The notes beneath the pieces were generated by a model. It was not told where the DNA came from. It saw only the letters and a list, made by a program, of their open reading frames with translations, and did no database searches. From Cristatella mucedo (taxonomy: Eukaryota > Bryozoa > Phylactolaemata > Cristatellidae), in NCBI GenBank assembly GCA_009760855.2, contig WPIO01000017.1, positions 3,152,501 to 3,216,500 on the forward strand: a stretch of DNA of 64,000 nt, written 5' to 3'. The translations under genes and the position numbers were made by a program. Below are positions 1 to 64,000 of the stretch, piece after piece; positions within the stretch are counted from its first letter, which is position 1; each line of letters opens with the position of its first letter.

Positions 1-299
1 AGCAATGTAACTGTGCACTGAGTCATACACCATTAACCGCTCAAACCACGCGGATTAAGCAAAGACGACTTCGCTGGAGTGAAGGGTGAGCTGCTCGGAG
101 CATCTCTAGATCTTTAGGCCTGCACTGATGCAAGGTCATTGTAGGTGGTGACTGAAGCTGGAAAAAAGCTCCAGACTTTCGGTGCATACGAGCTGAAGGC
201 TCAATCGTTAAAATATTTCAATGTTAGTCAGAGGCTAGGAGTTGATGACCGGATGCAGATGAGCCGGTTGTGCGACGGTACGCTGGAGGAGCAAGGAGG
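1..299. other. Unassigned flank
   Basis: No coding frame, RNA gene or recognisable repeat is visible before the LINE remnant that starts near 300. Confidence 0.4.
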
Positions 300-1135
300 T
301 CGGTAGGGTAGGATAATAATATTAGTACAAATTATAAAAACAATAAATTTGCATAGTGCCCTCAAAGAACTGAATCTCTTCTAGGCACTTTGCAAACACT
401 GCTTAGAAAGCATCACCGAAAAATTGGTGGTAGCATCCGAAAGCAGTAGGCACAATGTGAACAGGAACATGCACACAAAAAAGAATTATAAAGAACCACC
501 AAATGCTGCAATAAACAAGTTCGTTTTAAGCTTCTTTTTTAATTTCGTCATGTCAGGGGGTTAGGGGACACTGGGACATGAACAGGGACACCGTGCATCG
601 GTAGTGAGTTCCAGGTTTTGGGAGCAGAGGAGCTAAAGGCACGATCTCCCATGGTTTAAGGATCGTACGAGGTATGGCTAAATAATTCGAGTCAGAACAA
701 CAGGTTGTATGATTCTTAACCTGGTGGGAGAGTAGTTCTGTTAAGTAGACAAAACCAGAAAATGAATAAACCTTAAAGATTGGTTTAAGTTTTAGCAACT
801 TGTTAAGTGAACTGTGCTAGTTTTTGCTATCTACTCATATATAAGGTGGGTCTGATTTAGTGACGTTCCCTAAGTAAAATAAGCCGACTTGACCGTGGAG
901 GAAACGTGCCTATCAAACGATAAATAGTTTTGGAATAGCACCCTCAGATTTCGGACAGACGTCAAGGGAGTAATTGTAGATGAGCAAAAAATTGAGAGGG
1001 TGAGGTATTTTAACTTTTGAAGTTGACTAGATTTGCAGAGCTGATGTGACCGTCAAGTGAAAGGTCACTTTGTTGAGGATCTCAGATTATGTGCAGATGC
1101 TTCAGGAGATTTCTGGTGGAGCCAATTTTGAGGGT
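300..1135 (-). mobile_element. LINE B, 5'-truncated, 3' part of RT ORF plus 3' UTR
   Basis: Read on the minus strand this is the 3' end of an L2/CR1-type LINE. A fragment near 1050 matches the 'QSDLSLDGHISS' block that follows the RT domain in the better copy at 55.4 kb. The frame at 553-798 matches the C-terminal block (SELLSHQ-KHRTT-type, then NLK--GDRAF-type). The 3' UTR then runs to the hairpin-tail motif (about 345-400) and an AT-rich end. Stops and frame changes show it is a dead, 5'-truncated copy. Confidence 0.7.
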
Positions 1136-1249
1136 TAGGCTTTCCGAGTAATATTGGGTTTATCCATAGCTGTAAGCTGGTTTTTATCGTCATTCAATTT
1201 GAGAAATTTTAGCTGCCACCCAAAGGCGACAATCAGCTAGACATGCTGC

Positions 1250-2050
1250 AGAGGAGTTAAGAAATCGTCGTGCCGGACGGCAGGGAGCGGTCGAGGTACA
1301 GCTACAGCTGCACACAGAATCACATGAACAGCAATGAAAGCCTAGATTGTGCTTGGCGATTACATCGGCGTAAGGGAGAGTATAGATTGGGAAAGAAGTT
1401 GGCCCCTAGACCAAATTTTCATGCGTTGCACTACTTTGTGGCATGCATCGTTCGGGAAATGTAAGGAAGCTTGAAAATGTAGCTAGCAAGTGGCGTAGTG
1501 CCAAGCAGGACGTGTTAAAGCACACGTTCATACAGTCGATGGAGAAGATTGTTTGTGTGGCGTTGTATACTTTTAGCTCATTTGATACGTTTTACCCGCA
1601 CATCGAAAATACCAGTTAATATCATGGCCCACAATACTGCCGCCTACGCTGGAAAGGCACTGCTGCATACACAATCTATATATCTATATACCCGACCATT
1701 CACACGCATTACTGATAAAGTACTAACACATTATGTGATTTGTCACTAAAAACGAATAGCTGAAAAGAGCGTGTTTTTTTCGTACACTTTTTAAAAGCTT
1801 TGGGAGATTACAAAAACATGTCAGCAAGAAAAAAAATCGAGGCTTCAATTTTGCAGATGCAGACCAAACTAAGACAATCTTTGCTGCAACATTTCAGCGA
1901 CACTACAAGTACTGGGACTCGGGCATTAAAACAATGGCGAGACAAATTTAGCACTATGACTGTCTTTCTTAATAGATCAATTAAGGATCAATAATGTGTC
2001 AAGTTTTCTATCATTGCAGGCTGTCAGTCAGTAAACCGTTAACATTTTAG
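1250..2050. other. Unassigned sequence
   Basis: Only short open frames (up to 66 codons) with no recognisable domain. I see no repeat structure. Confidence 0.35.
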
Positions 2051-2054
2051 GCCT

Positions 2055-2055
2055 C

Positions 2056-2097
<42 letters not shown>

Positions 2098-2150
2098 TCT
2101 CTCTCTCGCTCTCTCTTGCTGTCTCTCTCTCTCTCCCTCCCTCCCTCCCC
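2055..2150. repeat. (CT)n microsatellite
   Basis: Nearly pure CT dinucleotide tract with a few interruptions that grades into CCCT-rich sequence. Confidence 0.95.
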
Positions 2151-2427
2151 TGCCCTCCCATCTCCTTTTCGCAAACCTGTATCAGTCTCTGTTTCTGTCA
2201 GTTTGTCCGTCTTACTCTCTGTCAGTCTCTCTCTACTTCAAAAAATAATTCCTCCTGCCTGCACCATATGCTTTTGCAACATTCCGCTTTTATGATCTTT
2301 GAGCTTGGCAAATGTCTTTGATTAGGAGGTTGTTTATAAAGTTGCATGCAATAACTATGCTTATTGGCAGCGCGATATTTAATTGTAAAACCTGATTTAA
2401 ATGACTTCCGACAAGTAGCTAAATTAG

Positions 2428-2690
2428 ACAAGATAATAATAATAATACATTCATTATAGTACCCTCAGAAAACTCAATCTCCTTCTAGGCACTTCACATT
2501 TGCTGCAAAGAAAGCATGATCGAATGGTTGTTGGTAACATGCTCGATAACAACAAGCATAACATGGTTAGTGTGACAGGCACAGGGTCAGCATGCAAATA
2601 TGGTTAGTGGCAGCATGCACAATGTCAGCACACATAAGAAGACAGAGGACGAATCGCGTGGACATACCAAATGCTGCGATAAGTACATGT
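2428..2690 (-). mobile_element. LINE B 3' UTR and tail
   Basis: Starts with (AAT)n, followed by the complement of the LINE B tail hairpin (about 2450-2500) and the GCATG/ACCACTAACCAT-type UTR repeats seen in copies at 37.4, 56.1 and 63.6 kb. No ORF remains. Confidence 0.75.
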
Positions 2691-3034
2691 GTTTTAGCTG
2701 ATGCGTTTTCAGATCACTAGCGCGGTCTCATTTCAAGCGTAGAACAGCTAGCGCTCAGTGAAATAATTCGCCGATCGGCAGACCTTTTCCAAAAGAGAGC
2801 TCTAGTCAGATTCAGACATAAATGTCCTGTCCGTGTAAGCCTCACTAGTCCCGACAGCCGCACAATGCGTGAAATTTGTACAGCTATTCAGCTTCGAGCC
2901 CGTAGCATGCCAAAGGTTAAGTACTATCATTAACGTATAGCAAGACGTGTTATAAACGACACCGATCTCTCAAGATGCTAACAATTACCCGCATATTGGG
3001 GGACCGAAGCATCAATGGGGGAGGCGTATTGACA

Positions 3035-4300
3035 ATTGCCTTATCTTTCGCCGGGTCTGCTGATATGTCGTCCTTGGAGAGTCTGCTTCCAATGACGGTC
3101 ACTCGATCTTGCTTGACAGCTGCCTTGGCACTGTTTATTTAATTTGTCGCTCGAAGCAACGCTTCTCCATTGCTGCCAAGTTTTGATTTCGGTGTCGGGT
3201 TGCCTCTGCTGCATTCCACCTCGTCCCAATACCAGGATGTTATCAGCGACGAAGACCGTTCCATTCAGATCATCGATTGCTTCGTGCAGAAACATTTGAA
3301 AAATCTCGCTCCTCACTATTAGATCAAACCCCAGGCGTGCCCAACATAATCTCCCAGCATTTATGATCGCTCTGTTGAGTTTAGGCAGCACGTCGTCCAA
3401 TGTCAGCAGCTGATACTTTTATCATCGGAGTGCCATATTTGGTGGCTGTGGGTCAATGCAGATTTGCAATTGGCCTTTGGCCTTCTGCACGACGACCATC
3501 TGGCTGATCCATTCTGAGGGCTCCTCCACTGGTATTAGAATGTCTCGCCTCACCAATGTTTGCAGGTCTTGCTCAATGATGCCGTGATATACAACGGGTA
3601 CTCGGCGGTGCGGTAGGGTTTTGGGACGCACCGAAGGATCGGTGTACAATCCGGCGATACCTAGGTCGTCCTCGTCAGTCGTCTCTAGTTACGCGATTAA
3701 AAGCTGCTTGGTTACCAGTCCCATGACTTGAATAACCTCGCGACAGGCCAGCACGTAAGCCCTTCGGATACAACGACAAACAGCGCTAGGTTGCAGTACC
3801 TGCCTACGGTTTCGTTAGGGCAACATCGGCTCTTCGTACTGGAGAGACAGAGCCGCAGTCCCAAGATTGAACTTGTTGTGACGTACTCGCGATCTGATGT
3901 TTTCAGAAAAACCATTGATTAATTCGTACTGACGTCAGCCCCAGTGTTGAGCTGAAAGTGTACGTCTGTATTTTTAACCGCTATCGGAGCTGCAATCCGT
4001 GCTATCTGACCACTTGCTCCTACCGTAAACTTTTGCAACGTGTCTTCATGAAACGTGTTTTCATGATCTTCAACAGCGTTGTCGTCTACCTGCACACGAT
4101 GCAGTCTGGCCTGGCGCTACCTGCTGAAGTGCTGGAGATCATTTCACTTGTGCCAGTGGCGTCCTTCATTAGGACAGTCGCCTTTCGATGCTCCGAGTTT
4201 CTTACCGTTAGTTTCGACAGTCCAGCTTCAGTCTGTTCCAGGCGTGGCGGCATCCGGTGTGCAAACTGTTGCTGACTCTGCGGCTGTACAGCAGCCAGCT
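3035..4300 (-). mobile_element. Ty3/Gypsy retrotransposon remnant: gag zinc knuckle, protease, RT
   Basis: On the minus strand, in 5'-3' order, I see: a zinc-knuckle-like block near 4200-4120 (SEHRK, then CPNEG-type residues); a gag-protease linker; a retropepsin active-site block near 3955-3925 reading LNTGADV instead of the usual DTGA; and a reverse-transcriptase start at 3649-3422 (IPVEEPSEWISQMVVVQKA, then ICIDP). RT continues at 3400-3041 (SEIFQ-FLHEAIDDL, then a VADN version of the VADD catalytic box). About 80 residues of the RT palm are missing between the last two pieces, and there are stops. No LTRs were recognised. It is inactive. Confidence 0.75.
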
Positions 4301-5135
4301 CAATCTTGCTGCTGGGGCCCTTATAGCTCGAAGCCCGACCGCTCGTTTCTTACATCGTTTTGGAAGTGGTTTCGAAAGAGCAGCAAAAATCAGTTGCCCT
4401 CTGCAGCGTTAGCACAGGCTCACATTAAAACAATTCTAGCGATGGTTACTCTGAGCTAAAAACTACTTTGCAATGGTCCTTGAAATTGCACGGCATTGCC
4501 TGTGAGCGTAGCGCTGACAGAAATGAGTCAACCAGCGAAGCCTTCTGAATATTCTAAAGTCGGTAACTTGGCAGTACCTCGCTTTTCTGAGAGTGCAATA
4601 ACCTTCGATCTTTTCCAGACCTTGCCCGGATCATTGCTCCCGGGCTCCATATCGTAAAACTGTTCGGATAGCTCTAGTACAGTCGGGCTGGCACAGTGAA
4701 GAACGATATTTAGGGGAGTGGCCGTTGGCTGGTCAGCCGCACCACTTGCGAGCATGTTGTTCACCAGCTGGCATTTCCAATTCACAAAATCGCCGACGAG
4801 GTAAATGCATGCCGGTGGTGGGGGGGGGTAGGTAGGTAGATGTGCGAAAACCATCTTCAGCCACGTGGTCTCTATCCTCGCATAGCCGAGCCGCAGCATA
4901 TCCGCAGAGCCAGGAAAATAGACGAAATGCTCGCTCAAACTGACAGAAGAAATTACGTGGCGGCAAGTCACCAGCACCGCTGCCGCCATATTGATAGTGC
5001 CGTACGAGTGGGGAACGCTCGGGCATGGTAGTGACCACTTTTTTCAGGTGTTGTTGATTCCGGTACGATGGACCTCCAACCACCGGCGACTTATATAGCA
5101 ATAGGAGGGGCAAGCTGCACCTGCCAGCAATCTGC
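4300..5135. other. Possible Gypsy gag remnant, not resolved
   Basis: Overlapping minus-strand frames of 153 and 134 codons (4528-4989, 4733-5137) lie upstream of the Gypsy gag-PR piece, where gag would be expected, but I cannot recognise a capsid motif. A run of G at 4818-4826 disrupts one frame. Confidence 0.25.
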
Positions 5136-5139
5136 ACAC

Positions 5140-5735
5140 AGTGTAGTCACAGTGCTGTTACAATGTGACCTTTCAATAGATGATCGTATCGGCTCCGCAG
5201 TCAAGTCAGTCTACTCTCAGCAACTTAACATTTGTGAAACTTTGGGCTTTCCTAGATGAGAATATCACAGCCGTGCTGGTTCAAGAATTGTAACATCCGG
5301 TCTAGACTTGTGTATTTCGCTACTTATAGACTTTGCATGCCTTCGCAATAAGACGCGCCTGGTAGGGAATTCAGCAGCCAGCCTTGTCTGTCGTGTATGC
5401 TGCAGTTGCCACAGTACACCACTTCTAACTGAACTGTGCTGGTTCTTCATCAAGCCCAGTATCGATTTTAAGGTTCTGTCATTCACTTTTAGATCTATTC
5501 ATTATCAATCGATCTGACATACTTCAGACTTCGCATTGTACCAACTGCTCTGTTAACTTTATTTGTTTAGCCTCTAACCAACTTCAAATTCTTTAGAGAC
5601 CGTACAATATGTCTGTATCCACCCAAAGCTTGTCGACCCAACACTGACGACTGATCTCCCACGAAATCTCCCGACTTTAAGACATTAAAAAAAGCTACAC
5701 ACCCATGTGTTTCGCACAGTTCACTTGCTCTGTGC
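5140..5735 (+). mobile_element. LINE B, post-RT C-terminal fragment
   Basis: Plus-strand pieces match the 55.4 kb copy in order: a QCDLSIDDRIGSAVKS block (about 5165-5215), an NSAASLVCRVCCSCHSTPLL block (5370-5425), a KPSIDFKVLSFTFRS block (5452-5500) and a TNFKFFRDR block (about 5580-5610). They sit in different frames with stops between them. The 3' UTR and tail are not seen. Confidence 0.7.
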
Positions 5736-5739
5736 AAGG

Positions 5740-6240
5740 GAGCTGTGCTCATATGCGTGCTAAAACTGCATATTACTAACCAGTTGCCATGCTTCCTTTT
5801 CAGGAACATGCAAATGGCAAGGAAAGATTCTCTTTGGGTGCTAAAAAAAATTCCTATTTCTTCTTGTCATTACTATCTATCCGCGGCTTCAATCTTAGTA
5901 GTTTATAAAGGGCCGATTAGTGCTGCAGGTAGGCTGGCATATCGTCGGTCCAGCCTGGTATATGCACCTGGTCAAGAAGAAAGCACTCTCGTAAAGCCAT
6001 AGGCAGAGCGAAAGGCGTAACGGTTTATTGTGGCAGAGCCAGCGACGGATGAGCTCTGTTTAATTCCTCCATTTCGTACGAAAAAAGTGTGCCGTCTGCA
6101 TGCGTGACAGCTGCCTGCCTGAAATTGAAAAATCGGAAAGCAGCAGAGGCAGAGTTGAGACTTCTACTTCCTGGATAGACCCTAATAACGAGATTTGATA
6201 ATCAAGTCGGAGGTCTCTGTTGGCCCAGTCTCCACGATCA
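5740..6240. other. Unassigned sequence
   Basis: One short frame on each strand and no recognisable domain or repeat. Confidence 0.35.
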
Positions 6241-6246
6241 ACGAAA

Positions 6247-6320
6247 AGAGCTTCCATAGCTCAGCTGGTTAGGGTGTACAGTTTCTTTACTTGTAAGCTC
6301 ATGCTGACCAATGGGCGTAG
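6247..6320 (+). repeat. tRNA-like fragment, possible SINE head
   Basis: TAGCTCAGCTGGTTAGGGTG is a good tRNA A-box region, but no B box (GGTTCGA) follows at the usual distance. It is probably a decayed tRNA-derived SINE, not a functional tRNA gene. Confidence 0.3.
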
Positions 6321-6549
6321 GGAAGAAGTGGGGGCTAAAGCTTACCCAATGGGTCTGATTGAATGATATGGTCCGAATTACCACAAACAAAGCTAACTTC
6401 AAATGCCCCTTCCTTAGCCGAGAGCATCCCTTTAGTCAGCCTTTGGAGGCCAGATAGTCCCTCCTTTGTAGCGCTAAAAGGCGGCTCCAAGCAGATGGCG
6501 GCTTAGTCAGAAGCCTGACAACCGAGCCTCATTCTTGAAGAGGTTGTTT

Positions 6550-6692
6550 TCCTAACAGCGGCCTCACCAGCAGTATGCCTAGGAGTCTATTGCTCAGTGA
6601 GACAAACGACGCTTTTGTTCCTAATGGCAGCCTCACCAGCAGGCAGGCCTAGCTGGATATCTACTGCTCAAAAAGACAGATAATGCTTTTGT
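6550..6692. repeat. Diverged direct duplication, about 70 bp
   Basis: Two adjacent copies, about 6552-6620 and 6621-6692, share GCCTCACCAGCAG, a GCTCA...GACA block and CTTTTGT in the same order, with substitutions and small indels between them. Confidence 0.7.
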
Positions 6693-7559
6693 CAAAGGTA
6701 TCTTGGACACAATGATCATTATCTCAAACGACAAAAGCCAGCTGCTACCAACTGCCCAGTGTAGTAGCAGCTGCTGAGACGCGGCTCTGGATTCGCTGCT
6801 CTGATGTGCTGCTCTGAATGCGCTGATCGGGTTCGTGCTAGACGCGGCTCAAAATACTGATAGAGTCCCTGCTGGATAGTGTTACAAATGGAGTGTAGCG
6901 GCTTCGCGGCCGGGCAGAACTAGGCCCGAAAACTCAGCCCACGAGCGATGAATGCCGACGAAGCTCTTAACTCTTGGAGCACTCCTAGCGACATGTAGGT
7001 GTATCTCTACTTCACCTAGGTGTGCCGATTGTAGAGAAACACAGCAGCAGGCTTTAAAAAATTCGTTTTGTGAAAACCGTCTCGTAGGCAAGTGTTGTAC
7101 GGAAATATTTTGTGTTCTAGCTTGCTGGCAATAGTTCGCTCGCTAATATAAAAAACTTGGATGCAAAAACAAACTGTTTGACTTCTGATAGATTGAAGCA
7201 GTGAATCAAACCTCTCCATGCACTTTTGTAAATGGTAATGCAGCTCGATAAAGTCTATTTCATGTGATTATTTTTCTTATTTTGCATCTTAACAGTTGGA
7301 CAAGCGGCTTCGGTCAATACCAGCTGCCCTTCATTGCATAGGCAATGCTGGGACTCCTTAAACAGAACAGAGATTGGCTGGTTTTTGCCGTTACAGGTTA
7401 TCAAGCGTAATCAGTCCAGATCCAAAGCGTAGAGACATGTATTCGACTTAGCTGTAAGGTTACAGGGTTACAGGCATCCAACATCTGTTCATGCAATGCA
7501 ATGTACTGGATTTAGTAAAAATTTGCTGCTGCACGCGAACAATATACAATTATAACTAT

Positions 7560-7578
7560 CCCTCTCCCCCTCTCTCTC

Positions 7579-7636
<58 letters not shown>
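7560..7636. repeat. (CT)n microsatellite
   Basis: CT dinucleotide tract; CCCC interruptions at the left end become a pure tract at the right. Confidence 0.95.
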
Positions 7637-7638
<2 letters not shown>

Positions 7639-7767
7639 AGTTCAAACTAGGTCCTTTCCTTACTGCTGCAAGTAAAACACACAGCGGTCGAATTCGGTTT
7701 GCGGCATTAACTTCGGCTTGATAAGAATTATAACATGGCCATGTCTGCTGGCAGGTTGGTACATAGG

Positions 7768-7830
7768 GTTAATTATAATAATAACAATCACACATTTGGT
7801 ATAGCGCCCCCAGAGAACCTAGTGCTGAGG
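7768..7830 (-). mobile_element. LINE B-type 3' tail fragment
   Basis: (AAT)n followed by TATAGCGCCCCCAGAGAAC, the complement of the tail hairpin shared by LINE B and SINE family 2. Too short to tell which of the two it comes from. Confidence 0.55.
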
Positions 7831-8044
7831 CAGAATGAAGCTGAGATGGTTTTATCGCCTTCATCTGTTCACAGGCTCCTGTACTTGAGTTCTCAGAACC
7901 GTAGGCTCCAGTTTTTTTCTTTCTGGAGTCCTTTACGTTGAATCGTAGCGGCTAACAGTTCAAAAACCAAGTCAAAGCGTGATATCCGGACTGTTAAGCC
8001 ACTTATTCAATGGCTCGCTCGGAGGCTTGCTACGTATGTAATTA

Positions 8045-8180
8045 CATAGAATTGATTTATATAGTGCCCAAAGAGAAAATAATCTCCATACAGGCGCTTC
8101 GCATGAGCCTCAAGGCTTGAGCCCACAATCTCTGTCGTCAAAGGCTGGTGCTCGGTGCTACGGTGCTGGTTTGACCAAGT
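8045..8180 (-). mobile_element. SINE family 2 copy, rearranged
   Basis: Read on the minus strand the tail (about 8105-8055) is the LINE B-like hairpin block. The body holds GGCTTGAGCCC in the box B region and degenerate box A sequence near 8170. The A-box side is scrambled by the inverted repeats at 8158-8229. Confidence 0.55.
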
Positions 8181-8751
8181 TGGTTTGTCCTGGTTTGACC
8201 AAGCACCGTAGATCCTGGGTCAAACCAGGTCAAGGCACCGCCAGCTTTCCCAGGGATCTGTGTACGCACTTCGGTATGCCTGCTCATTCCGGAAGTTCGA
8301 CTAATGTGACGTTCGATTGTGCGACATGAAAACAGGACACACCCCACTCTGAATGTTGCACCGAATTGAGCTTGCCCGGAAAAAGGTGGGTAGGAGAATG
8401 CTGGGTGTTATATGCATTTTTGGTTATGGGGTTAGACCGCGTGCAAAATTGGTCTAAAGGAAACACATTCTCCTACGCTGCTGACATCTGTGTAATCGAT
8501 TGTGACAGATGACGATGCAGCTAGGCTGATTGAAGAGCAGAGCAAGATTAGTGCGGTTCAATTGGAGAAGGTAAGCCACGACAGTTGCAGAGGCCCAGAA
8601 GGCTAACTCGTTGCGAAAACTTTTTTTCGATTGGATAAGTTGAGTTTCGCCCGGCTTTCGCGGCTAGCTGTACTTTAGAGAGCTGTCATTCGCATCTCGC
8701 TGACCTTCGTTGCGCAGGAGAGAATCAATATTCTAGAAGTTGAAAGATTTG

Positions 8752-8962
8752 CTGCTACAAACGTGGTGTGCGGCATCCACGTCCGGACAGAACTAGACCG
8801 CAAATGCAGCCCTCTCAGCGATGTCAGTCTCAGCCGACGTGCGACGAATAGTGGAGGAGACCTTGTATCGCAACAGCGGTTTGCTGGATCAGCGCCGATG
8901 CACGCAGTTATGCCGGCAGTAGAGGAACATGGCAGCGACGAAGAGCGCTTACACTCTTTTTT
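8752..8962 (+). repeat. Dispersed repeat C (LTR-like), copy 1
   Basis: Begins TGCTACAAACGTGGTGTG and ends near GGCAGCGACGAAGAGCGC. It matches copies at 25408, 34380 and 45971 over shared blocks such as CAGCCGACG-GCGACGAAT and AACA-GGCAGCGACGA-GAG. The TGTTAC-type start suggests an LTR end, but no internal retroelement genes flank it. Confidence 0.6.
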
Positions 8963-9091
8963 CTTTTTTGTAACGCTGTATGCACCTAGGTTTTGCTTAT
9001 ATCATAGATGCACCTGCAACTGCATGAGGCTAAATAGAGCAGACATTTTCTTGCGGGAGCTTTGCTTGGTTTCTGAGGTATGGCCAAAGTC

Positions 9092-9263
9092 AGGCCGCGA
9101 TAGCCCAGGAGGTAAGGTGCTCGATCTTCATGACTGAAGTCGCAGTTTCGAATTCTGGAAGTACTTTTCTGCCGTGGCCGATCCGTTATTGCCAACTGCA
9201 AGCGGTGGTGAAAACCTTTTTAAGGCGCTTCTATCGCTATACACATGAAGCGGTTAAATCAGC
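9092..9263 (+). mobile_element. SINE family 1 copy
   Basis: tRNA-like head GCGATAGCCCAGGAGGTAAG (box A) and TTTCGAATTCT (box B). The tRNA-unrelated body CAACTGCAAGCGGTGGTGA follows, and the family end GCGGTTAAATCAGCT. A CA/CG microsatellite lies just after the 3' end. Confidence 0.85.
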
Positions 9264-9321
9264 TCACACACGCGCAAGCGCGCGCGCGCACACACACACA
9301 CACACACAGACATATACATAG
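9264..9321. repeat. (CG)n/(CA)n microsatellite
   Basis: Alternating purine-pyrimidine tract, CGCGCGCG then CACACA, directly after a SINE 3' end. Such tracts can adopt Z-DNA. Confidence 0.9.
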
Positions 9322-9834
9322 CAGTTTCTCTGGATGCCTTCACGCACTGGAAGTTGCTTCCACGATTCGTTAGCTGTATTTCGAGGAGCTAGGTCTACCA
9401 GTATTAGCTATGTGACTGCGAGGTCTGTCACTCATTAATTATGCTGTGTTGCGCTGACGACATAGTCCATACGTGTGCACTATGACATATCTTGCTTTAA
9501 GCTAAATTAACTGGCCATTAAAAATAGCCCCAAATCGTCTACGCTGGTGGGTGTAGAGATAGGCAAGTCATTACTTAGCAAAGAACTAAGGATGAAGTCC
9601 ATTTGCTAGACCTTAAGTCACCAGTCTGGAGCTGAAGTCTGTAAATACGGCTGCTAAAAATGCGTAGGATAGGTTAAGTAGGGTGATGCAGGTCATAACT
9701 TGAGCCGGAGCTCGTTAGCTGAAATTCCGTTGCGGGACCTCTTCTAAAACTTTCAAATCGTTCGCAGTTGCGATAGAAAGCCGTATTTTTATGCTTAATC
9801 AATCGTACGTTGGAGTTGGTCATTGCTAGCTCTC

Positions 9835-10180
9835 GAGAGATTAGTTGCGATAGCGAGGCTGCCAAAAAGAGCGCCGCGAAGGCGTGAAGCGCAAGCGGAA
9901 GTGGGTGAGACGCGCGCGGAGGACGCCTCGAGCATGGCATTCGCCGGCATGCTGACACGACGCGGCGGCGGCTGCGGCGGCTGAGGCCAGCTCTGCGGCG
10001 GCCGTATCTTACAGATAGTTGTACAGCGAGCAGAGGCGCACGATCGCGCTTCCCCCTCACGAGCTCGGGAGGCCCTACAGGAGACCGCGCGTCTCGCCGG
10101 CCCGCCTCCGCCGTTTTGCTTCGAATTACCGCAGTTCCGCCGGAAGTTCGCGTCGCCGTCTGGAGACGGGTTAGCTAGAT
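9835..10180. promoter_or_regulatory. Small CpG island, candidate promoter
   Basis: GC-rich and dense in CpG (repeated GCGGCGGC, GCGCGC) against a moderate background. An ETS-type CCGGAAG core lies near 10140. A minus-strand frame with an ATG at 10190 (within 9795-10565) crosses the island and could be a first exon, but its arginine-rich translation resembles nothing I know. Promoter status is inferred from composition only. Confidence 0.35.
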
Positions 10181-10696
10181 CGTTGTCCATGCGTGTATAA
10201 TCCGCGGAGCCAGCGCCATTCCTTGTATAGCTGCAGCGCCGCCTGTAGTGCTCGCTGCAATGTGGTGCCCGGCATTTGCGAGCTGTTAACCTTGGGTCAG
10301 CGCCGGGACTGACCCGATGATTTTGAGGTGCAGCCTTAAAAACCTTGTGCTTGGAGCTGAAAATGGTCAAATGCGGAGACCTGTTTTGAATGTATGTATT
10401 TAGCGGTTTCGGACTCTGAACACCACATAATTTGCCTAATTGTTCATGCCGTAATAGTCGCCTGTTACGGCTATGACGAATTTTGAGGATGTCAGTGCGG
10501 TCGTAGATATGCGGGCAATAGCCGACATGTCGGTGACGGTTGTAAAAGCTGGTGGCCAGCAACACGGCGTCGAAGCGAAGCTGCAGTTATCTGCAGGACA
10601 GGCCATTTACCCGTTGTGCCGACTTTACAACGGAGACCAATTAGACAGCGGCGCGCGAATAACTGCGACAGACTGCGATTAGTAATAAATAAGCAT

Positions 10697-10862
10697 TAGC
10701 TAATTTAGCAGCCTCATTCTGTGGCATAGCGGCAGAAGAGCCTTGACGGCCATCACCACCGCAGCTTGCAGTTGACAATAATGGATCGCCCACTGCAGGA
10801 TTCGAACCCACGACCTCGGTCCGTGAAGAGCGAGCCCTTACCTCCCGGGCTATCACGGCGCT
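10697..10862 (-). mobile_element. SINE family 1 copy
   Basis: On the minus strand: box A in GTGATAGCCCGGGAGGTAAG, a perfect box B GGTTCGAATCC (plus-strand positions 10798-10808), body with GGTGATGGCCGTCAAGGCT, 3' end in GCTAAATTAGCTAATGC. One of the best preserved family members. It abuts the satellite array that starts near 10866. Confidence 0.9.
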
Positions 10863-10865
10863 GAG

Positions 10866-12680
10866 ATGCAGCTGCCGTTTTCACGATAAACTTCAGAAAA
10901 ATTGATTTGATTTCTAATTCTACAGAATACAGGTGCTATGGTTGACCCGCCCAAGTTTCACTTAATATCGCTGCTGCCAGTTCTCTTACCGTGGCTTAAA
11001 TGGTCCGCGATAGCCAGCCAGCACTTTTTGCACTTTCGAATGGCGATACACCTACCATTTCTACAAAATGCTTCGCGAAACTACGGTTTTGATTCCGAAT
11101 AATAGAGAACAGTATGCCAAGTTTGCCCGCCAGATTCGCTCTCCTGCCATGGCCTCAGATGGCCCAGTCCAAATGGCAGCACAGAACATTCGAGCTTCAA
11201 TATAAAGCTGCCATTTTCACAAAAAGCTTTGCGCAGCTGTGAGTTTGATTTTGTACTTTGATCAAAAAGTGCTGCGCGTTAAGCCATCTGACTGCATGCG
11301 ATTTCGCTGGCGCGTTCTCACGCTATGACCTTCAGCCGCCTTACCGAGATAGCCGCACTGAGTAATTAAAATGCGATACAGCTGCCATTTCTGCAAAAAG
11401 CTTGACGAAACTGCGGTTATAAGTTCAAATGGTAGAGAATTGTGTTCCGGGCATTCACCCATCAAATTGCATGGGATTTCGCTTTCGCGTACTCATGCTA
11501 TGGCTTCGGATGGCCCGGGCCTGCTAATGAAACTGCGATACAGCTGCCATTTCCACAACAACCGTTGCAAAACTGCAGTGCTTGTTTGACATAATAAGAA
11601 ATAGCGTTCCGGGTTTACTCGCAAAATTTCATGCAATCGCACATGTCCGTTCTCACCCAATGGCCTCCGATGGCCCGGGCTGCCATAAATATACGAACAG
11701 CGATGCATCTGCCATTTTCATGTTAGGAGACGTGCAACTGAGGTTTTGATTCCAAGTTATAGATAACATCGTTCTGGGTTTACTAAGAAATTTCGTGCAG
11801 TTGCACATGCACATTGCCATGCTACCTACGTCCTACAATGGCCCATTCCAGCCAGCCTACCAACATAATCGAACTGCGATACGGCTGCAATATTCACTAT
11901 AAGCGTTGCGAAACGGCGCTCTTGATTGCATTCTATAGAAAACAGCGCAATAGATTTACATTCAAAATTTCGTGCGACTTCGCATGAGAGTTTTTATGCA
12001 ATGGTCATCAATGGCCCGGGTCAGCAAGCCTTCCTACGTATTCGAACTGCGATACAGCTGCCATTTTCAATATAAATGCTTACAGCAATCGCACTTTTTA
12101 TTCGACATTTTGAAAACAGTGTTCTGGGTTCATCAACAAAATTTTATTGCATAGCACTTTGGCGTTGTCAGGCTATGGCCCGGGCCAGCCAGCCTCGCTG
12201 CATAATCGAACTGCGACACAGCTGCCATTTATCCTATAAGCGTTGCTCCTCAACTGCGTTTTGATTCCACAGTATACAAACCAAAGTTCCGGGCTTACAA
12301 ACAACATGTCGTGCAATTGCGCATGCGCGTTCTCGCGAACTCTCGTCTCCAATAACCTCAACGGCCGCGGTCCAATTTCGAACTGCGAGAAACAGCTGCT
12401 ATTGCCATAACGAGCGTAGTGTAACTGCGGTTGAGCTACTAAAGCGTCGGAAGCAGTGTTACGGCTGTAGAAATTAAACGTAATACGATCTTCCATGCCT
12501 GCTCAATTAGAATGACCTCCGATTGCCCAAAGCGTTCAGAAGTTTTGAACTACGGTATAGCCGCTACTTCTATGAGTCGGGCAACAACGGTTTTGATATC
12601 ACATTACAGAAAGGCCCGTTCCGGGTTTAACCACTAATTATCATGCCATCGGGCTTGGCCATTTGATTTACATCATTTCG
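10866..12680. repeat. Diverged satellite array, period about 170 bp, about 10 units
   Basis: The landmark AGCTGCCATTTTCA (with variants) recurs near 10870, 11051, 11208, 11381, 11542, 11708, 11883, 12057, 12221, 12393 and 12560. The spacing is 157-180 bp. Each unit also carries a TGCGGTTTTGATTCC block, a TTCCGGGTTTAC block, a TTTCGTGCAATTGCGCATG-like block and ATGGCCCGGGCC in the same order. Units have drifted considerably. No ORF spans the array. Confidence 0.85.
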
Positions 12681-12689
12681 TTTGAATTG

Positions 12690-13320
12690 CTTCCGATGAC
12701 CTAGCTCCGTGTGGGCCCAAGTCTGTAAAGGCTGGCTGGCGTGGGCCATTTTAGGCCAAAGCATTTTAGGCCAGCCTCCTTTACCCTGCGGTGTCTGGCA
12801 GCGCCGCCGTCTGCTTCAAATGTTGATCTTACTGAGACTGCTACTGCCCCGTCACGGACTCTAGGCCACTCTGATGATCGCCGCTGCACATTCGGCCTCT
12901 TAGACTTCACCAGCCCATAGTCGACGTGAGCTAGCTTGCATTAGGCTGGCTTTCCACGCCCCACACAAAGGAATAAACAAAGGCCCGCCAAGCTTATGAG
13001 GTTATAGTGTCGCGGGGTCCGAAAAGTATTGCTCACTCTCTCAGTAAATACTCAGGATAGGTTCTCTAAGCTAAATGTAAACTGCTTTGACGAATTCGAG
13101 TCTTGACAGCCGCAAATGATCCATATAGCCTTATAATGTGCAATACATTGTTGAGACCTCACTACGGCTTGCTATCTTATTTCTTTTACATCACATCTGA
13201 GGTTAGGTTATTAATCCTCAGGCGATTAGCAAGCAACTTGACATTGTGATTGATAAGGAGACATACCGACGATGCGAAGGCGCTGATCTCATACGAGAGA
13301 AGCGACGACACCGATACCTC
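12690..13320. other. Unassigned sequence
   Basis: GGCCAGCCTC/GGCTGGC motifs recur near 12730-12950; otherwise no domain or repeat is recognised. Confidence 0.3.
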
Positions 13321-13321
13321 A

Positions 13322-13510
13322 ATGAATAATAATATATTTGTACAGCGCCCTCAGAGAACTGAATATCTTTCTTGGCATTGTACAGATGCTGTATAGAAAG
13401 CATTACCAAATGATTGATGGTAACGTCCGAAAGCAGGCATAGTGTAAGCAGGTATATGCACACGAAGAACGAACCGCAAAGATCCACGAAATGTCGTGTG
13501 TCTACATTCT
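13322..13510 (-). mobile_element. LINE B 3' UTR and tail
   Basis: (AAT)n, then TACAGCGCCCTCAGAGAACT and the LINE B UTR (GAAAGCATTACC, then GCACACGAAGAACGAA). Same order as the copies at 320, 2430 and 63.5 kb; no coding part is retained. Confidence 0.75.
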
Positions 13511-13916
13511 CATGTCGCACACTCCCGCATATCGCGGGGCAGGCTTGTGATCGCCAGACACAAGTATCTAGCTGTGCAATTAAGTATATTTAGCGTCGAA
13601 TTCATTGAAAACGGGCGCCATTTCAATCTGAAAGTCGAGCGTACGTATGGATGGCAGATTAAAGGTTAACACTGCGGAAATCGGCAGCACATTCACTTTC
13701 TCCAAAGACATTTCGTCAGTAGCTCCATTACTATCAAACGACGAAATCGCCGATTCAGCAGGTGTGTAACCGCGTAGAGGTTCGTCCCCCGGTTCTCTAC
13801 CGGTGGACTGTGTGATGCAGTGCTGCAGTGCGGTTAAAACACAGGCGGCCACAACTGGGTGCCGAAAGCAACAGTTTATTGTAGGCCTGTTAGTAGTGGT
13901 TACGTGCCGGCGCAAG

Positions 13917-14072
13917 CGCTTTACGCGGCGCGTACCGGACCGACGGAGTTAACTGCGCGAACTCCCGAAGCCCGAGTATAACCAACTACCCTGTGCGTTT
14001 ACGCGGCGCGTACCGGACCGACGGAGTTAACTTCGCGAACTCCCGAAGCCCGCGTATAATACACTAACCTAT
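13917..14072. repeat. Tandem duplication, period 78 bp
   Basis: TTACGCGGCGCGTACCGG begins at 13921 and again at 13999. The following CCGACGGAGTTAACT-CGCGAACT and CCGAAGCCCG-GTATAA blocks are nearly identical in both copies, so the duplication is fairly young. Confidence 0.9.
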
Positions 14073-14199
14073 GCGCGCGTCGCTTGCAATTGCGAAGGCG
14101 GGTTGCTACAGCACCCCAAGATACGAGCAGCTAACTAAGTAGCCGGCAGAACACAACTGCGCAGTCTAAGTTACACTTAGCTGTTCGTCGCCGTAGGTT

Positions 14200-14435
14200 C
14201 GTCTCTCGTGCTCTCGAAGCGTAGTCTCGCATCGACTACCAAGCTGCAGCTCTGAGCTCTCGGGGCGTAGTCCCTGCTCGACTACCCAAGCTCTCTCAGC
14301 TCTCGGGGCGTAGTCTCTCTCGACTACCCAAGCTCTCTCAGCTCTCGGGGCGTAGTCTCTCTCGACTACCCAAGCTGCAGCCCTGAGCTCTCTGGGCGTA
14401 GTCTCTGCTCGACTACCCAAGCTGTCTCCCCGCTC
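14200..14435. repeat. Minisatellite, unit 42-46 bp
   Basis: GCTCTCGGGGCGTAGTC starts at 14256, 14299 and 14341, with a variant at 14387 and a degenerate unit before them. On the minus strand it stays open (14166-14450) and gives repeats of AWVVERDYAPRAER, a by-product of the repeat rather than evidence of a gene. Confidence 0.85.
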
Positions 14436-14510
14436 TGTCACTCGTCTCATTATATTCTCTCTCCTTTCAACTCCTGACCTCGCGCGCCGCTGCTATTTCT
14501 ACTTCAGCAT

Positions 14511-14740
14511 ATTAGTCGGTGCACATCCTGACCGCAACGTCTGCATCAGGCTTCATTCTAACTTTAGCGGGTAGACCAGGAGTCAGGCTTGTACTAGCTG
14601 TCGAAGTCGAACCCGCTAAGACAACCACATTAGTCGCTCCATCTCCTAACCGCATCGCCTGCATAAAGCTCCATTCTAACCTGAGCTAGGTGAGTCAGGA
14701 GCTGGGTCTGTACTAGGCACCCTAGTCGACCCCCCCCCCT
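14511..14740. repeat. Diverged direct duplication, about 118 bp
   Basis: ATTAGTCGGTGCACATCCTG at 14511 and ATTAGTCGCTCCATCTCCTA at 14629 start two units. Both also hold CTGCAT-A-GCT-CATTCTAAC and GTCAGGAGC/GAGTCAGG-T-TGTACTAG blocks. It is followed by a C9-C10 run. Confidence 0.65.
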
Positions 14741-14744
14741 CCAA

Positions 14745-15640
14745 GGCAAGGGCTCCCATCGCGGCTAAGCTGAGAGCTGCACCAGTGCAGGTGTAACAGG
14801 GTTTTGTTGAGACCGATCTGTAATGGGGTCCCATTGTGCATGCTTTCTTTGCTCAGCGTCGTTGATTTGTACTAGGTCAGAATCCGAGACTCGGTAGCTA
14901 TGGTATCTATCTTCCCCTAAACTCCTCGCTCAAGTTATGCTAACGTCTAGCAGTGTGGCTGTCGCGGAACTAGCTCACGAGGGATGACAGTCTGATTCGT
15001 CAACTCTTTATAACTCAGTCGCCGGCGCCAAAATGACCAGAGGAGGAACTAAGCAATACTCCTCCGGTAACCCTAGATACAACGCGCCAAAGTCAGTTTC
15101 GGAATCCTCGGTCCGTCAGTAACTGGCCAAGCTGTCGTCTGCGATCCCAGGCGGGCCCTACGAGCAGCACAACTAAGGAGGCGCTCGATGAATGACGCGG
15201 TGACACTTATACGTTTGGGCAACCGGTATCTTCAGTTAGGCGGTGGCTAGATGCGATATCCAGGAACGCTAGCACCCTGTCGTTTGGAATACACGCGCTG
15301 AGCGACGGCGCGACAACTCGGCACCGAAGTCCACGTCTGCGGCTACCTAGAACTCTACACCGACTGCCATGAGGTAATACATCGACCATCCTACCCGTAG
15401 TCAGTGGGTAGGGCTTGACCCGTCTGGGGGACTCCCAGATGGCCCCATCGTCCGTGTGTATATCAACTGCTTCTGGCTAGAGAACCGTACTGTGGTACTG
15501 TTTCTAAGTTACCACTTCACCGCGAGCACGCTTAGCCTGCAGGCTCCGACTCTGACCTGAAGTCAAATAGCGGTGTAGCGGGCTTTGACGATCTGGTTCT
15601 AGGGCGGTAGCTACGTTCATTACGGAAACGAAAGTATTGT
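14745..15640. other. Unassigned GC-moderate sequence
   Basis: No recognisable coding domain on either strand and no internal repeat noticed. Confidence 0.3.
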
Positions 15641-16030
15641 CAAAATCGACGAGCAGCCCAAAACGTCTTTGCACTTTAAGGGCGATCGCGTCCAATTGAC
15701 CATGTTAAAGGCGATCGCCGCCATTTTCCCAGAAGCAGCTCGTTTCCCCAACCGTACTATGAGCAAACCGCATGGGTGCTTCGGGCTGGGCTCACAATTT
15801 GCAGTGCCATTTCTAGGCTGATAACTCTTAGCATTGACCGGCACGTATTTTCTCGCGAATCGCTGCTTTTTAAGAGAAGTAGTTTCTTGCTGTTCTGGGA
15901 ACTTTACTGTTGGGCAACTATTCAGATGCAACGACAAAACTTTAGCACCAGCAAGCTTTAGTATACGCTTATGCCTACGTGTAAGGGCGTTAATGTCCGA
16001 GTAGAGTCGCCATTTTGATTCTACTGTCAC
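15620..16030 (-). other. Unidentified 136-codon frame with YY1-like sites
   Basis: Open on the minus strand; basic and cysteine-poor, with no family I recognise. The sequence holds two GCGATCGC palindromes (about 15682 and 15710) and GCCGCCATTTT at 15717-15727, the reverse of the AAAATGGCGGC motif bound by YY1. A weaker CGCCATTTT lies near 16010. Could be an old exon, a promoter, or chance. Confidence 0.2.
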
Positions 16031-16039
16031 CTAGGGCGT

Positions 16040-17230
16040 AACTCGTATCTGCAAGCTCCTCCCTTGGGTCTTCTAACTCACTTTAATATGGTTGATTTGT
16101 GCCCAGATAACTCCCAAGGTCAACTTTCGGAAGTCGTCCTTTGGGGAATTCAAATTGAAAGTAATCAGGCCCCTGGTGCTGAGCATGCGAACCCGCTCGT
16201 TCAGGCCCGGTCCTAACGCACCAACACAGGAAGCCGGCGGCAACTGCTGATTAGATCGACCGCTTTCGGGAAAACAGATTCTTCTTCAAGATCCACATGC
16301 TAATATTGACGGCTTAGGCAGGCCAGAGTCTCTAATTGCTTTACCGCCTTGTTTGGCGGTTCCTATCTAGAGGGTTTAGGTTGTGCTGAACTTTTGGCCG
16401 CTGGTCGTGCCGAGCCAGTGGTCTGCATGACTGTAGTCTATCGACTGGTTACCATGCTCATGCTTTTCGTTGAAGTTGTTGCTGCTTAGTCCTAGTGGGA
16501 TCACCATATTTTTCTCTTACACCTGCCCATTAAAGCGTTTTATTTTAAGCGATATTATTTAACTAAGCCCCATCTTGTATGTGAGAAAACATACAGCGTC
16601 GCGATTTCTTGGGACTGCTTGCAATGGCTGCTACAATCTGTTTCCATTTTCCTTATAATTAGATCACTTGAACAAGAACTTGCCTCGTGGTAAGTGGGGT
16701 GCACGGAGCCCCCTGGTGCTGTGTATGCTTACGTCCATTCATCCGTTTATAACTGACGAGAATAGAAATTTCTATTGAAATCGGCTACACTGGTTAGGTG
16801 ATCCAACGGTGTAGTCTTGCCAGTGTTTTGAGTGCTAAAGAGAAGCCGTGGTTTCTTACGCTGTCGCTTGCTAGCTGCCAGCTCTAAGGTGAAAGACGAA
16901 AGAGTACATGCACACTGCAGCAGCTGTGAAGCAGTCGCGATTAGACGGTCTCGGCTGGAGCGAACTCAGTGGCTGCCTGCCGCTGGGTGCATTTGAAAGA
17001 GCGCCCGCTGTGCATCGCCGCAAGGCTCCGAGGCGAAAAGGAAGCTGTTCGAATGCTCTGAGAAAGCCGAAGGTCAGGTTGAAGGTTGAAGTCGGCTTAG
17101 AGCTGCTGTTGGCATTCCGGCATGCGGAGCCTGCTTCGTTCGCGCTTGGACAACGTAGGCTCTGCTCACCGATGAACATTTTACATGTAGACACTGCATT
17201 TCACCACTAACTATATTACGCTTATTGGGA
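16040..17230. other. Unassigned sequence with a two-strand open block
   Basis: Around 16871-17210 both strands stay open for about 100 codons, which points to base composition rather than a gene. No domain recognised. Confidence 0.3.
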
Positions 17231-17269
17231 GTGTACGTGTTACCATTGGCCTTTTGATCGTACTTCCTT

Positions 17270-17358
17270 GACAGCATATGTGAGGTGCCTAGAAAGAGAT
17301 CTAGTTCTCCGAGGGCGGTATACAAATTCATTATTCCTCTTGTTATAATTATTAACAT
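17270..17358 (+). mobile_element. LINE B-type 3' tail fragment
   Basis: GTGCCTAGAAAGAGATCTAG, then TTCTCCGAGGGCGGTATACA and ATT-rich sequence: the tail hairpin in plus orientation. The UTR upstream is not recognisable, so it could come from LINE B or a SINE 2 tail. Confidence 0.65.
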
Positions 17359-17369
17359 TAGTCCATCTT

Positions 17370-20300
17370 GGCACTGCCTGACGCATGCTCCCATTTTCTA
17401 TGCTTTCCCTTGCTGCCACCAATCTGGGCGATCGTATACACCGAATAATTTCAGCAAGACTCTATGGTCCTTTACAGTCGCACACTTCATAACCTCAATG
17501 CACTGCCTGCATGCTTGATGCACATCGTGGCTGCTTGGGTACTATAATCAGTTGCCCCCTAGTCAACCCTAGCAAAAGTCAGCAGGCCAATGCCGTGTTC
17601 CATGGCAGTAAGCATTGGCTATTGGCATGGGATATAATAAGAGATATATCATATCGGCGACAACTAATAGTCTTCCAGTGCCCCAACGTTTAGCGACAGG
17701 CATTCTAGCTAAACTGGCTTAGCACATTTCTTCGGCTTTGAATGATTTTTCGCAGCAACGGTTTTAACTAGTGGACTTGGTCTTAGTGGACTTTTCACTT
17801 AGTGGAAGTATGACTACCAATCTCAAAGCTATGCAACAACCATGGTAAAAACATTGCCAATTTGGCTCGCTCACCACTATCCAATTGTGTATCCACTCCC
17901 ACCGTCTTGCTGCTTATTTCGTCCGTGACCCTCTACTTTGCTATATGCTCTATAACTTTGCCCTGCTCTTGAAACGCAGGTTTGATACTTCGAAGTAGCT
18001 GCCAAGCTCCTTACGTCACGACGCACGAAATGTGTCCGGGGTAATAACTGCTCGGTCACAACTTTGCAGGGGAAGGAGTAGAGCTAATTATCCAACGACG
18101 TCTCGCGTACAATAGGACACTGCAGTCAAGGCATATGATCTACTGTCTCCCTCTTGCCTCTGCCAAAAGCGAATGTCAACGTGCAAGCCCTGCAGGCTGC
18201 AGTTGCCAATCATCGATCTCTACTGACGGTGAGGCAGTGCTTCCTTGCGGTTGATCGCGATGCCATTCGGAGGCTGGTTTTCATGCATGCTTGCTTGGCT
18301 AAGAATAGTGAATGGCCCTAATAGTAGGCGAAGATTATGTTCCTTGCCAATAGAACTAATTAGCAGTCGATGTTTTATTAGGCTTAGGAACCGCACAGGT
18401 CAGGATACCAAGCATTCAAAGTCGCACTGCTTATAACGCAGGGACTTTTAATGGCGTATTAGTGTTACTGTACAGTAAGATTCTGAGCTGGTCTCGTGGC
18501 CTGCGATTATAGCTCGTGCTCGACGCTGTTATAGAGCTGCCCTATTGGTTGGAACATCTTCTGGTGCTGTACTGCTGTGATTAATAGATGGCCGTACCAT
18601 TCAGTTATTAGCATACGTTCTGCTGTTTCGGGAAGCTAGCCGTGCTTCAACGTGTGCTATTTTGCTCAGTATTGATTACCTGACTGTGGTTCTAGTGGGT
18701 CTGTTACAACCTCAGGGCATTGGGGCTCCCTGCTTGCGTTTACAACCGCAGGGAGATCGGCATCGGCTCCAGCAGCAGCAGCAGCAGGAGACCTTAGGGA
18801 TAATGCAGGTACATAAAAAGCTCTTCATTCTAGCTACACCTTCCAACGATGTCGACGATAATCCCCACCCGATTGATTGCATCAATTTTCATCGCATGAT
18901 TTGTTCCCAGGAAGAATGAGCCAGCTGCATATCTGATCTCGGCAGAGGCACCGTGGGCTGCTGCTAAGCAGGCTAATCCCTGGCGGAGAGCTGAATGTCA
19001 TTCTTTCTCGATCTGCTCCAGCCTCCACCTGCCCATTTCCTGTGTGATAATTGCCTCTCTTAGGCTGTTAGGGGAAGCATGAATGGCAGCTGCCAGCCGA
19101 CGGCTTCATCAACGGCCGAGCAGCAGCTCGGCAGCTGCTACGGCAGCTTATGTAATCATGCAACAAACTAGCTCCCGAGTCAGGTGAGCCACCTTGTCAC
19201 CCCTAGTACAGGCACAGGGCTGCACGAGTGAACTTTTCATCGACCAGACGGTAAGCCACATTGATCGGCAGAGGCATACCCTTCCAGCAAAGTGCTATCA
19301 GAAGAATCTCGTCAGGGGTTCGGTGCAAACTACGTCAGACGTCTCCGTAAAACAAAGTCACCGCCGACTGAAGCTCAGGCAGCCACTTTGCTGGCTCTCA
19401 CAGAACGCCTCCATCAAGATGTACCGCTCGACGAATGCAATTACGGCTCTACCCTAGGGCTACTGCAAGCCAGACGGTGTGGACAGACGGATAGCTCCGG
19501 GCAGAGGGCCCGGCCAAGGTCTGGCACAGGTGTAGATGATTCAGCTGTGCTACTCGCATTTCTTCGGTTGGTCTGCTCTGGCCAAGCCCCAACTCTGGAC
19601 AGAGGAACATTCTTAAGACCACTGGCGACAGCATCCGATAGCTCAACCGACCGTCAAGCACGGCCCCAGGCAGGCAGCCAGCACCCAGCAGTCACGTCCT
19701 GGTAGCAGCCCTTTAGGTCGCACTATACTTGATGCCCCCCACCACCCCACTGCCTTCCGGTGCTCATCTTTACCTTTTCAGTAATGGCCAGTGTAGGCTG
19801 GGGCTGTTCAGTATTTATAGTTCTGACATTACCTGTCAAGGCCATAAAGCCTGAGAGGTCCAGCAGTGGTTACACCTGGTATTCAAATAAAAGAAAAATC
19901 AATACGCTGAGCTAATTCTAAAAGCTACTGGGGGGATGGGAGAAGCCATATCAGACAAACACGATAATGTAGCTACACTGGTTGGTTGGAGGGCAGCAGT
20001 ACCAATAGTGGCTTCAGTGCAGAGGCAGAATCAACATCGGCAACTGTGGACACTAGCAGCAGCAGCACAGCATCGGTACCAGAGGACGACCATTAGCTGC
20101 CCTTCCAAAGACTCTGAAGCAACTGACATTGGCATTTTTCTTAAAATACGTAAGCTCTCCACCAAGCGCATCTCCCTCCCCTGTCTGTGAGAAGCAGTCT
20201 GAGCCAAGCAGCGGCTAGTGGCTCGAGAGTCAACAAAGTCTACGTCAAACAGGTCCTGCAGCGTCCAACCAAGCAGTGCGCAGAAATACCAAGGCAAGAA

Positions 20301-20860
20301 CTTAATCAGCACAAACATGTCAGCAGATTAGCCATATAGCCATATTGTACCGTCAGCATTACAACCGATTCTACAGTAATGCCTGAGGGGGATCGGGAAA
20401 AACTCAAATGAAGTAAAATCGAATACTTTAGGGATAAGATATGTTACAGATTACAAACCTATTATGACGAAGGCATCACACTCATTCCATTTTTATGTCT
20501 ATAGAATTAACTACCCTTGACAATGAAGTAACATTGCCTATCAAAGATGCTGTTATAGCTAGCCCTTTGAAACGGAGGGGGGAGTTAATTTAATATTTTT
20601 CAGAAACTGTGGGAAATATCAAAAAAGCTATTTAACTACGGTACACGTGTGTTCTCCCCTAGTGCTTCATGTCTCGAACTTTTAAGAGCCCAGCCGTGAG
20701 CGACTAGTGTCACACATCCGAGGGCATGAATTCAGATTTATGGTTGGTACCGAGTTTTCATAAGCCACGCAAAACTAAAAAGATGCTCTCCTATGGAGGG
20801 GTCAGGTTTTACCAGTCATGTGGTAGGAGGCAGATGAGCAAGCTGTCGGAGCACACAAAA
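17370..20860. other. Long stretch without a recognised gene or repeat
   Basis: A short (CAG)n run at about 18768-18788 and CAG/CTG-rich composition from about 19 kb on. Open frames of 85-137 codons (18662, 19194, 19292) show no known domain. This may be unique non-coding DNA or an unknown ancient element. Confidence 0.3.
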
Positions 20861-20869
20861 ATTAAAGAA

Positions 20870-21018
20870 ATATAATGTATCTGTATAGCACCCTAAGAGA
20901 ACTTGAAACTCTATTCAGGTGCTTCACATATGCCACGGGGGGGGGGGACTCGAGCCCATGGCCTCAGCCAGACCTTGGTCGAGGCAAGCACCTTAACCAC
21001 TGGGCCAAACCAGCGCAG
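20870..21018 (-). mobile_element. SINE family 2 copy, near full length
   Basis: Minus strand: box A in TTTGGCCCAGTGGTTAAGG, then a box B region GGGCTCGAGTCC. The body ends in the LINE B-like hairpin block (GAATAGAGTTTCAAGTTCTC), then TACATTATA. A G10 run at about 20938-20947 lies in the body. This copy and those at 25.8, 27.5 and 29.05 kb define the family. Confidence 0.85.
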
Positions 21019-21019
21019 A

Positions 21020-22740
21020 CCAAAGCCTTTAAGTCATTGCCCTGGACCTTACTAAAAGCAGCCGATCACACCTGACTGAATGGGCCAAGGCTTCCTTCGG
21101 CTAGGTGCAAGTTTGAATTCCATTCTGCTTCAGCACCAAACACTAAACACCAACCAAACACCTCGGTTCAGCAGGTACACAATCGCACTTTAAATCGAAA
21201 GTATACTTTTTCAGAGCTAAATGCATGAAGCCAAGGTGTTCGATCGAGGCAGGCTTGCTCAGCTGCAAGATTCGTCCAAGACTGCGGCCAACAAAATATC
21301 AACAACAGGCAAGGCTGAGCCAATGGTCGCCCAAGTGCAAAACAAGGGTCATTCACTGTACTTTCGATCGGGCAGCCTATTGGTGTGACTCACCAGTCTT
21401 AGCAAGTGAGCCAACAAATTCTAGCACCCAGGGGAAGCACCTTCGCCTCTATCAAATTGCTATCGATGGCAAATGGAGTTGCAGCAGACATAATCTGTCT
21501 GCTTCGGTAAGGGTTAAACAAGTACCTTTAGCGTTAATGCCAATGCCAAGCTGCTGGCAGAATGCCAGCAATGCTCCAATGTCCAATTGGAATGTGCTAC
21601 CGACACATATAATGGTGCAACAAATGTCTAGCCTACCAACATAGACGCTGGCACATGGGCAAACTCATAAACTGCTGCTACAACTAGCCAAGCTGCTTCC
21701 ACTAATTAGTGTCTGTTAATCAAACCCAGCTCAGAGAGGCCAATCCAACAGCCAGGAACAACAGGCACAGCAAAACAGTAAACATAGACCAATTAGTCGA
21801 GTTGTTCAAAGTATGCTGTAATGGCAAACAGCAAGCAACACTCACAAGCACGCTTGGCCTTTACTGCTTCTGACTGCAGTGCTACGCCGGCCACAGCTTT
21901 GACAAAAAATCCGACATGTCCAGAGCGCATCCACTCTGGTAGGCTGCCATAGGCTTCAATCGGCAACACGACATCAACAGAGATGACCACAGCAAGCAGG
22001 CAGTAGCAGCTGTGGCACCTAAGCTGCTGCTGCAGCAGCTTGGGCGACTGACGAGGCAGCAGCAGAAATGCGCGCACCTCGGTAACGTGAAGAGGCGGCA
22101 GCTAGCCATCCACTGCATGCTTTCAGGCTAGAATGGGTGCCTCGATCAATCACTGCTGCCAACTAGCAGTATTCTGGCAGGCTCGGGCTGAACGCCACCG
22201 TGAGGAGGCCTCTCAGACCATCACTGTCCTCTGCTTGAGCAAGAGATCGAATGGTCTGCAAATGCTCCTGCCCAGGCAGCGCAGGCTGCGGGTCTGGTGC
22301 TTTTCTAGCTGCCGACGGCTCTGCCCTTCGGCAGGCGGCCCATGTGCCAAGCAGCACGAGAATGCACGATCGAACCAGTTTTCCTCGTTCGCCGAGCTAC
22401 GAAGCTACGCAGGGCCAGACTTGCTAAGAGCCGATCAGCCACGACAGCCAGCTGACGAACATACAATGGTTAACAGCGAAGATAGGACAGCCGCGGTTGA
22501 GATCAGGTCTGGACGCAGAAGAACTGATAGCTGTCCAAAACGTTCGTGGGCTGGGCCAAATATCGGACCAGAGACATACTGCTACCTGCCAGTGCTGCGA
22601 CGTCTCGCACATTGTGCATTTGCAGTCGCGTCGATCCTCGTCGAGCCAACCTGGGACGGTGTCGCGATTCCCTAAGTGCCGCGAACAGCAGCCGGCTTCA
22701 GACAGCATGCTTGCCAAACGAAGCATGCGAAGGCAAGCGA
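21020..22740. other. Unassigned CAG/CTG-rich block with several long open frames
   Basis: Open frames of 139 codons (21225-21644, plus) and 180 codons (22133-22675, plus) overlap minus-strand frames of 94-100 codons. None shows a domain I recognise, and overlapping frames on both strands suggest low stop density from composition. Confidence 0.3.
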
Positions 22741-22742
22741 CT

Positions 22743-22783
22743 CGTAGTGTGCCGACTCGAGGCTAGCGCGTCGGCACACTACG
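22743..22783. repeat. Perfect 14-bp inverted repeat (hairpin)
   Basis: CGTAGTGTGCCGAC at 22743-22756 is the exact reverse complement of 22770-22783, with a 13-nt GC-rich loop. No T-run follows. It sits at the left edge of the CpG-rich block. Confidence 0.85.
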
Positions 22784-23214
22784 CACGTAACATTATCTGA
22801 AAGACGGCCGTAACTTCAAGACACCAGCAGCTCGAGGCTGCTGCTCCGTCAGAAAGAGGCTGTCCGAAAGAATGCAGCCGGCTGCACGGCCGAGCCAGCG
22901 GCGGCTCATTGCAGACTATGAAGGGGGCTGCGAAAGTCAGGCAGGCGCGGCGAAAGGCAAGCGAGCTTTCTTAACAAGCGATTGTCGACACCGAAATACG
23001 TGCAGCCGCAATACGTGCAGCCCCAGCAGCAGGCATCCGCCGACATCCGGTTCGGAGCATGCCGCAGACTTGGCGCCGACCGGACGGACCGGACGTGCGA
23101 GCGCCAGCGCCCTGACGTCCGGTGCGCCGCGGCTGCAGATCTGCGGGGGGGGGGGAGGAGGTGGCCAGGAGTTCGAACGCCGCGAGGACGCAGCCGCGGT
23201 GGCTTCGGCAGCTC

Positions 23215-23847
23215 TCACTTGCCAGGGCGGTGCAGCGGGCCCCAAAGCAGCCTCGAGGGATGAGATTCGTCATTATAAGTGAAGAAGCACTGTCCGGCGT
23301 GAACGAACTCGTCCCGGCGAATGCTTTCTTTACCTTGACCGAACACGTCGCGATAGCTGCTCAGGGCAGCGTCTGAGTCCAGGCCGAGGCCTTCGCAGAA
23401 GGCCACCCACTCTTTCGGCGTCACGAACCCGTCGGCGTTGCTGTCGACGACGTCGAACAGGAGCTTTAGCGGCTCCTCGAGGCGGCTCTTGGCGTCTGGC
23501 AGGCGCAGCAGGCAGCGCACGAGATCCACGAACTCGGCTGGCGACACCTTGTGGTCGTACCCCTTGTCCTCGCCGCAGCACCAGAAGTCCTCCCAGAGCT
23601 GGATGAGGAGACGCTGGTTGGCGAACTCCCTCTGCTCGCTCAGCCTGGAGACGCGCGTCAGCCTCTTCACGAGCGCCTTCACGTCGTCGCGCGACACGTA
23701 GCCGTCCTTGTCCAGGTCCAGGCGGTGGAAGTGCGTGAGCATCTTCCTTTCCCAGAACTCGCTCGAGTGCCCGGCGGGCGACCCTTGCATGCCGCCGACC
23801 GCGCTGGCCACGATCTGCCTGAAGCCGGCCGCAATACTCGACAGCAT
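23215..23847 (-). CDS. Sarcoplasmic calcium-binding protein (EF-hand), intronless
   Basis: Predicted 210-residue cytosolic Ca2+ buffer of the invertebrate sarcoplasmic calcium-binding protein (SCP) family. EF1 is residues 44-55 (D-x-D-x-D-G-Y-V-S, but Asp at position 12). EF2 is 94-105 and degenerate (D-x-G-x-D-H, Glu at 12). EF3 is 135-146 and canonical (D-S-N-A-D-G-F-V-T-P-K-E). EF4 (about 167-181) has lost its Asp ligands and one loop residue, so it is probably silent. The SEFWERKM start of the core, the FFT segment and the terminal LWGPL are SCP signatures; annelid SCP has the same layout in about 174 residues. Residues 1-29 are an extra Ala/Ser-rich N-terminus. I chose the ATG at 23847 because an in-frame TGA lies at 23998-24000 with no ATG between. 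GC-rich codons throughout. Lack of introns may mean a retrocopy. Confidence 0.88.
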   Translation of the reverse strand: MLSSIAAGFRQIVASAVGGMQGSPAGHSSEFWERKMLTHFHRLDLDKDGYVSRDDVKALVKRLTRVSRLSEQREFANQRLLIQLWEDFWCCGEDKGYDHKVSPAEFVDLVRCLLRLPDAKSRLEEPLKLLFDVVDSNADGFVTPKEWVAFCEGLGLDSDAALSSYRDVFGQGKESIRRDEFVHAGQCFFTYNDESHPSRLLWGPLHRPGK

Positions 23848-24256
23848 CGTCGTCGTCGTCGTTGAGGCTCGCACCGCAGCAGCAGCAGCAGCGGTGGCAG
23901 AGGTGGCAGCAGCAGCCGCTGCAGGATGCTCAAGAAGCCGCCGCGGAGTCCGCCGCCCGATTTCGCGTACGACAACTGAGCCGACGAAGCGGCGGCGTCA
24001 CTTTTCCCTCGTCGGCCTTGCCGATTGGTGCGGGGGGCTCCTCACTGTTTCTTCCAATTAATGACATTGGCTAGCTGAAAGCATCTCTGAAAGGGAGGCT
24101 CTTCTTAATTGGCTGAGCGGCGACGGCTAGGCGGGCGCCGATAACGCTGGCCGACGCCGGTTTGGGGGTGGGAGCCGTAAGGGGCGGTCACGTGGACCAC
24201 CTATTAGTCTCGTCAGCGGCCAGGGTCAGACGAGCGGTGAGGAGCACCACTTCCGC

Positions 24257-24264
24257 TGACGTCA
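24257..24264. promoter_or_regulatory. CRE palindrome TGACGTCA
   Basis: Perfect consensus cAMP-response element, followed at 24269-24285 by a T17 run. It lies 410 bp upstream of the ATG of the minus-strand calcium-binding gene. Eight-base matches occur by chance, so a regulatory role is only a suggestion. Confidence 0.35.
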
Positions 24265-25407
24265 CGGCTTTTTTTTTTTTTTTTTACTCCTACTAAGAGC
24301 ATTGCCCATAAAAATATAGGTTAGGTGATTCAACGGCCTCATTTACGTAGCGCGCAGAGGAGCCGGACCCACGGTGGCGTGCTTTTGAACTAGCCAACTC
24401 CAAGAAGCCGCCGATGTGCTTGGCCGGTGCAACAGTCCGGTTGCCTTGAGCAGACTGTAAGCTTCCGTAGTATATCCGCTGTGAGCCCGATCCGCTGCGG
24501 TCGCTCCACTCCGCCGAGCCGCCGGCGATTCCATGCGACGGCGGCGAAGCATTCGCTCGTCGTGGATGGTGCGCCGGGCTTGCGGCTCGTTCGCAAGCCC
24601 TGCGCAACGTGCGCAACGTGCCGAAGTCGTCCCGCCAGGTACCGAGCGGCGTGCGGCGGCGTCCCTCCGATACAGCAGCGCCGAAGTGCCCCTGATGCCA
24701 GAGGCTATTATGGCCTAACCGGCGTCGGCGGTAATTCCTTATCGATCCGCGCCGCCGGCCGCGCGCTCTGAGCCCAGCTGCTGGAGCGAAATGTTTACGA
24801 CGGACGACGACGTCAGCCAGCCTCGCGACGTTGGACCCGTCGCCGCTCGGGAGCGTCGCCCCAATAATAGTCGGCCGCCTCCGCCGATTTCCGCTCTCAG
24901 AGAGCGAGCGCGGGCGGTCGCCTCCGCTCGCTCGATCTCGCTTCAGCCGTGCGCTGGCTGCAGCGGCAGGCCGCCGCGTCCGCCGGGCCAACGGCCGCAT
25001 CCGGCTCGCGTCAGCCCGCGCTCCGCCAGGCCCCGCGCGTAACCGGACGGGCTTTCGAAGAACGCATGCTTCCTACTGACACTGTGGAGTAAAGCAGGCT
25101 GCAGGTGACTCACTCGAAGGCGTCTCGCCTCTTTCCTCCTTCTGGCTCGTCCCTAGGCTGCCTTGGGCGCCCTCGCGAGCAGGCAGTTCTTCGCGAGGCT
25201 TTTGCACTCGCCGGCCGCAGCCGCGTGTCCGTTTGTCGACTGACCAGCCGAATGACTGACGTCGACTCGTGTTCGCCCGCTAGTCACATCGTCCACATCG
25301 AAGAACTCTCGTTGAGGCGCGCTCTGCCCGAACGATGTGCATCACCGTTAACGGTCGTGAGCGGGGGGGGGGGAGGAGGAGGCCTCGACAAGGCACTTCG
25401 ACGATGC

Positions 25408-25490
25408 TGTTACAAACGTGGTGTGTGGCTTCCACGTCCAGTCAGAACTTGGCCGAAAACGCCGTCGCTCTTAGCTGCGCTTTCTGCAGC
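25408..25490 (+). repeat. Dispersed repeat C, copy 2 (5' part only)
   Basis: TGTTACAAACGTGGTGTGTG, then CTTCCACGTCCAGTCAGAAC, matches the start of the copies at 8752 and 45971; similarity fades after about 25490. It keeps the TGTTAC start intact. Confidence 0.6.
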
Positions 25491-25819
25491 CGATTTGCAT
25501 CCGTCGATTGACCGTAGCCTGGTTAGCGATGCCAAACCAATCAAACCGTCGCAAGCAATGAGACTTGCGGCTCCTCATGTGGACGTTAAACTGCACTGTC
25601 TAAATAACCTTCATTTAAACGAGTTTCATGGTATACTAAAGAGAAGATTAGCTTGTCTTGACCTTGAGCTGGAAAATCTAGATATTGGCCGCGTAACTTT
25701 TCATAAAAGAATGACACGACTTTAACTTTAAGGTCTCAAAGAAACTAATAAGCCCATGTAAGGTAAACAATTATATCTTATCTTAGAAGAGTCTAATTCA
25801 TGGAATATATACATATATA

Positions 25820-25992
25820 CAATACATTTTCAGAGCGCCCAATGAGAACTTCTATTATTCTATTATTCTATAAAATCTCTATTTAGGGGCTTCACGTATG
25901 CCGTGGAGCTCGAGCCATGACCTCGGTCATCAAATGCATTCACCTTGACCTTGGTCAGGGCGAGCACCGTAACCACGGGGCCAAATCAACGT
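25820..25992 (-). mobile_element. SINE family 2 copy
   Basis: Minus strand: GGCCCCGTGGTTACGGTGCT (box A region), an inserted AAGGTGAATGCATTTGATGA segment, GGTCATGGCTCGAGCTCC (box B region), then the hairpin tail block AGAGATTTTATAG and GGGCGCTCTGAAAATGTATT. A short ATTCTATTATTCTAT duplication sits inside the tail. Confidence 0.75.
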
Positions 25993-25999
25993 GAATAAG

Positions 26000-26310
26000 A
26001 CTGAAAAAGTCCAGTATTCTGTACTGATGCATGACCCTAATGCCAGAGGGTTTCCCGGGAGTATTACATAAACCAAATCCAAAGAAGACTAGTGGAGCTT
26101 CAGAGGACTATGAAGCTCTGAGTGTTAGTCAGATTTAGCTCTAAGTAGAACTATCTTGTTTTCTCATATTCAAAAGGATAAAGGAAGAGGTGTAGGTGGT
26201 TGCCGGATGGGTGGTGACTTTTGCGTTCTACTGAGCGGCTGGGCTGGTGACTGATGACGCTGTCATGCTGATTCGAGAACGACAACGGAAGACTCGTGAA
26301 AGAGCAGAGG
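26000..26310. other. Unassigned sequence
   Basis: No domain or repeat recognised. Confidence 0.3.
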
Positions 26311-26317
26311 CGTGCGG

Positions 26318-26455
26318 CGTGTGCGCGAGTTCGCGTGCGTGACTGAGAGCCAGTGTGTGCGCGCGCACATGCGTGCGTTCGCTCGCGTGCCTGTGCGTGC
26401 TCGAGTGTGCGTGTATTGAGTGCGTGTGCGTTCGCGCGTGCGCGAGTATGCCATT
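26318..26455. repeat. Degenerate (GTGCG)/(GT)n tract
   Basis: GTGCG/GCGTGT-rich alternating purine-pyrimidine sequence. Open frames over it encode low-complexity Thr/Arg/Ala/His runs and are not genes. Confidence 0.8.
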
Positions 26456-26459
26456 CGAT

Positions 26460-27050
26460 TTCTACCAATGGTTGCCACTCCGATGAGCTAGTGGACCGTA
26501 GAGTCGAGAGGCGTACCCACGGTTACCATTAAGGACAAGAGCTTGACCCAGTCTAAGACAGCCTAAAAATGGACGGGCTGTTACGGTCAGCCCCTAAACC
26601 TTTCGCCCTCCTTTGGTTTCCCTACTCCAAAGTCTATCTCCTGCAAGTGCTAATGATCAAAAGCATGCCGCTTCCACCCGCCATGTTTTGGCAAGACATC
26701 CGATCCCACTTGGCGATAGTATATTTCCTCACTTCTCTCGGTCGAAGTTTTGGCCTTTGCTGCTGCTGCCCCCCAACCCCCCCCCCCCGAGCCCCCGACC
26801 CTAAGGAAAAGTTTTGCACGTCCAGAATAACCCAAGTGGAGATTGCGTAGTGCGATCGTATTAGAGGCTAACATGATTTAGCTTACCTCATTTGACGACC
26901 GCCTGATGTTTAGAAGTTTAATTTAGAGGTCCACCTCCGAGCCCTGCCATTGTGTTGGATCTCGTCTTCGCTTATCGCAGCGGTTGACGTAGGATCTTAC
27001 GAGCTCCCTGGCCTGGCTCTCTCGTAGCCGGAATGCTGCAGCTTCAAGTA
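26460..27050. other. Unassigned sequence with a C-run
   Basis: A CCCC-A-CCCCCCCCCC run near 26770-26788. Frames across 26569-26874 exist on both strands and show no domain. Confidence 0.3.
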
Positions 27051-27054
27051 AAGT

Positions 27055-27213
27055 AGAGGTCGGCTGATTCAGCAGCCTCGTGTTTATATGGCGGTAGAAG
27101 TGCGACTATCAGTCCCCAGCTTGCATGCGGTGGGCAATAAAGGATTGCCCACCGCCGGTTTCGAGGCTGCCACCTGGTTCGTGAAGTGCGAACACCTTAC
27201 GCATTGGCAAAAG
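27055..27213 (-). mobile_element. SINE family 1 copy with a foldback
   Basis: The family end (TGATTCAGCAGCCTCGTGT), the GGCGGTAGAAG region and the cgCAC-GAACCAGGTGG tRNA-like side are present in minus orientation. In the centre GCGGTGGGCAAT (27127-27138) and its exact reverse complement (27144-27155) form a 12-bp stem with a 5-nt loop. In other copies this motif occurs once. Confidence 0.75.
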
Positions 27214-27514
27214 CTTACTTTACACGGCCATCCTTGCTTCCTGCCTGCTTCCTAAATACTTCTGTCCTACGGCAGCCTTCCTTTTTGTAGGAATTTCATA
27301 CGGCCAGTCTTCTTCTAAGTCTTGCTTCTTACCGGCATTCATGGGAAGAAATGGCTTCTCCTAGAGAGGTAGAAACTGGCCCTTTTCGATGCACCCGTGA
27401 ATTCTAACCTTCCATGCTTGCTTTCATCGCCCGCACCATCAGTATCTGATTCTTCTGTGACTAGCTCGTAGATTGACATAAAAAATAAAAAAAGTATAAT
27501 TAGATTGACATAAC

Positions 27515-27655
27515 AAAAAAAATATAATTCATTTATATAACGTTCCAAGAGAACTTAATCTCTATTTAGGCGCTTTACATATGTGAGGGGCTTGAGCCCA
27601 CGACCTCAGCCAGACCTTGGTCGGGGCGAGCACCTTAACCGCTTGACCGACGTCG
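27515..27655 (-). mobile_element. SINE family 2 copy
   Basis: Minus strand: GTCAAGCGGTTAAGGTGCTC (box A region), CCGACCAAGGTCTGGCTGAG, GTGGGCTCAAGCCCC (box B region). Then GCGCCTAAATAGAGATTAAG and TTCTCTTGGAACGTTATATA (hairpin tail). Full-length layout. Confidence 0.85.
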
Positions 27656-27684
27656 AATCCTTTGGTTCCTAGTCGACATGAATT

Positions 27685-28090
27685 GTGACGTTGAGGTCAG
27701 CCTCTGGGCCGTTCGGCGCGCGTCGAAGTCCTCTCGAACGGGGCTTCCCATAGCGGGTGTTGGGCATTTAAGGGCGTGCGTCGGCGGTCGTGTTAGGCAT
27801 TTAAGGGCGTGCGTCGGCGGTCCTCTGAGCGACCGTAGAGTCGAGTTGTTTGGGAATGCAACCTAAATCGGATGGCAAACTCCACCTAAAGCTAAATACG
27901 GGCACAAGACCGATGGCGAACAAGTACCGTGAGGGAAAGTCGAAAAGAACTTTGAAAGAGAGTCCAATAGTGCGTGAAACCGCTTAGATGCATACGGGTG
28001 GAACCGAAAAGTCGTCCTAGTTGATTCAGCCGTCGGAGCGGCCGCTCCGCGTCGCACCTGATCTTCGGACCGGCCGGCGCTCCAGCTCGG
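27685..28090 (+). rRNA. 28S rRNA fragment (D1-D2 region), dispersed pseudogene
   Basis: From about 27850 the sequence follows the conserved core of large-subunit rRNA: TTGTTTGGGAATGCAACCTA, AACTCCACCTAAAGCTAAAT, ACAAGTACCGTGAGGGAAAG and AAAAGAACTTTGAAAGAGAG, then GCGTGAAACCGCTTAGATGC. It then enters a D2-like GC-rich segment ending CTGATCTTCGGACCGGCCGG. Substitutions at normally invariant sites (CACCTAAAGC for CATCTAAGGC, CGATGGCGAACAAG for CGATAGTCAACAAG) and no flanking rDNA mark it as a pseudogene fragment. The upstream D1 part has a 33-bp tandem duplication (GGCATTTAAGGGCGTGCGTC at 27763 and 27796). Confidence 0.88.
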
Positions 28091-28094
28091 TGAT

Positions 28095-28730
28095 AAAACA
28101 AGGACTACTGCGGACGGCTTCAATGGTTTCGCCGGTCGATTCGTCCGCCATGCCTTTCAAAGCAACAAAGAAGGCACGCCCTTTACGGAGCCTGTGATTG
28201 GTAGTTTGCTAAGTCTTGCCTGAGCCTTGGCCTAGAAGTAGAACCGCATTTGTATGTTGAATCTAAGTAAAGTCCTCCCTAAGTCTTAGGCCGTATTCCA
28301 GTATTGGTGACGTATACACCAACGACTCAATTAGGTAGGAGGCGGGTTGGAAGCACGACTCACCGTGTAAACCCGGCTAAAAACAATTTAGTTTTGGTGG
28401 GCATTCGAAAAGCCCATTGCAGCTCCTTTGCTGTAGGAGCTGCAATTGATCTTCCGGTTGATTAATGAACTCAAAGTAAATGGAGCAAAGTGAATTTCCC
28501 TTTCTGAGTCTCAAGGTCTGCCATGGCCGTATTCTTCTACACAAGCTCTCTCCGCTTGTGTTCTAGCGAGCCTGCCGCTCGCTTTCGGGAGCAAATTCTT
28601 GGCGATGCTCCTTAGCTCGCCAGCATGCCTGTGAGGCCTGGGAGCCGAGAAACCTTCGGACCGACCGCGCTCGGGCGGGCGCAGCCTTTGCTCGAGCCGG
28701 GCAGACCGAGGGTGCACGTGCCAACCGGGC
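28095..28730. other. Unassigned GC-moderate sequence
   Basis: May extend the divergent 28S D2 segment for a short distance; beyond that nothing is recognised. A small palindromic pair CAGCTCCTTTGCTGTAGGAG lies near 28420. Confidence 0.25.
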
Positions 28731-28757
28731 CCTCTCTCTCTCTCTCTCTCTCTCTCG
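28731..28757. repeat. (CT)n microsatellite
   Basis: Pure CT run of about 13 units. Confidence 0.9.
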
Positions 28758-29049
28758 CGTTAGTCAGCGCTAGGCAAGCCGACCGACCGCTGTGAAAGCG
28801 CACGTAATAGAACTACGAATCGAACAAAGAGCGCCCCAATTATAGGTTGTCTCGTTGATTATGCTACTTATCATCGTGGCTGACGCTTCGCCGCCGAGAA
28901 GCCAGCGAGCGAGGGCTGGCGTTGGGCTCTCCCGTGAGGGTTTCGGCGTCGAGGTCCGTCCGTCGGGCGATTGAGTGCCTGCTGCTGCTAGCGCCGCCTC
29001 GGGCGGATGAGGTGCCGCCCATCGAGTGACCTCGAGTGACAAACCGTAT

Positions 29050-29207
29050 AACTCATCCGTATAACGCCCCCTAAGAGAACTCGATCTCTATGCAATCGCT
29101 TCACCTGCGCCTCACGGCTCGAGGCCACGACTTTAACCGTCGAATAAATCCACCTTGAACTCGGTCGTTAAAGGCGAGCGCCCTAGCCATTGGGCCAAAC
29201 CCTCGGT
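29050..29207 (-). mobile_element. SINE family 2 copy, GC-rich variant
   Basis: Minus strand: TTTGGCCCAATGGCTAGGGC (box A region), an AAGGTGGATTTATTCGACGG insert like that of the 25.8 kb copy, GTGGCCTCGAGCCGTGAG, then GCATAGAGATCGAGTTCTCT and TAGGGGGCGTTATACGGATG (hairpin tail). Confidence 0.8.
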
Positions 29208-29269
29208 GAAGGCACTTCATCGGCCGCAAAGTTTAGGCGAGGCCGCGGCTGAAAGTTAATAGGCCCGCT

Positions 29270-29374
<105 letters not shown>

Positions 29375-29379
29375 CGGTG

Positions 29380-30165
29380 CTCTCGCTGAAAATCGATGCA
29401 GTGAGTGCGCCACGTTCGTCAATTTTTTGAGTGCCAGGTTCGCCGTCGCCTCCTGCCGCCAAAGGCGCGTCGTTCGCGTCGTTATGGTCGCCGACATCGA
29501 ACCCGAAGTTTAAGCGGTGCCCCGTGAGCGGATTTGAGTCTGTCTGGTCTCGGCATCTGGTTCCGACCTGTCTGGAAAAGTTGCGATTTCCCGGAGCCGC
29601 CGTTCGGTCGCACGAGGAGCTCGCTGTTTTGGTAATCGGCGTATCGCCATTAGTCCGAGGAAGCAGGAAAGAAAAGAGGGCGGGCAAAGAGAATGCAAGA
29701 GAAGGACGCCTCGAAAGTGCGACGTCAGACGAGACTTCGCAGCTGACAGCTCAAGTCGCTCCGCTTCCGGGAACCTCCGAGCGGCGGCGAGTCGAACCTG
29801 ACGTCCTAACGCGGTCGCTAGCGACGCTGGGCATCGTCCGGTGCGACCTTGCTTAATTTGAAACGGTCGACTGGCGACAGAACAGCCAGCCACTTCAGAA
29901 AGTCTCGCTCGTTCGGAGCGCCGAGCCAATTTCGAGCCATGCCTCGCGGAGGCAGCCTCGCCACCGCCCCGCCTGCGGCGGCCGGTGCACCGCGGCAGCC
30001 GGTGCCCGCTCGCACGCACGGCGATTTCGCTGCAGTGAGGAAAGGCGACGGCAGAGGCAGCACCCCGCCGTCGGAGAGAAAGGTGGGCTCGCTCGGTCAG
30101 CAACGCTCGAGTGGGCCCCGCTCGAGCGAGATAGCGAGAGATAGCGAGAGATAGGAGAGAAAGGA
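29380..30165. other. GC-rich block without a recognised gene
   Basis: Frames of 101-197 codons occur on both strands (e.g. 29510-30103 minus, 29431-29856 plus) with no recognisable domain. High CpG makes this another possible promoter-type region. Confidence 0.3.
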
Positions 30166-30169
30166 GATA

Positions 30170-30325
30170 TTTTTATCTATTTATTTATTTTGTTTGTTTT
30201 TCAAGCATGATTTTACTTCCTATTCAATTGCATATCACTTTGCAGCAAATGTAAAGCGCCTAGAAAGAGATTAAGTTCTCTGAGGGCGCTTTATCAAGTG
30301 CAATATTATTATTATTATTATTAGA
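30170..30325 (+). mobile_element. LINE B 3' end, severely 5'-truncated
   Basis: UTR block TTTTTCAAGCATGATTTTAC, then the tail: AAAGCGCC (30253-30260) pairs with GGCGCTTT (30285-30292), and inside it AGAGA (30266-30270) pairs with TCTCT (30277-30281). It ends ATCAAGTGCAAT(ATT)n. Nearly identical to 37.5-37.65 kb, so it is a young insertion. Confidence 0.88.
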
Positions 30326-30819
30326 TAGGAGAGATAGCGCCGATAGGCCGAGTAGGCGCGCCTGCTGACGGATAATGCGGAGCAAACCGTCCGCCGATCG
30401 TGGAAAAGCGCGCGCCAAAAGAGATATCAACAATGGGTTAGGAAGGGGAACGCGTCGTGTCGTCTTGGGAGCGGAGAGTAGGACAACGGGCTGGAAGCTG
30501 TGACGATCGGTAGCACCGGCGGAACCGATTTGGACCGACGCACACTTGATGCGACCAGTTGCGAAGGGATTATTGATGAAGGGGTAATAGCGCTCTGGAT
30601 GATGACGACGGACCACGTCGATCGCTCAAGTCGACCGCCGGAAGTCTGTAGGTGAAAGCAGAGCGAGAGGCAATGCGGGATGGCGGGAGGCAACGACTCC
30701 TAAGCGAGCTCGTACCGCAGCGTCGATTGATGGCGCCCAGACGTGGGCGTGGATGCGCGTGACGTGACGTGGGCGTGGATGCGTGACAAGCGAGCCCGGC
30801 TTCGCTGATTTCCCAGAGG

Positions 30820-30900
30820 AAATATGGGTACAATGTGAGGGGTCACTCCGCGCATGCGCGAGCCAACGGCCTCAGCCGCTCGGACCAAAGGAATTCCCAC
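30820..30900 (-). repeat. Possible tRNA-like SINE head
   Basis: Minus strand TTGGTCCGAGCGGCTGAGGC has the shape of a tRNA A-box region, but no clear B box follows. Weak. Confidence 0.2.
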
Positions 30901-31159
30901 CGGTGCCGAGCAGTGGTGCGGTCCGATCGTGTTCAGTCCTCATAGTGTGGCTGCAGCATTGCTCAGTGGAACCGTCGCATGATTAGTGGCATGTGAAGTT
31001 TCATGGTGGTCTTCTTTCCTCGGTCCTTGGCTGTACTCCATGTATCCAGAGCGTTTCTGGAAATTAATTCACGCCAATTGTTACTTGCCTTACTGAGTAT
31101 CACACTCGGAGTATGACTTTCAATCTGTGGGATTGTAAGGCACGAGCTCTTTTGGAGGT

Positions 31160-31230
31160 TGAGTGCCCATGAGCTGAGTTGGCTTAGTGCTCCGAATAAT
31201 TTGGAGGTTCGAGAAACTGCGGCGAATTCA
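31160..31230 (+). repeat. tRNA-like fragment
   Basis: GAGCTGAGTTGGCTTAGTGC (A-box-like), then GGAGGTTCGAGAAA (B-box-like) at tRNA-like spacing. It cannot be folded into a convincing functional tRNA; more likely another SINE head. Confidence 0.3.
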
Positions 31231-31489
31231 TCAGCTGTGCTTAAGAACTGTCTGAACTACAATCAGCATTTAGCTGGCAGACTGGCTCGAGAAATCCCGA
31301 TTTTGCTGCGAAGCCGGATCTTGAGCATGCTAAGGCAGCAGGAATGAAACTGATAAATTAATTCTAGAAAAATTTCAAAACTGTACGGGCAGCACCATGG
31401 CAAAATTGCAAGCCGTGGCTGAATCTCTGTGCCGTGAATTCCGAGTCCCTAAACGCTGCGGCTTTCAAAGCTAAAGTCAATAATTTGCG

Positions 31490-32760
31490 GTGATGAGTGC
31501 GTGTTTTTATTTTTCATGCTTAACAAGCCCGGATTAGATATAGAGGTCCTTGCAATCTATTGCCCAGTTTCCTTTCTTCCTATCTTTTCAAAGATTCCTG
31601 AAAAATTGTTGCTAAACAGCTGGTTGAACATAATGAAAAGAATGAAATGTCTGAAACGTTTCAATCAGGATTCAAGAGGCAGCACTCCACTAAAACTACT
31701 CTCCTCAGTGTTAACGATAACATTCTACGTGATAACGATGGCGGGAATTTCACTGCCCTAGCTCTGCAAGATCTGTCAGCTGCCTTCGACACCATCGATC
31801 ACGATGTTCTGCTTGAACGATTGAGAACAACGATCGGTCTGGCAGACGAGGCACTGGCGGGGTTTAAATCGTACTTGTCATGTCGTGTTCAATCCCTGTC
31901 GTGTGGGGGTCAGGTCTCAGACACGAGACGTGTCGTCTGCGGAGTCCCTCAAAGGTCTGTACTCAGTCCGTGCCTATTCTCCGTGTATACTCAACCTCTG
32001 GGAAAAGTGATTAAGGCCCACGGAATAGGATATCACTTTTATGCTGACGATACTCAGCTGTATTTGTCATTCAAACCGTCGGAATCGGCTGCAGCAACTG
32101 TGAAACAGAATGCCTGTATTGCCGACATTCGATCCTGGATTTCGGAAAACTTCTTGAAATTAAATGACGATTAAACCGAACTGCTGCTCTAGGACACCCT
32201 AAGCGTGTGACTGGATTAAAAGGCTTTTCTCTTCTAATAGGCGACTCTGTCGTGCGACCATCACCACGTGCTCAAAATTTAGGTCTCGTTTAGCCCGCCA
32301 TGGCTTGGCTCCTTCGTACCTAGTTGAACTGCTACATCAGATTCAGCCTGTTCGCGCCCTCTGGTCCTGTGTGGACAGTAAATTAGCTGTCTCATTCCTC
32401 CGCTTAAAGACCGTTGGCGACAGAAGCTTTAGCTCTGCAGGTCCTAGACTGTGGAACTCGCTTCCACAATTCTTACTCAACGACAACTACTCTCCTGCTG
32501 CCGACAATGGCTCTTTCTTTTCAGCGGTCCTGAGCTGCTACTTCCACGTTACTCACTACCTCAACTGCTCTCCTGACTCTGCTATGCTTGCCACTTTCTC
32601 TTTGTTACGTTAAATGAAGTCTGTTGGCTGCCGAATGCGTACCAAAAGCCACTTAGGCTGTGAGTGCGCCATACAAACTCTCATGCGTAGCAACCACATA
32701 GTCTTTATGAGTTTGTGGAGTTACAGACGGAGATACATTACATTACATTATATTTATCAT
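31490..32760 (+). mobile_element. LINE A, RT domain through 3' end, internally deleted
   Basis: L2/CR1-type RT. The start block (KPGLDIEVLAIYCPVSFLPI) is at 31525-31585. The palm continues at 31647-32174 with LQDLSAAFDTIDHDVL, VPQRSVLSPCLFSVYT and HFYADDTQLYLSF (catalytic YADD intact). After LKLNDD come a TAA, a frameshift, and the HPKRVTGLKGFSLL and RAQNLG blocks. Sequence then jumps near 32285 straight to ARHGLAPSYLVELL, so several hundred bases of the region after the palm are deleted. C-terminal frame 32305-32613, then 3' UTR ending GGAGATACATTACATTACAT. Best preserved RT in the window, but not functional. Confidence 0.9.
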
Positions 32761-32764
32761 ATTA

Positions 32765-33110
32765 GCCCTCGCTGAACGATGTGACGGACGAAGTGGCCGC
32801 CCATCTCATCTTCAGTCAAGTCAAAGGATTCTCGAACTTTAGCCGGCTTCATCCGAGCCGTGCTACACATGACCACGTTCCCCATCCTCACATTTAGCTC
32901 CCGGGATACTAGCCGTTCAAATACACCAGATTTACTTTTAGCAGTTAAGTTGAATGGTCATAACCGAGAGACACTCGCCAGTTCGGGAAGGGGGACAGCT
33001 CGTGCAACGTGCAAAAGACCTGAATCGCGAAATACGCCCACGATAATAAAACAGAGCTCGATATGCTACACGCGGCGTAAATAGCAACGCCGTTTTAGAA
33101 AAATAAAACA
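32765..33110. other. Unassigned sequence
   Basis: Short frames only, no repeat recognised. Confidence 0.3.
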
Positions 33111-33147
33111 GTAGCCTGTATATTACGGCTACTGGCAGCGGAATACT

Positions 33148-33297
33148 GGGCCGTAATAGCCCATGAGGTGAGGTGCTCGCTCCTCACGACGGAGATCGCG
33201 GGTTCAAATTCTGTAGTTGGGCGATCTTTTATTGCCAGCTGCAAGTGGTGGTGATATCCGTTAAGGCTCGTCTGCCGATACGCTGTTAAATCAGGTA
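33148..33297 (+). mobile_element. SINE family 1 copy
   Basis: GGGCCGTAATAGCCCATGAG (box A side), GCGGGTTCAAATTCTG (box B), GCCAGCTGCAAGTGGTGGTG and the end CGCTGTTAAATCAG. Confidence 0.9.
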
Positions 33298-33371
33298 AAA
33301 AAGGCGACTTCCAACTGACTCGTTCACAACTTCCAACTGACTTCGTTCGCTTACAGCAGCTCACGCTGGTA

Positions 33372-33545
33372 GGCCGTGATAGCGCACCAGGTAAGCTGGT
33401 TAAGGCGGTTGCTCTTTACAACCTCAGTGCTGAGGTCATGGGTTCAAATCCTACGGTAGGCGATTCTTTATGGCAGCTGCAAGTGGTGGTGATAGCCTTT
33501 AAGGATCTTCTGTCGCTATACAAAAGAGTCTGTTAATTCCGCTCA
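33372..33545 (+). mobile_element. SINE family 1 copy with enlarged head
   Basis: GGCCGTGATAGCGCACCAGG, an extra TAAGCTGGTTAAGGCGGTTG not found in other copies, a good box B (TGGGTTCAAATCCTA), GGCAGCTGCAAGTGGTGGTG and an AAAAGAGTCTGTTAATTCCG end. 75 bp downstream of the previous copy, same direction. Confidence 0.88.
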
Positions 33546-33549
33546 GTGC

Positions 33550-34120
33550 TTGGACTAATCGACCGGCAAAGCATTACTCCAAGAGAGCGACTACGGTCAG
33601 GCCCATACCTTACGTAACGGCCAGGTGAAAAGGCATGCAACAATATCGCCCGTAGCTAGTCTTGAGCTGTGATTTCTGACCATAAGCGCTGGCTAATGGG
33701 GGCTATTTAATATGCGGCGCAGTTCTAATTTAGCAGCCAAGCTTATTGGTCGTAATCAAGATTCTGCCGTCAAGCTCAGAGTCCATAATCATTGGCATTG
33801 CAGTGCTAATATAGTGCTTATATTGCAGTGCTTATATAGAGGCTGATTACTTATTGCAGCTGAACATTATTATTGATTGGCATTGCTAAAGACCTCTCCA
33901 TGAAAACAACTCATCGTAAATAGTAAATCGTAATTGCAAGCACTGGATCCGCGCTTTGCCTACTAGTTGAAAAGACATTGCTCGCTATACCCATCTACGT
34001 TGCCGGAAAGAGCAAGCCGTAGTGGTGCGGCCGAGCGTCAGAATTCCCAGACAACTTGCAATTGTTAGTACCTCTTGGTCACGCCAGTTTACCACGCTAC
34101 ACTCGTTGGCCTAAATTTTA
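33550..34120. other. Unassigned sequence between SINE copies
   Basis: Imperfect short duplication ATTGCAGTGCTAATATAGTG / ATTGCAGTGCTTATATAGAG at about 33797-33842. Nothing else recognised. Confidence 0.35.
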
Positions 34121-34126
34121 TACGGC

Positions 34127-34284
34127 GAGCTGTGATGGCATACTACGTAAGGCGGTTGCTTTTCGCAACCTTGGTCCCGAGGTCGTGAAGTCGAATCCTG
34201 CGGTGGGCGATCCTGTATTGCGGCTGCGAGCGGTAGCCGTAATGGCTCTTCTGTTACTATGCAAAAGGAGATGTTGAATAAGCT
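34127..34284 (+). mobile_element. SINE family 1 copy
   Basis: GAGCTGTGATGGCATACTAC, GTAAGGCGGTTGCTTTTCGC (as in the 33.37 kb copy), box B AAGTCGAATCCTG, CGGCTGCGAGCGGTAGCCGT and an end GAGATGTTGAATAAGCT. Confidence 0.85.
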
Positions 34285-34376
34285 AGTATTTTTTACGCTC
34301 GGGTGATTTTATTTGAAAATACGTAGTCGTCTCTCTAGAAGGAACTGGAATTTCAAGAAGCAATGTCATAATCAGG

Positions 34377-34765
34377 GAAAGCGGCTTCCACGACCTAACA
34401 GGACTAGGCCAAAACACAGCTTCTGTAACGGCGCTAGTATCGGCCAACACTGGACGAATACTGGCAACGCCTGAACCTTGTATCTAGGCTATCGACTTCT
34501 ACTTTTGCAGCATCAGTGCTCGCAGGTATGCTGACAGCAGCGGAACGCGGCAGTGATGAAGAGCGCCCCTACCTTAAAATAAAATGCATAGGAATAGAGA
34601 AATCTATTTGACAGTGATTGAGGGTAACAAGCTTTAAAATGCGGCCATGACGTGCACCAGCGGCTCCATTGCCTAGAGCTCAAATCAGCACAAATGCCTA
34701 GGCCAACTCCGGAAGCACAAGTGACTTCCTGTTGGATTGTCCGGCCTCAGCCGTCGTAGGTTATC
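34377..34765 (+). repeat. Dispersed repeat C, copy 3
   Basis: GCGGCTTCCACGACCTAACA onward matches the 45.97 kb copy (ACAGC-C-GTAACGGCGCTAGT, GAATACTGGCAACGCCTGAA). Beyond the end of copy 1 it still matches that copy (TGCCTAGAGCTCAAATCAGC, then a TTATCGCATAATCGG-like block), so the element is at least about 380 bp long. Confidence 0.65.
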
Positions 34766-34779
34766 GCATAATCGGTTCC

Positions 34780-35805
34780 CAGCCGTTATAATTTAGAAAC
34801 CGTAAAAAATGAATATCGGTCACAACTAGCAGCTCACTACCTGCGGACTCGCTTCGCTGAGTCATACTGATTCCGCCACGGAAGACAACGCAGAGCTATC
34901 TTGCCGCTCGACGGAAGTTCGCCATCTTGCTACGTGATGGAAGTTCGCCATCTTGCGGCATGAGGCCTTTATCGATTTAATAAGTAGAGATGTGGCTAAC
35001 TTAGCTCGCTGCCGTTTCACTCGGAAGCAAAGAACTCAATGCACACTTCCCAGAATGCCTTAGCAGGTCCCCTTTAATCTGGAACGCCATCTTGAGCTGG
35101 ACGCTGAAGCTGCTTGCTGAAGGTGTGCCACCTGGCAGGGTTCAGTGGCCCATATAAAAATGACAGCCTCCTTAAAAAAATAGTTTGTTCTCGTCTTTAA
35201 ATCGAATTGCAATCTGTTCGGCGAAATCTAGTAGGCGGGAATGAATTTGTAGCCCTTCTACAAAAACTCAGGTCTTGTTTTCGAGAATGAGGGGCTGTGC
35301 GATGAATACTGGGTTCACGGAAGTCTTTTAGAAGCCGTCTTTAATAAATGACAGCTATCCGTAGAAAAAGCGATAGCTTCTCCCCGCAGCATTCGAGCCG
35401 AACCTGGTGCTGTTCGTCCAATGTGCGCAGCCCGCAAGCTTATCTATATCAGTGTACACAGATATAGGTAGCCACTATTTCTAGAACCTCTTACATTCTC
35501 ACCTTTGACTAAACTTAAAAGTCGATCTTATTATCTCAACATTTTAAGGACAATGTACAGGATTTAATTTTTAATTAATTTAGTGATTTAATGCATGTTT
35601 AATGAGTGTACAGTGCCCTTTCAGTAGCTGTGAAACTGGAATTTAAAATATGCCACACATTGCTGTGACTTTGATGGCCACTTCCTCTTCATTTTCCTAG
35701 GCTCTCTACCAGATCAGCCCTATTTACTACCCCTAGATGAAAAATTTCCTGGGGCATATACTCAAACATGTAACTGCCTTGCAATAGCGCTCATAAACAG
35801 ACAAA
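34780..35805. other. Unassigned sequence
   Basis: Contains an exact 26-bp-period duplication: GGAAGTTCGCCATCTTGC at 34913 and 34939. No gene recognised. Confidence 0.4.
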
Positions 35806-35809
35806 GGCA

Positions 35810-36144
35810 AAATAAAATAATAATTATGAGCCTTTCAGAGTGCCTGAAGAAAGCTTCTTTAATCTCTTCTAGGCACTTTACTCTGTTGTAAAGAACGATT
35901 GGTTAGTGAAAAAATGCACAGTGTCAGCACACGCAAGCATACGAGCGACAATTCACACGTGCGGAGCATATCCTATAAAGAAAGGTGGATTGTTAGCTTC
36001 ATTTGAAATGTCGTTAATTTAGAGTATGTCGTGACGACGGTCTGGAGTGAGTACCGGGCTTTGAGAACATCGGAACTAAAGGCACGGTCTCCAGAGGATT
36101 TGAGGTTCACAAAAGGCACAGCTAAGTGACATAAGTCAGCAGAG
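35810..36144 (-). mobile_element. LINE B, C-terminus, UTR and tail (left part of a split copy)
   Basis: Minus-strand frame 36200-35973 contains SADLCHLAVPFVNLKSSGDR and LTTFQMKLTIHL, the C-terminal signature of LINE B. The UTR and a decayed tail hairpin (35890-35840) follow, then (AAT)n. It continues on the other side of the LINE A copy at 36716-37258. Confidence 0.8.
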
Positions 36145-36712
36145 TAATGTAATCTAATGTAATGTAATTTAATGTAATGTATCTCCGTCTGTAACTCCAC
36201 AAAGTCATAAAGACCATGTGGGTGTTATGCAGGAGAGTTTTGTGTAGCGCACTTACAGCCTAAGCGGCTTTCGGTACGCATTCGGTAGCCGACAGACTTC
36301 GTCTCACGCAACAAAGAGAAAGTGGGAAGCATAGCAGAGTCAGGAGAGCAGTTGAGGTAGTGAGTAGCATGGAAGTAGCAGCTCAGGACTGCTGAAAAGG
36401 ATGAGCCATAGTCGGCAGCAGGAGAGCCGCTGTCGTTTCGTAAGAATTGTGGAAGCGAGCTCTGCAGTCTAGGACCTGCAGAGCTAAAGCTTCTGTCACC
36501 ATCTGTCTTTAAGCGGAGGAATGGGACAGCTAATTTACTGTCCACACAGGACCTCAGGGCACGAACAGGCTGAAACTGATGTAGCAGTTCAGCTAGGTAC
36601 GAAGGAGCCAAGCCGTGGCGGGCCTTGTGGGTCAGCGTAAGAACTTTGCTCTGTATCCTTTGCTCAACCGGAAACCATCCTAGCTCTTTCAGCAAAGGTG
36701 AGTGGCGTGTGG
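36145..36712 (-). mobile_element. LINE A, 5'-truncated, nested in LINE B
   Basis: A 156-codon frame (36695-36225) gives the C-terminal block KELGWFPVEQRIQSKVLTLT, KARHGLAPSYLAELLHQFQP, LRLKTDGDRSFSSAGPRL and SLPQFLRND. The 3' UTR follows, ending GGAGATACATTACATTAAAT and further TACAT-type units. It interrupts LINE B within one coding block, so it inserted later. Confidence 0.88.
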
Positions 36713-36715
36713 CAT

Positions 36716-37258
36716 CATGTGAAGTGTGATTAGGATGCCTTTCATAAAGACAGGCTGAAGCGAGAGAATAGAGCGGCCTAGAATTGAGTGAACGAACTTT
36801 GAAATAGAGGTACAGCTCAATAAGGTGCTGGTGCTAGTCGGTGATAAGTGGTGTAATGAGGCAGTTGCGAAGTTCGTGACGGAGATGCCTAGCTGCAGAG
36901 ATTTGCATCAACTGGAAGCGTCATGGTGCACAGACAGGATGACCAGTGAATAGCGAGCTACGGAAGTCTAGGAGGAGTGTCACGTACATGGCCCAGCTTG
37001 GCTGTGACAGCCTTATCTAAGCAGGACCCAACTGTTGCAATGTCACATTGCTGAAAGTAAGCAGATTTGACTGTGCAGCTGATTTGGTCATCTTTGGGAA
37101 GGTCACTACGAAGCGTGACACATAAAAAACTTTGAGTGCTTCTCTCAAGCTCTTCGGCAGTGAATGTAAGAGTTTGCATGAGTGTCTCCGTCAACAGATT
37201 CACAAAGACAAAACGGGCAACACACTCGAGAGTATTTAATAGCTCTCGCGAAACCAAT
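36716..37258 (-). mobile_element. LINE B, post-RT region (right part of the split copy)
   Basis: Minus strand: LRSDLPKDDQISCTVKSAYF and LGHVRDTPPRLP (about 37110-36960), then an FKVRSLNSRPLYSLASACLY block (about 36805-36745) that stops at the LINE A junction. Matches the same blocks of the 55.4 kb copy in order. Confidence 0.78.
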
Positions 37259-37430
37259 TAGGCTTTCAGTACAAATAGGTAGCCGACTGACTTCTTCTCA
37301 AGTAACAAGTCTAAAGTTAGAAGCAATGCCGAGTCGAGAGGGCAATCGATGAAGTGAGTATCGTGGAGGTGGCAGCACAGGACGTCTGGAAAGGATGTGC
37401 TACAGTCGGCTTTAGGAGAGAAGATGATGT
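37258..37430 (-). mobile_element. LINE A-like 3' fragment
   Basis: Minus strand KADCSTSFPDVLCCHLHDTH and LLLEKKSVGYLF match the C-terminal block of the LINE A variant at 50.3 kb (TLRETKSVGY-type). Its tail has been lost at the junction with LINE B. Confidence 0.55.
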
Positions 37431-37655
37431 GCTTATGCGTGCTGACACTGTGCATGCTGCCACTAACCACATTTGCATGCTGACCCTGTGCATGTCACCC
37501 CTAACCATATTATTCATTTTGTTTGTTTTTCAAGCATGATTTTACTTACTATTCTATTGCATATCAATTTGCAGCCAATGTAAAGCGCCTAGAAAGAGAT
37601 TAAGTTCTCTGAGGGCGCTTTATCAAGTGCAATATTATTATTATTATTAAGTTTT
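37431..37655 (+). mobile_element. LINE B 3' UTR and intact tail
   Basis: UTR motifs GACACTGTGCATGCTGCCAC and TAACCACATTTGCATGCTGA, then the hairpin: AAAGCGCC at 37582-37589 with GGCGCTTT at 37614-37621, ATCAAGTGCAAT(ATT)n. Almost identical to the 30.2 kb copy. Confidence 0.88.
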
Positions 37656-37659
37656 TGTT

Positions 37660-38205
37660 GCGTTAGTATTGTAAGAGTCTCTCGCGGCTGAATCTCTTGG
37701 ATTGATTTGCCTACCATCCTTGCATCAATATTCATCACCAGCAGTGGAGGCTTGGAGGATTTTGTGGCAGTCTTTCCGATCTGGATCACATGACTTCAGT
37801 CGACACACAACACGATCTTTAGCTGTCTACCGCGATAGGCAGACCTCAATCTCGGACCGAAACCGAACATGATGATAAGCAGTGGAAGCAGTCTTCTCAA
37901 TGAAACTGTTAACCGGTCAGCCTTAGACAAAGAGGACCCCCAAATCACGAGCGCAAAATGATGGTAGCACTACAGCACCATCAGTTACAAGAGCAAAGTC
38001 CCTTAGTGCAGTCGTACGTTAAGATGTTCTTGTGAGTAAGAGATCATTTTTATCGATTTTTACGTTACATAATTGGCCGACATCCAGGATTGACTGTCTG
38101 CAATGCAGGCAATCAGTATATCAGTCGTTGCAGCTGATTCTGGTGGTTTAAATGATAAGATTTGCTGGATGTCGTTGGTGTAAAGGACATTGTTGAACCT
38201 GCGAC
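37660..38205 (-). mobile_element. LINE A, RT palm end, heavily decayed
   Basis: Minus strand: VLYTNDIQQILSFKPPESAA (a decayed YADDTQLYLSFKPSESAA), IADSQSWMSANYV (38140-38065) and SSLSKADRLTVSLRRLL (about 37930-37880). It lies directly behind the LINE B (ATT)n tail. Confidence 0.6.
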
Positions 38206-38209
38206 GAGA

Positions 38210-38375
38210 CTAACACAAGATGACCCCGGGTCTTAGCCCAGGGTAACGTGCTCGTCCTTCACCACCCAGATTGAGAGCTGGAGTCGTGCAACAGACAATT
38301 CTTACCTTCTGCAAGCAGAGTCATAGCCGAAAAGGCTCTTCTGCCGCTATTCAAATGAGGTGTTTGATCAACCAT
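38210..38375 (+). mobile_element. SINE family 1 copy, decayed
   Basis: GGGTCTTAGCCCAGGGTAAC (box A side), GTGCTCGTCCTTCACCACC, a weak box B (AGCTGGAGTCGTG), CTTCTGCAAGC, GGCTCTTCTGCCGCTATTCA and ATGAGGTGTTTGATCAA. Confidence 0.65.
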
Positions 38376-38483
38376 CGTTACTTTTAGTCTATGAAATCGA
38401 ACGCTCCTCAGCAATGAAGCACGGTCTGATACAAGTGCAATGCCCACGGATGATGATATTTGATCTTGGCTGCTGACTCTGAA

Positions 38484-38693
38484 CTAAAGACCGCTTAGGC
38501 AATAACCGCGATAAGCAGGCTTACGAGCAGCACGATTTCTATTTATGTAGCCCAATTTAAACATGACTTCCAACTCGGCCGATATGTAAAGCGGGAACCT
38601 GCTAGCAGCGGGTATCTCTTTGCGTGCCGGTTTGCCCATCTGTAAGTCATCTTTCTGAGTGTTCGCTGCTATAAGCTTGTAACGAGTGAGCAT
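38484..38693 (-). mobile_element. Possible Gypsy RT N-terminal fragment
   Basis: A 69-codon minus frame contains FPLYISAELEVMFKLGYI, resembling the (x)LxxEVExMLKLGVI segment just before motif 1 of Gypsy RT. No catalytic motif follows. Tentative. Confidence 0.25.
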
Positions 38694-38699
38694 TTAGTC

Positions 38700-39440
38700 G
38701 TCCACCGCACTGGCAGTAACGAGCTGGAAGTCCATTCCCTATTTCGAGGGCAGTGTTGTCGATTAGGTTGCTTGTGTTATTTTGGATGTTAAAGTTCCTC
38801 CAGTTTGGCATATTACGGGCATCAGGGCTTTACATATTGCACACACTGAGCCTTTAACTGAATTAGTAAGACGTACCAAGAATCATCTGAGCATCTCACG
38901 AAAGTCGGGGCAAGTAGGGAGACCTGGCGTGGTGCGGGTTCGTAATTAAACCCAAGTAGTTAGGTTCAAGACTGAACTCTTTGTTTATATACCCAAGACC
39001 AATACTCATTGGATGGTTTTCGTTGCTGGTCAATATAAAGACCCTTGCTTACTTCCGCAGAATATAATTTTGTGGTTACTCAAAGTTTACTTTATAGAAA
39101 TTTCTTCATTACAAATCTTGAGATTAAAAGTACTAATGTCGAAAGGGATGTCTGCGAAAAACAAAGTGAAATATTCGATTCGTGTTAATAGCATGGATCC
39201 GTGTAGTGCCAGCACTATACAAAGTGTTTATTAATCAGGACTCGAAAATATCGGGATCTACACCAACAGTTTGAGGCACGCAAATATATATTTCAAGTTT
39301 TAAAGATGCTATTTACAGCAAATTGTGAAGATATTGTTCGATTAACTTGCAACAAATTGAGTAAGGAAGAATTTTTTTTCGAGAATGAGGATCTTGAGCC
39401 TTGCATTTGAAGTAATGTTTGGAAAGGGAAACTCTCAGTG
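38700..39440. other. Unassigned AT-rich sequence
   Basis: Short frames (e.g. 39013-39234) without a domain; no repeat recognised. Confidence 0.3.
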
Positions 39441-39444
39441 ACAA

Positions 39445-40245
39445 TAGTTATATAAGCAGAATACTTATCTAGCTTCCGAAGACAACATAATCTCCTTCTG
39501 GGCACCACATTTGCTGAACAGAAAGCCTTTCAATTGGTGAGACGTTACATGCACAGCTTCGTGATTCGCAGGTGCATAGAGGACAATTCACTCAGGCGGA
39601 AAATTATCTTTGAGGAGCTGGTTGGTGTTTCGCTTCTTTTTTAATTTCGTCTGATCAGGAGATATAGTGATGACAGTCGTTTGTGAGCTCCCCTCTTTGA
39701 GAGTAAAGGTGACTGAAATCTCTATCTCCAAAGACTTTTAAGCTCGTTATAGGTCCAACCAGACGGCCTGAGTCAGACGAGCGCCGGTGAGACGGGAGGT
39801 CCGACTAGAAAGTAATTCACTGTGGTGTCGGCAGAAAGAATATAGAGCTCGTAAAGGAAAGTGGTAGAATCTTGAAGCCAATTGGCTGCTTGATGGTGGA
39901 CCAGTGCAGATTGTAAAAAGTGGTACAGCGTGGCATTTTCAAAGTTAAAGATAGAAAAGCCTGGCTTCAGATTGTTCTACAAACTGTAGCTGCTTCTTAT
40001 TGCGCTGGTAGGAAGACCGGCAAGCAGCGAGTTACAAAAGTCGAATAGGGAATGCCACAAGTACATGGAGCATTGCATATTGCCATATTGCTGCATATTG
40101 CCTATGGTGTCCGGATCTGAGTAAGTCAGAATCCTCCCCGTGTTACTCTGGGGAAATTAGACAGACCTAACTGTAGACCTGATGTGGTTATCTCGCGAAC
40201 AGTCATTTTGGAAATAAACGATGACTTTATAAAAGTGTTTGAGCC
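39445..40245 (-). mobile_element. LINE B, strongly decayed
   Basis: Minus strand: a TTFYNLHWSTIKQPIGFKIL and LSLRALYSF block (about 39910-39840) aligns with the LLADLHWLPVKQRIDFKVLS block of the 55.4 kb copy, followed by ELLSSRTSRL. A degraded tail lies at about 39530-39465. Frames are broken throughout. Confidence 0.6.
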
Positions 40246-40434
40246 CATCAGCAATGTAACGTCACTCCACCATCTATGTTGGATGAAATTTTCATCCTTA
40301 CCCAAAAGTCATGAAAAGTCGCTGGTCACAGTGGCAAAGTCACGTTCCAGTCCGGATCGAAGTTGCGTAGATGGCTGCCTGTAGGTCGTCCGTTGCTGGA
40401 TTGAAGACGCATAGTCTCCAGTACCTTTGCTGAT

Positions 40435-40990
40435 AATCAGAAAAGAACTTTGAAGAAAGAGTTCAATAGTTCAATAGTGAAACCATTCAGATGCAAAGGG
40501 TGGAGCCGGAAAGTCGTCCTGGGTGGAACCAAAAAGTCGTATAAGGTTGGTCGACGGTCGGGGCGGCCGCTCTGCGTCGCGCTGGATCTTCGGACCGGCG
40601 GTGTGGCGACCGTCGCCACGCGGGTGGCACACTTCGACCAGGTCGCTCTTGACGACCGCTCTTGCCGGCAACCAGAAATCTCGTGGCAAGGTAGTTGGGG
40701 CTCCTCGCGAGCCCCTCCATTATAGGTCTCTCGATGTCTTCGGCCCGCCGGTTGATCGGGGGACAGCCGCATCCGCCATCCCCAATGATTTGGCAGGAAA
40801 GCACTGACCATGCAAGCAGCTTCTCGACGATGGAGCTTTCCCAGCGTCGGACTGGCAGGAGTGCACCTGCTGTCACGCGGTCAGAGGCAGGTTTGGAACA
40901 GGTAGGTTTTTCAATTAGTCTCGAACACTGCGGCACTCGGCCGCACGGGCCACTTAACACACCGTAGCGGCGAAGTCGAACGGTGCACGG
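40435..40990 (+). rRNA. Second 28S rRNA fragment (D1 end to D2), pseudogene
   Basis: AGAAAAGAACTTTGAAGAAA, then AGTTCAATAG, is conserved 28S sequence just before D2. GTGAAACCATTCAGATGCAA and CGGGGCGGCCGCTCTGCGTC, then GGATCTTCGGACCGGCGG, match the first fragment at 27.95-28.08 kb. It carries small duplications (GTTCAATA twice; TGGAGCC-GAAAGTCGT and TGGAACCAAAAAGTCGT), so it cannot be functional. The right end is uncertain; GC-rich D2-like sequence continues to about 40990. Confidence 0.75.
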
Positions 40991-40999
40991 GGTCGCACT

Positions 41000-41900
41000 G
41001 GGTCTTGAGCGCCTCGGCGGGATGGGCTAATGGCTGCTCGATGAGACGTTTTTTATGGAGCTCAGTACAGTATCCCGTAGGAAGCTCAGCCGTGCAGGTC
41101 GTAGGCAGCATTGAAAAGCATACCGCTGGACGCATACGCGCCCGCATGCAGTGGGCCGGCAAGCACGTGCCCCCCCCCCCCGTCTGCTGAGCATGCAAGC
41201 CGCTGCCCTATCGGACCGGTGAGCTCATTGAATGTGCAGCTGGAAGGCCGCAGCTTGTCCAGTTAGACTGAGGAAGGCTCGACGATAGAGAGTTTATCGC
41301 TGTCTGGGAGACTCAAGCTTGCTTCAGATCCTTCCCAAGTGTGAAATTTAGCTACCGATTTGAAGCGATCATTGGCGGTCGAGGGTGCTGGCACAATATC
41401 TGGCATCAGGATCGCAGTCTGAGCAAGATATTGTTTACTCGCTGAAGGTATTAAGGGTCATGAGAAATCTAGGCCGATATTACTTAAGAAGACGGAGTTA
41501 CAGCAATTCTGAATTGGCGCAATAGCAGCTACGGTAAGCGCCACTGGAGCAGTTGCCATCGTATTAGACACCCCATAAGACGATATCCATGCGGTTTCAG
41601 GCTCTACTTCAGCGGCATAAACAGTACATATCGATTGAACCGCTTAAACCTGTAAAACTCATTCTGACCGACAGAGTTCAAGTAGCTAAGCAGCCCATTG
41701 ACGATTGCGGTATGGCGCTGTTAAAAACCGCAAATGACAAAAGTTCGCAGTGTAGTGCTATTAACCCCGACAAATGCGTGCATGAAAAGAGTGAGCATTT
41801 ATTTGTAAATATATGATTTTATTTATTTAACTGGCTTTCTTTCTCACAAATCAAATACTGTTATACCAAGAAGAAACAAAGATTGCATTGTACGGATAAT
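41000..41900. other. Unassigned sequence
   Basis: C12 run near 41169-41180. A 75-codon frame (41589-41816) shows no known domain. Confidence 0.3.
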
Positions 41901-41904
41901 GTGG

Positions 41905-42182
41905 GAGCAACTACGCTCCTGCTGCCGACTATGGCTCATCCTTTTCAGCGGTCCTGAGCTGCTACTGCTACTCCTCACTACCTCAACTGCTCTCCTGACT
42001 CTGCTATGCTTTCCACTTTCTCTTTTTTGCGTGAGATGAAGTCTTTTGGCTACCGAATGCGTACCGAAAGCCGCCTAGGCTGTGAGTTCGCTATGCAAAA
42101 CTCTCCCGCGTAACACCCACAAAATCTGTATGGCTTTGTGTAGTTACAGACGGAGATACATTATATTACATTACATTAACAA
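41905..42182 (+). mobile_element. LINE A 3' end
   Basis: CTCCTGCTGCCGACTATGGC, CGGTCCTGAGCTGCTACT, GGCTACCGAATGCGTACCGA and the end GGAGATACATTATATTACAT match the 3' ends at 32.75 and 36.15 kb. 5'-truncated to under 300 bp. Confidence 0.85.
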
Positions 42183-42189
42183 TAGTATG

Positions 42190-43195
42190 TCCCCTTTCAT
42201 CAGGCATTAATAAAGCAATAGCTGTTGTGCAACAATAATAAGAGAGATCCTATTCAAATTAAACTATTCATAGTTCTGTATGTAACGCTTGTAATGGTTG
42301 GCCTAAAAGAAATTAAACGTGACATTTGGCAAATTAAACCCACAATTAACAAGTAAAACCTGTACATGAGTAGTTCAATGTTTATCCGTTAACAGCGTAA
42401 ATTCAGTTTGTTAATTTTGCGTAAACTTCGAATCGTGATCGGAACAGTTCATGACGATTGGATATAAAGTTATTTCTAATTAGTATATTGTATATGATAT
42501 GATGTCTCTATTACAAGGTAGATACTGTCTAAAATTAAAAATACTGTTGAATTTTTTCCAGTTTTAGTTGCATGTGTTATTTTTTTCATCACATACAACT
42601 CTGACTATGAATAACTGTTTAAAGCAGCTTTCCTTAAAATTGTTTTTTTATGCGCATTTGTTGACGCGCATTTTTCCCGCTCGCTATTCCGGGTTACTTC
42701 GTGATACCATGTCGTTCGTTGGATTTTGTCAATATTAAGAGCTTCGCCTAGGTCAAACGTATAGTGGCAAACATAATGTGGGAACAGCGCATTCTTAAAA
42801 ACGGTTCTTGCTACGTCTCATGTGAACCTAGTTCGCGTAGATGGAGACCCAACGATTCGGCTCTTCCCCGGCGCTCGCACGCTGTTCAAAGCGCTTCGAA
42901 GGCCTTAAGCCCGTCAATTCTAACCATCTGCTCGGGTGCTGGGAGGTTAATTTAAAAATCCTCGCTCCATATGCACGTCTCCTGAATATGCACAGCGGAA
43001 AAGTGACCCCTATGCTGTAGCCACCCTAATATACGGTCGTGAACGAATGCTCGGTAGACCGTGGGTCTATAAATACTACATTTTGTCCGTAGGTTATGTG
43101 CCGCTAGCCCAGAAGAAAGCTCCGGGTGCATGCATGGCGGCATCATCAGTGGAGATTGATAACAAGCAACAGGGGTGAATCAGCTATAAATAAAT
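42190..43195. other. Unassigned AT-rich sequence
   Basis: Low GC with homopolymer A/T runs. Short frames near 42764-43146 lack known domains. Confidence 0.35.
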
Positions 43196-43204
43196 CAAAT
43201 AAAT

Positions 43205-43366
43205 ATTAGCTGATCTTACAGCCCTCATTTCTGTAGTGTCAGCGGACCCTTGGTGGCTATCACCACCGCTGGCAGTTGGCAATAGAGGAACGCCCACTGC
43301 AGAATTCGAACCCACGACCTCGATCGTGAAGATTAAGTAGCTTGCCTCCTGGGCTATCACGACCCT
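43205..43366 (-). mobile_element. SINE family 1 copy
   Basis: Minus strand: GTCGTGATAGCCCAGGAGGC (box A), a perfect GGGTTCGAATTCTG-type box B at about 43310, GCCAACTGCCAGCGGTGGTG and an end TGTAAGATCAGCTAATA. Confidence 0.88.
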
Positions 43367-43579
43367 TATACCGCTATTTTAAGCACACTTCTTAAATTGC
43401 GATTGTGCCTACAAGTCATCAAATAGGCAGTATGAAACGTGGTTCAACAAAACACTATAAGATGCCTAGAAAAGACGCCAATGTAGCGCATAGTTGTTTA
43501 GATCGTGAGCAGTGAGGTGAAAGTGCAAGAAGACGCGTGGTCAACATTCGGCTAAATGCATATACATTGGCTGTTCTCT

Positions 43580-44098
43580 ATGAAGATGCTAGTACCCGTC
43601 TTTGCAAGAATCTTAGCTAATAAGTGCCTGGCAGCATTTAAAAGTGAGTCAGCGATACTGCAATTGCGTAACGACCTTCTTGGAAATGCTGACTCTGGTA
43701 GAGAATCGCTGCTATGGCTGCAGGAACTTTCTGCATTGCTCAATGCCATCGATCACTAAGTTCTTCTTAAGCAAATGCAATCTCGCTTGGGCGCATAGGG
43801 CAACACACTGCCATTTTTGGGTCCTATCTTGCTTGGAGATTTCCAAATCTAGACATTTACAGCCACTGTTATACAGCGAGTATGCGGTACATCTACAATC
43901 AGTTCTAGATCCCCACTTTTCACATTTTGATACTGTCCTTGCGTATGTAGTCACCATGCATTACACAGGCTTTCATTTCTATGCAAATAAAAGTCAGCTG
44001 CATAAGTACTTTATAAATTGCTCCTTTCCAGCACATCTCACTGTCTCAAACCCCGTGCAGCTTGTATTGTCGTCATCCCCACTTATATGGCAGCGTAT
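43580..44098 (+). mobile_element. LINE B, RT palm, decayed
   Basis: LRNDLLGNADSGRESLL and ELSALLNAIDH correspond to the NDLL...LLVLLDLSAAFDTIDH block. Further on, HYTGFHFYANKSQLHKYF is a decayed FHFYADDSQLY catalytic box with both Asp residues lost. Frames shift at least twice. Confidence 0.65.
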
Positions 44099-44099
44099 T

Positions 44100-45787
44100 C
44101 ATTGATCAGCTGGCAGCCATCCGAGCTCTTTCAGCAAAGTAGGCGCGTGGTCCAACCTCTGAGATTTGTAAACTAGATTTGCAGCCATTTTAATCACCAT
44201 CTGAAGTGGCATAGTGACTTTTTACTGTAGCCCACCCTAAATAAAATTTCAATAATCTTGCTGAGGCAGAATCAGGGAGCTAGTTGATTTCTTGTATGCC
44301 ACAGCAGAATGCAGTTCCTAATCTTAGATATAAATCGGACGTGATGACTAGCCGTGAAGCAGTCTGCTTAACGAAGCTTCCAAAACTTAGGCCACAGTCA
44401 AAGACGATACATAAATTAAGAGCACACGGTGGGTCGCACAATAGCATCATCTATTAAAAGGGCAAGGTGTTCTAGTCCAGCCGCACGCTTGGGGTGTCCT
44501 ATGTATAGTAAGTCTATTTTCCATCGTTTAGTTTAAGGAAATTTTCTGACATCCAGGCTTGACTGTTTTCAAAGCAAGCATTCAGTTTATCAGTGGCTGC
44601 AGCAGATTTTGATGGTTTACAAGACAAATACAATTGAGTATCGTCAGCATAAATAACCCGTTCAACAGGCCCGAATCACTTTCCCAGAGACTCAGTATAA
44701 ATTGAGAACAGCAAAAGACCGAGGACGGACGCCTGCGAGACTCCACAGGTGACTGGTCTGCTGGATGAGACCTGACCACCACACGACACAAATTAAACAC
44801 GACCGGGTGAGTACGGTTTGAATCACACCAGTGCCTTGTCTGCCAGAATGCTCACTGTTCTCAATCATTTAAGAAAGAGATCGCGATAAATAGCGTCGAA
44901 TGTAGCTGATAGATCTAGCAACGTAAGGGCAGTGACATTCCCTTAATTTTTGCTGCAAAATATGTCATTAGCTACACGGAGGAGAGCGGTTCCAGTGGAG
45001 TGCTGCCGCTTGAAACTCGACTACAATTTTTCTAAAAAGTCCTTTTTCCATGTGTGCTACAAGCTGCTTGGCGACAATTTTTTCAAGAATATTTGACAAA
45101 AGAAGAAGGGAAACTGGGCGATATTTTTCAAGGAAATCTGTATCCGATCCTGGCTTTTTGATTATCGGTCCAATGATTGTCGTTTTGGAGGGCTTGGGTG
45201 CAATTCGTTTACCATGGAAGCGTTACAAACTTTAGCTCCGGCTGAGCTGAATTTTTGTACCAGTGAAAGTCACAAGGATGGTATAAGGTCTTCAGGAGAC
45301 GAACTCTTTTCACTCGAGTTTAATGAGGTAGCCACATCGCCTGCAGAAACGTCGGACAAGCTTATAAAGAAGGTCTCACATTGCGATTTAATAATTGCTT
45401 TACTTGAAGAGGGCTTTTTGAAAGGCACGAATGTGCAAAATTGCTTCCGGTAAATGCCGAAAGATGTCGGTCAACCTGTTAACATCTGAGAAGTGAGACT
45501 TCTCCATGAATTGGCAAGCAAATTATTTGCGGTCTTATAAATCCGCTGTGGATCTGGCTGCAGGACTTCAGTTTCCGAGAGAAAAAGAAGCGCTGGCTTT
45601 TGCTAGCTTCTGGGTGTGGACTCGAAGGAGGAAGTCTTTGAAATTGACCAGACCGCCATCGGATCCGGATTTATTGAAGCGTCTTTCAAGTGCAGGCTTG
45701 AAAGACGCTTCACACCCAGAAGCTAGCAAAAGCCAGCGCTTCTTTTTCTCTCGGAAACTGAAGTCCTGCAGTCAGATCCACAGCGGA
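44100..45787 (-). mobile_element. LINE A, linker plus RT domain, decayed
   Basis: Minus strand order: linker with a DVNRLTDIFRHLPEAILHI block (about 45480-45420), PIIKKPGSDTDFLEKYRPVS (about 45170-45110), SNILEKIVAKQLVAHMEK (about 45090-45035), palm with [20 protein letters not shown] (about 44790-44730), VIYADDTQLYLSCKPSKSAA (YADD intact, about 44670-44600) and a CIVFDCGLSFGSFVKQTASR block (about 44415-44350). Many stops and shifts. The long foldback at 45543-45786 lies in its linker. Confidence 0.8.
45543..45786. repeat. Long near-perfect inverted repeat with a nested palindrome
   Basis: Left arm 45543-45618 and right arm 45711-45786 are reverse complements over 76 bp with one mismatch. 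In the 92-bp spacer, GAAGCGTCTTTCAAG (45676-45690) and its exact complement (45697-45711) form a second 15-bp stem with a 6-nt loop, directly joined to the outer right arm. The surrounding LINE is heavily mutated, so the arms must be younger or kept alike. Confidence 0.95.
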
Positions 45788-45970
45788 TGAACAAGGTTGG
45801 ACAGCCGGAAAGAAGTCGGTTGATCACAGCTGTGAGAGGCATGGTCTGTGGTGAGGACCCGATTGAAACAGATTCCAACGATGGCCCATGCAAAAAGCCA
45901 CAAGTCTTTTAGCCAAACAATGTGCGAACAACAATTGCAACCCGCGGCCAGCCACCTCGTCAGACGGCAT

Positions 45971-46330
45971 TGTTACGAACGTGGTGTGTCGCCTCCACAT
46001 CCGGTCACGACTAGGTCGCAAACACAGCACCCGTAACGGCGCTTGCCTCAGCCGACGAGCGACGAATACCGGCGACGCCTGAATCTTGCGGCGCGGCTTG
46101 CTACTTGTAGGTGTTGCACCAATGCACGCAGGTACGCCAAAAGTATCAGAAACACGGCAGCGACGACGAGTGCTCATACCTTAACACATTAAGTCCGTAT
46201 TTTCAATTCGGACAAGTATATTTAACAGCAGCGGACGGTTACAGACGTACTCCGACGACAATGTGGCCTAGAGCTCGAGTCAGCTCCAATGCCAACGCCT
46301 CGAATCCCTCATCTCAGGGCGCCTGCGATT
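45971..46330 (+). repeat. Dispersed repeat C, copy 4 (longest)
   Basis: TGTTACGAACGTGGTGTGTC start, CATCCGGTCACGACTAGGTC, GACGAGCGACGAATACCGGC, GCACCAATGCACGCAGGTAC and ACACGGCAGCGACGACGAGT. A second half is shared with the 34.4 kb copy (GTGGCCTAGAGCTCGAGTCA). The TGTTAC start is compatible with an LTR; no matching second LTR or internal domain is found nearby. Confidence 0.65.
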
Positions 46331-46334
46331 TAAT

Positions 46335-48465
46335 CAGCCTCGGCGATAAACCATCGCAAAATCTCATAATCACGAACAAGAGGTAATCGCCATAATTTGG
46401 CCTGTTTAGCTCGCGCCGTCGAAGCAGCATAGACTGCAAGAATGAGAACTCGGGTGGGGATCTTCGTCCACCAGAGCGGGGCGTCATCACGTCTCTATTA
46501 GCAGAAATGCATCTAGCTCCTCCCGAGTAGCCTGATCGTGGATAAGTAACCCCTCGGTTTTTAGTAGCGGACATTTAGTAGGCGGAATATAAGAGGCTGT
46601 CCGTTACCTGCACCGCTAATTAAGTGGCTTCCACGCTAAGCGACTTATGTAGGGCCCGGCTGACGCTGGGCCAACGCATTTAAAAGGAACCTCAGTAATG
46701 GCCGACGGTCGACCTTTGACATGCATGCTGGGGCGCGGCAAGTGAGCTACTACCACAGCGAGTGGTAATCGGTGCTTTAAACTTGCGGATAGCAGGTTTG
46801 GTAACCGAACGGTTGATAGGGCGAACGCAGGTTGCAGGGTGGTTCAGACTGACCCTCCCTTAGAAGGGCTGCCAATAGGTATCGACTAATAGCAACATCG
46901 TACCACGCGCTAAACAGGTCCTGTTTAGCGTTTATCCGAGGACAGCTCGTGAGCAGTTACAGCGAAGATATCAGCGAAATACGCGAATGTATTACGAAGA
47001 AGTCAGGTACATGGTGAAAGCAACTCAAATATCCGTGTGCAAGCTTCGGGTTGACACGAAACTGGAAAGCGGAACTCTCAGAATGGGCTCGGCAGTCACT
47101 CTCTCTGTGGCCTCCGCACGGAATGAGAATGCCTTGTTCCAAAGTAACTCGTCCATTCTAAAGTCAACTTTTCCCGTTGCAGTTGTCTCGCGTTAAAAAG
47201 TTTCAGACAAGCTTAGGTAAGCGTACCAGAGGCTTGAAGTTGATCCAAGCACTTTTTCTCGAGAAAGTCGCTGACGGATGCTAATGCAAATGATGCAGAA
47301 CTTTGCAGTCACGCGTCTCTGTTATGAAGCTTTGCCTGCCACAGCTTAGACTGCTTCTCACTGGCCTTCGCTGGGTCCCACGAATAACTGAGAGATACAC
47401 TGAGAGATACACTAACGATGCGCAATCGCATTAAATTCGGTAGGCAGTCCTGAAACTATGTTTTCAATAATTTGGATTCAAAACTGCAGCTGCACAATGC
47501 CCGTTGTGCAGATAGTAGCTTATATCCCAGTTTTAAAATGTTTGTGTGTGGCTGGCCCTGGCCATTGAAGGCCACAGGATACAAACACACAAGCCAAGCG
47601 AAGAGCCTATTTTAAGGGATAGATTTTAGATTTCTCGGTCGCACTAGATTTGCCCAGTATTTGATCAATAATATCAAACGCTTTCAAAAAGTCAAGCAAA
47701 ACAAGCAGAGATATTTTACCTAAGCCTGCAAGCTAAAACTTTCATTATGTACCAGGAGCAATGCTGACTAAGTGAACTGATTAGCTCCAACATTCGATTG
47801 TGACTTGCTAGGTTTGAAGTTTTGACTTAAAAGTTTTGTATGTCTGCCGAAAGTCATTCCAGTAAATTTGGTAGGAACTGCAGGCTAAAAACTGAGGCAA
47901 AGCTGATGAAGTTTTCCTGGTCTAGTTTTGCCTTCTTAATGAGTAGTCTTACCTGGTTTGATGGTGAATATACGAAAAATGTGAAGGGGTGGGAGTCATC
48001 TTCCCCAGACGGAATTTATTGGTCATATTTAATCGTAATTCCAATAACAAGAACCGACAAAACTATCGCCGTGCCATCAGGCCATCATTAAATACCTTCT
48101 AACTTAACAATGGCTGCGATGTCGAACTTATAAAGTCCTTGGAGAGTCAAGGTCAGTCTATGGCTGGAAGTCGAAACTTGGTAATCTCTAAAAATTATCA
48201 AGTTCAATACTACACGCTATGAAAATATGCCAAACCCATCAAAATAGGCAAAGCAATTTCTTAGCAATTAATTAAACTAGATTATAATAAAAAATAAATA
48301 ATTTAATATGGAAGCATAATTTCAGAATATAAAGTTGAAGTATGTTTGAAAACATGTATAGTAATTCTTATCCAACCAAAATCAAATATGAGCGACTCAT
48401 GCGATCCAAAAGCAGAGCTGAACTCACAATTTACGTTGATCCGTGTAGTTTTGGCTGAGCTATAC
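46335..48465. other. Long stretch without a recognised gene or repeat
   Basis: Contains a 14-bp duplication (ACTGAGAGATACAC twice, about 47386-47413) and an imperfect hairpin around GGCCATTGAAGGCC at 47564-47577. Frames up to 91 codons show no known domain. Confidence 0.35.
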
Positions 48466-48469
48466 AATA

Positions 48470-48545
48470 TAAAAAATATTATTCATTTTTATAGAGCCCT
48501 AAGAAAACTGAAACTCTATCCAGGCGCTTCATGTAAGAACATTTG
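48470..48545 (-). mobile_element. SINE family 2 / LINE B tail fragment
   Basis: TTTTTATAGAGCCCTAAGAA, then ACTGAAACTCTATCCAGGCG, is the tail block in minus orientation. The body is lost; the sequence details (ACTCTATCCAGGCGCTTCA) favour SINE 2. Confidence 0.6.
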
Positions 48546-48549
48546 ATGT

Positions 48550-49000
48550 GATTAGGGCACGCAAACTATAAAATAAACTAAATCAGCTGATAAGCGACAT
48601 TTGGTCCATAAGGGTCATTTTGGGGTGATCAAAATGAATGTTAAAATCAACCAATCAGAGTAAGGGTCAGTTTATGAATCGAATTGAAATGAGATGAGAA
48701 AAATCGTAGACAAGGGAAGACTTGGTACCGAGGGGGGTAAGACTTGATGCCTCAGAAATAGATTATTGCTCCCGTTGGCAACTGTTCTCAGGCTTGTATC
48801 GACACAAGGTGTTTGAAACACTGCCTGAAATAGGACTGAAAAGGACCTGAAATTAAGGAGGAACCAGTGACGATGACTGCTCCAGCAGTTATTGATTTAA
48901 ATATGTGTAAGAAAGAGTTGCGTAGCTCATCACCAGATTGGCCTTATTTATGGAACAAGCCGTTTCTAGATAAAGACACCCCAGAGGGATCGTACTTAAA
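48550..49000. other. Unassigned sequence
   Basis: No domain or repeat recognised. Confidence 0.3.
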
Positions 49001-49002
49001 CG

Positions 49003-49275
49003 GTGTTCGCGAGAGACATGTGCGGCCCTTGAATAGCGTTCCTAGGGGACATGTGCACTCTTGAACGGTGAGTATAAGGGAGCTAGCTGTGCGCCCTTTA
49101 ATGGAGTGTGAGGGAATTGTGCGCCCTTTAACAGCGCGTTCGCGAGGGACATGTTCGCCTTTGAACAACGTGTGTAGGGGATTTAATCATCGTCTTTAAC
49201 GGCTTGCGTCGGGGAGCGATGCTTTGAACAGCAAGAGTAGAGGCTCCCTGAAAGAACATCGAGAGAAGCGGTGCC
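49003..49275. repeat. Degenerate minisatellite, unit about 31-38 bp
   Basis: Units resemble GCGTTCGCGAGGGACATGTG plus CGCCCTTTAAACG and recur about eight times with drift (TGTGCGCCCTTTAA at 49090 and 49121; GAGGGACATGTTCGCCTTTG at 49145). Similar motifs (GTGCCGTGAAAGG, CCGTGCCCTTGAAGG) reappear at 49552-49595, on the far side of the GA tract. Confidence 0.75.
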
Positions 49276-49279
49276 CTTA

Positions 49280-49535
<256 letters not shown>

Positions 49536-49799
49536 GAGAGCGAGACTAGTGGTGCCGTGAAAGGAAAGGGAGTCTAGCCGTGCCCTTGAAGGTCAAGGGA
49601 ACTAAGCTATATGGTTTTGGCCTGGTTATGTCAGAATAAGCCTTCCCACGGGAATAGAGTTTGACGTCGATTGATCTGTCAATTGTTAAAGAGCACTGTA
49701 GCAGCTTCTGCACTAACATCCCTAGGCTACAAAGGCAGTGCTCATAACGTTGCTAGTCCTACTCACGACAAATCACGACTGTTGGAAGACGTCACTCTT

Positions 49800-50516
49800 A
49801 AAAATTGGTTAATCTAGCACTGTGACGTATGTCCATAAACTCGGTGTATTAGTACAGAACAGCTTGTCATTAGATGAGCATATTTCATCTGCTGTCAAGT
49901 CAGCCACCTTTCAGCTAAGGAACATAGCAGAAATCAGGGCCTCCTTAAATATGGGCACGACAGCCAAACACACGCTTTTAAAATCATATCTACATCACTG
50001 CACATCCCTTTATTCAGGACTATTTTCCAATGCCCTCAATCGTCATTAAATGGTGCACAAGTCAGCAGCTCTTTCTGGTCTGTTGTCACGTGGCATAGCT
50101 GCCACGTTATACCATTTCTGTTTGAGCTACATTTGCTCTTTATCACGCTTCGACTCCACTTAAAAATTCTTCGTCTGGCTTACAGGTCACTCTTCTCTCT
50201 TGCAATGGCCGACCTATTCGACCTCCAACGTGTGCTCCTCCGATGTGTACTCTCTCACTAGCTGCTCCTCAGAAGCTACATCACTTATTGTGCTGCCGAC
50301 TGTGGCACATTAATTTTGGCCATCCTGCGAATCTTCTGTACTTCCATGCTACTCAGCTATGCTCCTCACTTTCTGTTGCTGCTTGAGATGGAGTCTGCTG
50401 GCTACCACATGCACACCGAAAGCCACTTTGGCTTTTCGCCAGCCACAGAAATCCGTCCAGCGTTAATACCCACCTGGTCATTGTGGATTTACGGACTTAC
50501 GGACGGAGATACATTA
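49800..50516 (+). mobile_element. LINE A variant, post-RT region to 3' end
   Basis: LGVLVQNSLSLDEHISSAVK and ATFQLRNIAEIRASLNMG (49840-49960) are of LINE B type. From about 50280 the sequence follows LINE A (CTGCCGACTGTGGCACATTA, GGCTACCACATGCACACCGA) and ends GGACGGAGATACATTATGAT. Either a subfamily between A and B or a recombinant. Confidence 0.75.
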
Positions 50517-50519
50517 TGA

Positions 50520-51665
50520 TCTCTTTCGAAAATCACTCAAAATGGTCTACTACAGTTTATTATGCTTTAGTACTCATATTCGTATTTGTTCTTGGTGCTA
50601 ATGGTGGCCACCCAGCCTATAAAAAAAGTGCTTCATATTCTAGATTGATCTTCTCCGAAGATTCACGTATTCATCCGCGCCGCCTCCTATTGTTTTGCTT
50701 TAGCTTCAGCATTCATTATAGCACCAAACGTCGCATATTCACAGAAACAGACAAAAAGCGAGTTTCTTACCGGTAACCATTTTGTTTTCGACCATTTATT
50801 TTGTCTTGTACTTACATGTGCATAGCTTTTAGATCTTTTTCGTTCCTACTTTAACAAATGGTCTTCTTCTAGGATTGCATCCTATTTAGCAATGGATACT
50901 TCTATAAAAGAAGTCTATCAAAGATCGCAGCCAATGGGCACGGTCGGTCGCTACTAGTCAGCAATCGCAGCTATATGCGCACACAAGAAAACCGGAAAAT
51001 CACACTCACTTTCACGACCGCGAGCTCAGAAGCCAATCCTATTGAGACAACTTTGAACATTACATTCTCCATAACGATTTCGGGGCACAAAGATGCATTT
51101 GCATATGTCCACAGGTTTGAGGCAGCAAAGTATTGCTTAGTGCTAGGTAGTCTGGTTTGTGAGTTACACGGCTATAAAAAGCTTAAGTTTCGAGTTTGCT
51201 ATATACAAATCTCCACAGCAATACGGCTTAGTAGTATTTTCTCTGTGGAAATCTCTAGGATGTACGTGTTGGTACACACATGCATGCAGAAAACCCTCTG
51301 ACGATAATATAAGGTTGAGGAACAAGTTCTTGCACCGTGATTTTAATAATGATTTAACGAAAAATTAATTTAGTGAATTTAATCATGATTTAATAAAATG
51401 CACGACGCACGAACTTTTTCCTCAACCCTATAATTTGGAATTGCTTCTCAGAGCTAGCCCTTAGAGCGTGCTTCGCTTCATGCCTTGATTTCGCTCCGAA
51501 TGGGCCAGAAGACGGCAAAAATCAGCCTACGAAACAGACGCAATCTTAGCAAGACTCTGTCTCTTACTGCACGCCGTTTAATGTCGGGATTTGTCTCCCT
51601 ATTTTCCTCCCTAGAGCTTCCTCTCTTTTTGCATTCGCGAACGAATTATTGGAAGCCATTTTCAG
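50520..51665. other. Unassigned sequence
   Basis: AT-rich. Frames of 97 and 108 codons (50483, 50975) show no recognisable domain. A TTTAAT-ATGATTTAAT repeat lies near 51345-51390. Confidence 0.3.
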
Positions 51666-51671
51666 CTGTAT

Positions 51672-52350
51672 TCTACAGTATCTCCGACTGTTACTCCACG
51701 AAGTCATAAAGACCATGTGGGTGTTACGCAGGAGAGTTTTGTTTAGCGCACTCGCTGCCTAAGCAGCTTTCGGTACGCATTCGGCAGACAACAGACTTCG
51801 TCTCACGCAACAAAGAGAAAGTGGGAAGCATAGCAGAGTCAGGAGAGTAGATGAGGTAGTGAGTAGCATAGAAGTAGCAGCTCAGGACCGCTGAAAAAGA
51901 TGAGCCATAGTCGGCAGCAGGAGAGCTGCTGTCGTTGCGTAAGAATTGTGGAAGCGAGCTCCACAGTCTAGGACCTGCAGAGCTAAAGCTTCTGTTGCCA
52001 ACAGTCTTTAAGCGGAGGAATGTAGCAGCTAATTGATTGTCAACAAAGAACCTGAAGGCGTGAAGAGGCTAAAAATGGTGCAGCAGTTCAGCTAAGTACG
52101 AAGGAGCCAAGCCGTGGCGGGCTTTGTGAGTCAGCGTAAGAACTTTGCTCTGTATCCGTTGCTAAACCGGCATCCATCGTAGCTCTTTTAGCAAAGGACA
52201 CACGTGCTTAAACCGCTGGGACTTGAAGACAAGCCTTGCAGCCGTATTCATAGTCATAAGCAGTGGCCTAGTTGCTATTGTTGGTAGTCCAGCCAAAAGG
52301 GAATTACAATAATCAAGCCGAGCCAGAACTCGCTTATCGTGCTTACTTCC
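51672..52350 (-). mobile_element. LINE A, C-terminal half
   Basis: Minus strand: LARLDYCNSLLAGLPTIATR (about 52335-52275), then PLLKELRWMPV, KARHGLAPSYLAELL, FLRLKTVGNRSFSSAGPRLW and SLPQFLRNDSSSPAADYGSS. The 3' UTR ends at about 51675 without a full TACAT tail. Frame breaks occur between blocks. Confidence 0.85.
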
Positions 52351-52359
52351 ATCCTTCTC

Positions 52360-54060
52360 ACGAGAATTCTTTTTACCTCCAACAAGTGCTGAATAGTATC
52401 TATAGATGTTAGAAGCATCTGAGAAACTTCTTAGATAAGCCGAACTACCGGATACTGTGAGTTGCCTCCTAAAGCGACAGTGCCGTAGAAAGTTCTGTAT
52501 CTCTGCTGCGACCGTTATGCCCTTAGCAGGACATGCTATTAGGTGACTGAGGGCCGGGGCTTACTCCGTGTACGCCCGTTTCTCACTTGCTTCACTTTCT
52601 GTGTTGTCCTATATGATTTCTCATTATTAGTATAATCCTTGAAAAGAAGGATCGCACTTTTTAAGGCAGCTCCACCCAGGATGCCTCGATATTTCCATTT
52701 TGGCAGTAAGCATTTTTAGACGAAAAGAAGTCATATACGTCCAAATAAAGTTGGAAAGAAGGAAGTTGAGCTTGGTAAGAAATTACTTTTATCTCTTGCC
52801 TGTAGAAATAAGGAGTGAATAAAATGCAATCGCTAGAAAAATAAATTTCTAATTTTGAATAGGAAGGCTCTACAATTTAGATCGGTATTTGTGCCGAATT
52901 GCTTTGAAGTAGTGCATTGCCGATCTTGCTTATGTAGATGAATTTTCAGAATTACTTTGCTTGACTAGAGGTCGCATTAGAGAAGTGTAAATTTTGGTAT
53001 ATAAATCGAGTGTAAGCAACAGCTATACTGTCTTGGTCCTTTGGATTTTGCAGCGGTCGTGGTATTATATCTCCAATGAGTCACTCACTGGGAAAATAAG
53101 AAAAAATCAACAAATCGAAGCCCAAATCAGATGCCCACACTTCCATTACATCAGACCTGTCGGTAGTTGACTGAGGCCACTACTGTACATTTAGAAACGA
53201 CCCAGAGGCCAAGACTAAGTCTGTAATAGGCTAAGCGCCTAAACGAGCACGAGTGAGGTCACAGATGAACGTAAAGAAGAAAGCACGCCAGAGGATGCCG
53301 ATGAGGAACGGATGACGCCATTTCCCCCGTAGCCAATCGTAGCGAAGCATCGTAGCGAAGCATCGTAGCTTAGCAAATGCTGCTGCTGGAGCTCACCCCG
53401 CTCGAGCTCACCGTGCTTAACCGAATGCACTTCTGCCACGTCTTTATTGATTACTTCTCAGGTCTTGGAAATAGAGTGAAAGTATGCACATTCAAAAGGG
53501 CCCGTGGGCAGTGAACTTCTGTCCAAAGGCCGTGTGCCGAGCGACGAATAGTAGCTTTTACTGAGAGAAACGACGATGCAGAGACGCAGGTAGCGAGCGA
53601 GCGCCGGATTGCGGGTGTCTCTCTTCTCTCGCGCGTTCGATTCGAGCATTTCGATCGCCGTTTTCTGACTTGTAACATTCCTCAGACGTGACGCTCCTAA
53701 AACGTAATGTAATGGTCCTCGGTGGTGGGGGCATTGATCTTATTTCTCAAGTGTATTTATTAGGCGATAATGTGGTCCTAACAAAGTACGAAATAAAGGT
53801 AACTGAATTAACCCATTAAGGCTTTGTATTAGGGAGTGGAATTTATACGGGGCTTGCTGTATTTAAAAATCTCGTAAATGAAAGAAGCCTGAGCCATGAC
53901 GCTGGCCGCAGATTAGTTTTATTGATTTGACTGCTTCTGCGTAACTTGCCCAAGGGAAAGCATGTTTGCCAAAATTCTATCTCTATGACATATAATGGAT
54001 TGGTCATCATTTCTATACCAGTACACTTGGCTGGACTTGTCCTTTGAACCATTGTAATCA
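52360..54060. other. Long stretch without a recognised gene
   Basis: CATCGTAGCGAAG/CATCGTAGCTTAG triplication near 53336-53372. Minus frames at 53451-53678 have no known domain. Confidence 0.3.
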
Positions 54061-54071
54061 GCTTGTGCATA

Positions 54072-54170
54072 TCAGACTTTCAATTTTGGACTTCGATCAA
54101 TTTCCTTATGCCAAGCGACGATAAAACCGAGCTTAGACTCATCGGACACCCCAAGCGTACGGCTACGCCG
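54072..54170 (+). mobile_element. LINE A, short RT-end fragment
   Basis: TSINFLMPSDDKTELRLIGH, then PKR, parallels the NFLKLNDDKTELLLLGHPKR block at the end of the LINE A palm. Only about 100 bp is kept. Confidence 0.55.
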
Positions 54171-54174
54171 AGAG

Positions 54175-55365
54175 AATTTGCTATCATTAATCGATCATAG
54201 TTTATATGCACTCATAGATGACTGCTTGACGCTTAACCTTTCCACTCAGAAGACGGCTTCAGTGGCTAGGCCTTGAGTTTGCTCCCGGTCTACGATTAAA
54301 CACTGCCTACAGCGGCGAAGGCCGACTCCAGATCTCGCATGCCCGCTCCACCTCCGCGACCCGGTTGCGGTTACTACTGCCAGTCTGACCACGACTGTAC
54401 CCTATCCTAGTGTAGTGAGCTAAGGGCATTGGTGGGATCGGGTCAAAGGCAGCGAAGGCTCCCATAAAACTATACAATCCGGGCGGGGGACCAGCCAACG
54501 CCGAGCTAAGACGAATAGGCGCCATTAGTTATCGGCGTTACATATCTACATGAAGCTGCTCGTTTATCCGGCCGGTTACTTGCTTCGAACCGTAATATTT
54601 CAACACGATGCATAGATGAATGGCATTTTTGCAGCGCTATTCCCTGGCGTGCCTGCACTCGTGCATTAGAACCAACAGAGCAATTTTTACCGTCGGTACA
54701 TCGGTAGCTACGTGGGTGTGGTCACGCCCACAATGTCGTTCCGCCCCAGCCGGCCTCGAGAAGCTCAGCTAGGCCAACGGGCGCGCTGAAGACCGACTCG
54801 TTAGGCGCTGCATTCGGACAGTATCAGTTAAACTGGATTTAATTGGAACAGCTCGGCTGTGGTCGCGTGACCAGCTGGTCCTGCAGCGAAACACTTTCTG
54901 CCTGTGCGTCGGCCTGCATGCACGCTATCCACTCGCACTCCCTTCTCCTCGCTCACTTTCTCTTACTCTCTTATCTACTGGCGCTCCGGAGCTGCTTACG
55001 CGATGGCTACTACCGCTGCGTCCGTACGTCCACGAGCTCGCTTGTGTTGCTCACGTACGATACAATGCAGCCGTCGTCATCAATACCGCAACTGGTTTTC
55101 GGGGGAGGCGGCTTCGTCCTACTTCGCTCTGCAGCTGTGCGCCAAGCTCCTACAGTTTAAGTGTCTCCCGAGCACGAATAACCTACTCCGTGTAATGGCT
55201 ATTCAGTGCTGCAGTTTGCAAGACGCATTAGGGAAGACCACCTAATAGTATTTTGGTTTTACGAAGTTCATTACTCCATTTCCCAAACTAAATTACAGAC
55301 TTTAGAGCAATAAAATATTATTTATGAATTGGAATTAAATTGGAATTGCTAAATACAAATTACAC
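54175..55365. other. Unassigned sequence
   Basis: Two overlapping plus-strand frames (54843-55160, 54904-55245) have no recognisable domain. A CpG-richer patch lies at 54.7-55.1 kb. Confidence 0.3.
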
Positions 55366-55369
55366 TTAG

Positions 55370-56252
55370 AAAAGCTGACGCTCACAGTCAGCTCTGCCAG
55401 CAAATCTCCTGTTGAATCAGCTCGAAATCTAGGTGTCATGTTCCAAAGTGACCTCTCGTTAGACGACCACAGCAGCTCCACCATCAAGCCTGCCTACTTT
55501 CAACTACATAACGTTGCTAAAATTCGGGCTTGTTTAGATAAGGATAGTACGTCTAAGTTGGTCCTTGCATTTGTGACAGCCCATCTTGACTTCTGCAACT
55601 CACTGCTTATGGCCTACCAGCATGTGCAATCTAGCGATTGCAGCTGGTGCAAAACTCTGCAGCTAGGCTTGTCTGTCGTGAGCATCGCAGTTGCCACATT
55701 ACTCCACTTCTCGCCGACCTCCACTGGCTACCAGTCAAGCAACGGATCGACTTCAAGGTTTTGTCGCTCACTTTTAGGTCACTTCATTCTTTGGCTCCAG
55801 CCTATTTCTCAGATCTACTCCCCCACCAGGCCAAGCATCGTACCACCTGCTTTTCGGAATCCAAGTCTACAAATACCTCGTACAAACCTCAAATCCTTTG
55901 GAGACCGTGCATTTAGTTCGTATGCTCCCAAAGCCTGGAACTCACTCCCGACTTGCGTCAGAACATTCTTTGACTTGACCACATTTGAAAAGAACTTAAA
56001 AACACACCTATTTAGGACAGCATTTAGTGAGTCCCTGTGATTCGTCCTTGACGTGCTTTTTCGTGATGACACTGTGCATGCTGCCACTAACCACATTTGC
56101 ATGCTGACCCTAACCATGTTATTCATGTTGTTTACCAAGCATGATATTACTCACGATTCAATCGCGTTTCCCTTTTAAGCAAATTTAAAGCGCCTAGTAA
56201 GAGATTGAGTTCTCTGAGGGCGCTTTATCAAAAGCATTATTATTATTATCAA
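55370..56252 (+). mobile_element. LINE B, post-RT ORF end, UTR and tail (reference copy)
   Basis: ORF 55438-56040 begins in the ARNLGVMFQSDLSLDDHSSS block and ends with APKAWNSLP, then FDLTTFEKNLKTHLFRTAF, the usual C-terminus of L2-type LINEs. The middle is out of frame and continues in 55638-55916 (LQLVQNSAARLVCREHRSCH, LADLHWLPVKQRIDFKVLSL), so two compensating indels are present. UTR, hairpin (AAAGCGCC 56187-56194, GGCGCTTT 56219-56226) and (ATT)n follow. 5'-truncated. Confidence 0.9.
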
Positions 56253-56255
56253 TAC

Positions 56256-57740
56256 AATGTAGGAGCAGGACAGTGGGAGTGGTTGAGGAGGTGACTGATC
56301 GTCAACATAAGCATTTTTTGATTGTGCATTCAACAATGTTTTTATAGAAGCTAGATTTGGCCTTTGCTAGGATCGATTGGTGCGACCTATAGCAGTCTTC
56401 ATATGCCTGTCGATGGACAGCCAGTCCTGATCTTCTGTATGCTTTTTCAAGCATGGGCTAGTAGACCTGGCTAGTTTAATGTCTGTGGTAAACCAAAGGC
56501 CGTCTAGGCGAGGCGCACAGTGCGCTTAGTCAGAGGTACAAACTCGTCGAGCGTGTCTGCTGGTGTCGTGTTGTAGCTATCTACCAATGATGACAGATCG
56601 GACGGAGGACTGGGAAGCAGAGGCGAAACAGATATTCTTGCACGGACAGCATCGATGTCAAGGGTCTTGAAGTTTCGTGATTCACATGTTACTTTAGAGG
56701 AGGAGGTGGGCACACACTGTAGATTGAATGAGATCTGCATGTGGTCAGATAAGCAGGATTTGGTAATAATTGGTGATGACAAAGTGCAGTTGTATGAGAA
56801 AATCTGGTCGAGTGTGTGACCCTTGATGTGAGTAGGGCCATGCACATGTGCCACAACAGTCAATGAGTCAGTCAATGCACGAAATTCAGTGCAGAAGGTG
56901 TCAGATAGGTTATCAAAGTGAACGTTGAAATCGCCCATAACGAGGAAGGATCGATATCTTGCACACAGAATCGAAACGACATCGGAGAAATCTGAGATAA
57001 AGGAGGATTTGGTACCTGGTGGGCGATAGACTACTGCCACCATCGGTAGCTTGTTTTCGGGTGAGACCACAAGACGATTGATTCAAAAGACTGCTTCGAG
57101 GGTACTGCAAACGGCTTGAAGTTGAGTTTCGAGCGCACGATAACAGCAACTCCACCTCCAGTTTTGATTGATCTAGGGTGTAAAATAATGAGAAACCGGT
57201 TGGGGTCACGTCTTTAATTGTCGGGCAGTTTACCAATTTTAGCCAATTTTCAGTTAGGGCGAGCAGGTCGAGACCATTTTCAGAAATAAGGACGCTTATT
57301 ACCAGAGGTTTATTGCACATTAAGCGAGGATTACAAAGGCATGCGTTAAGTCTGGCCGGTGGAGTTACAACAGGCCTGATGACCACTAAGTTAGAGAGAT
57401 TCACAGTGACGCATGCGGGGGAGCGTACTGAGTGGTTCGAGACAATTGTAGGAATACCAAACGAGCGGGTACTCAGCTCGAAGTTCCCGCCCAACGAGCG
57501 GCGTCTGAGCTGGCGGTTCCGGCCACCACGGCGGCTCCGGGTGCTTTTCTTTTGTTGATGCATAGTTCACGAATCTTAGCAGCAGCATTAATATCTAGGA
57601 ATGCATTTGTTCTACGATGACGAAGCGATAGCAGCTGCTGACGATCATAACTAACAAGCAGGTTACTGGCCGCCGGCGTAGCTAAGGCAGCTGCCGGCGT
57701 GGGAGACCAAGCAGCCCGAAGCGATAAGCGTTTAGATATC
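56256..57740 (-). mobile_element. LINE ORF2, endonuclease domain and linker
   Basis: Minus strand: a basic N-terminal segment (LLSLRHRRTNAFLDINAAAK, about 57640-57580), the APE-type endonuclease start (MCNKPLVISVLISENGLDLL, then LALTENWL; Glu catalytic position present, about 57340-57240). A frameshift near 57100 leads to frame 57070-56504: PMVAVVYRPPG, FLVMGDFNVHF (catalytic DFN), TLDQIF and CLSDHMQISF (catalytic SDH). A linker follows (DGLWFTTDIKLARSTSPCLK, about 56510-56450). RT is missing: the copy stops at the tail of the plus-strand LINE B. Probably a LINE A/B relative; the family cannot be assigned. Confidence 0.88.
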
Positions 57741-57744
57741 CATT

Positions 57745-58209
57745 GGCACGTAATTTTCTAGGCATTACGGTCAAATAAAAATCAGAATAACTTTAAACAG
57801 GTCTTATCTGTATCGTTTCCATATACGATGTTCGCAAGAACTTCGGTTTTCCGAAGAATTCTGCAACGAACACGAAAGCACATGTGAGGCCTTTATGTCG
57901 GGAGGCGAGAATTGAGGTTCCTTCAGCGCCCCTTAAGCTTCGGCAACTCAAATGGCTCTTGGTGGGGTCGGTGGCGGGGTGTGCCCTCGTTAGAACTTTT
58001 GATCTAGAACCTTCTGTTCCATACGCAACAGGAATGAGGTGGTTACCGGTTTCAGATTGCTGAGGCGTAACGGATGGGAGATGAGGGAAAGAGGGGCGGG
58101 GCAATTCCTGCCTACTAAGCGACCCTAGCAATCCGGAAGTGACCCTGGCCTAGTTGTTGACTTCAGCGCTTCTGCTTTCGCTGACTCGAGGCTGACGTTT
58201 GTGTTCCTC
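57745..58209. promoter_or_regulatory. Region upstream of UPB1, presumed promoter and 5' UTR
   Basis: Between the LINE and the UPB1 ATG. A minus-strand frame (57793-58131) shows no known domain. No TATA box or initiator stands out; the assignment rests on position only. Confidence 0.3.
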
Positions 58210-58307
58210 ATGGCCGCTGAGCTCGAAAACATTGACGACATTCTGGATAAGCTGTCATTTGAAGATCAAAATAAAGTTCGGTCAATTTTATATGGACAAA
58301 GCTGGAG
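58210..58307 (+). CDS. UPB1: UPB1 (beta-ureidopropionase), exon 1
   Basis: Start ATG with G at +4, then 32 codons plus two bases before a GT donor (AG/GTGATG). Residues MAAELENIDDILDKLSF and QNKVRSILYGQ match the N-terminal helix of animal beta-ureidopropionase, where human has [20 protein letters not shown], then LYGK. The enzyme (EC 3.5.1.6, nitrilase superfamily) hydrolyses N-carbamoyl-beta-alanine to beta-alanine, CO2 and ammonia, the last step of uracil and thymine breakdown in the cytosol. This helix belongs to the N-terminal extension used in oligomer assembly. The phase (2) fits exon 2 exactly. No upstream in-frame stop was found back to about 58150, but the start agrees with the family. 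Confidence 0.85.
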
Positions 58308-58661
58308 GTGATGAGACGCTGTCGCTGGCGTTGCTGGTGTTGGTGTCATTGCTGTGAGCTACTATCAGGAGCTGCAGTCTGCACGCTTGTTGTCTATCTG
58401 TTACCGATCCTCCCATGTGAGGCAATGATCCTCATCATTAAGACAAATCTAGAGCTCTTAGAACACAGGTTTTCATCACGTACATATGTTTTACAGCGTA
58501 TTTTGTGTTTCTGTATAGGCAGACGATCAGTCCTTACTTGGTTCCTTCCAGCCTGTATAGAAAGCAGGTACCGGTACTCGTTACGTTCCACGAAATCTTA
58601 AGCGACATTCTCATTCCGTTTACCTCAGTCTCGGCCTCCAGTGAGTTTGTGATGCTTGTAG

Positions 58662-58833
58662 TCCCCTGAACTTTCCACCCGAGGCCCTGAAACAGGCGTC
58701 CGACCAGAACTTCGAGCTCAAGGGCTTCGCACTCGACGCCAAGAAGGAAGAGCTTCGAAGGCCTCGAATCGTCAGAGTAGGCGCCATCCAGAACGACTTG
58801 GTGCTACCCACCGACGCACCGCTTCAAGATCAG
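58662..58833 (+). CDS. UPB1: UPB1 (beta-ureidopropionase), exon 2
   Basis: Acceptor GTAG/T at 58660-58661 and donor CAG/GTACGT at 58833-58834. Joined to exon 1 it stays in frame for 57 further codons and ends in phase 0. FPPEALKQASDQNFELKGF and KKEELRRPRIVRVGAIQN follow the human [20 protein letters not shown] and EEQLRRPRIVRVGLVQN with no gaps. RPRIVRVG is the first beta strand of the nitrilase fold. The catalytic Glu, Lys and Cys are encoded by later exons, which I do not find before the window ends; the intron after exon 2 is either longer than 5 kb or this is a gene fragment. The sequence shows no frame damage. Confidence 0.93.
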
Positions 58834-58999
58834 GTACGTCGCCGTTGATTTTACCACTCAGTAATGTCACTGGGCTGCGAATTCTGTTTGTTAAACTGCC
58901 TACCTGTCTAAGCCTCGACCTGTCGGCTCCATTAGTTTTTGAGCTTTCAAGACCCGGATGACATTCTTTACTGCGGCTCACTATACTGAGCCGTAAGTT

Positions 59000-59113
59000 A
59001 TGCGGTTATCGTTTCATGTTCTGTGTTTGAACTGGAGCTGTAGCTACATCCAACGTGGGGAAGGTAGCAAGCTAGTGATCAGAGTACATGCAAAGCCAAC
59101 AATTAAGGAACTG
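59000..59113 (+). CDS. Candidate exon, unidentified
   Basis: From an ATG at 59000 (an in-frame TAA precedes it) the frame stays open to a consensus donor CTG/GTAAGT at 59113-59114. It encodes IQRGEGSKLVIRVHAKPTI near its end. An alternative start is the acceptor CTGTAG at about 59043. It ends in phase 0 and joins the next candidate in frame. I do not recognise the product. It lies 166 bp after UPB1 exon 2 but is not UPB1-like. Confidence 0.28.
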
Positions 59114-59214
59114 GTAAGTTCACTTGTTAAATAGAACAGTTGTATTCACCGATTATCGATTGAGAGGTGATGGCAGAACCAGGTAAGTGTCTGCTTTTCA
59201 TGCTTTTTCATTCT

Positions 59215-59326
59215 GAGATCATTGGTTTGAATCGTGCGGTGGGCGATCTTTTATTGCATCTGCAAGCAGTGGTGATAGCCGTAAAGGCTCCTCTGTTGCT
59301 ATGCAAAAGAGGCTGTTAAATCAGCT
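59215..59326 (+). mobile_element. SINE family 1 copy, head-truncated
   Basis: Box B TTGGTTTGAATCGTG, GCATCTGCAAGCAGTGGTGA, GCCGTAAAGGCTCCTCTGTT and the end GAGGCTGTTAAATCAGCTAG. It lies inside the putative 59114-59364 intron. Confidence 0.82.
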
Positions 59327-59364
59327 AGCAGGTTTTTTTTCTATGTTCGACCTTGTTGTAACAG

Positions 59365-59507
59365 ATCATAGCTGCTTGCTGTATTGCTGATCCAAGTATA
59401 CCAAAGCTTATATCCAACGATGTAGTCTATACCATCTCGTATGGAACTGCAGTAGCTACTGTGCAATCAACGACACCTGGCACGAGCTTCTTGCTATTAC
59501 CTTCAAG
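59365..59507 (+). CDS. Candidate exon, unidentified
   Basis: A T-rich tract and acceptor TTGTAACAG end at 59364; a donor AAG/GTAAGG lies at 59507-59508. In the phase required by the previous candidate all 47 codons are open (IIAACCIADPSIPKLISNDV, then VYTISYGTAVATVQ). It does not match UPB1. A T-rich acceptor near 59618 would add only three codons before a stop. Chance cannot be excluded. Confidence 0.28.
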
Positions 59508-59519
59508 GTAAGGTGGTTA

Positions 59520-60395
59520 TAGGCATTACATAACCTGGCAGAGATGCAGTACTGGTACCAGCTGCGAAGCATCACCCGGGTCAACCGAATAAGGATCAGC
59601 TCCTTTTGTTTATTAGATGCTGGCAATGATATAGATTGTATGTAAAAGTCCTAGATGATGGCATTTGGCTCTACTGTTGTCCACTCCGTTGGGGCCTCGC
59701 ATGGTTGGACCATTTCTCTTTTAAATGTATTTGAAATAGCCTATTGGTTACTACTGTGCACTAGGCCTGAGTGACAACTCATGCCTCTGTACAAATTTAA
59801 TGGCTCTAATGCAACCCGAAGCTGTGCTCGTTATTGGCTGCAGGCTTAGCTGCTGAAGCTGATTCAATACCGAAAACAAAACGATGGTGGTCACGGTCTT
59901 TATCAGAGCTTTGATAGCACCTTGGCAGTTTTCGAAGAATCGTGGGCCATTCATTTGCCTGCTTCGTGTGCAGACTAATGTGCCTGGCTCGTAGGCAAGT
60001 CGGCATCCACTTTGCTCAAGTATTGCATGTCACCTCATGGGGACTGATATGTCTATGCAAAGGAAGTAGCCGAGTAAATGTTTTGAATCATCGTTCATCT
60101 GGTCTGCTACACGTGCCGATCATGCCTCATATCGGCATTGCCTTCGAATTACCTGCCGGTGTTTTGATGGTAGTGCAAGCACCTGAAAGGGCATAACCAG
60201 TAATTTTTCAATGGAACTAAACGTTGACCAGGCCGGAACCAACCAGCCATAGCCGATAGAATGCCCCTTACAAGGTGTCTTTTAGGAGTGGCCCCTTCCT
60301 GAAGCTTGCCCATCCTATTGCGACTGCAGAGCATCAGGTTGACAGATGCAGCCAAGCAGCAGTACGTACTCCTAATAAATCACCAAGTCCTTCTC
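59520..60395. other. Unassigned sequence
   Basis: Frames up to 84 codons (59942-60196) without a known domain; no repeat recognised. Confidence 0.3.
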
Positions 60396-60399
60396 TAGT

Positions 60400-61268
60400 G
60401 CCTCTCATGTCGCCTGAGCATCACTGGCAACACACTGCAATGGTGTAGGTCCTATCTCAATGGGAGAGTCCAGAGTATTGATGTCAATGAGCAACAATTA
60501 TTCTAGGAGCCACTGTAGTATGGGGCACCAAGGTGCTCTGTGCTTGGTCTGCTTTTTTCACCATGTGCACTCTCCTTCTTGCCGGTATAATCGCCAAGCA
60601 CAGTGCAGGCTTTCACTTCTATTCCAATGACACACTGCAGCGGTACCTATGCTTCGATTCCGCCCTGCAGACTTCCAGCACGTTTAACTCCCTCCTCAGC
60701 TTCCTTGCTGTGTGCATTGCTGACATCCGTACTTGGATGGCAGCAAAATGTATCTCAAATTGAACTACGACGAAACCAAATTGCCTATTATGTGAAAGCC
60801 TGGCGTGACTCTGAAATTCGAAATATTAGCACTCAAAAACCGCTCTTCCAGCATATCTCTTGTAAAATATTCACGAAATCTAGGTAGGTGTCCCGTTCTG
60901 AAATGACCTTTCACTAGACAATCACATCAGCTCCGAAGTCAATTCTGCCTCCTTCTTGCTATGTAACATCACGTAAATTCGGGCTTGCTCAGAGAGTGAT
61001 ACCACATGCAGGTTGGTCCATGCATTTTTCACATCCCATCTCGACTTCTGCCACTTACTGCTTGCAGGTCTACCGATCTATACAATCAGGCAGATTACAG
61101 TCGCAGCCAAACTCTGCTGCTAGGCTCTGTAGCATGTAGTCGTGAGCATCACCACCAACTAACCGTGTGGTCATTCTTCCTTTTCAGCCTATATGCAGTT
61201 CATAGAGAGCAATTAAGTTCTCTGGGGATGCTATGTAGTCGTATTATTATTGTTATTATTATTGTGAG
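60400..61268 (+). mobile_element. LINE B, RT palm to tail, decayed
   Basis: Blocks in order: RLSITGNTLQWCRSYLNGRV (about 60410-60470), GAPRCSVLGLLFSPCALSF, GFHFYSNDTLQRYLCFDSAL (YADD decayed to YSND, about 60607-60665), CIADIRTWMAAKCIS, then SRSEMTFH/LDNHISSEVNSASF and TSHLDFCHLLLAGL (about 60890-61075). The tail hairpin (61205-61245, decayed) and (ATT)n follow. Most of the C-terminal region is deleted before the tail. Confidence 0.75.
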
Positions 61269-61299
61269 CAGCCCTCTTTTTCTCTCATTCATCTTTTAG

Positions 61300-61350
61300 T
61301 TAACCACTGGGCCAAACCTTGCTGCCATGCCGAAACTCGAGGCCCACAGC
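61300..61350 (-). mobile_element. SINE family 2 head fragment
   Basis: The complement reads GGTTTGGCCCAGTGGTTAAC (box A) and GTGGGCCTCGAGTTTCG (box B region). It lacks the body and tail. Confidence 0.6.
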
Positions 61351-61354
61351 TGTC

Positions 61355-62005
61355 ACGTACCCATAATGGACTGGACCACAAAAGGAGGGGCATGAATCGG
61401 CCGGATGAACGAGCGGCTCTCAGCAGAGCCATTCAAGTCAACTGCTGTTGGCAAATGCCACAGAGCAAGCAGGCCTGTGATTAAGTCAATAATGGAGTCT
61501 GCAAACTTTCGAAAAGAAAAGGCAGCTGTAGACAAGAAATGCTGTAAGAGCAAAGACTGCATTGCCGACCGTCGAGATGGCTTCAGCAGCGACCACGAAA
61601 ACACTCCAACACAAATTTGTAACAACCGGCATTGGATAGAGGGCTCACCTGGCTATGGCTAAACCAGCCAAGGCAGTGCGCTTTGGCAAACGTGCAGCGC
61701 CCATAAGTACACAACAGCGTGAACGTCTGGAGTAGTGATGCAAAAAATCTGGAACCGGTCCACTTGAGAGCCATCGTACGGCTTCGATACCACCGGAAGT
61801 AGTGGGAAATGGCAGCTGCTGGGCATTCGAGCAAAGGCCTATCAATGCGTTGGTGCACCATCGGCCGGTTGGCCGATTGAAGGCAGATGGTAATGGCAAG
61901 CTGCTAGCTTTTTGAAGCTTCTACCGGCACACACACTAGTGTCGCTCTCTCATGAATTCGCAGATAACCAAAAGATGTTTAGGATCCGGGCTTCAAGGTC
62001 AGTCT
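61355..62005. other. Unassigned sequence with a two-strand open block
   Basis: 61405-61662 (plus, 85 codons) and 61353-61899 (minus, about 90 codons) are open but show no known domain. Confidence 0.3.
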
Positions 62006-62009
62006 CCCA

Positions 62010-62150
62010 ACTAATTAAGGATGGCTCTTCACAACCCAGGTAGTGTGCTTGAGTCCTTGGGTAGGCAGTTCTTTATTGCTCACTGCAAGCCGGAATGATA
62101 GCAGCTACAGCTCTTCTGCCGATACTTAGATGAGGTTGCTAGTTCAGCTG
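62010..62150 (+). mobile_element. SINE family 1 copy, decayed
   Basis: GGCTCTTCACAACCCAGGTA, weak box B CTTGAGTCCTTGG, GCTCACTGCAAGCCGGAATG, AGCTCTTCTGCCGATACTTA and an end GAGGTTGCTAGTTCAGCT. Confidence 0.7.
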
Positions 62151-62157
62151 ATCTTAT

Positions 62158-62255
62158 AATGATAATAATAATAATTGTTATAATAATACATTTGTATAAC
62201 ACCATCAGATAACTCAATCTCTTTCAAGGCACTTTGCAGATGCTGTAAAGTAAAC
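62158..62255 (-). mobile_element. LINE B 3' tail fragment
   Basis: (AATAAT)n, then TTTGTATAACACCATCAGAT and AACTCAATCTCTTTCAAGGC: the tail in minus orientation. It lies directly after the SINE 1 end. Confidence 0.75.
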
Positions 62256-62259
62256 TTCA

Positions 62260-63515
62260 CCTGACTAAAAAAAAACGCATTCCCATTATTTACTTGTGCC
62301 CTAGGATGAAAGTAGCATAATCGTAAGTCATTTGGGTCGGGAGATTTGCAAGTTAAAACTACTACATAATATCTGTACCCTCCTTATTCTACTGTTGATG
62401 AGGTTTTTCAAGTGATGTTCGAGCACCGTGTTCGCATAGAAGATGACTCTGAAGCATCCTGGTCTCCCAAACTCGGTATGGTTATCAGCCGTCAGGCTAC
62501 CTGCCTGTAGGAACCTTTACCGAGTGCCAAGGTCGCTCAAGGCATGCCAAGGTCGGTCAAGGCGTTGACTAACGAATTCTGCAATCCACTTGTGGGTTCA
62601 TGCAATCGATTTAAGGTCTTCTAAGAGACTGTTGCATTAGTGGATGTGCATCTCACTTGACTCTTTCAGTGTCGCCCTGATCGACAGCATCCTGGCAAAA
62701 CAGTTGTGAATGCCGGCTTTACTCTCGTTACTGAAGTGATTAAAACATATACCTGTGCTTTTCTATCGTAGGCTACTTTGGTAGCGGCAGCTATTCGAAA
62801 TATGAAGATCTGCAGCTGTTGCCATTGTAGACCTAATTTTTTCTGCTGTCAATAAATTCTTTCATCACATTATTGACATAGCTATGGCTTTCTTTTTCAA
62901 TCAATGTATGTTTTATACAGTGACAAACTCGAAGTGATTAGGCATGATATTGCTTATTGAGTAATAATTCTCGATAATTCTATTAAAAGCATTTACCTGC
63001 AAGGTAATAGTTCAATCTTAGCAGGGCCAAATTACCGACTTAGCGTTTACTTCAACCTTAGCTGGTAATGATACCAGTCAGCCTGAAAATTTGGTCCCTT
63101 GGAGCTTCCCCCTATGATTATTTTGTGGGTATTGAATTTCATGTAATACCCACTCGGAAAGCAGCATCGCACGGTGCATTCATTCGCCAACTGAAAGGTT
63201 GGTTTTAAGTGAGTAGCAACAAGGTGCATGCCGATTGGTCACCACTAAAATAATCCGATAGGTAGATCTTTCCTGCCATCATGGTTAACCGAGGCTGCCA
63301 GGCGCCCCGCCACAGAGAAGGCTGCTCAACGGCTGTGGTGTGCTTTAGTTAAAGCGGAAGTGAAAGAGCTGGCCGGGTTGGGCATGTTAAAAGGAAGGCC
63401 AAAGGTAGTAGCAAAGAGCAGGAACTCCTTATACAAGTCATGCACCATTCGTAGGTGTACTGCTGCTTGAAGTTACCCTCTATTTTTATAGTTATCCCTG
63501 CGTGGGCAAGTCGCC
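62260..63515. other. Sequence with weak candidate exons
   Basis: 62370-62457 stays open in plus frame (YPPYSTVDEVFQVMFEHRVR, then IEDDSEASWSPKLG) up to a possible donor CTCG/GTATGG, but no acceptor AG sits at its left edge. 62671-62772 follows a good acceptor (GACTCTTTCAG) and reads RPDRQHPGKTVVNAGFTLVT before a stop. Neither product is recognised. The rest is AT-rich and without repeats apart from GCATGCCAAGGTCGGTCAAG-type duplication near 62530-62570. Confidence 0.22.
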
Positions 63516-63519
63516 GATT

Positions 63520-63800
63520 ATGACTTCAATGATAATAATGTAAATACATTTGTATAGCGCCCTCATAGAACTGAATCTCTTTCTAGGAACTTTCCATATG
63601 CTGTAAAGAAAGCATCATCGAATGATTAGTGGTAGTATGCACAATTTCATCAAGCATGACATGGTTAGTGGTGACATGCACAGTGTCAGCATGTAAAACA
63701 TGGTTGGTGGTATCATGCACAGTCTCACATTGCAGAAGCACACAAAGACGAATCACAAGATCCTGCTAAATGCTGTGATAAAAAGATGGGAATTAAGCTT
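63520..63800 (-). mobile_element. LINE B 3' UTR and tail
   Basis: (AAT)n, TATAGCGCCCTCATAGAACT, TCTTTCTAGGAACTTTCC and a UTR with two tandem copies of an ACATGGTTAGTGGTGACATG-type unit (63658 and about 63697). It may continue toward the coding part to the right, which is not seen before the window end. Confidence 0.75.
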
Positions 63801-63804
63801 CTTT

Positions 63805-64000
63805 TGAACTCGACTTGTCTCCAAGTAACTGGTGGTAACCGGTGCTGTCCGGTTGGCCCTAGGAGCATGCACTGTGTGTCAGTATCTTTTTAAGACGTTT
63901 GTTGCACGTGGTGCTCAGTGCACTGGTTTGGAAGGGCAAGTGAACAGCGTTGATTTGGTGGCAGCAGTTTTATGAGCAGATGGTTGTTTTAACTGTAGCA
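63805..64000. other. Unassigned end of window
   Basis: No recognisable feature; possibly decayed LINE B C-terminal sequence in minus orientation. Confidence 0.25.

Follow-up and report, generated by a model that had tools for sequence, protein, structure and literature searches.

Two short coding exons near the right end of the window, the whole stretch of 64,000 nucleotides analyzed here (C88:3152501-3216500, plus strand), almost certainly form the 5' end of a complete animal UPB1 orthologue encoding beta-ureidopropionase (EC 3.5.1.6), which is apparently present as a single copy. We read them as part of a complete gene because further exons follow downstream on the same contig, the reading frame of the resulting model is intact, its catalytic residues are kept and two of its exon junctions are conserved.

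Two UPB1 exons at the end of the window

Coding exon 1 (58210..58307, plus strand) comprises 98 bp, encodes residues 1-32 and ends two bases into codon 33, while coding exon 2 (58662..58833, plus strand) comprises 172 bp, supplies the third base of that codon and continues to residue 90. Between them lies a predicted intron of 354 bp (58308..58661, plus strand) in phase 2 with GT-AG borders (GTGATG...TTGTAG). Together the two exons amount to 270 bases, a number divisible by 3, and their in-frame joining gives 90 residues starting with the ATG at 58210. Exon 2 ends in phase 0 at the donor CAG/GTACGT, and the remainder of the window (58834..64000, plus strand) is taken up by the first 5.2 kb of intron 2, the full predicted length of which is 9,343 bp (C88:3211334-3220676). 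An in-frame stop codon is located at 58126-58128 upstream of exon 1. As no in-frame ATG is present between this stop and 58210, the latter is the first usable in-frame start. The putative 5' UTR (58129..58209, plus strand) adjoins this start codon, the UTR as well as the choice of the start being predicted from the upstream frame. The sequence-only reading of this DNA had already given the coordinates, the lengths of 98 and 172 bp, the GT-AG borders and the matching phase of the two exons, all of which are correct. It had also considered the exons too short for ORF scanning, and indeed their own reading frames stay open for just 60 aa in the case of exon 1 and 67 aa in that of exon 2, which is why they were missed by the ORF scan.

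When the 90 residues were compared with the PDB by phmmer, only three distinct sequences were found at E<=0.001, all of them beta-ureidopropionases, including the human (8pt4/6ftq, E=1.2e-17) and the fly enzyme (2vhh, E=3.3e-15). The similarity to animal beta-ureidopropionase proposed earlier is thus confirmed, with 40 of the 90 aligned residues identical to the human protein. The alignment is not free of gaps as had been claimed, since it contains one 1-residue gap relative to human UPB1 and, in the N-terminal region, two (phmmer) to four (spliced alignment) small gaps relative to the Drosophila beta-alanine synthase CG3027 (2vhh, 2vhi).

The gene continues beyond the window

The sequence-only reading had suggested a search for further exons to the right. 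To this end, the next 40 kb of contig C88 were searched by tblastn with human and fly UPB1 (E<=0.01); the genome as a whole comprises 572 Mb in 688 contigs. Of the 11 exons that lie outside the window, 9 were detected, namely exons 3-8 and 11-13, in order and on the strand of exons 1 and 2. For exon 13 a match was obtained with human UPB1 alone (E=0.002); exons 11 and 12 appeared as a single tblastn piece reading through intron 11. This intron of 90 bp is open in frame and, if left unspliced, would add 30 residues that are present in neither the human nor the fly enzyme. Exons 9 and 10 (43 and 27 bp) come from spliced alignment alone. The exon expected to contain ICFQEAW was found with the related motif IICMQETW as exon 3 (C88:3220677-3220764, plus strand), which begins 4,177 bases past the window end, and the expected exon with the catalytic cysteine was found with the motif INICYGRHHP (C88:3232097-3232211, plus strand).

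The gene model was established by spliced protein-to-DNA alignment of C88:3210501-3246500 with BLOSUM62 scoring, obligatory GT-AG borders and the human and fly proteins as guides. Both guides led to the same 13 exons, the sole difference being a single codon where exon 1 begins. The predicted splicing distributes these exons over 33 kb (C88:3210710-3243847), with lengths of 98, 172, 88, 95, 85, 132, 115, 82, 43, 27, 41, 87 and 81 bp for exons 1-13 (the last including the stop codon). Among them, the 27-bp microexon 10 was placed at C88:3239161-3239187 by the spliced alignment. As the aligner required GT-AG, the presence of these borders at 12 of 12 introns provides no independent support. After addition of the ATG and the stop codon, the coding sequence comprises 1,146 bases from ATG to TAG and encodes 381 residues without an internal stop. 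Presumably, the gene is transcribed and spliced as modelled here from the DNA sequence.

The predicted protein

The 381-residue model is identical to human UPB1 at 254 of 381 positions and to the fly enzyme at 252 of 381 positions. It is two residues shorter than the human protein in the N-terminal region and one residue shorter at the C-terminus. In a comparison with the PDB, the top three of 30 distinct matches were the human (two entries) and the fly beta-ureidopropionases, with E=2.6e-180 for human 8pt4 and E=3.6e-174 for fly 2vhh. Residues E117, K194, E205 and C231 of the model correspond to E119, K196, E207 and C233 of human UPB1 (8pt4, 6ftq), the catalytic residues of this enzyme. The CN_hydrolase domain (Pfam PF00795) was detected at residues 90-349 with 193.5 bits. 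It is preceded by an N-terminal extension of about 90 residues (1-90), which aligns with the N-terminal ends of the human and fly proteins. Thus, the part of the gene inside the window encodes the N-terminal extension only, and the catalytic Pfam domain lies outside it except for its first residue.

The product belongs to the nitrilase (carbon-nitrogen hydrolase) superfamily and, judging from its human and fly homologues, would hydrolyse N-carbamoyl-beta-alanine (3-ureidopropionate) to beta-alanine. This reaction is the last step of the reductive breakdown of the pyrimidines uracil and thymine. In the mechanism of the nitrilase superfamily a conserved cysteine serves as nucleophile, a role that Cys231 would play in the protein described here. 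The conversion of 3-ureidopropionate to beta-alanine is given as the beta-ureidopropionase reaction in PMC7464968.

Exon junctions compared with human UPB1

In the numbering of the human coding sequence, the model's 12 junctions lie after c.104, 276, 364, 459, 544, 676, 791, 873, 916, 943, 984 and 1071. The exon 1/2 junction (c.104/105) and the exon 9/10 junction (c.916/917) match human junctions to the base. The human UPB1 variants c.364+6T>G and c.873+1G>A, if right, would add two matching junctions; c.873+1G>A would also make c.943/944 an intron that is absent from human. A literature search retrieved no paper combining UPB1 with c.364+6T>G or c.873+1G>A, and a search for the gene structure of beta-alanine synthase returned generic intron papers, none with the term 'beta-alanine synthase'.

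The matches at c.104/105 and c.916/917 follow from published human variants, namely c.105-2A>G, which affects the acceptor of intron 1 (PMC12110867), and the splice acceptor variant c.917-1G>A (PMC8011092). According to PMC7464968, human UPB1 has 10 exons, and a table therein assigns c.91 to exon 1, c.209 and c.254 to exon 2, c.703 and c.706 to exon 6, c.792-857 to exon 7, c.977 to exon 9 and c.1076 to exon 10. These exon numbers are compatible with our junction map and leave the other junctions unfixed. Compared with the 10 exons and 9 introns of the human gene, the model contains 13 coding exons and 12 introns. By this count it has three introns beyond those of human, in addition to the 27-bp microexon; tentatively, the extra introns may have arisen as lineage-specific gains, or they may be ancestral and have been lost in vertebrates.

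Copy number and alternative explanations

A search of the genome with the 90 residues scored three candidates and yielded two matches, both of which are the window's own exons, so that this search gave no sign of exons 1-2 elsewhere. As the copy searches were run exon by exon, their counts are lower bounds. PF00795 was matched at eight places in the genome, on contigs C3, C550, C442, C111 and C88, the one on C88 being exon 6 of the gene described here. The other places were set aside as UPB1 copies, as tblastn with human and fly UPB1 (E<=0.01) matched the window and C88 only, about 3 kb having been examined at each place.

Exons as short as these might resemble a known protein by chance. Exon 1 alone shows weak similarity that is not significant (best match fly, E=0.21), and its donor GTGATG is weak as well; it is accepted because the shared junction, the ATG and the remainder of the gene carry it. 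For the pair of exons, chance was assessed by tblastn of the human N-terminus within the window and its shuffles. The real window gave a best score of 64.3 bits, at exon 2, against 19.6 bits when 58101-59000 was masked; 60 first-order Markov shuffles averaged 19.2 bits and did not exceed 23.9 bits. A coincidental similarity of two open stretches is thus practically inconceivable, and it is refuted by the fact that the protein carries on beyond the window. That the exons are instead the 5' end of a UPB1 pseudogene or gene fragment lacking a working remainder would fit the window taken by itself, as it holds just 90 of the 381 residues and no credible match to a further UPB1 exon, including exon 3, was found within 58834-64000. 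However, the other 11 exons of the model follow downstream in order, 9 of them detected by tblastn as well, and the frame is open from ATG to TAG with intact catalytic residues. The introns are kept, and therefore the gene is no processed retrocopy; furthermore, exons 1-2 are the sole copy found in the genome search. A non-functional remnant is thus very improbable.

We consider it just as improbable that the gene encodes a paralogue within the nitrilase superfamily acting on another substrate, for instance an enzyme similar to N-carbamoylputrescine amidase. The observation in its favor is that, among seven NCBIfam matches, the best was to the N-carbamoylputrescine amidase model agmatine_aguB; all seven remained far under their cut-offs in this prokaryotic library, the best match reaching 139.5 bits against a curated cut-off of 410.25 bits. 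The protein carries the N-terminal extension of the UPB1 type, and its full-length identity to human and fly beta-ureidopropionase is 66-67%, the value between those two enzymes being 64.1% (246 of 384 residues). N-carbamoylputrescine amidohydrolase is only the fourth PDB match of the full model, with E=7.8e-27 as compared to the far lower values of the human and fly beta-ureidopropionases, again arguing for a UPB1 orthologue.

Other features of the window and the genome

All 83 window ORFs of at least 100 aa were scanned with Pfam, as were 150 frames from a filtered set of 178 that measure 68-99 aa. Only an EF-hand protein and a pair of retroelement fragments emerged from the ORFs, and no match was obtained for the 150 shorter frames. 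Nothing in these scans speaks against the earlier description of UPB1 as the window's only clearly conserved metabolic gene, but it is unproven, as short exons escape them. Among PDB entries, the EF-hand ORF (23215-23994, minus strand, 259 aa) comes closest to 1q80/2scp, a sarcoplasmic calcium-binding protein (E=9.3e-24); as 1q80 is an annelid protein, this tentatively suggests a lophotrochozoan. The retroelement fragments are an RVT_1 reverse transcriptase piece (31602-32171, plus strand, E=1.2e-18) and an Exo_endo_phos_2 endonuclease piece (56504-57079, minus strand, E=3.2e-6), the latter lying upstream of UPB1 and ending 1.1 kb from its first exon. Among weak matches, near-identical peptides ending QRIQSKVLTLTHKARHGLAPSYLAE were seen at 36588-36692 and 52087-52206 (both minus strand). 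This ending resembles that of a non-LTR reverse transcriptase; a Pfam scan of the open frames around the two places gave no match. An isolated, degenerate piece from the 5' part of eukaryotic 28S rRNA was matched at 27638-28165 (plus strand; RF02543, model positions 24-664 of 3401, 128.3 bits) and is perhaps an rRNA pseudogene or retroposed. Long arrays rich in GA/CT dinucleotides occupy 49284-49545, 29272-29372, 2059-2147 and 7562-7635. No tRNA genes were detected in the window with bacterial settings.

Elsewhere in the genome, contig C3 (1,507,939 bases) contains a 508-aa frame with a CN_hydrolase match beside an RNase D-like frame of 281 aa, and a 1105-aa frame with a Fer4_20 match. As its frames are long, uninterrupted and bacterial-looking, this contig may stem from a contaminant or a bacterial symbiont. 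When the genome contigs were scanned with the 281-aa protein, no relative was found. The Fer4_20 domain occurs in DPYD; matches to it were seen at two places on C676 (884663-886246) and one on C3, and no DPYD assignment was made.

Contig C688 (21,008 bases, 44% G+C) is mitochondrial, with genes on both strands and a COX1 gene containing 11 internal TGA codons. Judged by eye, its gene order, like the EF-hand gene of the window, may point to a lophotrochozoan. A block of at least 1.2 kb is repeated there at a spacing of 2,115 bases, as seen for the frames 11632-11919 and 13747-14034 and likewise for predicted tRNAs. Further COX1 matches at C166:4375626-4376390, C83:2826-3735, C549:2641741-2642010 and C299:634220-634540, all with internal TGA and some with TAA or TAG, are perhaps nuclear copies of mitochondrial DNA.

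Conclusions

Overall, the assignment of the two exons to UPB1 is routine but correct, and the gene is an ordinary orthologue that raises no new question about the enzyme. Its presence supports an animal origin of the window. Conserved peptides combined with splice phase can thus reveal exons that an ORF scan misses. The bryozoan gene adds one more invertebrate-like UPB1, in which two junctions lie at the positions of human junctions, in keeping with old introns.
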